Part shown: one piece after another, positions 1 to 41,250 of the stretch
How the letters are laid out: every line of letters starts with the position of its first letter
Numbering within the stretch: the stretch's first letter is position 1
Assembly: GCF_021372645.1 (NCBI RefSeq)
Contig: NZ_JAJFUC010000100.1
Span: forward strand, 1 to 41,250
Source of the DNA: Clostridium sp.
Lineage (GTDB): Bacteria > Bacillota > Clostridia > Clostridiales > Clostridiaceae
Direction of reading: 5' to 3'
DNA: 41,250 nucleotides
Notes under the pieces: model-generated
What the model saw: the letters and a program-made list of their open reading frames with translations, nothing else
The model's database searches: none
What the model was told of the DNA's origin: nothing
Program-made: the position numbers and the translations under genes

Positions 1-365
1 CCTGTGGATAAGTAGGGGTTTTAACATGTTTTTTCTTTCGAAACTTTTTTATCACTGGATTTGAAAGAGGTGCGGTTAGCCTTGATGGAATAAGGGGTTG
101 GAGGTGGTGGGGGAAGTTCGAAACTATTTTATTAGGGAACAATTATCTAACAATAATAAAGTTGTGTTAAAAGTTGTGAAAATAATGAAGGAAATTCTTT
201 GTTATTTCACAACTTTTTTTATTCTATAGATTTAGTATTTTCAAATACGAGGAAATTATAATAAAGTCAAATCTGTGAATAACTCTTAGATGTAGCACAA
301 GCACTTAGTCTGCGAAGCAGATTTAAATATGGACAAATAATGAACAATTTAATAATATAAATATT
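1..365. other. Left-edge intergenic stretch
   Basis: No gene is supported here. It holds a strong hairpin followed by T residues (169-220), a small perfect hairpin (TCTGC, GAA loop, GCAGA; 309-321) and an 18-bp sequence at 321-338 that recurs exactly at 3643-3660. The region just upstream of the IS91-type fragment may be the terminal region of that element, but no clear boundary can be drawn. Confidence 0.5.
169..220 (+). terminator. Intrinsic terminator of a gene left of the window
   Basis: AAAAGTTGTGAAAATAA (169-185) pairs with TTATTTCACAACTTTT (202-217) with one bulged A, and the T run continues to 220. The run of T is on the plus strand, so it would end a plus-strand transcript entering from the left; no coding sequence for that transcript is visible in the window. 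Confidence 0.6.
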
Positions 366-731
366 ATGATCAATAATAAGACAACAGTTAAAGAGATGTT
401 AGAAGATAAATACATTGATTTTAAAAATAAATATTGGAATAAAGTTCCGAAACGTATGCGTGTACAAATTGATGAAATTGTAAATAAAGCTATGAAATGT
501 AGTGATATTAAATATGGTTTTGCTGAATATGTATGTGAGGAATGCGGTGAAAGTACCAAAGTGCCATTTACATGTAAGAGTAAATTTTGTAATAAGTGTG
601 GTAGATTGTATACTCTAAAATGGGCAGAAAAGCAACAAGCGAATATGTTAAGAGTTGCTCATAGGCATAGTGTATTTATTTTTATTAAATTGGACTTGTT
701 ATTTTTTGTTAGTGCCTTAATCATTGAATAA
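366..731 (+). pseudogene. IS91-family transposase, N-terminal zinc-binding fragment
   Basis: The first about 105 residues match the start of IS91-type transposases: a helical lead-in followed by a cysteine cluster (CEECGE, then CKSKFCNKCG) typical of the transposase zinc-binding domain, and the conserved AHRHSVF stretch. Family members are usually about 380-400 residues and continue into the catalytic Y1 HUH domain. Here similarity stops at about position 680; the last 15 codons are unrelated hydrophobic sequence and then a stop. There is no convincing ribosome site before the ATG. This is a dead fragment of a rolling-circle insertion sequence, lying next to another transposase remnant of a different family. 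Confidence 0.8.
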
Positions 732-888
732 TTGATATTTATATGATAAAATAAGTTAATATTTATAGTTTTAAGCAATATTTACCTAATCAAAATCAAT
801 CATATGGAATTAAACACCATTCGTATTATTCAAATGGAAAAATTTACTTTTAATAGGTTATCCTAAACGAGAGAACAGATGGATTTAC

Positions 889-1227
889 TTATTGACTTGG
901 GATGTAATATAATTCAAGGTTATTCTTTGTTTGTTTAAAAAATATCTCAATTGGCCAACGCTTACTATAATATTCGAGAATTGTTTTAGTGTTAAGTTCA
1001 GTGTCAGTGCATAAGAAAGCATGCAATGCCCCGTCTTTCTTAAAAGCATTTTCAGGCCAACAAAATAAAATGACTGAATTATCTATTCCATTAAGATTTC
1101 TTTCATAACGATAAGTCCGATATTTAGAATTGTTTACTGTAACAAGGCAAACATCATTCTTTTGAATATATTCACTAAAATCCTTAACTTGAATACTAAT
1201 TCCTTTGGGATAAATAATTCTGTTAGT
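889..1227 (-). pseudogene. IS4/IS701-type transposase, C-terminal remnant
   Basis: On the minus strand an open frame without a start codon runs from a TGA at 1228-1230 to a TAA at 889-891, about 112 codons. It encodes ...YRTYRYERNLNG..., then ILFCWPENAFKKDG..., and ends with YSKRWPIEIFFKQTK, an exact Y-x2-R-x3-E-x6-K (YREK) signature of IS4-like DDE transposases, where the E is the last catalytic acid. The N-terminal two thirds, including both catalytic Asp residues, are absent and the sequence after the signature decays into stops. It is therefore non-functional. Assignment to the IS701 rather than IS4 group is less certain. Confidence 0.75.
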
Positions 1228-1387
1228 TCACTATAAATATATAATATGAATTAGGAAGTGAAGAGAAATGTAAATATATACATAAGATAAAATGTAATAT
1301 CTAAGTAAATACATTAAAAAACAAATTTTTTAGAAAAATAATTGATTGAATTTTTAAAAATAAGCATTATTGGGGGAGAAAGTTAAA

Positions 1388-3385
1388 ATGAAAGTTAAAA
1401 AAGTAAATATAAATAGTATTCGTAGTAAATTAATCATTAGTTTAGTAACAATTTGTATAATACCACTAATTATAGCGGGAGGCTTTTCATATAATCAGTC
1501 GCAGTCAATTCTTAATAACAAACTAAATGTTACAAGTACACAAACACTTATGGAAATAAATCATGGATTAAATGATTATTTTCGTGGGTTTTCGGATATA
1601 ACTTCGATGACCACAAAAAATCCTGCCATCATTAATATAGATAGTGAGAATAATTTAGAGTTAGTATCAGAAATTTTAAAAAATGTAAAAGAGAGTGATA
1701 ATGATATTCTTGGAGCATATTATGGAACTGCTTCTGGAAAGTTTGAAATATATCCTAATACTAAAATGCCTGATGGATATGACGCAACTACAAGAGATTG
1801 GTATAAACAAGCAATGGAATCAAAAGGAAAAGTTATAATAACTCCACCATACAAAGATGCATCAACAGGAAATATGGTTTTTTGTATTGCACAAACAGTA
1901 GAGAAAGATGGAAAAGTAGTAGGTGTTCTTGGTATTAATTGTACGTTATCTACACTTGCAGACAAAATAGCAACAAAGAAAATAGGAAGTTCAGGATATG
2001 TGTTTATTGCTGATGGAGTAGGTAATATTTTAGCTCATCCTGATAAGAGCCTTATTAGTACAGATATAGCTTCAAAGCTATCTTTCTGGGATAAAGCAAA
2101 AGCTGAGGAAAGAGGATTTGTTCAATATAACTATGATGGTGTACAAAAGTTTGGTGTATATGAAACAAATGAACTAACAGGATGGAAGTTAGTAGCTTCA
2201 TTAGACCAAAGTGAGTTATCAACTGATACAAAGTTAATATTACAAACAATTTCATTAATAACATTAGTAATGGCGTTAATTGCAGTAGTAATATCATTAA
2301 TATTAAGTAAGGGAATATCTCAAAACGTTAAGAAGTTAAAAGAAGTATTTGCTAAGGCCTCTAATGGAGATTTATCTAACATTATAGAAATAAAATCAAA
2401 AGATGAATTAGGAGAACTTGCTAATGATTATAATTCTATGATAAAAAATATTGGGAAATTGTTAGAGAGTGCAAAACAAACATCAAATATAGTGCTTGAT
2501 ACTACCTCAAACATTTCAGCCATGGCAGAAGAAACAACTGCTTCAATGTCACAGGTTGCATTAGCTGTTTCTGAAATCTCTCAAGGTGCTATTAACTTAG
2601 CTGAAAATTCTCAAGATACTGCAACAGGAATTGGAGAGTTATCGCAAAAATTAGATAACATTGCTGATGTTACTAATGATATGAGTAGTGTATCACAAAA
2701 TACTAAGGATTTAAGTAATCAAGGAATAAATACTGTAAATATATTAATCAATAAAAATAACGAAACTATAGAGTCAACAACTAAAGTTGAGGATATAGTT
2801 TCCGATATGAATGATAGCGTAAAAGAAATTAGTATGATTTCAGATGCTATAAATGCAATAACAGAACAAACAAATTTACTGGCATTAAATGCATCTATTG
2901 AGGCCGCACGTGCAGGAGAAGCTGGTAAAGGATTTGCTGTAGTAGCTGATGAAATTAGAAAGCTTGCAGAACAATCAAAGAATTCTACTGAGCAAATTAA
3001 GAAAATAATAGAAACTATTCAAGCAAAGGCAACAACAGCAGTACAAGCTATGGATAGTACAAAGAAGATTAATTCAGAACAAAATGAAGCTGTATCAAAA
3101 ACAGAAAAAATATTTACAGACATATTGCTTTCTATAACAACGCTAAATGAAAAGGTTGGAAATGTTAAAAATTCAATAGAGGATATGCAAGTTCAAAAGC
3201 AGATTTTTGTTACTCAGATTGAAAATACTTCTGCTATTTCTGAGGAAACAGCTTCATCAACAGAAGAGGTGACAGCTTCAACAGAAGAAGTAACAGCTAC
3301 AATGGATAAATTCTCTCAACATACAGTAGAATTACAAGAATTAGCTGAAAGACTAAAAGAAGAAATAGATAAGTTTAAAATATAA
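1388..3385 (+). CDS. Methyl-accepting chemotaxis protein, dCache type
   Basis: Membrane chemoreceptor of 665 residues that would signal through CheA/CheW to the flagellar motor. A first membrane helix (about 14-32) is followed by a large extracellular domain (about 35-280) with the dCache-like stretches [11 protein letters not shown] and GVLGINCTL. Then come a second helix (about 284-307), a HAMP linker and a cytoplasmic signalling domain with the hairpin tip [20 protein letters not shown] (about 492-511). The C-terminus is rich in Glu/Thr/Ser, as in methylation regions. I place the start at the ATG at 1388, because GGGGGAG (1372-1377) lies 9-10 bases before it; a TTG at 1370 would put that ribosome site inside the gene. 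It stands alone, with no che genes nearby. The ligand is unknown. Confidence 0.93.
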
Positions 3386-3660
3386 TTAGTGAGTTAATTG
3401 AGGTGGAAGTACATCTTTCTTTTATAAGGTTTTGATTAATAGAACTATGATGCATATACTTTAACAATATCTATGTATTATTAAAATAAGGTCCCTAGCT
3501 TCATAAAAAGTTCGAGAAAAATAGATAGGCAATATGCCCTGTATTAGGTCAAAAATGACTTGGTACGGGGCTTTTTAGCATGGTGATTTTTTAGGGTATT
3601 ATAAGGGGATATTTAGGAGAAGGCGTGAAGATGTGGGGGGACATTTAAATATGGACAAAT
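3386..3660. other. Spacer between chemoreceptor and broken PAP2 gene
   Basis: No gene is seen. It contains the 16-bp wobble-rich hairpin with a T tail (3536-3576) and ends in the 18-bp sequence shared with 321-338. Immediately after that repeat the reading frame of the PAP2 protein is recognisable, so 3660/3661 is the apparent breakpoint. Confidence 0.5.
3536..3576 (+). terminator. Long intrinsic terminator hairpin
   Basis: Sixteen consecutive base pairs join 3536-3551 and 3556-3571 across an AAAA loop, followed directly by TTTTT. Several of the pairs are G-U if read as plus-strand RNA, so the stem is continuous only in that RNA and not in its complement. It may end the chemoreceptor transcript, although it lies 150 bases past the stop codon. 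Confidence 0.7.
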
Positions 3661-4005
3661 GTAGATAGACCTTTTGTTAAAAATAAGGTAAATTTATTAG
3701 TGCCTCATGATACAGCTTCATCCTTTCCAAGTAACCATGCCACAAAAACAATGAGTATAGCATTGGGACTTGGGAAATATAATAAGTTACTTAGTATTAT
3801 ATTAAATAGACTATCAATAATTGTTGGCTTTTCAAGAGTATATGTTGGACATCACTATCCTATGGATGTTATAGGAGTATATGTGATTGTTTTTGCTACA
3901 AGTTATATTTACAATTTGAAATTAAGAAGTAAAGTTGAAAGCTTATATGAATTAATTGAAGGGAAATTTGCAACACGGTTTGGATTTAAAGAATTATATA
4001 GCTAA
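3661..4005 (+). pseudogene. PAP2-family phosphatase, N-terminally truncated
   Basis: The frame carries RPFV at its very start (end of PAP2 motif 1, KxxxxxxRP). It then has SSFPSNHA (motif 2, PSxH) and SRVYVGHHYPMD (motif 3, SRxxxxxHxxxD), so it is the C-terminal half of a PAP2 phosphatase of the undecaprenyl-diphosphate phosphatase type. The membrane helices and the motif 1 Lys that should precede are missing, and upstream sequence is unrelated and contains an in-frame stop at 3646. The GTG at 3700 could in theory serve as a start, but the product would lack motif 1. I take it as a gene beheaded by deletion or insertion. The neighbouring DedA gene suggests that the pair once served lipid-carrier recycling. 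Confidence 0.8.
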
Positions 4006-4106
4006 ATGGGATTGCATACTATATAATTAATAGTACATAATTTTAGATACCTTTTAGTATTAAACATAGTTTAATGGTTATACTTGTTATATGTGAGGTG
4101 AATATT

Positions 4107-4718
4107 TTGAAGTTTGTAATAGAATTATTAAATAATTATGGATATATTGTATTATTAATAGCGTTAATGGTGGAAATGATAGCATTTCCGCTGCCAGGAG
4201 AAGCTCTTATGACCTATTGTGGATATGTTATTTATGAGGGGAAAATGAACTTAGCTATTAGTATCTTAATTGCTACAATTGGAGTATGTATAGGCATTAC
4301 TTTATCTTATTTTATTGGCAAAACATTAGGAGTAACTTTTTTTGAAAAGTATGGTCATTATATTCATATGGATAAGAATAAACTAGATAAAATATCAATA
4401 TGGTTCGAAAAATATGGAAGTAAAATGTTGATTATAGCATATTTTATTCCGGGTATAAGGCATGTTACAGGTTGTTTTTCAGGTATAACAGAGATGTCAT
4501 ATAAGAAATTTGCAGTTAATGCTTATTTAGGTGCATTTATATGGACTACTACTTTTATTTCATTAGGAAAAGTTCTTGGAGTTAATTGGGGAAGATATCA
4601 TAGTTTGTTAAAAAAAGATTTGTTAATAGGAAGCTTAATTGTTGCTGTAATTATAATTCTAATATACCTTTATAAGAATTATAAACAAAAAATATTTAAA
4701 GTTGCAAGATTCAAGTGA
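4107..4718 (+). CDS. DedA-family membrane protein
   Basis: Integral membrane protein of about 203 residues of the DedA/SNARE-associated family. Some members flip undecaprenyl phosphate back across the membrane. Visible family features are FPLPGEALM in the first re-entrant region and the FIPGIRHVTGCFSG segment with the conserved Pro-Gly and Arg, plus several hydrophobic helices and a basic C-terminus. I choose the TTG at 4107 because GAGGTG (4095-4100) sits six bases upstream; the ATG at 4074 has no ribosome site. Gene and truncated PAP2 gene are in the same direction, about 100 bases apart. A strong terminator follows. The substrate is inferred from the family. Confidence 0.88.
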   Translation: MKFVIELLNNYGYIVLLIALMVEMIAFPLPGEALMTYCGYVIYEGKMNLAISILIATIGVCIGITLSYFIGKTLGVTFFEKYGHYIHMDKNKLDKISIWFEKYGSKMLIIAYFIPGIRHVTGCFSGITEMSYKKFAVNAYLGAFIWTTTFISLGKVLGVNWGRYHSLLKKDLLIGSLIVAVIIILIYLYKNYKQKIFKVARFK

Positions 4719-4803
4719 TGTTGTAGTTAGATATGGATTTAGAGTAGTATGTTTTAACTTGAGTATAATTTTAATGGAAGTTTACTAGAAAAGAGAATAA
4801 AAG

Positions 4804-4841
4804 CTCAAGATATATCTGAAAAGATATATCTTGAGTTTTTT
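4804..4841 (+). terminator. Terminator of the DedA gene
   Basis: A perfect 14-bp stem, CTCAAGATATATCT with AGATATATCTTGAG, closed by a GAAA tetraloop, is followed by six T (4836-4841). It lies about 85 bases after the DedA stop codon. Confidence 0.9.
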
Positions 4842-5117
4842 GATTAGCATATTGTAGCAAATATTACTTAACTGTATTGAATTATGAAAAGGTTTTAATT
4901 GAGATTTAGATTAGGAACAAAATGTAAGGAGTGATATGAAACTATTGAAAATTTAATTTCTCTAGAATATGCGAAGATAAAATACATAAATTTCCAAAAA
5001 TAAACGGGATTAAGCTCTTATAGAGAACTTATATTGGGGAAGGATGTGGAATTTATGGACAAGTATAATATACCATTGGGAACTTTATTGAGGTAAAGCA
5101 AAATTACTTTATAGTAA

Positions 5118-5161
5118 ATGAGAATCTTTGTCCAGAATTAAGACAAAAGATTCTCATTTTT
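5118..5161 (+). terminator. Intrinsic terminator, orphan
   Basis: ATGAGAATCTTTGTC (from 5118) pairs with GACAAAAGATTCTCAT (to 5157) and runs into T residues. No intact gene precedes it since the previous terminator, which suggests that a small gene or RNA has been lost from, or is hidden in, 4850-5117. Confidence 0.7.
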
Positions 5162-5283
5162 ATTTAAATAAAATATTAATGACTCTTTAAAATAATGAGT
5201 CATTATAAAAGTAGGGTTTTTAATTATCATGAAATCTTCTTCTATATAATAGAGCAAGTGATATTCTATAATTATCTGATATC

Positions 5284-5859
5284 TTATCTTAAAGTTTCAC
5301 AGTAATCACAATCATCTGTAAAAGTTGATCTATAGCATACAAAAGAATCAATTCTTCTTAAATCTACTCCGAAATAAACCCAATGTCTACCAGTCCATCT
5401 AAATCCAGATACAGATCTCCTGTCAACATTAAACAAGAATGCCCAATAGCTTCTACCATTTTCCTCCCAAATATATGTGTATTTAAAAACACAAAATCTT
5501 ATAGAATTTGGACTAACAGCCTTAGTTCCTGGACCATATTGACTTTGACTAAAGCTTTGAACACCCTGATCCATTTTACTAGGAACATAATTTGGAGGTG
5601 GAGATTTAGGTGCTCCAGGTGGGGTAAAACCTCCTCCAGGAAAATTAAAACTAGGTGGGTTATTGCCTCCTTTAGGATAATTAAAACCAGGTGGGTTAAA
5701 GCCTTCTCCACTAGGAGGATTAAAATCAGGTGGATAATTATCTTTTGGGGGAATGTTACCACCTGGCATAGGTAAAAAAGGTGGTCTTTGTCGTTCAAAA
5801 GATTCAAAATTTATGAATTCCATAGTATCTTCATAAATATCATCGTTTAGGTTTAGCAT
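5284..5859 (-). CDS. Pro/Gly-rich conserved clostridial protein
   Basis: Not assigned to a function. The 191-residue protein has three parts: an acidic N-terminus (about 1-22); a middle (about 25-95) of loose PPGF/PPSF/PPDFN repeats rich in Pro, Gly, Asn and Phe; and a compact C-terminal domain (about 115-191) with many aromatic residues and cysteines, including YTYIWEENGRSYWAFLF and RWTGRHWVYFG. The C-terminal style is shared, to my memory, by uncharacterised clostridial proteins whose Pro/Gly regions vary in length. There is no signal peptide, so a spore or coat role is only a guess. AGGAG lies well placed upstream of the ATG. It is a single gene with a hairpin at 5178-5204 beyond its stop. 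Confidence 0.7.
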   Translation of the reverse strand: MLNLNDDIYEDTMEFINFESFERQRPPFLPMPGGNIPPKDNYPPDFNPPSGEGFNPPGFNYPKGGNNPPSFNFPGGGFTPPGAPKSPPPNYVPSKMDQGVQSFSQSQYGPGTKAVSPNSIRFCVFKYTYIWEENGRSYWAFLFNVDRRSVSGFRWTGRHWVYFGVDLRRIDSFVCYRSTFTDDCDYCETLR

Positions 5860-5985
5860 TTATATTTAGCTCCTAATTAATTATTTATAAAATAATATAT
5901 TCATAAAAATTAAATTTGTTATACTTTAACTTAAATAATAAATCAAAGATTTTCATTTGTAGATAGGTTATTTAGTAGATCATTT

Positions 5986-6702
5986 TCAATGATTAATTTG
6001 AAAATCAATATAAGAAGTATCAGGTAATTCTTCACTTACAATTTCATATGCTAGATTAATCCAACTATTACAAGTATTTAAGATTATTCCATCACTGGTC
6101 ACAACATGATCTAGCTTGTTTAAAATAACATCTGCATTTGGTACAAGAACAACATCTACATCAAAATTGTATTTATCCAAAAGTTCTAATATTTTTAGCT
6201 TCAATCTTCCTGTATTAGAAACAGGGGAATCTAAATAAAAGATTACTTTTTCAGGTTTCATCTTATTAAGTTTTAAGCCAATCAATTCTATTGCTATATC
6301 TGTCTTATCAATTAATTTATAAGTTCCACGAAGTCCTGCTAAATCACGCAAAGTGCCATCCATGCACCTAAGCAAAGTTGAATTAGATAGTGCTACTTCA
6401 AGTGTAATAATTATATTTAAACCATCAATATGTATTGTGCTATTTTCATATTCATTTATTAATTTATGTTTCTTTCTTCTTTTAACATCTTCAAAAGAAG
6501 AAAGACTTCTCTTTAAAGCTAATCTTTGTCTTGCTGAGAATAAAAAATGATTGCCTATAAACTCAATGGTTTTATTAATTCCATAGCCACGATTTAATAA
6601 AAAACAAATATCTTCCTGTGCTTTCTTTAATAAATCTATATTTTTATCATTAAATTCAATTTTATCAGATGGAACAAAACCTCTTTGAACTATTTGTGTC
6701 AT
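5986..6702 (-). CDS. DUF434 / DUF5616 domain protein
   Basis: Conserved protein of 238 residues. The N-terminal third (about 20-80) has the DUF434 pattern RGYGINKTIEFIGNHFLFSARQR, and the rest matches the DUF5616 type, with DGLNIIITLEVAL, DLAGLRGTYKLID and VIFYLDSPVSNTG. The acidic residues in DGLN, LDSP and VVTSDG resemble the layout of PIN-like nuclease folds, which is an inference only. AGGAGG precedes the ATG. It stands alone with an A/T-rich, repeat-containing leader (6720-6806). The biological role is unknown. Confidence 0.8.
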   Translation of the reverse strand: MTQIVQRGFVPSDKIEFNDKNIDLLKKAQEDICFLLNRGYGINKTIEFIGNHFLFSARQRLALKRSLSSFEDVKRRKKHKLINEYENSTIHIDGLNIIITLEVALSNSTLLRCMDGTLRDLAGLRGTYKLIDKTDIAIELIGLKLNKMKPEKVIFYLDSPVSNTGRLKLKILELLDKYNFDVDVVLVPNADVILNKLDHVVTSDGIILNTCNSWINLAYEIVSEELPDTSYIDFQINH

Positions 6703-7205
6703 AAATATGCCTCCTAATATTTTTAAGCTATAAATATTCTTGAGAATATTAGAATATTTATTCTAAGCCATATATATTCTAAGCAATATTAGCATATATA
6801 TTCTATTTTTCTAAATGCATCGTACCAACTCCTTTTTGGATAATTATACCATAGCAACACTGTAGAATATAATAGAATTTAGATGTAATAGGACTTGGAT
6901 AATTATGTATAAAGGAATTGGAATTCACAATGAATAGTAATATGATTATTATGGAAAAACTTGATAAGAATATGAAATAAAACAACAAGTCCAAAATGCG
7001 ATGTATATTTTGCCTTAAGATAGGTTCAACTTTTGATTATGCCTTAGTGAAATAAAAGATATAATAATTAGCAAAAGTTATATTTGTTTAAGCAACATAT
7101 GGAATTTTAGTTAACAAAAAACTAGTACAAGAGTTCAAATTCTTATTGTACTAGTTTTATATTTTATATTAACGTATATTTTGAGCACCTTAAAGTAGCA
7201 TTTAA
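6703..7205. other. Spacer between DUF434 gene and ilvD
   Basis: About 500 bases without a supported gene. It holds a series of AGAATA-containing repeats just upstream of the DUF434 gene (6720-6806), a five-codon minus-strand frame with a strong ribosome site (MHLEK, start at 6819), and the ilvD terminator (7115-7157). A 63-residue minus-strand frame at 6803-6994 lacks a start signal and is not believed. Confidence 0.5.
7115..7157 (-). terminator. Terminator of ilvD
   Basis: AAACTAGTACAA (7119-7130) and TTGTACTAGTTT (7146-7157) form a perfect 12-bp stem. Read on the minus strand it ends in a T run and sits about 50 bases after the ilvD stop codon. The A and T flanks on both sides mean that it could also work in the other direction. 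Confidence 0.85.
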
Positions 7206-8876
7206 TTAAAATTTGGGAAGATCTAAAATAGCGCCTCTGTTGCCAGATGTTACTAATGCTGCATATCTTGCAAGATAACCTGTTGTAATTTTAGGTTTTC
7301 TTGGTTTCCAATTTGCTCTTCTTTTTTCTAATTCTTCATCGCTAACTACAAAGTTAATAGTATTAGCATTGATATCAATTTGAATAATATCTCCATCTTC
7401 AACTAAAGCAATGTTACCACCAACTGCTGCTTCAGGAGATACATGTCCAATTGAGGCACCTCTACTTGCACCACTAAAACGTCCATCTGTTATAAGAGCA
7501 ACAGTGCTACCTAAACCTCTTCCCATAATTGCAGATGTTGGGTTAAGCATTTCTCTCATACCAGGACCACCCTTTGGACCTTCATATCGGATAACAACAA
7601 CATCTCCTTCAACAATTTTTCCTGTGTTAATAGCATCAAGTGCATCTTCTTCGCAATCAAATACTTTTGCTGGACCTTCATGTTTTAACATTTCAGGTAC
7701 AACTGCTGAACGCTTAACAACACAAGAATCAGGAGCAAGGTTGCCTTTAAGAACAGCTATTCCACCAGTTTGACTATATGGGTTTTCAACAGGTCTTATA
7801 ACTTCGGGATTTTTGTTTATGCAACCTTCAATATTTTCACCAACAGTTTGTCCTGTACCTGTTATTAAATCAGTCCTTAATAAACCAAGTTTATTTATTT
7901 CATTCATAACTGCGTAAATTCCACCAGCTTCATTTAAATCTTCAATGTAAGTATGTCCTGCAGGAGCAAGATGACAAAGGTTTGGTGTTTTAGCACTGAT
8001 TTCATTTGCTATATCAACATTTAAATCAAAACCAACTTCATGTGCAATTGCAGGTAAATGTAACATACTGTTTGTGCTACATCCAAGAGCCATATCCATA
8101 GTTAACGCATTCATAAATGCAGCTTCTGTCATAATATCTCTTGGTCTTATGTTCTTTTCAAGTAACTCCATGATCTTCATACCAGCATGTTTTGCAAGCT
8201 TAATTCTCTCAGAATAAACTGCTGGAATTGTTCCATTTCCTTTAAGGCCCATACCAAGAACTTCTGTTAAACAGTTCATACTATTTGCTGTATACATTCC
8301 AGAACAAGAACCACAAGTAGGACATACATTATTTTCATATTCATCTAACTTTTCAGCTGTAATTTTTCCGGCATTGTAAGCACCAACAGCCTCAAACATA
8401 CTTGAAAGACTTGTCTTACATCCATCAACTTTTCCAGCAAGCATTGGTCCGCCACTTACAAAGATAGTAGGAACATTAACTCTTGCTGCTGCCATTAAAA
8501 GTCCTGGTACGTTTTTATCACAGTTAGGTACCATTACTAATGCATCAAAAGCATGGGCCATTGCCATAGCTTCAGTAGAATCTGCAATTAAATCTCTAGT
8601 AACCAGTGAATACTTCATTCCTTCATGACCCATTGCAATTCCGTCACATACAGCGATTGCGGGGAATACAATGGGAGTACCACCAGCCATTGAAACACCC
8701 ATTTTTACAGCGTCTACTATTTTATCTAAATTCATATGACCTGGTACGATATCATTTTGTGAACTAACAATACCTATAAGAGGTCTTTCCATTTCTTCTT
8801 TTGTTAAACCTAATGCACTAAGTAATGAACGTTGTGGTGCACTTTTAGATCCTTTTGTTATTACATCACTTTTCAT
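7206..8876 (-). CDS. ilvD: Dihydroxy-acid dehydratase
   Basis: Converts 2,3-dihydroxy-isovalerate and 2,3-dihydroxy-3-methylvalerate to the 2-keto acids of valine and isoleucine synthesis. Full length (556 residues). Iron-sulfur ligand candidates are Cys119 in NCDKNVPG and Cys188/Cys191 in [19 protein letters not shown]. Where the [2Fe-2S] plant-type enzymes have PCN, this protein has VPGHMNL (about 44-50), as in the E. coli-type, oxygen-labile enzyme. It is not near other ilv genes; the only partner is the GntR regulator upstream on the same strand. AGGAG precedes the ATG, and a consensus promoter with a probable operator in its spacer lies 50-80 bases upstream. A related sugar-acid dehydratase is possible but fits less well. 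Confidence 0.93.
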
Positions 8877-8925
8877 AGCATAATCTCCTCATCTTTATAT
8901 ACTAATTAGCCAGTTGTATATTTTT

Positions 8926-8954
8926 ATTGTACGTTGTATGATGTCTTCTGTCAA
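8926..8954 (-). promoter_or_regulatory. ilvD promoter with operator-like spacer
   Basis: On the minus strand TTGACA (8954-8949), a 17-base spacer and TACAAT (8931-8926) form a near-perfect vegetative promoter about 50 bases before the ilvD start. The spacer contains AGACATCA (8946-8939), a motif that occurs twice in tandem upstream of the neighbouring GntR-type gene. A repressor bound there would block RNA polymerase directly. Confidence 0.75.
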
Positions 8955-9030
8955 TAAAATATTATACTTCATATAAAAAAATTAAGTGATAATTCCCATC
9001 GAGTACATTTTAAAGGATTAGCACTTAACT

Positions 9031-9717
9031 TTATTCATTATATATATCTAAACCTCGCATAGCCCGAATAATATGAAGTTTCATCGCAGTTTTTGCACCT
9101 TCAGCATCTCGGTTTGCTAAAAATTCCATTATCATACGATGATCATTTAAAGTATCTTGTATTATAGACTTATTTTCATCAGATAAAATAACGCCCTTAT
9201 CTATAGCCTTATAAAGTATTGGCATTAGCTTATTCATAAATTCATTGTGAGTTGCTTTGGCAATAGATTTATGAAAAGCCTGTTCAGCTTCAGTACGATC
9301 TTCGCCTCTTAAAATTTTTTCTTCCTCTAGTTTCCCATAATAGAGTATTCTTTCAAGCTCCTTATCAGTAGCACGTTTTGCAGCATAATAAGCAGTTTGT
9401 GGTTCAAAAATCAACCTCATCTCGTATAAATCTTTTGCATTTAATTTTGTTGTAGAAAGTTCTTCTAATCCCAAATTCTCATTTAAAACTTGATGATTTG
9501 TTACATATGTTCCTTTACCTCTCTTGATTTCAAGAACATTATGAGCAACTAAAATACGAATAGCTTCTCGTAATGTAGTTCTACTTACTTTTAGCTGCGT
9601 GGAAAGTTCATTTTCATTTGGAAGTTTATCTCCAATAGCAAATTTCTTATCTATAGTAATCATTGCAAGAACATCATCAGCAATACGTTCAGATAGGCTT
9701 TTTTCTTTTCTTGACAT
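9031..9717 (-). CDS. FadR-subfamily GntR transcription regulator
   Basis: DNA-binding regulator of 228 residues. The N-terminal winged helix (about 8-75) has the GntR signature GDKLPNENELSTQLKVSRTTLREAIRIL split over the recognition helix, and RGKGTYV forms the wing. The C-terminal FCD effector domain (about 95-215) carries the usual metal/ligand residues, such as Arg/Glu in YEMRLIFEP, the first His in FHKSIAKATHNEF, and DHRMIMEFL. It is placed directly upstream of ilvD in the same direction and probably controls it and itself. Its Arg codons include CGT, CGA and CGG, unlike most genes here, which hints at acquisition. GGGAGGTTT precedes the ATG. The effector is unknown; a branched-chain or hydroxy acid is plausible. 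Confidence 0.9.
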   Translation of the reverse strand: MSRKEKSLSERIADDVLAMITIDKKFAIGDKLPNENELSTQLKVSRTTLREAIRILVAHNVLEIKRGKGTYVTNHQVLNENLGLEELSTTKLNAKDLYEMRLIFEPQTAYYAAKRATDKELERILYYGKLEEEKILRGEDRTEAEQAFHKSIAKATHNEFMNKLMPILYKAIDKGVILSDENKSIIQDTLNDHRMIMEFLANRDAEGAKTAMKLHIIRAMRGLDIYNE

Positions 9718-9746
9718 AAAGAAACCTCCCTTTAGGTTATGCTTAT

Positions 9747-9794
9747 ATAATATAATAAAAGAGGTCGCCTTTCAATAGTGATGTCTGATGTCTG
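9747..9794 (-). promoter_or_regulatory. Promoter and tandem operator of the GntR gene
   Basis: On the minus strand TTGAAA (9775-9770), a 17-base spacer and TATTAT (9752-9747) form a promoter. Just upstream, the plus strand reads TGATGTCTGATGTCTG (9779-9794), two tandem copies of a 7-mer whose complement AGACATCA also lies inside the ilvD promoter. This suggests autoregulation. Confidence 0.6.
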
Positions 9795-10062
9795 TAATAT
9801 GTATATAAGGTGAAATAAACTAAGATCCATATTAAAGCTCCTTGGGAAATTTAAATTATTATTAGTATATACGCTATAAGTTTAACAGATAATAATTATA
9901 GAAATATAACATCATAGGGTAAGCAAATACAATATATAGGCTTATTCATGTTTTGCTTAAGGTAAGCTACGAATTGATTATGATAATAAAATATTTTTCT
10001 AAATAAAAATAGAGAGGAGAAAATAAACTCAGCTTGTTTCATGCTGGTTTATTAGTGAAGAT
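9795..10062. other. Divergent spacer GntR gene / splB
   Basis: A/T-rich spacer between the divergent GntR and splB genes. I looked for a sigma-G type promoter for splB, expected from Bacillus, and found no convincing pair of boxes. The last 50 bases hold the unusual splB leader (10012-10062). Confidence 0.4.
10012..10062 (+). promoter_or_regulatory. splB leader: Shine-Dalgarno, hairpin, start
   Basis: The only good ribosome site, GAGAGGAGA (10012-10020), is more than 40 bases before the splB ATG. Between them AATAAAC-T-CAGC (10022-10033) pairs with GCTG-GTTTATT (10043-10053), 11 base pairs with one bulge. When folded, the hairpin leaves about 12 unpaired bases between ribosome site and start, a normal distance. 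An in-frame stop at 10024 excludes any upstream start. Confidence 0.5.
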
Positions 10063-11085
10063 ATGTTTATACCTAAAAGAATTATATTTGAGAAAGGTTC
10101 ATTAGAATATGACATGGGAAAGGAAATCCTTAATAAATTTAAAGATAAGATTGATATTGAAATCATAAATTTGACTTCTAATAAACTCAAACAACACATT
10201 CCAGGGGATGGCTTATTCTCTCAGTATAGAGAAGGTAAAAAAACTTTAGTTGTTGGAACCAAGAAGAGTTTAAAATTTCAATCATGTAAACCTTCAGCAC
10301 ATTATCAACTTCCATTAGTATCTGGGTGCATGGGGCAATGTGAGTACTGTTATTTAAATACTAATCTTGGAGATAAACCTTTCGTAAAAATCCATGTGAA
10401 TATAGATGATATTCTTAATCAAGCTCAGAAATATATAGATGAAAGGTTGCCTGAAATAACTATATTTGAAGGAGCAGCTACATCTGACCCAATAGCTGTA
10501 GAACCTTATAGTCATTCTTTACAGAAAGCTATAGGATTCTTTGGCAAAAATAAAAGTGCTAGATTTAGATTTGTAACAAAGTACAATGATATAGATTCAT
10601 TGTTTAATTTAGAACATAATGGTCACACAGAAATAAGATTTAGTATCAATACTTCTTCAGTTATAAATAAATATGAGCACGTTACAGCTTCTCGTGATCA
10701 AAGAATAGAAGCAAGTATAAAGGTAGCCAAAGCAGGATATCCTATGGGATTTTTAGTTGCACCTGTATTTGTATACCCTAATTGGAAAGAGGAATATCAT
10801 GATTTATTAATAGAATTAAGGCGTAAGCTTCCACATGATTTAAAATTTCCAGTAACTTTTGAAGTTATATCCCACCGTTATACTACAATAGCTAAAAATA
10901 GAATACTTAATATATTTCCTGAAAGTGAATTGCCTATGAATGATGAAGAGCGTAAGTTTAAATATGGACAATTTGGATATGGCAAGTATGTATATCCAAA
11001 AGAAAGCATAGATGAAATAAAACAATTTTTCATAAAAGAGATAGAAGAATTGTTTACCAATAAAGAAGTTAAATATATTATATGA
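10063..11085 (+). CDS. splB: Spore photoproduct lyase
   Basis: Radical SAM enzyme that reverses the thymine dimer (spore photoproduct) made in UV-irradiated spores, acting during germination. 340 residues, full length. The 4Fe-4S motif is Cys89-x3-Cys93-x2-Cys96 (CMGQCEYC). Other family stretches are VTKYNDIDSL, HNGHTEIRFSIN and FEVISHRYT, and the C-terminal KYGQFGYGKYVY. Unlike Bacillus subtilis SplB, whose FEAACTSD contains the hydrogen-donor Cys141, the matching stretch here is FEGAATSD with Ala139. The only other cysteine is Cys75. The gene is single; in Bacillus, splB lies with splA, which I do not see here. Confidence 0.95.
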   Translation: MFIPKRIIFEKGSLEYDMGKEILNKFKDKIDIEIINLTSNKLKQHIPGDGLFSQYREGKKTLVVGTKKSLKFQSCKPSAHYQLPLVSGCMGQCEYCYLNTNLGDKPFVKIHVNIDDILNQAQKYIDERLPEITIFEGAATSDPIAVEPYSHSLQKAIGFFGKNKSARFRFVTKYNDIDSLFNLEHNGHTEIRFSINTSSVINKYEHVTASRDQRIEASIKVAKAGYPMGFLVAPVFVYPNWKEEYHDLLIELRRKLPHDLKFPVTFEVISHRYTTIAKNRILNIFPESELPMNDEERKFKYGQFGYGKYVYPKESIDEIKQFFIKEIEELFTNKEVKYII

Positions 11086-11484
11086 GTGTTTATAAGAATA
11101 AAGAAGTCTAAAAATTTAAATATTAACATGCTTTTTGTTATGGTAAATTTGAAAGTTTCAGATAGATAAAAACAGATTTGTACTCAATAGAATTACATAG
11201 AAAAGAATATGTAAAAATTACTAGTAAACTGTAAAATTATTTGATATAATTTACATGTTAAGTTAAATGCATGTATATTAATATATTACAACTAGTATTG
11301 GAAACAATTATGAATTTCTTTTATTTGGGCACTTAGGAAATTTGGAGTTTGTAGTGCAACCGGCCAATATAAGAATAAAACTTTTAAAAGGGATTATTCT
11401 TATATTGGCTCTTTTAATGTCATAAAGATAATTGAATTTACTAGAAAAGAAATCTTAAATATTATAAGAATGTGGGGGTACAAT
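11086..11484. other. Spacer splB / chemoreceptor
   Basis: No gene is seen. A possible -10 box TATAAT occurs near 11245 without a good -35. The only strong structure is the long hairpin at 11363-11409. Confidence 0.4.
11363..11413 (+). terminator. Long hairpin upstream of second chemoreceptor
   Basis: GCCAATATAAGAATAA (11363-11378) and TTATTCTTATATTGGC (11394-11409) are a perfect 16-bp inverted repeat with a 15-base loop, followed by TCTTTT. It can serve as the splB terminator although it is 280 bases away; it lies only 75 bases before the next gene, so an effect on that gene is also possible. Confidence 0.55.
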
Positions 11485-13176
11485 ATGAGTAAAATAGGAA
11501 TAAAAATTTTAAAAATGATTGGAATAATTTCACTTATTTCAATGATATTGCTACTATTACTTAATGTAATAGTGTTTAAAATGTTATTTAAAAGTCTGCA
11601 AACTGATGCAAAAAATATTGCAATAGAAGCTGTAAATGTTATTGATGGTGATAAGCTAGAGAGGGTTATACAAAATAAATCAATGGATAGTGATGAATAT
11701 AAAGAAATTGAACAATCAATGATGAGCTTTAAGAGTGACAATAATATAAGATATTTTTATACATTAGCTCAAAATCAGGGGAATAGTGCATATATCCTTG
11801 TGGATGCAGCGTTAACTAATAAATCTGAACTTGGAGAAGAGTATGGGTTAGAAGAGGAAATGAAAAAAGCGTTTGAGGGAACACCGTCATTTAATGAAGA
11901 ACCTACCAAAGATGAATATGGTACATTTATATCTGGCTATGCACCTATCAAAAACTCTAGTGGTAAGGTCATTGCAATTGTAGGGGTTGATAAGGATGTT
12001 GCAAATTTTATATATATAAGAACTAGGATTATTAGTGATAGTATAATAGCTTCAATAGTTATTTTGATATTATCTGTATTATCATCTATTATATTCTCAA
12101 AAAAAATAACTTTTAATGTTAATCAAATAAAAGATGCATTAAATGCTATGAAGCAAGGAGATTTAACTGTTTCTATAAATGTTTTAAGTAAAGATGAGTT
12201 ACAAGATATAGCTGAAGAAATAAATAATTTCAGAGAAGAGACAGCAGAAACATTAAGATTGGCAAAAGGTGTTTCTGGTGATGTAAGGCAACAAAGTGAG
12301 ACTCTATCAGTAGTATTCCAAGAATTGGCTGCATCATCACAGGTTATTACTAATTCAGTTGAAGAAGTATCTAAGGGATCAAGTGACCAAGCTGGAGAGT
12401 TAATGAATATAAGCAATACTATTAGTAACTTTGGTTTGAAAATTGATCAATCGGTGATGGATATTGAAAAAATAAATAGTAAAATGACATTAGTAGACTT
12501 AAAGGCAATAGATAGTAGTAAAGACCTAAAGGTTTTGGAAGATTCAATAAAAGATACTAATTTATCATTTGCTGATGTAAGAGAAAAAATACAAGGGTTA
12601 GGTATAGAGTTATCTAAAATCAGTGAAATAACTAATGTAATTAAATCTATTTCTGATCAAACTAACCTTCTTGCTCTAAATGCAGCAATTGAATCAGCAA
12701 GAGCAGGTGAATCAGGTAGAGGATTTTCAGTAGTAGCAGAAGAAATAAGGAAATTAGCCGAGCAGTCTAAGATATCTTCTTTAAGTATTAGTGATTTAAT
12801 TTCAAACATTTCAAATGATAGCAACATTGTAGTAAAGACATCAGAAGAAATGAACAATAAACTTAATAGTCAGATGCAGGTGATTGATAAATCTATGAGC
12901 TCATTTAAAGATATAATAGAAAATATAGAAGAAATAATGCCACAAATAACAGCTGTAAATAGCAGTATAGCTATTATTAATAGTGATAAAGAAAGTATTA
13001 TTAAAAGTGTTGAAGTAGCAGCATCTCTAGCAGAAGAAGTTTTAGCATCAACTGAAGAAATAACCGCATCATCACAAGACTTTAATGCATCATCACAAGA
13101 AGTAGCCGCATCATCAATAGAGTTAAGTGGCAAGGCACAATCTATGATTGGAGCAATAAATAAGTTTAAAATATAA
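11485..13176 (+). CDS. Methyl-accepting chemotaxis protein, short sensor type
   Basis: Chemoreceptor of 563 residues. First membrane helix about 9-30; extracellular Cache-like sensor about 35-175 with [31 protein letters not shown] and [10 protein letters not shown]; second helix about 184-205; then HAMP and the signalling domain with tip [20 protein letters not shown] (about 391-410). The C-terminal end has repeated AS.Q/ASTEE units and finishes in KFKI like the first receptor in this window. The start is set to the ATG at 11485, since GGGGGT (11473-11478) precedes it; the ATG at 11470 would overlap that site. No che genes are adjacent. Confidence 0.92.
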
Positions 13177-13188
13177 TTTTGGCATAGT

Positions 13189-13236
13189 AAACCCTGTTGT
13201 AACTTGAAAGAACATTGTCATTTTACAATAGGGTTT
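13189..13236 (+). terminator. Hairpin after the second chemoreceptor
   Basis: AAACCCTGTTGTAA (13189-13202) pairs with TTACAATAGGGTTT (13223-13236) with one G-U pair. There is no T run beyond the stem's own TTT, so it is a weaker terminator candidate. Confidence 0.5.
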
Positions 13237-13281
13237 AATACTGTGTAATTATTTAAGTATAATATTTCTTTGAATTGAAAA

Positions 13282-13339
13282 AAATTCATTTATAGCATGA
13301 AAAAATGAATTTTACTATTGTATATAAATATATTATAAT
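13282..13339 (+). promoter_or_regulatory. brnQ promoter with overlapping inverted repeat
   Basis: TTTACT (13311-13316), a 17-base spacer and TATAAT (13334-13339) form a likely promoter about 110 bases before brnQ. A perfect 10-bp inverted repeat, AAATTCATTT (13282-13291) and AAATGAATTT (13303-13312), overlaps its -35 box and may be an operator or a terminator of the upstream gene. No T-box leader motif is visible. Confidence 0.5.
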
Positions 13340-13446
13340 GAAAAGAATGATTCAAGGTATTATCAAAAAAGTGAAAACTCAAACACTAAAGTGAGAAGAA
13401 GAGCAAAAAAAATTGACAATACCAAAAAATTTAAGGAGGATTATTT

Positions 13447-14802
13447 ATGAAAGAAAAGCTGAAATTTCAGCAAAACTTATTGATAGGTTCATTATTATTT
13501 GGACTTTTTTTTGGTGCGGGTAACTTGATTTTTCCAGTACAAATGGGACAGGAAGCTGGAGAACATGTTTTTGCAGCGACTATTGGATTTTTAATTACAG
13601 GTGTAGGATTGCCTATGGTAGGGATTATTGCATCAGCTATTTCAAACAGTGAAAGTTTATTTGATATGGCGAGCCCTATTAGTTCTCGCTATGCAATTAT
13701 ATTCACATGCTTATTATACTTAACAATTGGTCCATTATTTGCAATTCCGCGTACTGCAACAGTTGCATTTGAGGTGGGAATTCATCCTTTTATTTCTGAT
13801 GAACATTTGAAGCTCGGACTCATTATTTTCTCATTTATATTTTTTGTTTTTACAATTTATTTTTCACTAAAACCAGGGCAAATTTTAGATTGGGTAGGGA
13901 AATATCTTACTCCTATTTTTCTGATATTATTATCGGTTTTATTAATTGCTACATTTGTAAGTCCAATGGGGCAAGGAAGTGATTATCCAGCTCAAGAAAG
14001 TTATGCTGCTCAGCCATTATTTACTGGTTTATTAGATGGATATAATACTATGGATGCTTTAGCGTCTGTGGCTTTTGCTATTATTATTATTTCTAATATT
14101 AAAAAGTTAGGTATTAAAAATTCTCGCTCAATTAGTATTGAAGCATGTAAATCAGGTTTAGTTAGTGTTGTTGGAATGGCTATTATTTATGGTTCATTAG
14201 CTTATATGGGAGCTACAAGCTTAGGCAGTGTGAGCCGTGCTGATAACGGAGGAATTATTTTATCTATGGTCAGCAATCATTATTTTGGTGTTGTTGGTAA
14301 GGTGCTATTAGCAGCTATTGTTGGAATTGCATGTGTAAAAACAGCTATTGGTTTAATCACTTCCTGTTCTGAAATGTTCAGTGAAATGTTTCCAAAATCA
14401 ATTTCCTATAAAAAATATGCTATTATTTTTACACTTTTTTCATTTATAATTGCTAATTTTGGATTAAGCAATCTCATGCAGATATCTATACCAGTGCTTA
14501 TGTTTCTTTATCCATTAGTAATTACTTTAATTTTATTGTCTCTATTAACTCCATTTATTAATAAGCAAAGTGATGTTTATAAATGGACAACTGGGTTAAC
14601 AATTATTGCAGCATTTTTTGACTTATGTAAATCATTACCGAAATATATGCAGGGAAATGTTGTAGTTACACAAATTGTTAATTTTGCTCACTTATATTTA
14701 CCAGGATTTGATTATGGATTTGGCTGGATATTACCAGCACTTTGTGGCTTTTTTATAGGATTAATTATTTGGATTATTCGTGTAAAAAACATACACAGAT
14801 AA
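13447..14802 (+). CDS. brnQ: Branched-chain amino acid carrier, BrnQ/LIVCS family
   Basis: Cation-coupled importer of Leu, Ile and Val with about 12 membrane helices, 451 residues. Family landmarks are the N-terminal FGLFFGAGNLIFPVQMGQ and the GPLFAIPRTATVAFE stretch. AAGGAGG precedes the ATG at a good distance. Five of the six Arg codons are CGC/CGT, whereas neighbouring genes use AGA almost exclusively, and the protein lacks the usual Lys/Glu-rich clostridial look. This suggests horizontal acquisition, possibly from a bacillus or lactic acid bacterium. A terminator follows (14882-14917). A functional link with the nearby ilvD and its regulator is possible but unproven. Confidence 0.93.
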   Translation: MKEKLKFQQNLLIGSLLFGLFFGAGNLIFPVQMGQEAGEHVFAATIGFLITGVGLPMVGIIASAISNSESLFDMASPISSRYAIIFTCLLYLTIGPLFAIPRTATVAFEVGIHPFISDEHLKLGLIIFSFIFFVFTIYFSLKPGQILDWVGKYLTPIFLILLSVLLIATFVSPMGQGSDYPAQESYAAQPLFTGLLDGYNTMDALASVAFAIIIISNIKKLGIKNSRSISIEACKSGLVSVVGMAIIYGSLAYMGATSLGSVSRADNGGIILSMVSNHYFGVVGKVLLAAIVGIACVKTAIGLITSCSEMFSEMFPKSISYKKYAIIFTLFSFIIANFGLSNLMQISIPVLMFLYPLVITLILLSLLTPFINKQSDVYKWTTGLTIIAAFFDLCKSLPKYMQGNVVVTQIVNFAHLYLPGFDYGFGWILPALCGFFIGLIIWIIRVKNIHR

Positions 14803-15188
14803 AAAAGCGCGAAGCGCAACCAAGAACTTATAATATTTTTAATGAAGAGCAAATTAAGTAGTACATAAATCATTTTAAGGAACCTACTCTGAATAATGAC
14901 TTAGAGTAGGTCTTTTTACGTAAATTTGCTTTTTGATATTGTAATAAAGCCAACTCTCAAATACAATCAAATCTAATTTTGATTGTAATATATTATAAAG
15001 GAATATATATAGAACTATGTGTATTTTTGTATGTATTAAAATAAGTGTAACATTAAATACTTTTCTATTATATTTGCCTAATAAAATTATAATATAACAC
15101 TTAAATTTTAAAATATTTATTTCTAAATGTATATCTATTTTAGCAATAGGTAAACTAATAAGTATAATAATTGAAAGAAGGTGATGCG
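14803..15188. other. Spacer after brnQ
   Basis: Contains a tiny GCGC-GAA-GCGC hairpin directly after the brnQ stop, the terminator at 14882-14917, and then about 270 bases of very A/T-rich sequence in which I see no gene or clear promoter. Confidence 0.4.
14882..14917 (+). terminator. Terminator of brnQ
   Basis: ACCTACTCT (14882-14890) pairs with AGAGTAGGT (14903-14911), and CTTTTT follows. It is about 80 bases after the stop codon. Confidence 0.85.
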
Positions 15189-17222
15189 ATGTTATCTAAT
15201 AGAAAAGCCAACAGCTTAATTAATGAAAAAAGCCCTTATCTTTTACAACATTCTTACAATCCTATTAATTGGTATGCATGGAGTGATGAAGCTTTTGATA
15301 AAGCTAAAAAAGAAGATAAGCCAATCTTTTTAAGTATTGGGTATTCCACTTGCCATTGGTGTCATGTAATGGCACATGAATCTTTTGAGGATACAGAGGT
15401 TGCAAAAATTATTAATGATAATTTCATAGCAATAAAGGTAGATCGTGAAGAAAGACCTGATGTAGATAACGTTTACATGACTGTTTGTCAAACTTTAACA
15501 AATAGTGGAGGATGGCCACTTACAATAATAATGACTCCAGATCAAAAACCATTTTTTGCAGGAACTTATTTTCCTAAGAATTCTAGATATAATATGCCTG
15601 GACTTATAGAGATTTTATATTCTATAATTACTCATTGGAAAGATAATAAGAGTAAGCTTATATCAACTAGCGAAAGTATTTTATCAGAACTTGATAAATA
15701 TTATGAAGGAGAAATTAATAAAGTTGAATTAACTTCTAAAACATTAGAAAATGGTTATAACCAACTTTCACGCGTTTTTGATAAAAAATATGGAGGATTT
15801 GGAGTTGCTCCCAAGTTTCCAACACCGCATAAAATTATGTTTTTACTTAGATATTATAAAGCATATAAAGATATTAAAGCTTTAGAAATGGCTGAAAAGA
15901 CTTTAGATTGTATGTATAAAGGTGGATTATTTGATCATATAGGCTTTGGATTTTCTAGATATTCTACTGATAGTAAATGGTTAGTGCCACATTTTGAGAA
16001 AATGCTCTATGATAATGCATTATTAATTATTGCATATCTTGAAGGTTATGAGATTACTAAAAATGAACTATATAAAAGTGTAGCAGTGAAAGCACTAGAG
16101 TATGTATTTAGAGAACTTACAAATGAAAATGGTGGATTTTATTGTGCAGAAGATGCCGATAGTGAAGGCGAAGAAGGTAAGTATTATGTATTTAATCCTT
16201 TAGAAACTTTAGAAATTTTAGGTGAAGAGGATGGAACATATTTTAATGAATATTTTGATATAGCTACTGATGGAAACTTTGAAGGGAAGAGTATCCCCAA
16301 TTTAATTAAGAATAGTGAGTTTAAGGTGGATAATACTAGAATAAGAGATTTAAGTGAAAAGGTACTTGAATATAGAAGCAAAAGAATGAAATTACATAAA
16401 GATGATAAGATTTTAACATCTTGGAATGGTCTTATGATAGCAGCCCTCGCTAAGGCGTATAAAGTTCTTGAAGATGAAAGATATTTTGAATATGCTAAAA
16501 AGGCAGTAAATTTTATTTTTGATAATTTAATTGATGAAAATAAAAGATTACTTGCTAGATATAGAGATGAAGAATCTCGTCATAAAGCATATTTAGATGA
16601 TTATGCATTCCTTTGCTTTGGACTTATAGAGCTTTATGAAAGTAGTTTTGATATTACATTTTTAAAGAAAGCAATTGATTTAAATAAAGATATGATTAAT
16701 TTCTTTTGGGATAATGATAAACAAGGCTTTTTCCTTTATGGAGAAGATAGCGAAAAATTAATAGCTAGACCTAAAGAACTTTTTGATGGAGCAATGCCAT
16801 CAGGAAATTCTGTTGCAGCTTATAATTTAATAAAGCTTTCAAGAATTACTGGAGATACATATTTAGAAGAAATGGCAGAAAAGCAACTTAATTTTATTTG
16901 CGGATCTTTATTTAGTGAAGAAATAAATTATTCATTCTTTTTAATTGCAGCATCATTTGCATTAAATCCTTCGAAAGAACTAGTATGTGTTCTTAAAGAT
17001 AAAAGTGATGAAGAAAAAATTAAAGACTTACTAAGTGAAAAACAAACATTTAATTTAACAACAATCATTAAAACTAACGAAAATAAAGAGGAAATAGAAG
17101 GAATAATACCGTTTATTAAAGACTATAATTTTACAAATGATAAATCTACATATTACTTATGTAAAGGTAGGGCATGCTTAGCTCCAATTAATGATATTAA
17201 TCAATTAAAAAAATTACTATAA
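15189..17222 (+). CDS. Thioredoxin-domain protein, YyaL/DUF255 type
   Basis: Large conserved cytosolic protein of 677 residues (family relative of human SPATA20). The N-terminal DUF255 thioredoxin-like domain has NPINWYAW, then the STCHWCHVM active-site motif with Cys55-x2-Cys58, [11 protein letters not shown] and [24 protein letters not shown] split around it. The remainder is an (alpha/alpha)6-barrel-like region with [38 protein letters not shown] and [11 protein letters not shown], as in glycan- or N-acylglucosamine-epimerase-like folds. Function is not established. The start is the ATG at 15189 after GAAGGTG; the TTG at 15171 lies before that ribosome site. Confidence 0.9.
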
Positions 17223-17573
17223 AATTTGAGCTTAGCTTTGGAAAAATTTTAATATATGAATGAACTTTTAACAGTTATTTTCCCATGATTCATATCTATA
17301 ATACTTTTTGCAATAGCAAGCTTTAAGCGATAGCCATTTTTTTCTCTTGCTCTTAGAGATCTCTAAATCCGAAGTAAGGAAAAGTAATAGTCTAAAAGTC
17401 AGATAAGCACAATTTTATATCTGACTTTTCTATATTTCTATAGGTAATTGGAAATATATCAATTTACTATTAATCTAGCTGAAGAGGGTTCTGTAGCAAT
17501 TATTATCGAAATATTTATTAAATAATATTTTTCAAGGTAAAATAGTTAGATACTTAAGATAGGAGTTTATAAA
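17223..17573. other. Spacer YyaL gene / DUF488 gene
   Basis: No gene is seen. It contains a perfect 14-base palindrome TTAGAGATCTCTAA (17353-17366), a pair of similar words GCAATAGC/GCGATAGC just before it, and a terminator at 17394-17432. Confidence 0.4.
17394..17432 (+). terminator. Terminator after the YyaL gene
   Basis: AAAAGTCAGATA (17394-17405) and TATCTGACTTTT (17418-17429) form a perfect 12-bp stem whose 3' arm ends in four T. A and T flanks would allow it to work in both directions. Confidence 0.75.
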
Positions 17574-18188
17574 ATGGATATATATACAATTGGACATTCA
17601 AATTATCCAGTAGAAAAATTAATTAATATGTTAAGATATCATGATATTAATTGTGTTGTAGATATTAGAGGAACACCGTATTCTAAATATAATGTTCAAT
17701 ATAATAAAGAAACTATAGCTAAGTCTTTAAAAGAAGCAGGATTTTTATACATATACATGGCTAAAGAATTTGCAGCTAACAGAGAAAATAAATTGTCTTA
17801 TAATAAAGAAGGATATTCTGATTTTGAAAAAGTAATTACTGAAAAAGAGTTTGTAAATGGAATTGAAAGATTAAAAACAGGTTGTGAGAAAGATTATAAA
17901 ATAGCCCTTCTAGGAGCTATGCAAGATCCAATAAGGTGTCATAGAAGCATATTAGTTGGAAGAGCTTTAAGAGAACCTAACTTTAATGTTAAGCATATAT
18001 TAGATGATTATTCGTTAGCTTCACAAGAAAATATAGAAGAAAATCTTTTAAACAAATATTATAGTAATAGAAATCAAATAACAATGGATAGTTTGCTTGG
18101 AAATGATATGAATGAAAAAGAAATGATTGAAGAAGCTTATAGATTAGCGAATAAAGAAATTGGATATAGAGTAGAAAATTTAAAATAG
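17574..18188 (+). CDS. DUF488 family protein
   Basis: Conserved protein of 204 residues of unknown function. It starts with YTIGHSNYPVEKLI and has VVDIRGTPYSKY and the C-terminal-half motif DPIRCHRSILVGRAL, all typical for DUF488. A CHR cysteine motif recalls rhodanese-like or phosphatase-like active sites, but no activity is known. AGGAG precedes the ATG. The L,D-transpeptidase gene follows after about 80 bases without a terminator, so the two may be cotranscribed. Confidence 0.85.
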   Translation: MDIYTIGHSNYPVEKLINMLRYHDINCVVDIRGTPYSKYNVQYNKETIAKSLKEAGFLYIYMAKEFAANRENKLSYNKEGYSDFEKVITEKEFVNGIERLKTGCEKDYKIALLGAMQDPIRCHRSILVGRALREPNFNVKHILDDYSLASQENIEENLLNKYYSNRNQITMDSLLGNDMNEKEMIEEAYRLANKEIGYRVENLK

Positions 18189-18272
18189 AGCCTTTGGCTT
18201 AAATAAGAATTAAAAAACAAAATGACTATAAATTACATATACTACTTTAGATTAATAAGTAGGAAGTTAAAT

Positions 18273-18767
18273 ATGAAATTTTTAGCTAGAATTTTTAAAA
18301 GCAAAGAAAACAATAGGAAAAATACAAGAGCAGATAGTTTTAAGGATAATACTAATGCTACAAATTATGTGAATTCAAATAATTTTTCAAGTGTAACTAA
18401 TTATTTCATTTGGGTAAATCTTAAAGAATTTAAAGTAAATATCTTTGAAGGAAGTACAAATAAATGGGTGTTAGTCCATAGTTATTTATGTACCATAGGA
18501 AAGAAATCTACTCCAACACCAAAGGGAACTTATACAATTGGAATAAAGGGTCTTTATTTTGGAGTAAATAAAGGATATAAATGCTGGTATTATACTCAAT
18601 TTAAAGGAAATTATTTATTTCATTCAATAATATATAATTTAGATGGCTCTATTAGGGATGGAAGACTTGGGATGGCATTATCTGATGGTTGCATAAGACT
18701 AACTAAAGTAAATGCGAAATGGATTTATGATAACATTCCTAGAGGAACTAAAGTAGTTATCAGTTAA
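18273..18767 (+). CDS. L,D-transpeptidase, YkuD domain
   Basis: Enzyme family that makes 3-3 cross-links or anchors groups in peptidoglycan. The catalytic domain (about 45-164) has TPTPKGTYTIG, His117 in FHSII and Cys140 in SDGCIRLTKVNAKWIYD, which fit HxnSxGCIRL of YkuD enzymes. I choose the ATG at 18273 because AGGAAG (18261-18266) precedes it; an in-frame ATG at 18222 has no ribosome site. In this form the protein has 164 residues and a basic, polar N-terminus without a clear signal peptide, so export would have to be non-classical or the protein may act from the cytoplasm of the mother cell after lysis. A role in spore cortex or coat is possible only by analogy. Confidence 0.85.
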   Translation: MKFLARIFKSKENNRKNTRADSFKDNTNATNYVNSNNFSSVTNYFIWVNLKEFKVNIFEGSTNKWVLVHSYLCTIGKKSTPTPKGTYTIGIKGLYFGVNKGYKCWYYTQFKGNYLFHSIIYNLDGSIRDGRLGMALSDGCIRLTKVNAKWIYDNIPRGTKVVIS

Positions 18768-18864
18768 AAACACCAAACTATTATATATTTGAGATGGAAT
18801 ATCTATTAAAAGAACAGCCTAATCTGAGGCAAATAAAATTAATCAGAAAATTCAAAAAAATATA

Positions 18865-18893
18865 TTGCAATAAGTTGCACAATGAGATATAAT
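18865..18893 (+). promoter_or_regulatory. Vegetative promoter of the putative RNA gene
   Basis: TTGCAA (18865-18870), an exact 17-base spacer and TATAAT (18888-18893). Transcription would begin about 18899-18902, just before the structured repeat region and not before any believable coding frame. Confidence 0.75.
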
Positions 18894-18899
18894 TTAAAT

Positions 18900-19097
18900 A
18901 AGATAAAGATTAAAATTTATCTTAGTGGACTGACACTTCAATCCGGCAGAAGCGTATATCTTCAGTGATATACAGTTGGTGACGGGCAACGTAAAAAACC
19001 CGGAAGCAATGTACGACATATGGGCGTATCCAGTTGGCGGACAACGTAAAAATCAGTTACTAAGAAGAGCAAGTGTATTTAATGCACTTGCTTTTTT
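18900..19097 (+). ncRNA. Candidate structured RNA with tandem repeat
   Basis: About 198 nt between a consensus promoter and an intrinsic terminator, richer in G and C than its surroundings. A long closing stem pairs 18921-18933 with 19053-19064 (12 pairs, one bulged G). It encloses two imperfect repeats of about 55 nt (from 18943 and from 19000), each with the order CCGG, a hairpin, AGTTGG, CAACGTAAAAA. Hairpins are 18954-18960/18967-18973 (7 bp) in repeat 1 and 19011-19015/19025-19029 (5 bp) in repeat 2; each repeat also has GTTG/CAAC. The terminator stem starts one base after the closing stem. I do not recognise a family. It could be a stand-alone small RNA or a two-domain riboswitch for the radical SAM gene 270 bases downstream. 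Confidence 0.6.
19065..19097 (+). terminator. Terminator of the putative RNA gene
   Basis: AAGAGCAAGTG (19065-19075) pairs with CACTTGCTTTT (19085-19095), eleven pairs with one G-U, and the T run reaches 19097. Confidence 0.88.
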
Positions 19098-19367
19098 GAT
19101 AAATAAAAGCTTAATTACTATGAAAATAAGTATATTCATTATAAAATCTATTGAAAAAATAATAAATTGCTATATAATAAAATTTAAATTTATTAAATAT
19201 ATTGACGTAAGGTTGGATGATGTATGAATAAAGTTATTTTGAGATAGACTCTTATTTTAGTTGAAATAGCAGCAATTAAAAGCTATACTAATTTGAGATA
19301 TTTAAATAAAGCATTTTGGAATGATTATTTTTTCAGATGCTTAAAAAAGACTGGAGTTAATAGTTAA
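19098..19367. other. Spacer RNA gene / radical SAM gene
   Basis: A/T-rich, no believable frame and no cysteine-rich precursor peptide. The ribosome site of the next gene (GGAG, 19351-19354) is at its end. Confidence 0.4.
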
Positions 19368-20237
19368 ATGAAGAAATTTAAAAAAGTTTATATAGAAATA
19401 ACAAATGTATGTAATTTAAGTTGTAATTTTTGTCCTAAAACATCTAGAAAACTAAAATTTATGGATAAAAACTCCTTCGAACATATTGCTAAAAGTATAA
19501 AACCCTATACAGATCATGTTTATTTTCATTTAATGGGAGAGCCATTTTTAAATAAAGAACTTGAAAATTTCTTGGAGATAAGCAAAGAAAATCAATTGAA
19601 AGTTAATATAACTACTAATGGAACTTTAATAAGTGATGTTAAAGATACATTGCTTAATGCATCTGCTTTAAGACAAGTAAATATTTCACTACATAGTTTT
19701 GAAGCTAATGAAGAAAATATTGATTTTAATGAATACATAAATAATATAATCAATTTTGTTAAAGAATCAACGGAAAGGACTAATATAATTTGTTCTTTGA
19801 GATTGTGGAACTTAGATACAAAATATAGTGCTAGTAATAATATGAATATTGATATATTTAAATTACTTGAACAAGAATTTCAAACAAACTGTGATTTAAA
19901 GGAATGTTTAAAAGAGAAAAATAGTTTTAAATTAAAAAATAATGTGTATATTAGTATGGGCGAAAAATTTAAATGGCCATCTCTAAAAGTTGAAGAATTA
20001 GGGGAAAGGGCTTTTTGCTATGGACTTAGAGATCAAATAGGTATATTAGTTGATGGAACAGTGGTGCCATGTTGTTTAGATAGTGAAGGCAGTATCTCTC
20101 TTGGTAATGTTTTTGAAAGCACTTTAGATGAAATCTTAAACTGTAAAAGAGCTAAGGATATATATGATGGATTTTCTGGAAGAAAAGCAGTAGAAGAATT
20201 ATGTAAAAGATGTGGATTTATAAATAGAGTAAGATAG
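19368..20237 (+). CDS. Radical SAM / SPASM-like protein
   Basis: Protein of 289 residues that would reductively cleave S-adenosylmethionine. The 4Fe-4S motif is Cys15-x3-Cys19-x2-Cys22 (CNLSCNFC), followed by FHLMGEPFLN (the GGE-like SAM-binding strand) and NITTNGTLI. The C-terminus has a SPASM-like cysteine set: AFCYG, VDGTVVPCCLDSEG, SLGNVFE, then CKRAKD and LCKRCGF, so auxiliary Fe-S clusters are likely. Such proteins modify peptides, enzymes or small metabolites; the substrate here is unknown. GGAG lies 11 bases before the ATG. A decayed copy of the terminator of the next gene follows its stop. Confidence 0.87.
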   Translation: MKKFKKVYIEITNVCNLSCNFCPKTSRKLKFMDKNSFEHIAKSIKPYTDHVYFHLMGEPFLNKELENFLEISKENQLKVNITTNGTLISDVKDTLLNASALRQVNISLHSFEANEENIDFNEYINNIINFVKESTERTNIICSLRLWNLDTKYSASNNMNIDIFKLLEQEFQTNCDLKECLKEKNSFKLKNNVYISMGEKFKWPSLKVEELGERAFCYGLRDQIGILVDGTVVPCCLDSEGSISLGNVFESTLDEILNCKRAKDIYDGFSGRKAVEELCKRCGFINRVR

Positions 20238-20269
20238 AAGTACTCATAATAGGATTAGGCTCATGAAAG

Positions 20270-20332
20270 AAAATAATAAGTACAAAGATGCAAAATAGAC
20301 AAGCATACGGACTTGGTATTTTTGAATGTGCG
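20270..20332 (+). terminator. Weak terminator after the radical SAM gene
   Basis: AATAATAAGT (about 20272) can pair with ACTTGGTATT (to about 20328) with one mismatch and a G-U pair, followed by TTT. The left arm lies in ATGAAAGAAAATAATAAG, nearly the same words as in the terminator of the following gene at 21096-21150. Confidence 0.45.
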
Positions 20333-20341
20333 TGAATAGAA

Positions 20342-21091
20342 ATGGATGTGGTTAAAATGGAAGTAGCAATTAAATCAGTAATAGTTTTTTTATTATTATA
20401 TTTTTCGTATTATTTTGCATTAAGATTTATTCAATCAGTTTTTCAAGGTGCAATAGGAAGTATAAGCTTTAAATTAGCTAAGTTTATATATGCATTAGGT
20501 ACACCAGCACATGAACTGGCACATTTATTAGTTGCTGTGTTATGTTTTGCTAAAATAGAAGAAGTACAACTTTTTCCAAAAGGAAATAGACCAGGATTCG
20601 TAAGATCTAGAGTAGGAAGTAAAATCCCATTTTTTATAAGTATAAAGGAATTTCTTATAGCAATAGCACCCGCATTGGTAAATATACCCTTATTTATATT
20701 TATAGAAAGCAAATTTATATTAAAATGTGAAATGTCAGAAATTTCAATGATATTGGATCCAAGAATTATAGTTACTAAAGAAGGCTTAATAACAATTTTA
20801 TTATTTTTAGTACTAATAAGCGGAATAGCACCCAGTCATGAAGATTTCAAAGGAATGATTAAAGGTCTTATAATTTTTAGTGTTGTTATATTTGGACTAT
20901 CTTTTGTAACTGCAATGATTTCAGATATGAAATGGGTAAATATTAATCCGATTTTAACCGTTATATTTTATTATTTTGAAATTATAATAACGGTTATGAT
21001 AATAAATTCAATTATAAATTATAGAAATTGCATACTAATTACTTGGAATATATTAATTAGTGCACTAAAACATACTTTTAAAAGAAGTTAG
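20342..21091 (+). CDS. M50-type membrane metalloprotease-like protein
   Basis: Membrane protein of 249 residues with five to six hydrophobic helices. The second helix region carries HELAH (57-61), an HExxH zinc motif placed inside a membrane segment as in M50 site-2 proteases, and APSHEDFKGM further on (about residue 160) might give the third ligand Asp. KIEEVQLFPKGNRPGFVR after the HELAH helix resembles the strand region of such proteins. The NPDG motif of classical site-2 proteases is not evident, so proteolysis is probable but unproven. The ATG at 20342 has a weak ribosome site, and the ATG at 20357 (244 residues) is an alternative. It may be cotranscribed with the radical SAM gene. Confidence 0.7.
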   Translation: MDVVKMEVAIKSVIVFLLLYFSYYFALRFIQSVFQGAIGSISFKLAKFIYALGTPAHELAHLLVAVLCFAKIEEVQLFPKGNRPGFVRSRVGSKIPFFISIKEFLIAIAPALVNIPLFIFIESKFILKCEMSEISMILDPRIIVTKEGLITILLFLVLISGIAPSHEDFKGMIKGLIIFSVVIFGLSFVTAMISDMKWVNINPILTVIFYYFEIIITVMIINSIINYRNCILITWNILISALKHTFKRS

Positions 21092-21095
21092 GCAT

Positions 21096-21150
21096 ATGAA
21101 AGAAAATAACAAGTCAAAGGTGAGGTGCACATTTAACTTGTTATTTTTTT
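21096..21150 (+). terminator. Terminator of the M50-type gene
   Basis: AATAACAAGT (21105-21114) and ACTTGTTATT (21136-21145) form a perfect 10-bp stem followed by five T. Confidence 0.85.
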
Positions 21151-21280
21151 AGTATATAATGAAATTGGAATTTAGCTATATTGAAATAATGGAGATATAT
21201 GAAAAAATGATTACCAATATATAAATAAATGTATAAGTATTAGAAAAATGTTAATACTTCTCAATAAGGAGTGATTATTT

Positions 21281-21856
21281 ATGATGAATAAAAAGAAATT
21301 ATTTATTTCAATGACAATAACATTAGTACTTATATTTTCTATAACTTATTATTTGTCAGATAAATATATAACTAATAAAAATGCTAAAAATAACGCTGCG
21401 ACAGCAAGTGAGATAAATAAAAGCAGTGAGCTAAATGATAGCACGAAAATATATTTATTTGCAGGAGAAAAGAAAGAAAAAGAATCAACCATAGCAGATT
21501 TAAAAAAAGAATTAAATATAGATGGTAATTTAACACAAGCAGAATTGTCAAAAACATTAAAAGATAAAGGATATGTTTTAGAAGTAGAATCTAATGGTGC
21601 AATGACATATAAAAGAGATATTTCAAAATCAGTAAAACCCAATAAATATTATATTGGTGAGAAGGATGGATTTTTAGCTATATATAAAACTGATAATGAT
21701 GGAACATTATTAATTGAAAATAGTGAAGATGTATATTCTAATAATAAAAAAGTAGATAACTTAAGGGAGTCAGATAAAAACAAAATTAAGAATTTTGAAT
21801 TTGAATATAATTCAAAAGAAGATGCAGAAGAAAGTTTGTCTGAATTTTTATCTTAA
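21281..21856 (+). CDS. BofC-like sporulation protein
   Basis: Protein of 191 residues with a short basic start and one membrane helix (about 7-25), then an extracytoplasmic part. The C-terminal segment, from PNKYYIGEKDGFLAIYKTDN to NFEFEYNSKEDAEESLSEF, has the pattern of the BofC C-terminal domain (a DGF/DGY strand pair, then a helix before the end). In Bacillus subtilis, bofC lies directly upstream of ruvA, and the same order here supports the call. BofC restrains pro-sigma-K activation through SpoIVB in Bacillus; the clostridial function is unclear because BofA/SpoIVFA control differs. AAGGAG precedes the ATG at 21281. Two terminators separate it from ruvA. Confidence 0.55.
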   Translation: MMNKKKLFISMTITLVLIFSITYYLSDKYITNKNAKNNAATASEINKSSELNDSTKIYLFAGEKKEKESTIADLKKELNIDGNLTQAELSKTLKDKGYVLEVESNGAMTYKRDISKSVKPNKYYIGEKDGFLAIYKTDNDGTLLIENSEDVYSNNKKVDNLRESDKNKIKNFEFEYNSKEDAEESLSEFLS

Positions 21857-21869
21857 ACATATGAAATAA

Positions 21870-21914
21870 AATAACACACCAAGTATACAAATGTACTGGT
21901 CTGTTATTTTTTTT
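21870..21914 (+). terminator. Terminator of the BofC-like gene
   Basis: AATAACA...ACCAAGTA (from 21870) pairs with TACTGGT...TGTTATT (to 21908), with a short internal mismatch, and eight or more T follow. The left flank again reads ATATGAAA-AAAATAAC as in the previous gene's terminator. Confidence 0.8.
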
Positions 21915-21922
21915 ATATGATT

Positions 21923-21961
21923 AAAAGGTATGAGAGTAATATTTGCTCACATACCTTTTTA
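21923..21961 (+). terminator. Second terminator before ruvA
   Basis: AAAAGGTATG (21923-21932) and CATACCTTTT (21950-21959) form a perfect 10-bp stem that extends with AG/CT pairs. With A and T on the flanks it can act in both directions. Confidence 0.75.
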
Positions 21962-22125
21962 AATATGTATTCTTCATTTAAAAATACATTATTGAAAGAT
22001 TTCATTTAAAATGATAAAGTATAAGTTAGGTTTTATTAATATAGTAATTTGTTTTTAAAAGAGTATACTTTGTAAGTTTTAATTTAAGTATATTTTATTT
22101 ATATACAAAAGTTGGAGGAAAATGG

Positions 22126-22722
22126 ATGTATGAATATATTAAAGGAAAATATGTAGGTATAAGTAAGGATTACATAATAGTAGAGAATAATGGGATTGGT
22201 TACAAAATATTTACATCAGGTGCTACAATGTCCTCCATACCAAAAGCAGGAGATGAAATTATGCTTTATCTTGAACAAATAGTAAGAGAAGACTTTCTTG
22301 GTTTATATGGATTTGATTCTAAGGAAGAACTAGAAATGTTTAAATTGCTTTTGACAGTTGGTGGAGTTGGTCCTAAGGCAGCATTATCATTACTATCTAT
22401 AAGTAGAGTTAATAATTTAAAATATGCTATATTGACTAATGATGAAAAGCATATTTGCAGGGGTGTTGGTATAGGTAAAAAAACAGCAGCTAGAATTATT
22501 TTAGAACTCAAAGATAAATTAAAACCAGATGAGTTATTAGATAATACTCAAAATTTTGATGATAGCAATAATGAAAATATTAATGTGTTATCAGAGGCTT
22601 TAAGTGCATTGCTTGCACTCGGCTACAGTGAAAAAGAAGCAGATTTTGCACTTAAGAAAGCAGATAAAAATGATAGCGTTGAAAATATCATTAAAAATGC
22701 ATTAAAAGCGCTAATGGGATAA
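22126..22722 (+). CDS. ruvA: Holliday junction DNA helicase subunit RuvA
   Basis: Tetrameric junction-binding subunit that loads RuvB rings on four-way DNA junctions during recombination. 198 residues, full length. N-terminal OB fold (about 1-64: MYEYIKGKYVGI, NGIGYKIF), the two helix-hairpin-helix motifs (about 72-130: LLTVGGVGPKAAL and ICRGVGIGKKTAARIILELK), an acidic linker, and the C-terminal RuvB-binding domain (about 150-198: ALLALGYSEKEAD). The ATG at 22126 follows GGAGG by about nine bases. It opens the conserved ruvA-ruvB-queA-tgt-yajC cluster. Confidence 0.97.
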   Translation: MYEYIKGKYVGISKDYIIVENNGIGYKIFTSGATMSSIPKAGDEIMLYLEQIVREDFLGLYGFDSKEELEMFKLLLTVGGVGPKAALSLLSISRVNNLKYAILTNDEKHICRGVGIGKKTAARIILELKDKLKPDELLDNTQNFDDSNNENINVLSEALSALLALGYSEKEADFALKKADKNDSVENIIKNALKALMG

Positions 22723-22808
22723 AAATTGTTCAGTGATAAGAGTATGTATAAGCATTTAGCTTGAATATTTGAATGTAGTTAATTCATTAAGAATATGGGG
22801 AGGTTTTT

Positions 22809-23849
22809 ATGGAAAGAATAGTTAATCCATCAGAATTTGAAGAAGATTCTAATTCTGAACTTAGTCTAAGACCTCAAAAAATAAATGAATATATAGGACA
22901 AGATAAGGTTAAAGAAAGATTAGATATATTTATAAAGGCTGCAAAAAATAGAAAAGAAGCCTTAGATCATTCACTTTTGTATGGTCCACCAGGACTTGGT
23001 AAAACTACTTTAGCTAATATTATTGCAAAAGAAATGGGAGGGGATTTGAAAATCACTTCAGGACCTGCAATAGAAAGAGCTGGAGATTTAGCAGCTATCT
23101 TAACAACCTTAAAGGACTATGATGTTTTATTTATTGATGAAATTCATAGGTTAAATAGAAATGTTGAGGAAATTTTATATCCTGCTATGGAAGATTATGC
23201 ATTAGATATAGTCATAGGTAAGGGTGCGGCGGCGAAGTCTATAAGAATTGATCTTCCTAAATTTACACTTATAGGAGCAACAACAAGGATTGGAATGCTT
23301 ACATCGCCACTTAGAGATAGATTTGGTGTATTGTGTGCTATGGAATATTATACAGATGAAGAACTTAAGGAAATAGTCGTTAGGAGTGCTACTGTGTTTG
23401 GTTGCCAAATTACAGAAGAGGGAGCTCTTGAAATTGCAAAAAGATCTAGAGGGACTCCAAGAATCGCCAATAGATTATTAAAGAGAGTCAGAGATTATTC
23501 AGAAGTAAAAGCAAATAAATTAGTATCTTTAAAAGAAGCAAGAGAAGCTTTGGAATTGCTAGAAGTTGATAATCAAGGATTTGATAAGGTTGATAATAAA
23601 ATATTAGAAGCTATTGTAGATAATTTTAATGGAGGTCCTGTTGGAATTGAAACACTTTCTTATTTTATAGGAGAAGAATTAGGTACAATAGAAGATGTTT
23701 ATGAACCTTATCTCCTTCAAAAAGGATTTATTATAAGAACTCCAAGAGGAAGAATTGCAAGTGAAAAAGCGTATAAACATCTTGGTAGGGTAAACACATC
23801 AAAGAATAGAGAAAATAATAGAATGCAAGGAAATTTTTTTGAAAATTAG
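22809..23849 (+). CDS. ruvB: Holliday junction DNA helicase RuvB
   Basis: AAA+ ATPase that drives branch migration with RuvA. 346 residues, full length. Walker [10 protein letters not shown] (59-67), Walker B FIDEIH (108-113), [18 protein letters not shown] with sensor 1 and arginine finger, [18 protein letters not shown] as sensor 2, and the C-terminal winged helix ending in [23 protein letters not shown] precedes the ATG. It lies about 86 bases after ruvA in the same direction with no terminator between, so the two are very likely cotranscribed. Confidence 0.97.
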
Positions 23850-23959
23850 AAAATTTATTTGTTAAGTAAATAATGACATGATAAAATACCAACAATATAA
23901 CAATATAAGCATTTAAGAAGTTATATTTATAGTCAGGGTTTAAAGAATATATAAGGAAA

Positions 23960-23993
23960 CTCGACTCACATGCGTTCGCTGAGTAAGTTCGAG
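23960..23993 (+). repeat. Unexplained hairpin between ruvB and queA
   Basis: CTCGA-CTCA (23960-23968) can pair with TGAG (23980-23983) and TCGAG (23989-23993), with five bases bulged, around a GCGTTCGC mini-hairpin. It is noticeably richer in G and C than the surrounding spacer and has no T tail. It could be a repetitive palindromic unit or a leader structure; only one copy is visible in the window. Confidence 0.35.
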
Positions 23994-24057
23994 GAACAAA
24001 ATATAAAATTTGGACTCTCACTTATAATGCACTTTTTAGTTAGGAGAAGATAAATAG

Positions 24058-25083
24058 ATGAACGTAAAAGATTTTGATTTTTATTTGCCAGAAGAGCTAA
24101 TAGCTCAACACCCTCTAGAACGACGAGATTCATCAAGACTTATGGTTTTAGATAAGGAAACTGGAGAAATTAATCACAAGAGATTCCATGATATTGTAGA
24201 ATATTTAAATGAAGGAGATACTTTAGTATTAAATAACACTAGAGTAATGCCAGCAAGATTAATTGGTGAAAAAGAAGACACTCACGGAAAGATAGAATTC
24301 CTTTTACTAAAGAGAATTGAAAAAGATAAGTGGGAATGCTTAGCAAAGCCAGGTAAATCAGCAAGAGTAGGAAGAAAATTTACTTTTGGAGAAGGAAAAT
24401 TAAAAGCTGAAGTAGTAGAAGTTAAAGAGAACGGAAATAGAATCGTTGAATTTTTCTATGACGGAATATTTGAAGAAGTATTAGATGCACTTGGTGAAAT
24501 GCCATTGCCTCCATATATTCATGAAAGATTAGAAGATAGGGAAAGATATCAAACAGTTTATTCAAAGGAAAATGGTTCAGCGGCAGCTCCAACTGCAGGA
24601 CTGCATTTTACAAAAGAATTATTAGAAGAAATAAAAGGCAAGGGTATAAATATAGTTTACCTAACGCTACATGTTGGACTTGGAACTTTTAGACCAGTGA
24701 AAGTTGAATCATTAGAGGAACATGAAATGCATTCAGAATTTTATATGCTCTCAAAGGAAAGTGCAGATATAATAAATGAAACTAAAAAAAGAGGTAATGC
24801 TGTTATTTCTGTTGGAACAACATCAACAAGAACCTTAGAAACTATTGGTGACAATAATGGATTTGTTAAAGAACAAAGTGGATGGACTAATATTTTTATA
24901 TATCCAGGATATAAATTTAAAGTAGTGAATAACTTAATAACAAACTTCCATTTGCCAGAATCAACATTGATAATGCTTGTTTCAACTTTGGCTGGAAGAG
25001 ATAATGTTATGAATGCATATAAAGAAGCAGTAAATGAAAAATATAGATTTTTTTCATTTGGAGATGCTATGTTTATTAAGTAA
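24058..25083 (+). CDS. queA: tRNA preQ1(34) S-adenosylmethionine ribosyltransferase-isomerase
   Basis: Transfers and isomerises the ribosyl part of S-adenosylmethionine onto preQ1 in tRNA, giving epoxyqueuosine. 341 residues, full length. Signatures: [17 protein letters not shown] at the start, [45 protein letters not shown] and the C-terminal [20 protein letters not shown] is about 12 bases before the ATG. Next to tgt, the preceding enzyme of the same pathway; the spacer carries a MITE-like repeat. Confidence 0.97.
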
Positions 25084-25089
25084 TAATTT

Positions 25090-25190
25090 ATAATTAACAA
25101 TGTACAGTTAAGGAATAAGTTCTTATGGAATTTGAAAAAAGCATATTTAAAGAAATTATGAAGTAATTCCAACTGTAATTATGTATTAAT
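25090..25190. repeat. MITE-like intergenic repeat, copy 1 (degenerate)
   Basis: Lies between queA and tgt. The left end reads ACAATGTACAGTTAAGGAATAA (split at 25098-25119), and the right end, read on the complement, ATAATTACAGTTGGAATTA, so the ends are imperfect inverted repeats. The left end matches the left end of copy 3 (38328-38349) at all but one position over about 20 bases. A small ATAAG/CTTAT hairpin follows the shared word. Confidence 0.55.
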
Positions 25191-25316
25191 AAAAAAGCTT
25201 TGATTACATTGATGAGGTGACATAATCAAATGTTTCAATTATATAAGGCATTTTTAGTTATTTCTCTAAATAACAAGTGAGTATGCCTAAAAAATTATAA
25301 TTAAGAGGTGAAACTT

Positions 25317-26456
25317 TTGAGTAAAAAATATACGTTATTAAAAAAGGATGGAAAAGCAAGACGAGGACAGTTTGAAACGCCCCATGGAACTATACAAACT
25401 CCAGTATTTATGAATGTTGGAACATTAGCAGCCATAAAAGGTGCAGTATCTAGTATGGACTTAAAGGAGATAGGATGCCAAGTTGAACTTTCTAATACAT
25501 ATCATCTTCACTTAAGACCAACAGATAAAGTGGTTAGTAAGCTTGGGGGATTACATAAATTCATGAATTGGGATAGGCCTATTCTTACAGATTCAGGCGG
25601 ATTCCAAGTGTTTTCACTTGCAAAGATGAGAAAAATTAAAGAAGAAGGTGTATATTTTAACTCTCATATAGATGGGAAAAAAATATTTATGGGACCAGAA
25701 GAATCAATGCAAATTCAAAGTAATTTAGCATCAACTATTGCAATGGCTTTTGATGAATGCGTTGAAAATCCAGCACCAAAAGAATATGTAGAAAGGTCAG
25801 TAGAAAGAACTACAAGATGGCTTGAAAGATGTAAGGTTGAAATGGATAGACTAAACTCTCTTCCAGATACAATAAATAAAGAACAAATGTTATTTGGTAT
25901 AAATCAAGGTGGAGTTTATGAAGATATAAGAATAAAACATGCTGAAGAAATAGTAAAAATGGACTTAGATGGATATGCAATAGGCGGACTCGCTGTTGGA
26001 GAAACTCATGAAGAAATGTATAAAATAATAGATGCTGTAGTACCACATTTGCCAGAGGATAAACCAATTTATTTAATGGGAGTTGGAACTCCAAGTAATA
26101 TATTAGAAGCAGTGGACAGAGGAGTAGACTTCTTTGATTGTGTACTTCCAGCTAGAAATGGAAGACATGGAAATGTATTTTGTAAAGAGGGTAAGCTTAA
26201 TTTAATGAATGCAAAATTTGAACTTGATACAAGACCAATAGATGAAGGTTGTGAATGCCCAGCGTGTAAGCATTATACAAGAGCATATATAAGACACTTA
26301 TTTAAAGCTAAAGAAATGCTTGCTATGAGATTATGTGTATTGCACAATTTATATTTCTATAATAAATTAATGGCTGATATAAGAGATGCTATTGATGGAG
26401 ATTATTTTAAGAAATTCAAAGAAGAAAAATTAAGGGAATGGGAAGGTAAAGTCTAG
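25317..26456 (+). CDS. tgt: tRNA-guanine(34) transglycosylase
   Basis: Exchanges guanine 34 of GUN anticodons for preQ1. 379 residues, full length. TIM-barrel signatures: ETPHGTIQTPVFMNVGT, catalytic-site LTDSGGFQVFSL with Asp92, FGINQGGVY, GYAIGGLAVGE, VDFFDCVLPARNGRHG with the nucleophile Asp, and the zinc site CECPACKHYTRAYIRHLF. The TTG at 25317 is taken as start because GAGGTG (25305-25310) lies six bases upstream; a GTG at 25308 is part of that ribosome site. Same direction as queA. Confidence 0.96.
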   Translation: MSKKYTLLKKDGKARRGQFETPHGTIQTPVFMNVGTLAAIKGAVSSMDLKEIGCQVELSNTYHLHLRPTDKVVSKLGGLHKFMNWDRPILTDSGGFQVFSLAKMRKIKEEGVYFNSHIDGKKIFMGPEESMQIQSNLASTIAMAFDECVENPAPKEYVERSVERTTRWLERCKVEMDRLNSLPDTINKEQMLFGINQGGVYEDIRIKHAEEIVKMDLDGYAIGGLAVGETHEEMYKIIDAVVPHLPEDKPIYLMGVGTPSNILEAVDRGVDFFDCVLPARNGRHGNVFCKEGKLNLMNAKFELDTRPIDEGCECPACKHYTRAYIRHLFKAKEMLAMRLCVLHNLYFYNKLMADIRDAIDGDYFKKFKEEKLREWEGKV

Positions 26457-26510
26457 AAAAATTAAATGTTTAATTGTCAACACTAATGTATTAGTTTATC
26501 ACGGTAATCG

Positions 26511-26549
26511 CATCCTTATTATACATTTAAATAAATTATAGTAAGGATG
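26511..26549 (+). terminator. Possible terminator of tgt
   Basis: CATCCTTA (26511-26518) pairs with TAAGGATG (26542-26549), extended by TTATA/TATAG pairing inside. Only a short T stretch follows, so efficiency is doubtful. Confidence 0.45.
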
Positions 26550-26603
26550 TTTAATTTAATACATTACATTCAATCATTGTGTTTGCAATCTCATTCTGCG
26601 TAT

Positions 26604-26877
26604 TCATTCTAGAAATGCATTATGAAAGGCTTGAGGATCTATATTAGCAAATACGCGTTCAAATGTATCATGTGATGGTATCCCATTCGGTAATTCTAAA
26701 AAAGTTGATAACCACTCCTTTTTAGCTTCACCAAAATCTTCTATATCTGTCCAACTATCAGCACAACCTATAGTCCCCAATATGACTATTACTAGTATGT
26801 CAATTAACTTGTGATCTACAACATTTCCAACTCTATAGATTTGACTTTATGTTTTCTATGAATTTATAATATACCAT
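26604..26877 (-). pseudogene. ISAs1-family transposase, N-terminal remnant
   Basis: On the minus strand the frame encodes VDHKLIDILVIVILGTIGCA, DSWTDIEDFGEAKKEWL, then LELPNGIPSHDTFERVFA and NIDPQAFHNAFLE before a TGA at 26604-26606. This is the DDE-associated N-terminal domain of ISAs1/H-repeat transposases (family pattern: HKL.DIL, CGADSW..IE.FG, LPNGIPSHDTF.RVF). A start ATG at 26875-26877 gives MVYYKFIENIK but is in another frame, so there is also a frameshift. The catalytic domain, about 270 residues, is missing. It is oriented against the housekeeping genes. Confidence 0.8.
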
Positions 26878-27031
26878 TGAAATCCTTGTGTAAAGCCATT
26901 TTGCTAAAATTTTCGTATGCAATTACCGTGAAATAAAGCCAGATCTATATTGACATTAAACTTAAAGAAATGTAAACTACTTATCATGGAAAAAAGAAAT
27001 ATTTTAAAAATAAAGATTTTGGAGGAAAAAA

Positions 27032-27310
27032 ATGAATAACATGATAGCATTACTTATAAATGTAGTACCTTTTATACTTGTTTTTGTAATTTTTTATTTT
27101 TTACTTATATTACCTGAAAAGAAAAGAAAAAAGAAATATCAAGGTATGCTTGAGGAATTGAAGATAAATGATGAAGTTGTAACAAGAGGTGGAATCATAG
27201 GAAAGATTACACACATAGATGAAAAAAGCATTACACTTGAAACAAGTACTGCTAAAACTAGAATTAAGTTAGATAAGAGTGGAATATCTTATAAAGTAAA
27301 GGTGGATTAA
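27032..27310 (+). CDS. yajC: Preprotein translocase subunit YajC
   Basis: Small accessory protein of the SecDF complex, 92 residues: one membrane helix (about 5-28), then the conserved EKKRKKKYQGMLEELKINDEV and VTRGGIIGKITHIDE strand region, as in the YajC family. GGAGG precedes the ATG by about nine bases. In this window secD and secF follow after one small membrane protein gene. Confidence 0.95.
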   Translation: MNNMIALLINVVPFILVFVIFYFLLILPEKKRKKKYQGMLEELKINDEVVTRGGIIGKITHIDEKSITLETSTAKTRIKLDKSGISYKVKVD

Positions 27311-27318
27311 TCATAATG

Positions 27319-27354
27319 CCCCTTAATACATCATAAAATGAAGTATTGGGGGTG
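27319..27354 (+). promoter_or_regulatory. Hairpin overlapping a ribosome site
   Basis: CCCC-T-TAATAC (27319-27329) pairs with GTATT-GGGGG (27343-27352), with one bulge. The 3' arm is the ribosome site (GGGGGTG, 27348-27354) of the next gene, so folding would hide it. No T run follows; a translational switch is more likely than a terminator. Confidence 0.45.
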
Positions 27355-27362
27355 TTATTTTA

Positions 27363-27731
27363 ATGGAAAATAGTAAATTCTTTAAATCAGTATTAAAAGG
27401 TACTACAGGATCTTTAATTTTTAGCTTTATAGGAATTGCAGTTTTATCTTTATTGATGACTAAATTAGTATTTAGTAAAGGTATTTTTAACATGATATAT
27501 GTAATAATATCTTTATGTAGCTTGAGTCTAGGTGCAATCATAGGAGCAAAGAAAAATGAATCAAAAGGATGGCTTGTAGGATTTGGAGTAGCGATAGGAT
27601 ATTACTTAGTGTTATTTGCATTATCTAGTAGTTTTAGTAGTGAAATAACTTTTGAAATTTTTGATTTAGCTAAACTAGCTATAGCGTTAGCAGTCGGTAC
27701 TCTTGCTGGAATGTTAGGAATAAATTTATAA
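27363..27731 (+). CDS. TIGR04086-type small membrane protein
   Basis: Membrane protein of 122 residues with four predicted helices (about 14-34, 41-60, 70-90, 98-118). The GSLIFSFIGIAVLSLL, SLGAIIGAKKNESKGWLVG and LAVGTLAGMLGINL stretches and the place next to yajC fit the TIGR04086 family, common in clostridia and of unknown function. GGGGGTG is nine bases before the ATG and is part of a hairpin. Confidence 0.75.
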   Translation: MENSKFFKSVLKGTTGSLIFSFIGIAVLSLLMTKLVFSKGIFNMIYVIISLCSLSLGAIIGAKKNESKGWLVGFGVAIGYYLVLFALSSSFSSEITFEIFDLAKLAIALAVGTLAGMLGINL

Positions 27732-28096
27732 GATACTTTACTTCAAATTAACTTTGTCAGGATTAAAATAAGTTGTACGTGTTTAAGGTAAGATAATGTT
27801 TAGTTGAAATTTAAATGGATTTTTAGTTATATCCATGCATAATAAAAAACTTTATTAAGAAATTATAGTGTGTTATAATGAACAATGTGCCAGCATACCA
27901 GCATATAAGTATAATAATATTTAAAATTAAGAATAAATAAACACTTTAAAATAGAGGTTTATTTTCTTAATTTTAAGTATTTTAGTATTTTACATAACAA
28001 TAAAAAAATTGAACAAATTATCATTCGAAATTTTCTTATGGGGAATATACAAAATATTAATTAAGGAAAAGACATAATGTACAGAGGAGGATTAAG
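27732..28096. other. Spacer TIGR04086 gene / secD
   Basis: About 365 bases without a supported gene; neither a cysteine-rich peptide nor a radical SAM gene is seen here. It holds a long hairpin (27923-27974), a TATAAT word near 27875 and the secD ribosome site GAGGAGG. Confidence 0.5.
27923..27974 (+). terminator. Long A/T-rich hairpin before secD
   Basis: AAAATTAAGAA...AATAAAC (27923-27942) pairs with GTTTATT...TTCTTAATTTT (27957-27974), 18 pairs with a two-base bulge. It ends in four T. It could end the yajC transcript or act as a bidirectional terminator. Confidence 0.55.
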
Positions 28097-29362
28097 ATGA
28101 AAAAGAAAAGCAAAAATTCAGCATTATTTATATTAATTATTGCTGTAATTGGATTGTTAGCTTTTGCAGGATTTAAAGGATTTGTCCTAGGAGGATATGA
28201 ATTTAAATCTTTTGATAAAGTAATAACTAGGGGGCTTGATTTACAAGGTGGAGTTTCTGTTCTTATGGAAATTCAAAAAGATACAGTAACACCAGAAGAA
28301 TTACAAAGTGCTAAGGAACATTTATCTTTAAGAGTAAACAAGCTTGGTGTTGCTGAAACAGTTGTTACAACAGAAGGCAACAAGAGAATTAGAGTAGATG
28401 TACCAGGATTAACTAATTCTAAAGAAATAGTAGATAGCTTAGGTAAATCTGGAAACTTGAGTTTTAAAGGACCAGATGGAACAGAAATTTTAACAGGTTC
28501 AGATGTTAAAAAAGCAACAGCTCAAATTAACCAAGAAAAAGGTGGATATGAAATTGGGCTAGAATTTAATGACGAAGGACAAAAGAAGTTTGCAGAAGCT
28601 ACAGGAAAGTATATAGGACAAAAAATTTCTATTTATCTTGATGACGAAATGATACAAGAAGCTACTGTACAAACACAAATAAATGATGGTAGAGCATCAA
28701 TTACTGGAAATAACACATTAGAACAATGTAAAGCTACTGCTGGACTAATCAATGCAGGAGCTCTTCCAATTCCGGTAAAAGCAGTTTCAGTTAGTAATGT
28801 TGGAGCTGAATTAGGTACTACAGCATTTCCGAATTCTGTTAAAGCAGGAATGATAGGAGTAGCATTAATATTCTTATTTATGTTGTTTCACTATAGAGTT
28901 CCAGGTTTAATGGCAAATATAGCTTTAACATTATATATAACACTTACACTTTTGGTGTTTATAGAAGTAGGAGTAACATTAACCCTTCCAGGTATAGCAG
29001 CCTTTTTACTTACCATTGGTGTGGCTGTTGATGCCAATATATTAATTTTTGAAAGAACTAAAGAAGAGTTAAAGAAAGGATTTACTATTAAAGCAGCAGT
29101 TAAAAAAGGAGCAGAAAATGCTTTATCTTCAATAGTAGATTCAAATGTAACAACTTTACTTGCAGCATTGATTTTATATTTTATAGGGTCAGGAACTGTT
29201 AAGGGATTTGCAATCACACTTATGATAGGTATAGTTATAAGCTTATTTACAGGCCTAGTAGTAACTAAATTACTTGTTAATTTAGCAGTTGACTGTGGAG
29301 TGTTAAATAAATTGTCATACTTTGGAATTAACATGAAAAAGGGGGATAAAAAACATGTTTAA
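28097..29362 (+). CDS. secD: Protein translocase subunit SecD
   Basis: Membrane protein of 421 residues that, with SecF, uses the proton-motive force to pull exported proteins through the SecYEG channel. One N-terminal helix (about 9-29), RGLDLQGGVSVLMEI (the DLxGG motif), a periplasmic-type domain (about 50-240), then a block of five helices with TAFPNSVKAGMIGVALIFLFM, FLLTIGVAVDANILIFER and SSIVDSNVTTLLAALILY. This is the compact length usual in clostridia. AGAGGAGG precedes the ATG. It overlaps secF by eight bases, which indicates translational coupling. Confidence 0.97.
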   Translation: MKKKSKNSALFILIIAVIGLLAFAGFKGFVLGGYEFKSFDKVITRGLDLQGGVSVLMEIQKDTVTPEELQSAKEHLSLRVNKLGVAETVVTTEGNKRIRVDVPGLTNSKEIVDSLGKSGNLSFKGPDGTEILTGSDVKKATAQINQEKGGYEIGLEFNDEGQKKFAEATGKYIGQKISIYLDDEMIQEATVQTQINDGRASITGNNTLEQCKATAGLINAGALPIPVKAVSVSNVGAELGTTAFPNSVKAGMIGVALIFLFMLFHYRVPGLMANIALTLYITLTLLVFIEVGVTLTLPGIAAFLLTIGVAVDANILIFERTKEELKKGFTIKAAVKKGAENALSSIVDSNVTTLLAALILYFIGSGTVKGFAITLMIGIVISLFTGLVVTKLLVNLAVDCGVLNKLSYFGINMKKGDKKHV

Positions 29363-30230
29363 GATAATGGAAAAAACAAAGATATGGTTTTCAATTTCCC
29401 TAATCATTATTTTAATTGGAATTGGATTCTTATGTTTTAGAGGATTAAACTTTGGAATAGATTTCAAAGGTGGTACAGAAGTCGCAATTCAATTAAATGA
29501 AAATATTAATAAAGAAGATGTTGACACAATAGTTAAGAATTATGCACCGGATGCTACTACAAATTCATCTGATAATTATCAATATGGAATAAAGTCAGTA
29601 GATCTTAATAGTGATAAAGTAGCATCAATTATGACTGATTTAAAAGACAAGTACCAATTGGATAATAAAGCATTAATTTCACAAAATGAAATAGGCGCAT
29701 CAGTTGGAAAAGAATTGACCAACAATTCAGTTTTAGCATTGCTTGCATCATTTGCAGTAATGCTTATATACATAGCTATAAGATTTGAATTTAAATTTGG
29801 ATTAGCAGCGTTAGCTGCTACATTACATGATATATTAATAACAGTTTGTGTTTATGCAATATTTTATATTCCTGTAAACACGCCGTTTATTGCAGCTATA
29901 TTAACTATAGTAGGTTACTCTATGAATGATACAATAGTAATTTTTGATAGAATAAGAGAAAATTCTAAGAAATTGAGAAGATCAAAATCGATTGAAGTAG
30001 CTGATATAAGCATAACAGAAACATTAGCAAGATCAATATATACATCTTTAGCGACAGTGGTTACAATAGTTGCTATGAATATATTAGTGCCATCAGTTAG
30101 ACAATTTACTATTCCTTTAATAATAGGTATTATAAGTGGTGCATATTCTTCAATATGTATAGCATCTCCAATATGGGTATATTTAAAAGATAGAATTGGA
30201 AACAAAAAAACAAAATTACAAAGAGCTTAA
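29355..30230 (+). CDS. secF: Protein translocase subunit SecF
   Basis: Partner of SecD, 291 residues. First helix about 10-28, GLNFGIDFKGGTEVAIQL (the FKGG motif), a short extracytoplasmic domain, then helices with VGKELTNNSVLALLASFAVML, ILTIVGYSMNDTIVIFDRIRE and TLARSIYTSLATVVTI. The ATG at 29355 follows GGGGGAT inside the end of secD. A strong terminator (30250-30278) closes the yajC-secDF group. Confidence 0.97.
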   Translation: MFKIMEKTKIWFSISLIIILIGIGFLCFRGLNFGIDFKGGTEVAIQLNENINKEDVDTIVKNYAPDATTNSSDNYQYGIKSVDLNSDKVASIMTDLKDKYQLDNKALISQNEIGASVGKELTNNSVLALLASFAVMLIYIAIRFEFKFGLAALAATLHDILITVCVYAIFYIPVNTPFIAAILTIVGYSMNDTIVIFDRIRENSKKLRRSKSIEVADISITETLARSIYTSLATVVTIVAMNILVPSVRQFTIPLIIGIISGAYSSICIASPIWVYLKDRIGNKKTKLQRA

Positions 30231-30249
30231 TTACTGGAAAAACAATAGA

Positions 30250-30278
30250 AAAACCTCCAGCACTAATGGAGGTTTTTT
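30250..30278 (+). terminator. Terminator of secDF
   Basis: AAAACCTCCA (30250-30259) and TGGAGGTTTT (30267-30276) form a perfect 10-bp stem with a seven-base loop, and six T in total end the structure. Confidence 0.92.
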
Positions 30279-30359
30279 CATTTGTTAATAAAATAATTGT
30301 AAAAATGAGTATAATCATTTATAATAAAAGTGTTTTCTAATTTTATGGAGGAATAAGCC

Positions 30360-31211
30360 ATGCGTAAATTCTGGGAAAGTATATATTGTCCGAATTATAT
30401 TACTGGATATAACCCATTTATACTTAAAGGTATGAACAAAGCAATAGAGAGATTAGTTATGGCTGTGAATAATAGACAAAAAATTGTCGTTTATGGTACA
30501 TATAATGTGGATGGAATTTGTGCTGTTTCATCGTTGATTCTTGTTTTAAAATATTTAAATGCTGATGTTGAGTATATAATATATGATAGACAAGAAAATG
30601 ATGCGGAGCTAAACTCAAGAGACATAAAAGATAATGTGGATTTTTTAGGTGCGGAGCTTCTAATAACTTTAGGTGTGGGATTAAAGTCTAAAGAAGAAGT
30701 AAATTTATGCAAGAAATTAGGCATAGATTTAATTGTTCTTGAAAATGAGGAAAGTGATTTTGTGAATGATTATATTTACATTAATCCAAATCAAAAGGGT
30801 TGTCAATATAGGTATAAAAATTTATCTACAAGTGGATTAGCTTTTAAATTAATGCAAGCTATCGCTATTTATTACAATATGAAAAGTATAAATAAGTATT
30901 TAGATTTAATACTTATTGGTATACAGTGGTCGAAGGTATCGACTAAAGGGGAAAATGGAGTCTTAATTAAAGAAGGAAATAAATTCCTGATGAATACTAA
31001 TAATAATGGGTTGAGATCAATAATAGAATTTGAGAATATAGAAGAATTTGATAATGATGGTATAAATAAAATAATACAATTTATAATCCCGCCCATAGGT
31101 GCAGTTGGAATTATGGATAATGCGCGAATTGTTTTAGAGCTTTTAACCACAAATGACAAGGACCGAGCAGATCAAATTATTAAATATTTATATAGTTTAA
31201 AAGAGGAATAA
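30360..31211 (+). CDS. Degenerate RecJ-like DHH protein
   Basis: Protein of 283 residues that aligns with the N-terminal catalytic core of RecJ exonuclease but lacks its metal ligands. Motif I, normally YGDYDVDG, is YGTYNVDG (Thr47, Asn49, Asp51). The Asp strand (TVDCG in RecJ) is TLGVG, and the DHH motif is LENEE at about 127-131. The INPNQKGCQYRYKNLSTSGLAFKL region, which follows DHH in RecJ, is preserved. RecJ proteins have about 560-780 residues; the OB-fold and DHHA1 parts are absent or reduced. Position between secF and apt is the recJ place of many Firmicutes. I infer a pseudo-enzyme or decayed paralogue kept as an intact frame with a good GGAGG site. Confidence 0.75.
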   Translation: MRKFWESIYCPNYITGYNPFILKGMNKAIERLVMAVNNRQKIVVYGTYNVDGICAVSSLILVLKYLNADVEYIIYDRQENDAELNSRDIKDNVDFLGAELLITLGVGLKSKEEVNLCKKLGIDLIVLENEESDFVNDYIYINPNQKGCQYRYKNLSTSGLAFKLMQAIAIYYNMKSINKYLDLILIGIQWSKVSTKGENGVLIKEGNKFLMNTNNNGLRSIIEFENIEEFDNDGINKIIQFIIPPIGAVGIMDNARIVLELLTTNDKDRADQIIKYLYSLKEE

Positions 31212-31319
31212 TTCTTTAAAATATATTTACTATTAAAGCAGCGTTGATTATTTATTTTATTGTTATATGTCTAATCACAAATTTAGGATATATTAAAATA
31301 AATGTATGGAGGAATTAAA

Positions 31320-31838
31320 ATGAATTTAAAAGAAAGAATACGAGTAATCGAAAATTTTCCTAAGGAAGGAATTAGTTTTAAAGATATAACAACATTAATA
31401 TCTGATGGAGAAGCTTTAAAGGAAGCTATTGATCAAATTGTAGAACATCTAAAGGATAAAAAAATTGATGTAATAGTTGGACCAGAGGCAAGAGGATTTA
31501 TTTTTGGTGTTCCTGCAGCATATGCTTTAGGTATAGGATTTATTCCCGTAAGAAAGCCAGGAAAATTACCTGGAGAAACTATTTCAGTTAATTATGGATT
31601 GGAATATGGAGAAGACCAACTTCAAATTCACAAGGATGCTATTAAACCTGGTCAAAGGGTTGCAATTATAGATGATTTATTAGCAACAGGAGGCACTGTA
31701 GAAGGTGTTGCTAAGTTAATAGAACAAGCAGGTGGAGAAGTTGCATTACTAAATTTTGTAATAGAATTAACAGAACTTAATGGGAGAGATAAACTAAAAG
31801 GTTATGATGTATCATCATTAGTTAAATATAATGTTTAA
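31320..31838 (+). CDS. apt: Adenine phosphoribosyltransferase
   Basis: Makes AMP from adenine and PRPP (purine salvage). 172 residues, full length: [34 protein letters not shown], the flexible-loop [20 protein letters not shown] and the PRPP-binding [13 protein letters not shown]. The start is the ATG at 31320 after GGAGG (31308-31312); an in-frame ATG at 31302 lies before the ribosome site. The order apt-relA-dtd is conserved in Firmicutes. Confidence 0.96.
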
Positions 31839-31972
31839 ATAAAAAATATTTTTCATTTTAGGATAATTCTTTTTTAGATGCTGTATGAAAAACTAAATTT
31901 ATAAAGATAGTATTTCTTTTAAATGCCTTATTGAAAATAATTCTAAAATAATATATAATTATTAGAAAGTCG

Positions 31973-32009
31973 GGCTGGTTATTAAACCAGCCTTTGAATT
32001 TATTTTTTA
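31973..32009 (+). terminator. Hairpin between apt and relA
   Basis: GGCTGGTT (31973-31980), ATTA loop, AACCAGCC (31985-31992), then TTTG and, after five bases, a longer T stretch. It can be the apt terminator or an attenuator for relA. Confidence 0.65.
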
Positions 32010-32039
32010 ACGAATTATTGTAGAAGGAGAGCAATCTTT

Positions 32040-34250
32040 ATGGTTGATAAATTATTGAAGATAATCAATAACAATTGTAATAATGTCGATATTGATATGG
32101 TGGAAAAAGCATATCATTTTGCTAAAGAAGCTCATAAGGAACAAAAGAGAGAATCAGGTGAACCGTATATCATTCATCCAATAGCAGTAGCTGAAATTTT
32201 AGCAGAATTAGGCATGGATACAAATACTATTGTAGCTGGATTACTACATGATATAATAGAAGATACAGATTTTTCTTATGATGAGACAGTTTCACTTTTT
32301 AATGCAGAGATAGCAAATCTTGTGGAAGGTGTTACTAAACTTACTAAACTTGGAGAAATGGAATATAAGACTAAAGAAGAGCAGCAAGCAGATAATGTTA
32401 GAAAAATGTTACTTGCGATGGCAAAGGATATTAGAGTAATAATAATAAAATTAGCAGATAGATTACATAATATGAGAACCCTTAAATTTATGCCAGCTAA
32501 AAAACAAAGAAACAAGGCTAAAGAAACATTAGATATTTATGCTCCTTTAGCTCATAGACTCGGTATGTCTAAAATTAAATGGGAACTTGAAGACTTATGC
32601 TTTAGATATTTGCATGAAAAAGAATATTATGAATTAGTAGATAGCATTGCAGAAAAAAGGGTTGAAAGAGAAGCTTACATAAAAGATATAGTAAGTGAGT
32701 TAAATGAAAATCTTCAGACATCAGGAATAGAATCAGATATTGATGGAAGGCCGAAGCATTTTTATAGTATTTACAAAAAAATGGTCACCAAGAATAAGAG
32801 TATAGAGCAAATATTTGATTTAACAGCTATAAGAGTTCTAGTTAATTCGGTTAAAGATTGCTATGGAGTGCTTGGAATAGTTCATACGATATATAGACCG
32901 ATTCCGGGAAGATTTAAGGATTATATTGCCATGCCTAAGCCTAATATGTATCAATCACTACATACTACTGTAATTGGACCACAAGGAAAAACCTTTGAGA
33001 TTCAAATAAGAACTTTTGAGATGCATAAAACAGCAGAATATGGAATTGCAGCTCATTGGAAGTACAAAGAAGGGGATATAGGAAATCCAGAACAAGATAA
33101 ACAAAAAGATTTAGGAATGAAACTTGTATGGCTTAGAGACATGTTAGAATGGCAAAAAGAAACATCAGATGCAGAAGAATTTATAGAAGGCTTTAAAATA
33201 GATTTATTTTCAGATGAAGTTTTTGTATTTACTCCTAAAGGAGCTGTAATAAATTTATGTAGTAATGCTACACCTATAGATTTCGCTTATAGAATACATA
33301 CAGATGTTGGGAATAAGTGTGTAGGAGCTAAGGTTAATGGTAAAATAGTGCCTCTTGATTATACTCTTAAAACTGGAGAAATCGTTGAGATATTAACTGC
33401 TTCTAATGCAAAAGGTCCTAATATGGATTGGTTAAATATTGCAAAAAGTAATCAATCTAAAAGTAAAATAAAGCTTTGGTTTAAAAAGGCTAAAAAAGAA
33501 GAAAATATAATAAAAGGTAAAGAGATTTTTGAAAAAGAGCTAAAGAAGCAAGGCGTTAATTATGCTGATATTGCTAAAGGTGAAATTTACGACAAATTAA
33601 TGAAACGATATAATATTCATTCAATGGAAGATTTACATGCATTGATTGGTATTGGTGGTTTTTCTGCCTCAAAGCTTATTTCAAGGCTTAAAGAAGATAA
33701 TGGGCTAATAAATAAAGACAAAGAGAGAGAGAACAAAGAAATTTTAAGTAAAGCAATTGAAGAGCAAATTGCAAAATCAGCAAGGCAACCAGAACCTAAT
33801 AGTTATGGAATAACAGTAAAAGGTGAAAGTAATTTAATGGTTAGATTTGCAAAATGTTGTAATCCGGTTCCGGGAGATGACATTTTAGGATATATAACTA
33901 AAGGTAGAGGTGTATCAGTACATAGAAAAGATTGTAGTAATTTACAGAACCTTATAGATACGGATGAAGAGAAGGTTATAGAAGTTAACTGGGGATCATC
34001 GCAAGGCACAGCTTATTTTGCAAAAATTCAAGTTCAAGCAGATGATCGAGATGGCTTGCTTGCAGATATAATGAGTGTTATAACAGAGCTTAAATTGCAA
34101 TTAAGTGCAGTAAATGCAGACTTAGCAAAACAAGGAGTTGCATTAGTTAATGTAAAATTAAAAATTACATCAGTGGATAATCTTAAAGATTTAATGAAAA
34201 GAATTAAGAGATTGAAAGGTGTAGTAGATGTATATAGAGTGAATAGTTAA
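32040..34250 (+). CDS. relA: Bifunctional (p)ppGpp synthetase/hydrolase
   Basis: Long RelA/SpoT homologue of 736 residues controlling the stringent response. The N-terminal HD hydrolase domain keeps its ligands (His46 in IIHPIAV, His70-Asp71 in LLHDIIEDT, then LADRLHNMRTL). The synthetase domain has GRPKHFYSIYKKM, FDLTAIRVLV and MYQSLHTTVIGPQG. Then come TGS (about 385-445: DEVFVFTPKGAVINL, DFAYRIHTDVG), a helical/zinc-finger part (FAKCCNPVPGDDILGYITKGRGVSVHR, split here by position near 600-625) and a C-terminal ACT domain. Both active sites look intact, so it should make and degrade (p)ppGpp. AAGGAGAG precedes the ATG. Confidence 0.96.
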   Translation: MVDKLLKIINNNCNNVDIDMVEKAYHFAKEAHKEQKRESGEPYIIHPIAVAEILAELGMDTNTIVAGLLHDIIEDTDFSYDETVSLFNAEIANLVEGVTKLTKLGEMEYKTKEEQQADNVRKMLLAMAKDIRVIIIKLADRLHNMRTLKFMPAKKQRNKAKETLDIYAPLAHRLGMSKIKWELEDLCFRYLHEKEYYELVDSIAEKRVEREAYIKDIVSELNENLQTSGIESDIDGRPKHFYSIYKKMVTKNKSIEQIFDLTAIRVLVNSVKDCYGVLGIVHTIYRPIPGRFKDYIAMPKPNMYQSLHTTVIGPQGKTFEIQIRTFEMHKTAEYGIAAHWKYKEGDIGNPEQDKQKDLGMKLVWLRDMLEWQKETSDAEEFIEGFKIDLFSDEVFVFTPKGAVINLCSNATPIDFAYRIHTDVGNKCVGAKVNGKIVPLDYTLKTGEIVEILTASNAKGPNMDWLNIAKSNQSKSKIKLWFKKAKKEENIIKGKEIFEKELKKQGVNYADIAKGEIYDKLMKRYNIHSMEDLHALIGIGGFSASKLISRLKEDNGLINKDKERENKEILSKAIEEQIAKSARQPEPNSYGITVKGESNLMVRFAKCCNPVPGDDILGYITKGRGVSVHRKDCSNLQNLIDTDEEKVIEVNWGSSQGTAYFAKIQVQADDRDGLLADIMSVITELKLQLSAVNADLAKQGVALVNVKLKITSVDNLKDLMKRIKRLKGVVDVYRVNS

Positions 34251-34293
34251 ATACATTACATAAATTATTAAAATATAAGAAAGGTGGGATAAC

Positions 34294-34743
34294 ATGAGAG
34301 CAGTAGTGCAAAGAGTGACCTCATCTAGTGTTTCAGTTAATGAAAATATAATTGGGAAAATAGGAATAGGATTTAATGTGCTAATAGGAATATCTAAAGA
34401 CGATACTTTAGAGGATTTAAAGTATATAAAAGATAAGATTATTAATTTGAGGGTATTTCACGACGAAAATGATAAAATGAATTTATCCCTATTAGATATT
34501 AAAGGTGAAATACTCGTTATATCCCAATTTACTTTATATGGAGATTGTAGAAAAGGCAGAAGACCAAACTTTATGGAAGCTCAAGGTGGAATTTATGCAA
34601 ATAAGCTTTATGAAGAATTCTTAGAGATTCTTAAAACATCTAATTTGAAAGTTAAAAGTGGAGAGTTTGGTGCAGATATGAAAGTTCAAATTAATAATGA
34701 TGGTCCAGTTACAATACTATTAGATAGTAAAAAAACTTTTTAA
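34294..34743 (+). CDS. dtd: D-aminoacyl-tRNA deacylase
   Basis: Removes D-amino acids from mischarged tRNA. 149 residues, full length: MRAVVQRVTSSSVSV at the start, the active-site SQFTLYGDCRKGRRPNF, and the cross-subunit GPVTILL near the end (Gly-Pro motif). AAGGTGG precedes the ATG. Followed after 13 bases by the hydrolase gene, whose ribosome site overlaps the dtd stop codon. Confidence 0.96.
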   Translation: MRAVVQRVTSSSVSVNENIIGKIGIGFNVLIGISKDDTLEDLKYIKDKIINLRVFHDENDKMNLSLLDIKGEILVISQFTLYGDCRKGRRPNFMEAQGGIYANKLYEEFLEILKTSNLKVKSGEFGADMKVQINNDGPVTILLDSKKTF

Positions 34744-34756
34744 GGAGGAATTAACT

Positions 34757-35353
34757 TTGATTATAAAAACTATTATAGCAGGAATGTATGAAGAAAATTG
34801 TTATTTACTAATGGATGAAGATACTAAAGAACTTGCAATTATAGATCCAGGTGGAAACGCAAATATATTGGCAGAAGAAATTAGACTTTTAGATGCAAAA
34901 CCTAAATTTATTCTTCTAACACATGGACATATGGATCATGTAGGTGGAGTTATTGAATTGGTTAATAAATTAAATATTCCATTTTATATAAATGAAATAG
35001 AAGAAAAATATATGGAAAATGATAAATATGTATTTGGATCATTGCCTAAGGCATCAGGATATTTAAAAGAAGGAGATACTTTAAATTTAGGTGGTAATGT
35101 AATAAAAGTTATTGAAACACCAGGACATACTGCAGGGGGGATTTGTTTTTTAATAGCCGATAAACTTTTTACAGGAGATACCCTTTTCCAAGGATCTGTT
35201 GGAAGAAGCGATTTCCCAGGTGGAGATGGCATTCAGCTTATTAAGAATATAAAAGAAAAATTACTTCCACTAGGAGATAATATTGAAGTTTATGCAGGGC
35301 ATGGAGGATCATCTACTATTGGTTATGAGAAAAGAATGAATCCATTCTTTTAA
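34757..35353 (+). CDS. Metallo-beta-lactamase fold hydrolase, glyoxalase II-like
   Basis: Zinc hydrolase of 198 residues with all ligand motifs: THGHMDHVGG (His56, His58, Asp60, His61), ETPGHTAGG, FTGDTLFQGSVGR and VYAGHGGSSTIG. Such small proteins next to dtd in Firmicutes are annotated as hydroxyacylglutathione-hydrolase-like; the natural thioester substrate is not known. It starts at TTG 34757, twelve bases after TAAGGAGG, and is surely cotranslated with dtd. Confidence 0.9.
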   Translation: MIIKTIIAGMYEENCYLLMDEDTKELAIIDPGGNANILAEEIRLLDAKPKFILLTHGHMDHVGGVIELVNKLNIPFYINEIEEKYMENDKYVFGSLPKASGYLKEGDTLNLGGNVIKVIETPGHTAGGICFLIADKLFTGDTLFQGSVGRSDFPGGDGIQLIKNIKEKLLPLGDNIEVYAGHGGSSTIGYEKRMNPFF

Positions 35354-35427
35354 TAAGGCACTTGAATAAATATAATTTATTTTAGAATTACAAGTAGAGC
35401 ATAGAGTACATTGATTAAGGAGAAATA

Positions 35428-36855
35428 ATGGACGTTAAAGTTAATTTGAATGATTTAAAGTTTAGATATGAGGTATATCAATTACTTAATGTGTATTTTC
35501 CAATGAAAGAAATTAAATTTTTAGAAAAAGAAGAAGCTGATTATACTTTTTATATTGATAAGGAAGTTTTAAGATTTGAATATAAAGATTATTGCAAAGA
35601 AGAATCTCTAGGAGAAGATATTAAAAATTCTCTTAGAAGGTTTCTTTTTCTATGCTTAAAGGATATAACTAATGATATATATCCTTGGGGAATTTTAATT
35701 GGAATTAGGCCTTCTAAAATAGCATTAAAATTGATTAAAGAAGGAAATACTGAAGAAGAAGTTATAGAAATATTTAAAGAGAGATATTTAGCACATGAAG
35801 ATAAAGCAAGATTATGTATTGATGTGGCAAAAGCTGAAGAAAGAATAGTAAATAAAGATAAAAACAATATTGCTATTTATATTGGAATGGCATTTTGTCC
35901 AACTAAATGCCTTTATTGTTCGTTTACTTCTAATTCTATAAGTGTTTATAAAAAAATGGTGATGCCATATTTAGAAGCATTAATAAAGGAAATACGAAGT
36001 ATAAGTGAGTATGTTAAGGAAAAAAATCTTAACATTGAATCCATATATTTTGGTGGAGGTACTCCAACATCAGTTAATGATAAAGAATTTATGATGGTGA
36101 TGAATGAAATCTATAATAATTTTATTAAAAACAATAATGTTAAGGAATTCACAGTTGAGTGTGGAAGACCAGATACATTAACTAAAAATAAATTGCAAAC
36201 TATGAAAGATTGTAGTGTAGATAGAATAAGTATTAATCCCCAAACTATGAATGATAAAACTTTAAAATTGATAGGAAGAACTCATTCGTCAGAGGATATT
36301 AAAGAAAAGTTTAAAATGGCAAGAGAACTTGGTTTTGATGATATTAATATGGACATAATAATAGGGCTTCCAGGTGAAAATCATGAAGATATGATAAACA
36401 CTAAAAATGAATTGATAAAATTAAAACCAGATAGCATTACAGTACATGGGTTAGCATTAAAAAGAGGATCTAGGATGTATGAAGAGTTTATTCTTAAAAA
36501 GGGAATAAAAATGACATCTCAAGAAGAAATTATAAAAATGTACGAAGAAAGCAAGAATTTAGCAGAAAACTTAGATCTTTTACCATATTATATGTATAGG
36601 CAAAAGAATATGGTTGGAAATTTAGAGAATTTAGGGTATGCTAAAGAAGGTAAAGAATGTATTTATAACATTCAAATGATTGAAGAAAGACAAACAACAA
36701 TTGCATTAGGAGCAGCTGCTGTAAGCAAAGTGATATTTTTAGAAGAAGATAGACTTGAGAGATTTCCTAATTTAAAGGATCTTCACGAGTATGTATCAAG
36801 AATTGATGAAATGATTGAAAGAAAAAAGAAGTTGCTAGATACGTTATATTCGTAA
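35428..36855 (+). CDS. hemZ: Coproporphyrinogen dehydrogenase HemZ
   Basis: Radical SAM protein of 475 residues, HemN/HemZ family, thought to act on coproporphyrinogen III without oxygen. It has an N-terminal extension (about 1-145) with YPWGILIGIRPSKI, then the cluster motif Cys157-x3-Cys161-x2-Cys164 (CPTKCLYC) followed by SFTSNS, SIYFGGGTPTS, TVECGRPDTLT, RISINPQTMND and DINMDIIIGLPGE. The C-terminal part has YYMYRQKNMVGNLENLGYA. In clostridia this gene keeps its place before hisS even where haem synthesis is incomplete, so the exact substrate is uncertain. Confidence 0.92.
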   Translation: MDVKVNLNDLKFRYEVYQLLNVYFPMKEIKFLEKEEADYTFYIDKEVLRFEYKDYCKEESLGEDIKNSLRRFLFLCLKDITNDIYPWGILIGIRPSKIALKLIKEGNTEEEVIEIFKERYLAHEDKARLCIDVAKAEERIVNKDKNNIAIYIGMAFCPTKCLYCSFTSNSISVYKKMVMPYLEALIKEIRSISEYVKEKNLNIESIYFGGGTPTSVNDKEFMMVMNEIYNNFIKNNNVKEFTVECGRPDTLTKNKLQTMKDCSVDRISINPQTMNDKTLKLIGRTHSSEDIKEKFKMARELGFDDINMDIIIGLPGENHEDMINTKNELIKLKPDSITVHGLALKRGSRMYEEFILKKGIKMTSQEEIIKMYEESKNLAENLDLLPYYMYRQKNMVGNLENLGYAKEGKECIYNIQMIEERQTTIALGAAAVSKVIFLEEDRLERFPNLKDLHEYVSRIDEMIERKKKLLDTLYS

Positions 36856-36886
36856 TTGGTGACTGTAGATATTAAGTTATTAGATT

Positions 36887-36995
36887 AATGAACAATTGAT
36901 ACCCTTTAAGATATCCAGTGAGCATTTTACATTTGGCAAGTAGAACTCTTTTTCTTTGAGTTTCGTCCTTAATTGTTAAATGATAATTGTTCATT
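36887..36995. repeat. MITE-like intergenic repeat, copy 2
   Basis: 109 bases between hemZ and hisS bounded by a perfect 11-bp inverted repeat, AATGAACAATT (36887-36897) and AATTGTTCATT (36985-36995). The complement contains ACAATTAAGGACGAAAC, the word shared with the other copies, and inside is an AACTC/GAGTT hairpin. It has no coding frame. Confidence 0.7.
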
Positions 36996-37029
36996 GGAGA
37001 TGACTTTAGGATAAAAAGGAGGAATTAAA

Positions 37030-38283
37030 ATGGCAATGGAAATGCAAGCACCAAAAGGCACAAAAGATATGTTACCTCAAGATGCTTACAAGTGGCAATA
37101 TATAGAAAGCGTATTTAGAGACGTTGCTAAAACTTATGGAATTAGAGAAATTAGGACTCCAATATTTGAACATACAGAATTGTTTTTAAGAGGGGTTGGA
37201 GATACAACAGATATAGTTCAAAAAGAGATGTATACTTTCAATGACAAAGGTGATAGAAGTGTAACTTTAAAACCAGAAGGAACAGCATCTGTAGTTAGAG
37301 CTTTTGTAGAAGGTAGATTATTTAATGAAGCACAACCTACAAAGTTATATTACATAACACCAGCTTTCAGATATGAAAATGTTCAAAAGGGAAGACTTAG
37401 ACAATTCCATCAATGTGGATTAGAAGTTTTCGGATCTAAAGAACCTTCAATGGATGCAGAAGTTATAGCTGTAGCTATGGATACATTGAAAAAATTAGGC
37501 TTAAAAAGCTTAAGCTTAAACATAAATAATTTAGGTTGTCCAAACTGTAGACCTAAGTATAATGAAGCTTTAAAGAAATTCTTAGAAGAAAATTATGATG
37601 GTCTTTGTGATACTTGCAAGACTAGATTTGAAAAGAATCCCATGAGAATTTTAGATTGCAAGGAAAAGAAGTGTAAAGAAATTACAAAGAACGCACCAAT
37701 AATTTTAGATTTTATGTGTGAAGAATGTGATACTCATTTTACTAAAGTTAAAGAATATTTAGATATATTAGGGTTACCTTATAAAATAGATCCAGGTATA
37801 GTTAGAGGCTTGGATTATTATACAAAGACTATATTTGAAATATTAACTCCAGATTTCACAGTATGTGGTGGGGGAAGATATGATAAGCTTATAGAAGAGC
37901 TTGGTGGACCAGATATGCCAGCTGTTGGCTTTGGTATGGGAATTGAAAGATTAATTATGACTTTAGAAAAAGAAAATATTGAAATACCAAATGAAAATTT
38001 ATTTGATTTATATATTGGCGCTAGAGGGGAAGAAGAAAGAAAATATGCTTTCAAATTAGCTAATAGCTTAAGAACTTTAGGCGTTAAATGTGAAATAAAT
38101 CATATGGGTAGAAGTGTAAAAGCTGAAATGAAATTTGCCAATAAAATAGGTGCAGCATTTACTACTATCTTAGGAGAAGATGAGTTAACAAATAAAAAAG
38201 TTAATTTAAAAAGAATGAGTGATGGCGAAGTCTTTGAGGTTTCATTGGATGATTTAGAAAACATCGTAAAGATAGTTAAATAA
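37030..38283 (+). CDS. hisS: Histidyl-tRNA synthetase
   Basis: Class II synthetase of 417 residues. Motif 1 region [20 protein letters not shown]; motif 2 [20 protein letters not shown]; histidine-binding [13 protein letters not shown] and [14 protein letters not shown]; motif 3 [13 protein letters not shown]; then the C-terminal anticodon domain. A cysteine-rich insertion [11 protein letters not shown] ... CEECDTHF, usual in this group, is present. AAGGAGG precedes the ATG. No T-box leader is seen; the upstream spacer holds a MITE-like repeat instead. Confidence 0.97.
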
Positions 38284-38327
38284 TATATTTTTATGGGTAA
38301 TATCTAGATATATTAGCAGTGCATATT

Positions 38328-38434
38328 GCACAATGTACAATTAAGGAATAAATCCTTTAAGGATTTTAAAATATATTTTTTGTAAATGCCGTAGGCGTTT
38401 CATCCTAAATTGTGAACTGTGAATTGTGAATTGG
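38328..38434. repeat. MITE-like intergenic repeat, copy 3
   Basis: About 107 bases between hisS and aspS. The left end (ACAATGTACAATTAAGGAAT, from 38330) and the complement of the right end (CACAGTTCACAATTTAGGAT) are imperfect inverted repeats. Inside are a perfect AAATCCTT-T-AAGGATTT palindrome (38350-38366) and a GCC-GTA-GGC mini-hairpin (38388-38396). Confidence 0.7.
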
Positions 38435-38459
38435 AAAAAGTGTTAGGAGGAAATTAGTA

Positions 38460-40259
38460 ATGGGTGAGTCTTTAAATGGATTAAAGCGTACAATGATGTG
38501 TGGTGAACCTAGAGAAGAACATGTAGGTAAAAAAATTACTTTAATGGGGTGGGTTCAAAGAAATAGAAAGCTTGGAGGACTTGAATTTATTGATTTAAGA
38601 GATAAAACAGGTATAATGCAAGTAGTTTTCGGTGAAGAAATTAATGGAGAAGCTTTTGAAAAAGCAAAATCAGTAAGACCTGAATACTGCATAGCAGTAA
38701 TAGGAGAAGTTGTTAAAAGAGAAAGCATTAATGAAAACATGCCAACTGGTTTTGTTGAATTAAAGTGCGAAGATATAAAGATTCTTTCGGAGTCAGAAAC
38801 TCCACCAATATATATTAAAGAAGATTTAGATGCAGCAGAAAACATTAGATTAAAGTATAGATATTTAGATTTAAGAAGACCAGATATGCAAAAAATATTC
38901 ATTACTAGAAGTAAAACAACAAAAGCTATTCGTGATTATTTAGAAGCTAATAACTTCTTAGATGTTGAAACACCAATATTAAATAAGAGTACACCAGAAG
39001 GAGCTAGAGATTATTTGGTGCCTTCAAGAAATTATCCAGGTATGTTTTATGCTCTTCCACAATCACCACAATTATTTAAACAATTGTTGATGGTATCTGG
39101 ATTTGATAAGTACTATCAAATAGCTAAATGCTTTAGAGATGAAGATTTAAGAGCTAATAGGCAACCAGAATTTACTCAAGTGGATATGGAATTAAGCTTT
39201 GTAGAGCAAGATGACATAATGGCAGTAAATGAAGGATTAATTGCTCATGTATTTAAAGAAGTTGCTGGAGTAGATATTAAGCTTCCAATTAAGAGAATGA
39301 CATTTAAAGATGCAATGGATAAATATGGATCAGATAAACCAGATGTAAGATTTGGTATGGAAATAACTGATTTAACTGAAGCTGTTAAAGAAGTAGAGTT
39401 ACCAATGTTTAAGGATGCCATAGTAAATGGGGGATCTATAAGAGCTCTATGTTTAAAAGGTGGAGCTGATATGGGAAGAAAGCCTTTAGATAAATTAGGT
39501 GAATTTGTTAAGACATATAAAGCTAAGGGACTTGCATGGATTCAACTTAAGGAAGATGGTGTCAAATCATCAATAGCTAAATTTTTAACTGATGATGTAA
39601 CAAGTTCTATAGTAAAAACTATGAATGCTGAAACTGGAGATGCTATCTTGATAGTAGCTGATAAAAATTCGGTAGTATTCCAAAGCTTAGGAGCTTTAAG
39701 ATTGGAATTAGCTAAACAATTTGATTTAATAAAAGATAAAAATGAATTTAATTTCACTTGGATTACTGAATTTCCATTATTTGAATATAGTGAAGAAGAA
39801 GAAAGATTTATGGCTTGTCACCACCCATTTACAGCACCAATGGATGAAGATTTAGATTTCATTGAATCTGATCCAGGAATTGTACGTTCTAAAGCTTATG
39901 ACTTAGTATTAAATGGAGAAGAATTAGGCGGAGGATCTATAAGAATTCATGATATGGCACTTCAAGAAAGAATGCTTAAAGCACTTGGATTTACACAAGA
40001 AGATGCATGGGCAAAATTTGGATTCTTATTACAAGCATTAAAATTTGGACCACCACCACATGGCGGTTTAGCATTTGGATTGGATAGAATGATAATGTTC
40101 TTAGCTGGAACAGAAAACATAAGAGACGTTATTGCATTTCCAAAAAATCAAAATGCATATTGCTATTTAAGTGAAGCACCAAATGTAACTGATGAAAAAC
40201 AATTAACTGAACTTGGAATTGGAATACTTCCGAAGGAAGATAAAAAAGACGCAGAATAA
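38460..40259 (+). CDS. aspS: Aspartyl-tRNA synthetase, bacterial type
   Basis: Class II synthetase of 599 residues. N-terminal OB anticodon domain (about 10-120: MGWVQRNRKLGGLEFIDLRD), LKYRYLDLRRPDM, flipping-loop STPEGARDYLVPSR, ALPQSPQLFKQLLM, motif 2 FRDEDLRANRQPEFTQVDME, the bacterial GAD insertion (about 295-420), TEFPLFEYSEEEERF, HHPFTAP, and motif 3 GGLAFGLDRMIMFL. GTTAGGAGG precedes the ATG. Placed after hisS as in many Firmicutes. A terminator follows at 40281. Confidence 0.97.
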   Translation: MGESLNGLKRTMMCGEPREEHVGKKITLMGWVQRNRKLGGLEFIDLRDKTGIMQVVFGEEINGEAFEKAKSVRPEYCIAVIGEVVKRESINENMPTGFVELKCEDIKILSESETPPIYIKEDLDAAENIRLKYRYLDLRRPDMQKIFITRSKTTKAIRDYLEANNFLDVETPILNKSTPEGARDYLVPSRNYPGMFYALPQSPQLFKQLLMVSGFDKYYQIAKCFRDEDLRANRQPEFTQVDMELSFVEQDDIMAVNEGLIAHVFKEVAGVDIKLPIKRMTFKDAMDKYGSDKPDVRFGMEITDLTEAVKEVELPMFKDAIVNGGSIRALCLKGGADMGRKPLDKLGEFVKTYKAKGLAWIQLKEDGVKSSIAKFLTDDVTSSIVKTMNAETGDAILIVADKNSVVFQSLGALRLELAKQFDLIKDKNEFNFTWITEFPLFEYSEEEERFMACHHPFTAPMDEDLDFIESDPGIVRSKAYDLVLNGEELGGGSIRIHDMALQERMLKALGFTQEDAWAKFGFLLQALKFGPPPHGGLAFGLDRMIMFLAGTENIRDVIAFPKNQNAYCYLSEAPNVTDEKQLTELGIGILPKEDKKDAE

Positions 40260-40280
40260 AAATAGCTTTACTATAAGAGT

Positions 40281-40325
40281 GACTTTCATATGATGATGAA
40301 AAATTGTTATATGGGAGTCTTTTTT
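40281..40325 (+). terminator. Terminator of aspS
   Basis: GACTTTCATAT (40281-40291) pairs with ATATGGGAGTC (40309-40319) with two G-U pairs, followed by six T. Confidence 0.88.
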
Positions 40326-40355
40326 GTATATGGTAGAGAAAATGGAGGAATATAA

Positions 40356-41048
40356 ATGTTAGGAACAGTAGTTAATTCACTTACTATAATAGGTGGATGT
40401 TTAATAGGATTAATTGTAAAAGAAAGATTAACTGATAAGATTAGTTCAACTATAATGAATGGATTAGCATTATGTGTATTATACATAGGAATATCAGGAG
40501 CACTCAAAGGAGAAGATACATTGCAAATCATAATTTGTATAGCAATAGGTGCACTAATTGGTGAAATAATTGATATTGATAAAAAATTGAATGATTTAGG
40601 GGATATGATAGAAAATAAAATAAATAGCAAGAAAAAAAGCAAAACTAAGGATAAAATTTCTATATCAGAGGGGTTTGTCACATCAAGTTTATTATTTTGT
40701 GTTGGAGCAATGGCAGTAGTTGGATCTCTTGAAAGTGGACTTCAAGGAAATCACACAACTCTTTTTGCTAAATCCATATTAGATGGAGTAGCTTCAATAA
40801 TATTTACATCATCTCTTGGTATAGGAGTAATGTTATCTTCAATTGCAGTATTTGTCTATCAAGGAAGTATAACACTTCTTGCAGGTGGACTATCAACAGT
40901 TTTAATAGATACTGTAATTTCTAATATGTCAGCAGTCGGTAGTCTTTTGATTGTAGGTCTTGGATTTAATATGCTTGGGATGAGCAAAATTAAGGTGGCG
41001 AATTTATTGCCAGCTATATTTATACCTATTATATTTGGATTATTCTAA
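40356..41048 (+). CDS. DUF554 family membrane protein
   Basis: Integral membrane protein of 230 residues with about seven helices. Starts with LGTVVNSLTIIGGCLIGLIV, has ALIGEIIDIDKKLNDLGD, a charged loop (about 85-105), FVTSSLLFCVGAMAVVGSLE and DGVASIIFTSSLGIGVMLS, all typical for DUF554 (YdfK-type). A transport function is assumed for the family without proof. GGAGG precedes the ATG. It lies between two terminators, so it is a single-gene unit. Confidence 0.9.
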   Translation: MLGTVVNSLTIIGGCLIGLIVKERLTDKISSTIMNGLALCVLYIGISGALKGEDTLQIIICIAIGALIGEIIDIDKKLNDLGDMIENKINSKKKSKTKDKISISEGFVTSSLLFCVGAMAVVGSLESGLQGNHTTLFAKSILDGVASIIFTSSLGIGVMLSSIAVFVYQGSITLLAGGLSTVLIDTVISNMSAVGSLLIVGLGFNMLGMSKIKVANLLPAIFIPIIFGLF

Positions 41049-41107
41049 ATTACCGCTCAATATATCAATTAATATGTTAATAAATAATAGAGAATATAAA
41101 AATTGAG

Positions 41108-41153
41108 AAAAAGGGGCTGTCGCACTAAATAATTAGTGCACAGTTCCTTTTTT
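41108..41153 (+). terminator. Terminator of the DUF554 gene
   Basis: AAAAAGGGGCTGT-C-GCACTAA (41108-41128) pairs with TTAGTGC-ACAGTTCCTTTTT (from 41133), twenty pairs with two G-U pairs and one bulged C, ending in seven T. Confidence 0.92.
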
Positions 41154-41163
41154 GTGAAAAAAA

Positions 41164-41196
41164 ATAAATCTCAAACCCAATAAGTTTGAGATTTAT
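41164..41196. terminator. Second hairpin at right edge
   Basis: ATAAATCTCAAAC (41164-41176) and GTTTGAGATTTAT (41184-41196) form a perfect 13-bp stem. A residues before the left arm (41156-41163) give a T run on the minus strand, so it may end a convergent gene lying right of the window. Confidence 0.6.
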
Positions 41197-41250
41197 AGTA
41201 AAATATCATTATGCTACTAAAAAATATTTTACAAAAAGATTATACAATTA

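Follow-up and report, generated by a model that had tools for sequence, protein, structure and literature searches.

The window analysed here (the whole stretch of Clostridium DNA, 41,250 nucleotides in length) carries an RNA of about 165 nt whose family is linked to PBECR4 genes and also includes conserved copies without a toxin gene. The comparisons described below make it probable that the window copy is a stand-alone RNA of a new antitoxin family with PBECR4 proteins as partners, and that this orphan would bind and neutralise PBECR4 RNases in trans. Because its relatives often directly precede PBECR4 genes, we read the window RNA as the antidote half of a pair whose toxin has been lost. 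Of the three options raised in the original prediction, a repeat-type RNA antitoxin without its toxin is backed by the PBECR4 genes found downstream of relatives, and a stand-alone small RNA is compatible with the window copy; the third, a tandem riboswitch for the neighbouring radical SAM gene, fails on evidence given below with the orphan copies.

The RNA locus in the window

Promoter, RNA and terminator all lie within 18865-19097; these and the other elements of the locus described below are on the forward strand. Direct reading confirmed three parts of the original prediction: the promoter TTGCAA-17-TATAAT at 18865-18893 (-35 box 18865-18870, -10 box 18888-18893), two repeats sharing the order CCGG, hairpin, GTTG and CAACGTAAAAA, and, after the fold, an intrinsic terminator hairpin ending in a T run (19065-19097), for which folding and close copies also speak. 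Missing from the predicted elements was a 5' hairpin, AAGATAA/TTATCTT, at 18900-18923, the likely transcript start, which emerged from folding and from an alignment of window-type copies (A5, described below). Upstream of the promoter lies a conserved element, ATTAATCAGAAAATT (18838-18852), which we take to resemble a CodY box or UP element. The RNA is flanked by a YkuD gene (18222-18767) and a radical SAM/SPASM gene (19368-20237), both on the forward strand.

The window RNA folds better than chance (z = -5.12; none of 200 shuffles equalled it), and its conservation across genomes is far above chance, bearing out the prediction of a structured RNA. In Rfam, no family matched over the window RNA at gathering score, a lenient search gave no convincing match there, and no match (drum, the abiF motif and riboswitches included) covered the RNA of the window or of 11 relatives, in line with the original prediction, which saw no known riboswitch signature in it. 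Elsewhere in the window, a cyclic di-GMP-II riboswitch (11291-11374, forward strand, 76.7 bits) precedes a gene (11470-13176) whose product resembles a methyl-accepting chemotaxis protein.

A proposed fold of three pseudoknots

We propose a fold with one H-type pseudoknot, at hairpin H1, and two reciprocal long-range ones that tie hairpin H0 to hairpin H2. A linker, rich in A in the case of H1 and H2, would connect each of the three hairpins to a short segment X on its 3' side. The H1 loop would pair with the segment immediately 3' of H1, and the other two loops would exchange partners, H0 pairing with the segment that follows H2 and H2 with the one that follows H0, so that the RNA would be closed on itself. 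In the window, H0 (18925-18936) has the stem GTG/CAC and a loop containing Y0 = ACTGA (18929-18933), predicted to pair with X3 = TCAGT (19053-19057); H0 is supported by covariation and by its invariance among orphans. X1 = TCCG (18942-18945) has as its putative partner Y2 = CGGA (19038-19041), within H2 (19033-19045, GTTG-G-CGGA-CAAC). In unit 1, hairpin P2a (18954-18973, GTATATC/GATATAC), which in the orphan group lacks the loop motif of the family, is followed by H1 (18975-18990), composed of GTTG (18975-18978), Y1 = CGGG (18983-18986) and CAAC (18987-18990). Y1 would pair with X2 = CCCG (18999-19002) across the A-rich linker 18991-18998, forming the H-type pseudoknot. In unit 2, hairpin P2b (19011-19029) retains the family loop motif GAC..ATGGGC, as judged from the orphan rows of the alignment used for covariation.

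That alignment (A3) holds 72 two-unit RNAs and 31 counted pairs. It was built from 80 unique cores, with six outside the length limits and L091, L131 and L057 left out and the window added; its 12 window-group rows are slightly misaligned in unit 1. Paired cells made up 96.9%, compared with 83.6% in shuffles, which leave the effect of relatedness in place, and 24-47% in slid controls. The covariation score was 0.395 against 0.138 in shuffles, with none of 500 shuffles as high, and both-side changes occurred in 18 pairs against 13.2 in shuffles. The number of further pair types was reached by 36 of 500 shuffles and the other four measures by none. The variable pair of X1:Y2 was CG in 60 and UA in 12 of the 72 RNAs, with no exceptions, and all four pairs of Y1:X2 showed double changes, with seven unpaired cells in total.

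Since the search pattern fixes GTTGGCRGACAAC and AAATCAGT, helix S1b and most of Y2 and X3 are invariable in A3. The pattern-fixed helices were therefore checked independently, by hand reading of loci obtained by protein search or with R2, a covariance model broader than our first one (R1). The H2 stem reads GTCG/CGAC in L241 and L242 and GCTG/CAGC in L243, all found without the pattern; the H1 stem GTTG/CAAC changes likewise to GTCG/CGAC (L103) and GCTG/CAGC (L088, L153). Locus L246, with a PBECR4 frame of intact length, has H0 as ACAG/CTGT and Y0:X3 as TACGA/TCGTA when read by hand; its X1 and X2 are both CCCA and stand opposite Y loops that are both TGGG, so this locus is uninformative on the choice of X/Y partner. 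The RNA of Erysipelothrix phage phi1605, also read by hand, has H0 as ACGAG/CTCGT, Y0:X3 as CTTGA/TCAAG, X1:Y2 as CTTG/CAAG, the first stem as GTCT/AGAC and Y1:X2 as TTGG/CCAA. Y0 and X3 are thus changed yet still paired in both. Besides two-unit RNAs we found one-unit forms (L123, L129, L158) and one three-unit form (L152). Using a lenient, crude test that has no chance control, we saw a 5' hairpin near the position of 18900-18923 in 34 of 37 toxin-linked rows.

Covariation, including that of distant members found without the pattern, shows the predicted RNA structure to be conserved, and supports pseudoknots of the antitoxin type at Y1:X2 (with GTTG/CAAC) and at Y2:X1. Relatives with compensatory changes, whose absence would have counted against the original prediction, therefore exist. 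Its 12-pair closing stem survived in part: the inner ACTGA/TCAGT is kept family-wide, whereas the outer CTTAGT/ACTAAG is imperfect in some close copies, absent from the distant copies inspected, and in competition with the better supported hairpin GTG-NACTGA-CAC. We accordingly rejected the full stem and retained the inner part alone. RNAalifold replaced the GTTG/CAAC hairpins by a longer Y:X duplex, an alternative that we also rejected because GTTG/CAAC covaries.

Relatives of the RNA often precede PBECR4 genes

We scanned a genome collection with a pattern derived from the last hairpin, using RNA letters only. The scan returned at least 118 stretches, and 80 loci among the matches listed were read and classified with a profile of trimmed toxin proteins (alignment A4). 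Among these listed matches, 45 of the 80 loci had PBECR4 coding sequence immediately after the RNA in the same orientation, as a frame of intact length in 33 and as part of one in 12; no toxin was detected in 12 window-group loci and 15 others, and three were left unassigned. Five of the 80 listed loci had no recognised H0 hairpin: L086, L097 and L132, which we judged to be chance pattern matches, and L113 and L148, which are truncated RNAs, the latter with a PBECR4 frame. L105 and L125 (in genome G079) gave no match to the trimmed profile, although the DNA downstream in L125 is still remnant-like by eye. The hosts of the listed loci were mostly Lachnospiraceae, Oscillospiraceae/Ruminococcaceae and Clostridium.

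The covariance models led to the same neighbour. Among the distant members found with R1, four have a PBECR4 gene next to the RNA (L058, L059, L066, L067; the frame in L058 is short, 93 aa) and three have remnants (L060, L061, L068); the PBECR4 start lies 54 to 71 nt past the RNA core in the five distant R1 members measured. R2 matched in 18 of 391 genomes of the class, and six of its 12 loci outside the genus have a PBECR4 frame of intact length and one a 39-residue piece. PBECR4 itself is rare, occurring in 13 of 206 genomes of the family and, at a strict cut-off, in 3 of 398 genomes of a phylum sample, so that its position next to the RNA cannot be accidental. The association is partial when one starts from the toxin: 5 of the family's 13 PBECR4 genes have the RNA upstream, and R2 gave no match near the other eight or near the three from the phylum sample. 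In toxin-linked loci the terminator sits between RNA and gene; a crude terminator scan found a hairpin of at least 11 pairs with a T-rich stretch in 17 of 32 such loci and weaker signals elsewhere. Locus L149 (3551-4478) has two tandem RNA copies, and about 0.8 kb separates the second from a ToxN-type (PF13958) gene downstream.

The partner protein

All 20 aligned toxin proteins of A4 match the Pfam family PF18813 (PBECR4), with a best E of 8.8e-48 and no other family at E 0.01; one member scored 120.9 bits against a cut-off of 27. Invariant residues of the alignment include Y20, H54, K94 and G128. PBECR was originally described as a domain of phages and mobile elements with predicted metal-independent RNase activity (PMC5512222). 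An AlphaFold2 model of the toxin (mean pLDDT 92.7) had no significant match in the PDB, by sequence or by fold. The putative RNase activity of the toxin thus rests on its Pfam family, since no solved relative is significant. The weak PDB fold rows (E 0.3-1.3) included a pneumococcal toxin-antitoxin module and a CDI toxin, and two viral proteins share a similar fold with the model. One toxin had no match in PADLOC; for another, a weak match to CARF-PDDEXK (E 1.2e-4) was regarded as chance. The NCBIfam search of the toxin proteins returned none, and in PHROGs one unnamed family matched 4 of the 20.

Orphan copies in Clostridium

By blastn, the window RNA was found at E < 1e-20 in 10 of 59 genomes, its own included. 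R1 extended this to 26 of 68 Clostridium genomes (own included) and 29 of 225 genomes of the order. Four of the 26 have all or part of a PBECR4 gene after the RNA: G003, G011 and G032 by Pfam, with stops inside the frame in G011 and G032, and G079 by eye. Orphans number 28 copies, the window's included, in 22 Clostridium genomes, three of which (G009, G027, G029) hold three copies each. No PBECR4 gene or remnant was found within 1.5 kb downstream of orphans in the 22 genomes (best E 0.15, and 0.65 with the trimmed-protein profile), except that G031, where the contig ends 90 nt past the RNA, cannot be judged. Five orphan genomes have PBECR4 elsewhere (G009, G027, G031, G068, G085), and the window's genome gave no PBECR4 match. 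Sequence identity to the window RNA ranges from 84 to 95% among the orphan copies, with 76% in G009, and the flanks outside promoter and terminator are much less similar than the RNA.

The genes around the orphans bear on the idea that the RNA acts in cis, as a riboswitch or attenuator in which a ligand or protein alters RNA and terminator and thereby controls the radical SAM or the PBECR4 gene. Sixteen of the 22 orphan genomes, that of the window among them, have the radical SAM gene of the ruvAB neighbourhood downstream; the terminator comes immediately after the fold and, in toxin-linked loci, precedes the gene. Yet the distance between RNA and radical SAM gene varies from about 0.2 to 5 kb, and the gene is missing in others: in the remaining six, the YkuD side alone is kept in two, the ruvAB side alone in one and neither in three. 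RNA copies also occur in tandem, three in G009 and two each in G027 and G029, and no Rfam riboswitch matches over the RNA. Because the neighbours vary, we reject the riboswitch reading and consider cis control very improbable as an account of the RNA, although attenuation of the toxin gene may accompany antitoxin action.

We next consider the structure of the orphans themselves, using 24 window-type copies from 20 genomes (A5). H0, Y0:X3, X1:Y2 and H2 are invariant in all 24. Paired cells reached 99.4% as against 98.2% in shuffles, a high background that reflects the little variation present. Four pairs were changed on both sides, a number reached by 26 of 500 shuffles, and two of the five covariation measures were reached by 26 and 32 of 500 shuffles. 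The predicted structure of the orphan group is therefore supported mainly by invariance. The unit 2 loop motif keeps A in 12 and C in 11 of the 12 orphan rows of A3. In unit 1 of these rows the motif A is kept in none of the 12, and the first loop has 3 to 4 nt compared with mostly one; with the loop motif gone and the first loop longer, unit 1 may have changed its function. Because the H2 unit is unchanged in 24 copies from 20 genomes, the orphan most likely still binds PBECR4 RNases.

The control region of the orphans also has features of its own. In crude scans, 27 of the 28 copies have promoter-like hexamers, and the element TC[AT]GAAAATT precedes the promoter in 23 of the 28, at a spacing of 10-12 nt to the -35 box wherever one scored. 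It can be argued from this element, from the constant chromosomal position ahead of the radical SAM gene in 16 of 22 orphan genomes, from the altered unit 1 and from the lack of a PBECR4 match in 17 of the 22 that the family consists of antitoxins and the Clostridium orphans have been repurposed, for instance as a regulatory RNA for another protein or an mRNA, under their own regulated promoter. We regard repurposing as a serious but rather unlikely alternative. H2 and the long-range pairs of the orphans have the toxin-linked form, and copies with no detected toxin are also found outside this group and on viral contigs, for which a decoy role is the simpler account. Nor is the upstream element clean evidence, as the best matches to the CodY consensus have 1-5 mismatches in orphans against 3-7 in toxin-linked rows. 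As to origin, the ruvAB neighbourhood of G119, from another genus, contains the RNA together with an intact PBECR4 frame, which suggests that the orphans arose from such a layout through loss of the toxin.

Copies on phages and viral contigs

The same pattern matched eight contigs in IMG/VR. All or part of a PBECR4 frame lies downstream on four of them and was not detected on the other four, two of which are identical over the 5566 nt compared; this leaves three distinct copies with no detected toxin: L262 (1117-1254; R2 score 122.1 bits), L261 (3192-3363; 74.7 bits) and L266 (4374-4515; 65.7 bits), with downstream DNA read to the end of the fetched locus (1.1 kb in L262). Their contigs measure 137 and 93 kb, with phage-type genes, and 42.5 kb, with holin and endolysin genes. 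A role of these copies in phage counter-defence is possible. The phi1605 locus (L269, 1612-2235), found via the protein, matches R2 at 83.9 bits; there, the RNA and a PBECR4-like frame adjoin a type III restriction gene and recombinases. A stop precedes the end of the match, so the PBECR4-like gene may be truncated. Searches with blastn found no match of the window RNA in plasmid and phage records, and none of two other family RNAs in phage records.

Drum and other RNAs before PBECR4 genes

Two loci reached via the protein have a PBECR4-type gene immediately preceded by the Rfam drum RNA (RF02958), with scores above gathering (L070, 94.5 bits; L251, 52.3 bits). A search for drum itself gave hits in 7 of 218 genomes, four of them above the cut-off. 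Of these four, L254, which is the L070 locus, is directly followed by PBECR4; L255 and L256 are not, and in L257 the contig ends 386 nt on. The three hits below the cut-off comprise L258, again with PBECR4 downstream, and two apparent chance matches situated within a gene, L259 and L260. Drum may thus be an RNA antitoxin too; in the open-access literature we found no paper giving its function. At eight further loci (L073, L074, L076, L077, L078, L252, L253, L270), a different promoter, RNA-like stretch and terminator precede PBECR4, as judged by eye. In L255, drum is directly followed by a second RNA-like stretch similar to that before the PBECR4 gene of L074. Folding upstream of four divergent PBECR4 genes gave z-scores of -2.40 (the drum of L070), -0.61, -0.06 and 0.33, and simple folds of the RNA-like stretches in L073 and L077 were no better than shuffles. 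We therefore limit the claim of a structured RNA to the drum cases.

Proposed mechanism and implications

In type III systems, the terminator sets the ratio of RNA to toxin. We envisage that in the full system studied here one promoter would give rise to the RNA, the terminator would stop most transcripts upstream of the toxin gene, and read-through would supply a small amount of toxin mRNA. The folded RNA would then bind and block the PBECR4 RNase in a type III-like manner. The window copy would neutralise PBECR4 RNases that arrive on mobile elements or are encoded elsewhere in the genome. We infer toxicity, direct binding, neutralisation and action in trans from these comparisons taken together.

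The RNA could instead be a substrate, guide or activator of PBECR4. Inhibition and activation would look alike in the present data, and AbiF, which has an ncRNA partner, is structurally linked to ancestral Cas13 (PMC12373285). However, toxin-less RNA copies are common, as antidotes should be, and the same paper describes the AbiF RNA itself as an antitoxin (PMC12373285). We hold such a role to be improbable.

More broadly, and with somewhat less than even confidence, we suggest that solitary antitoxins on chromosomes and phages form a layer of immunity and counter-immunity, and that PBECR4 is a large toxin class with several unrelated RNA antitoxins, drum among them. Toxin-less copies in Clostridium would disarm PBECR4 RNases from phages and mobile elements, and toxin-less copies on phages would disarm the PBECR4 systems of their hosts. 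If the antitoxin reading is true, the RNA-based toxin-antitoxin systems, which have hitherto comprised few protein families, would gain a new toxin class and a new RNA fold, and an undescribed RNA found across Clostridia, and possibly drum as well, would acquire a testable function. A conserved toxin-less RNA antitoxin, both chromosomal and viral, would make the idea of RNA-mediated anti-toxin immunity directly testable in laboratory strains.

Comparison with known systems

We found no paper in the open-access literature that recognisably describes this RNA family or the pairing of an RNA with PBECR4. Drum resembles it in lying directly upstream of PBECR4-type genes; it has a separate Rfam model, however, to which the window RNA has no match. 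AbiF/RCd22 (RF03085) shares with it a structured two-motif ncRNA directly before the gene of a toxic protein. That ncRNA has its own promoter and terminator, lies upstream of the toxic gene, and neutralises in cis and in trans (PMC12373285). In contrast to PBECR4, the AbiF protein belongs to the Abi_2 family, and its RNA motif differs from ours, over which no Rfam family matches in the window or in the relatives scanned.

The closest parallels are with CptIN and ToxIN. In type III systems, RNA pseudoknots block the RNase (PMC5086642, PMC4627078); in CptI the first loop is a single base and the second is A-rich (PMC4627078, PMC5086642). In our family, too, the gene of a predicted RNase is preceded by a terminator and tandem RNA repeats with putative H-type pseudoknots, and a CptI-like single-base first loop occurs in 53 of 60 first units outside the orphan group. 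This type III layout of terminator and RNA repeats before a toxin gene is found in the family and not at the toxin-less window locus. The toxin falls outside the ToxN/CptN/TenpN superfamily, and for this reason we do not claim membership in the ToxN-based families. The new family thus differs from CptIN and ToxIN in its toxin, which is PBECR4 (20 of 20 proteins) rather than ToxN, in RNA repeats with an extra hairpin, reciprocal long-range pairs and a cap hairpin, H0, and in its many toxin-less copies.
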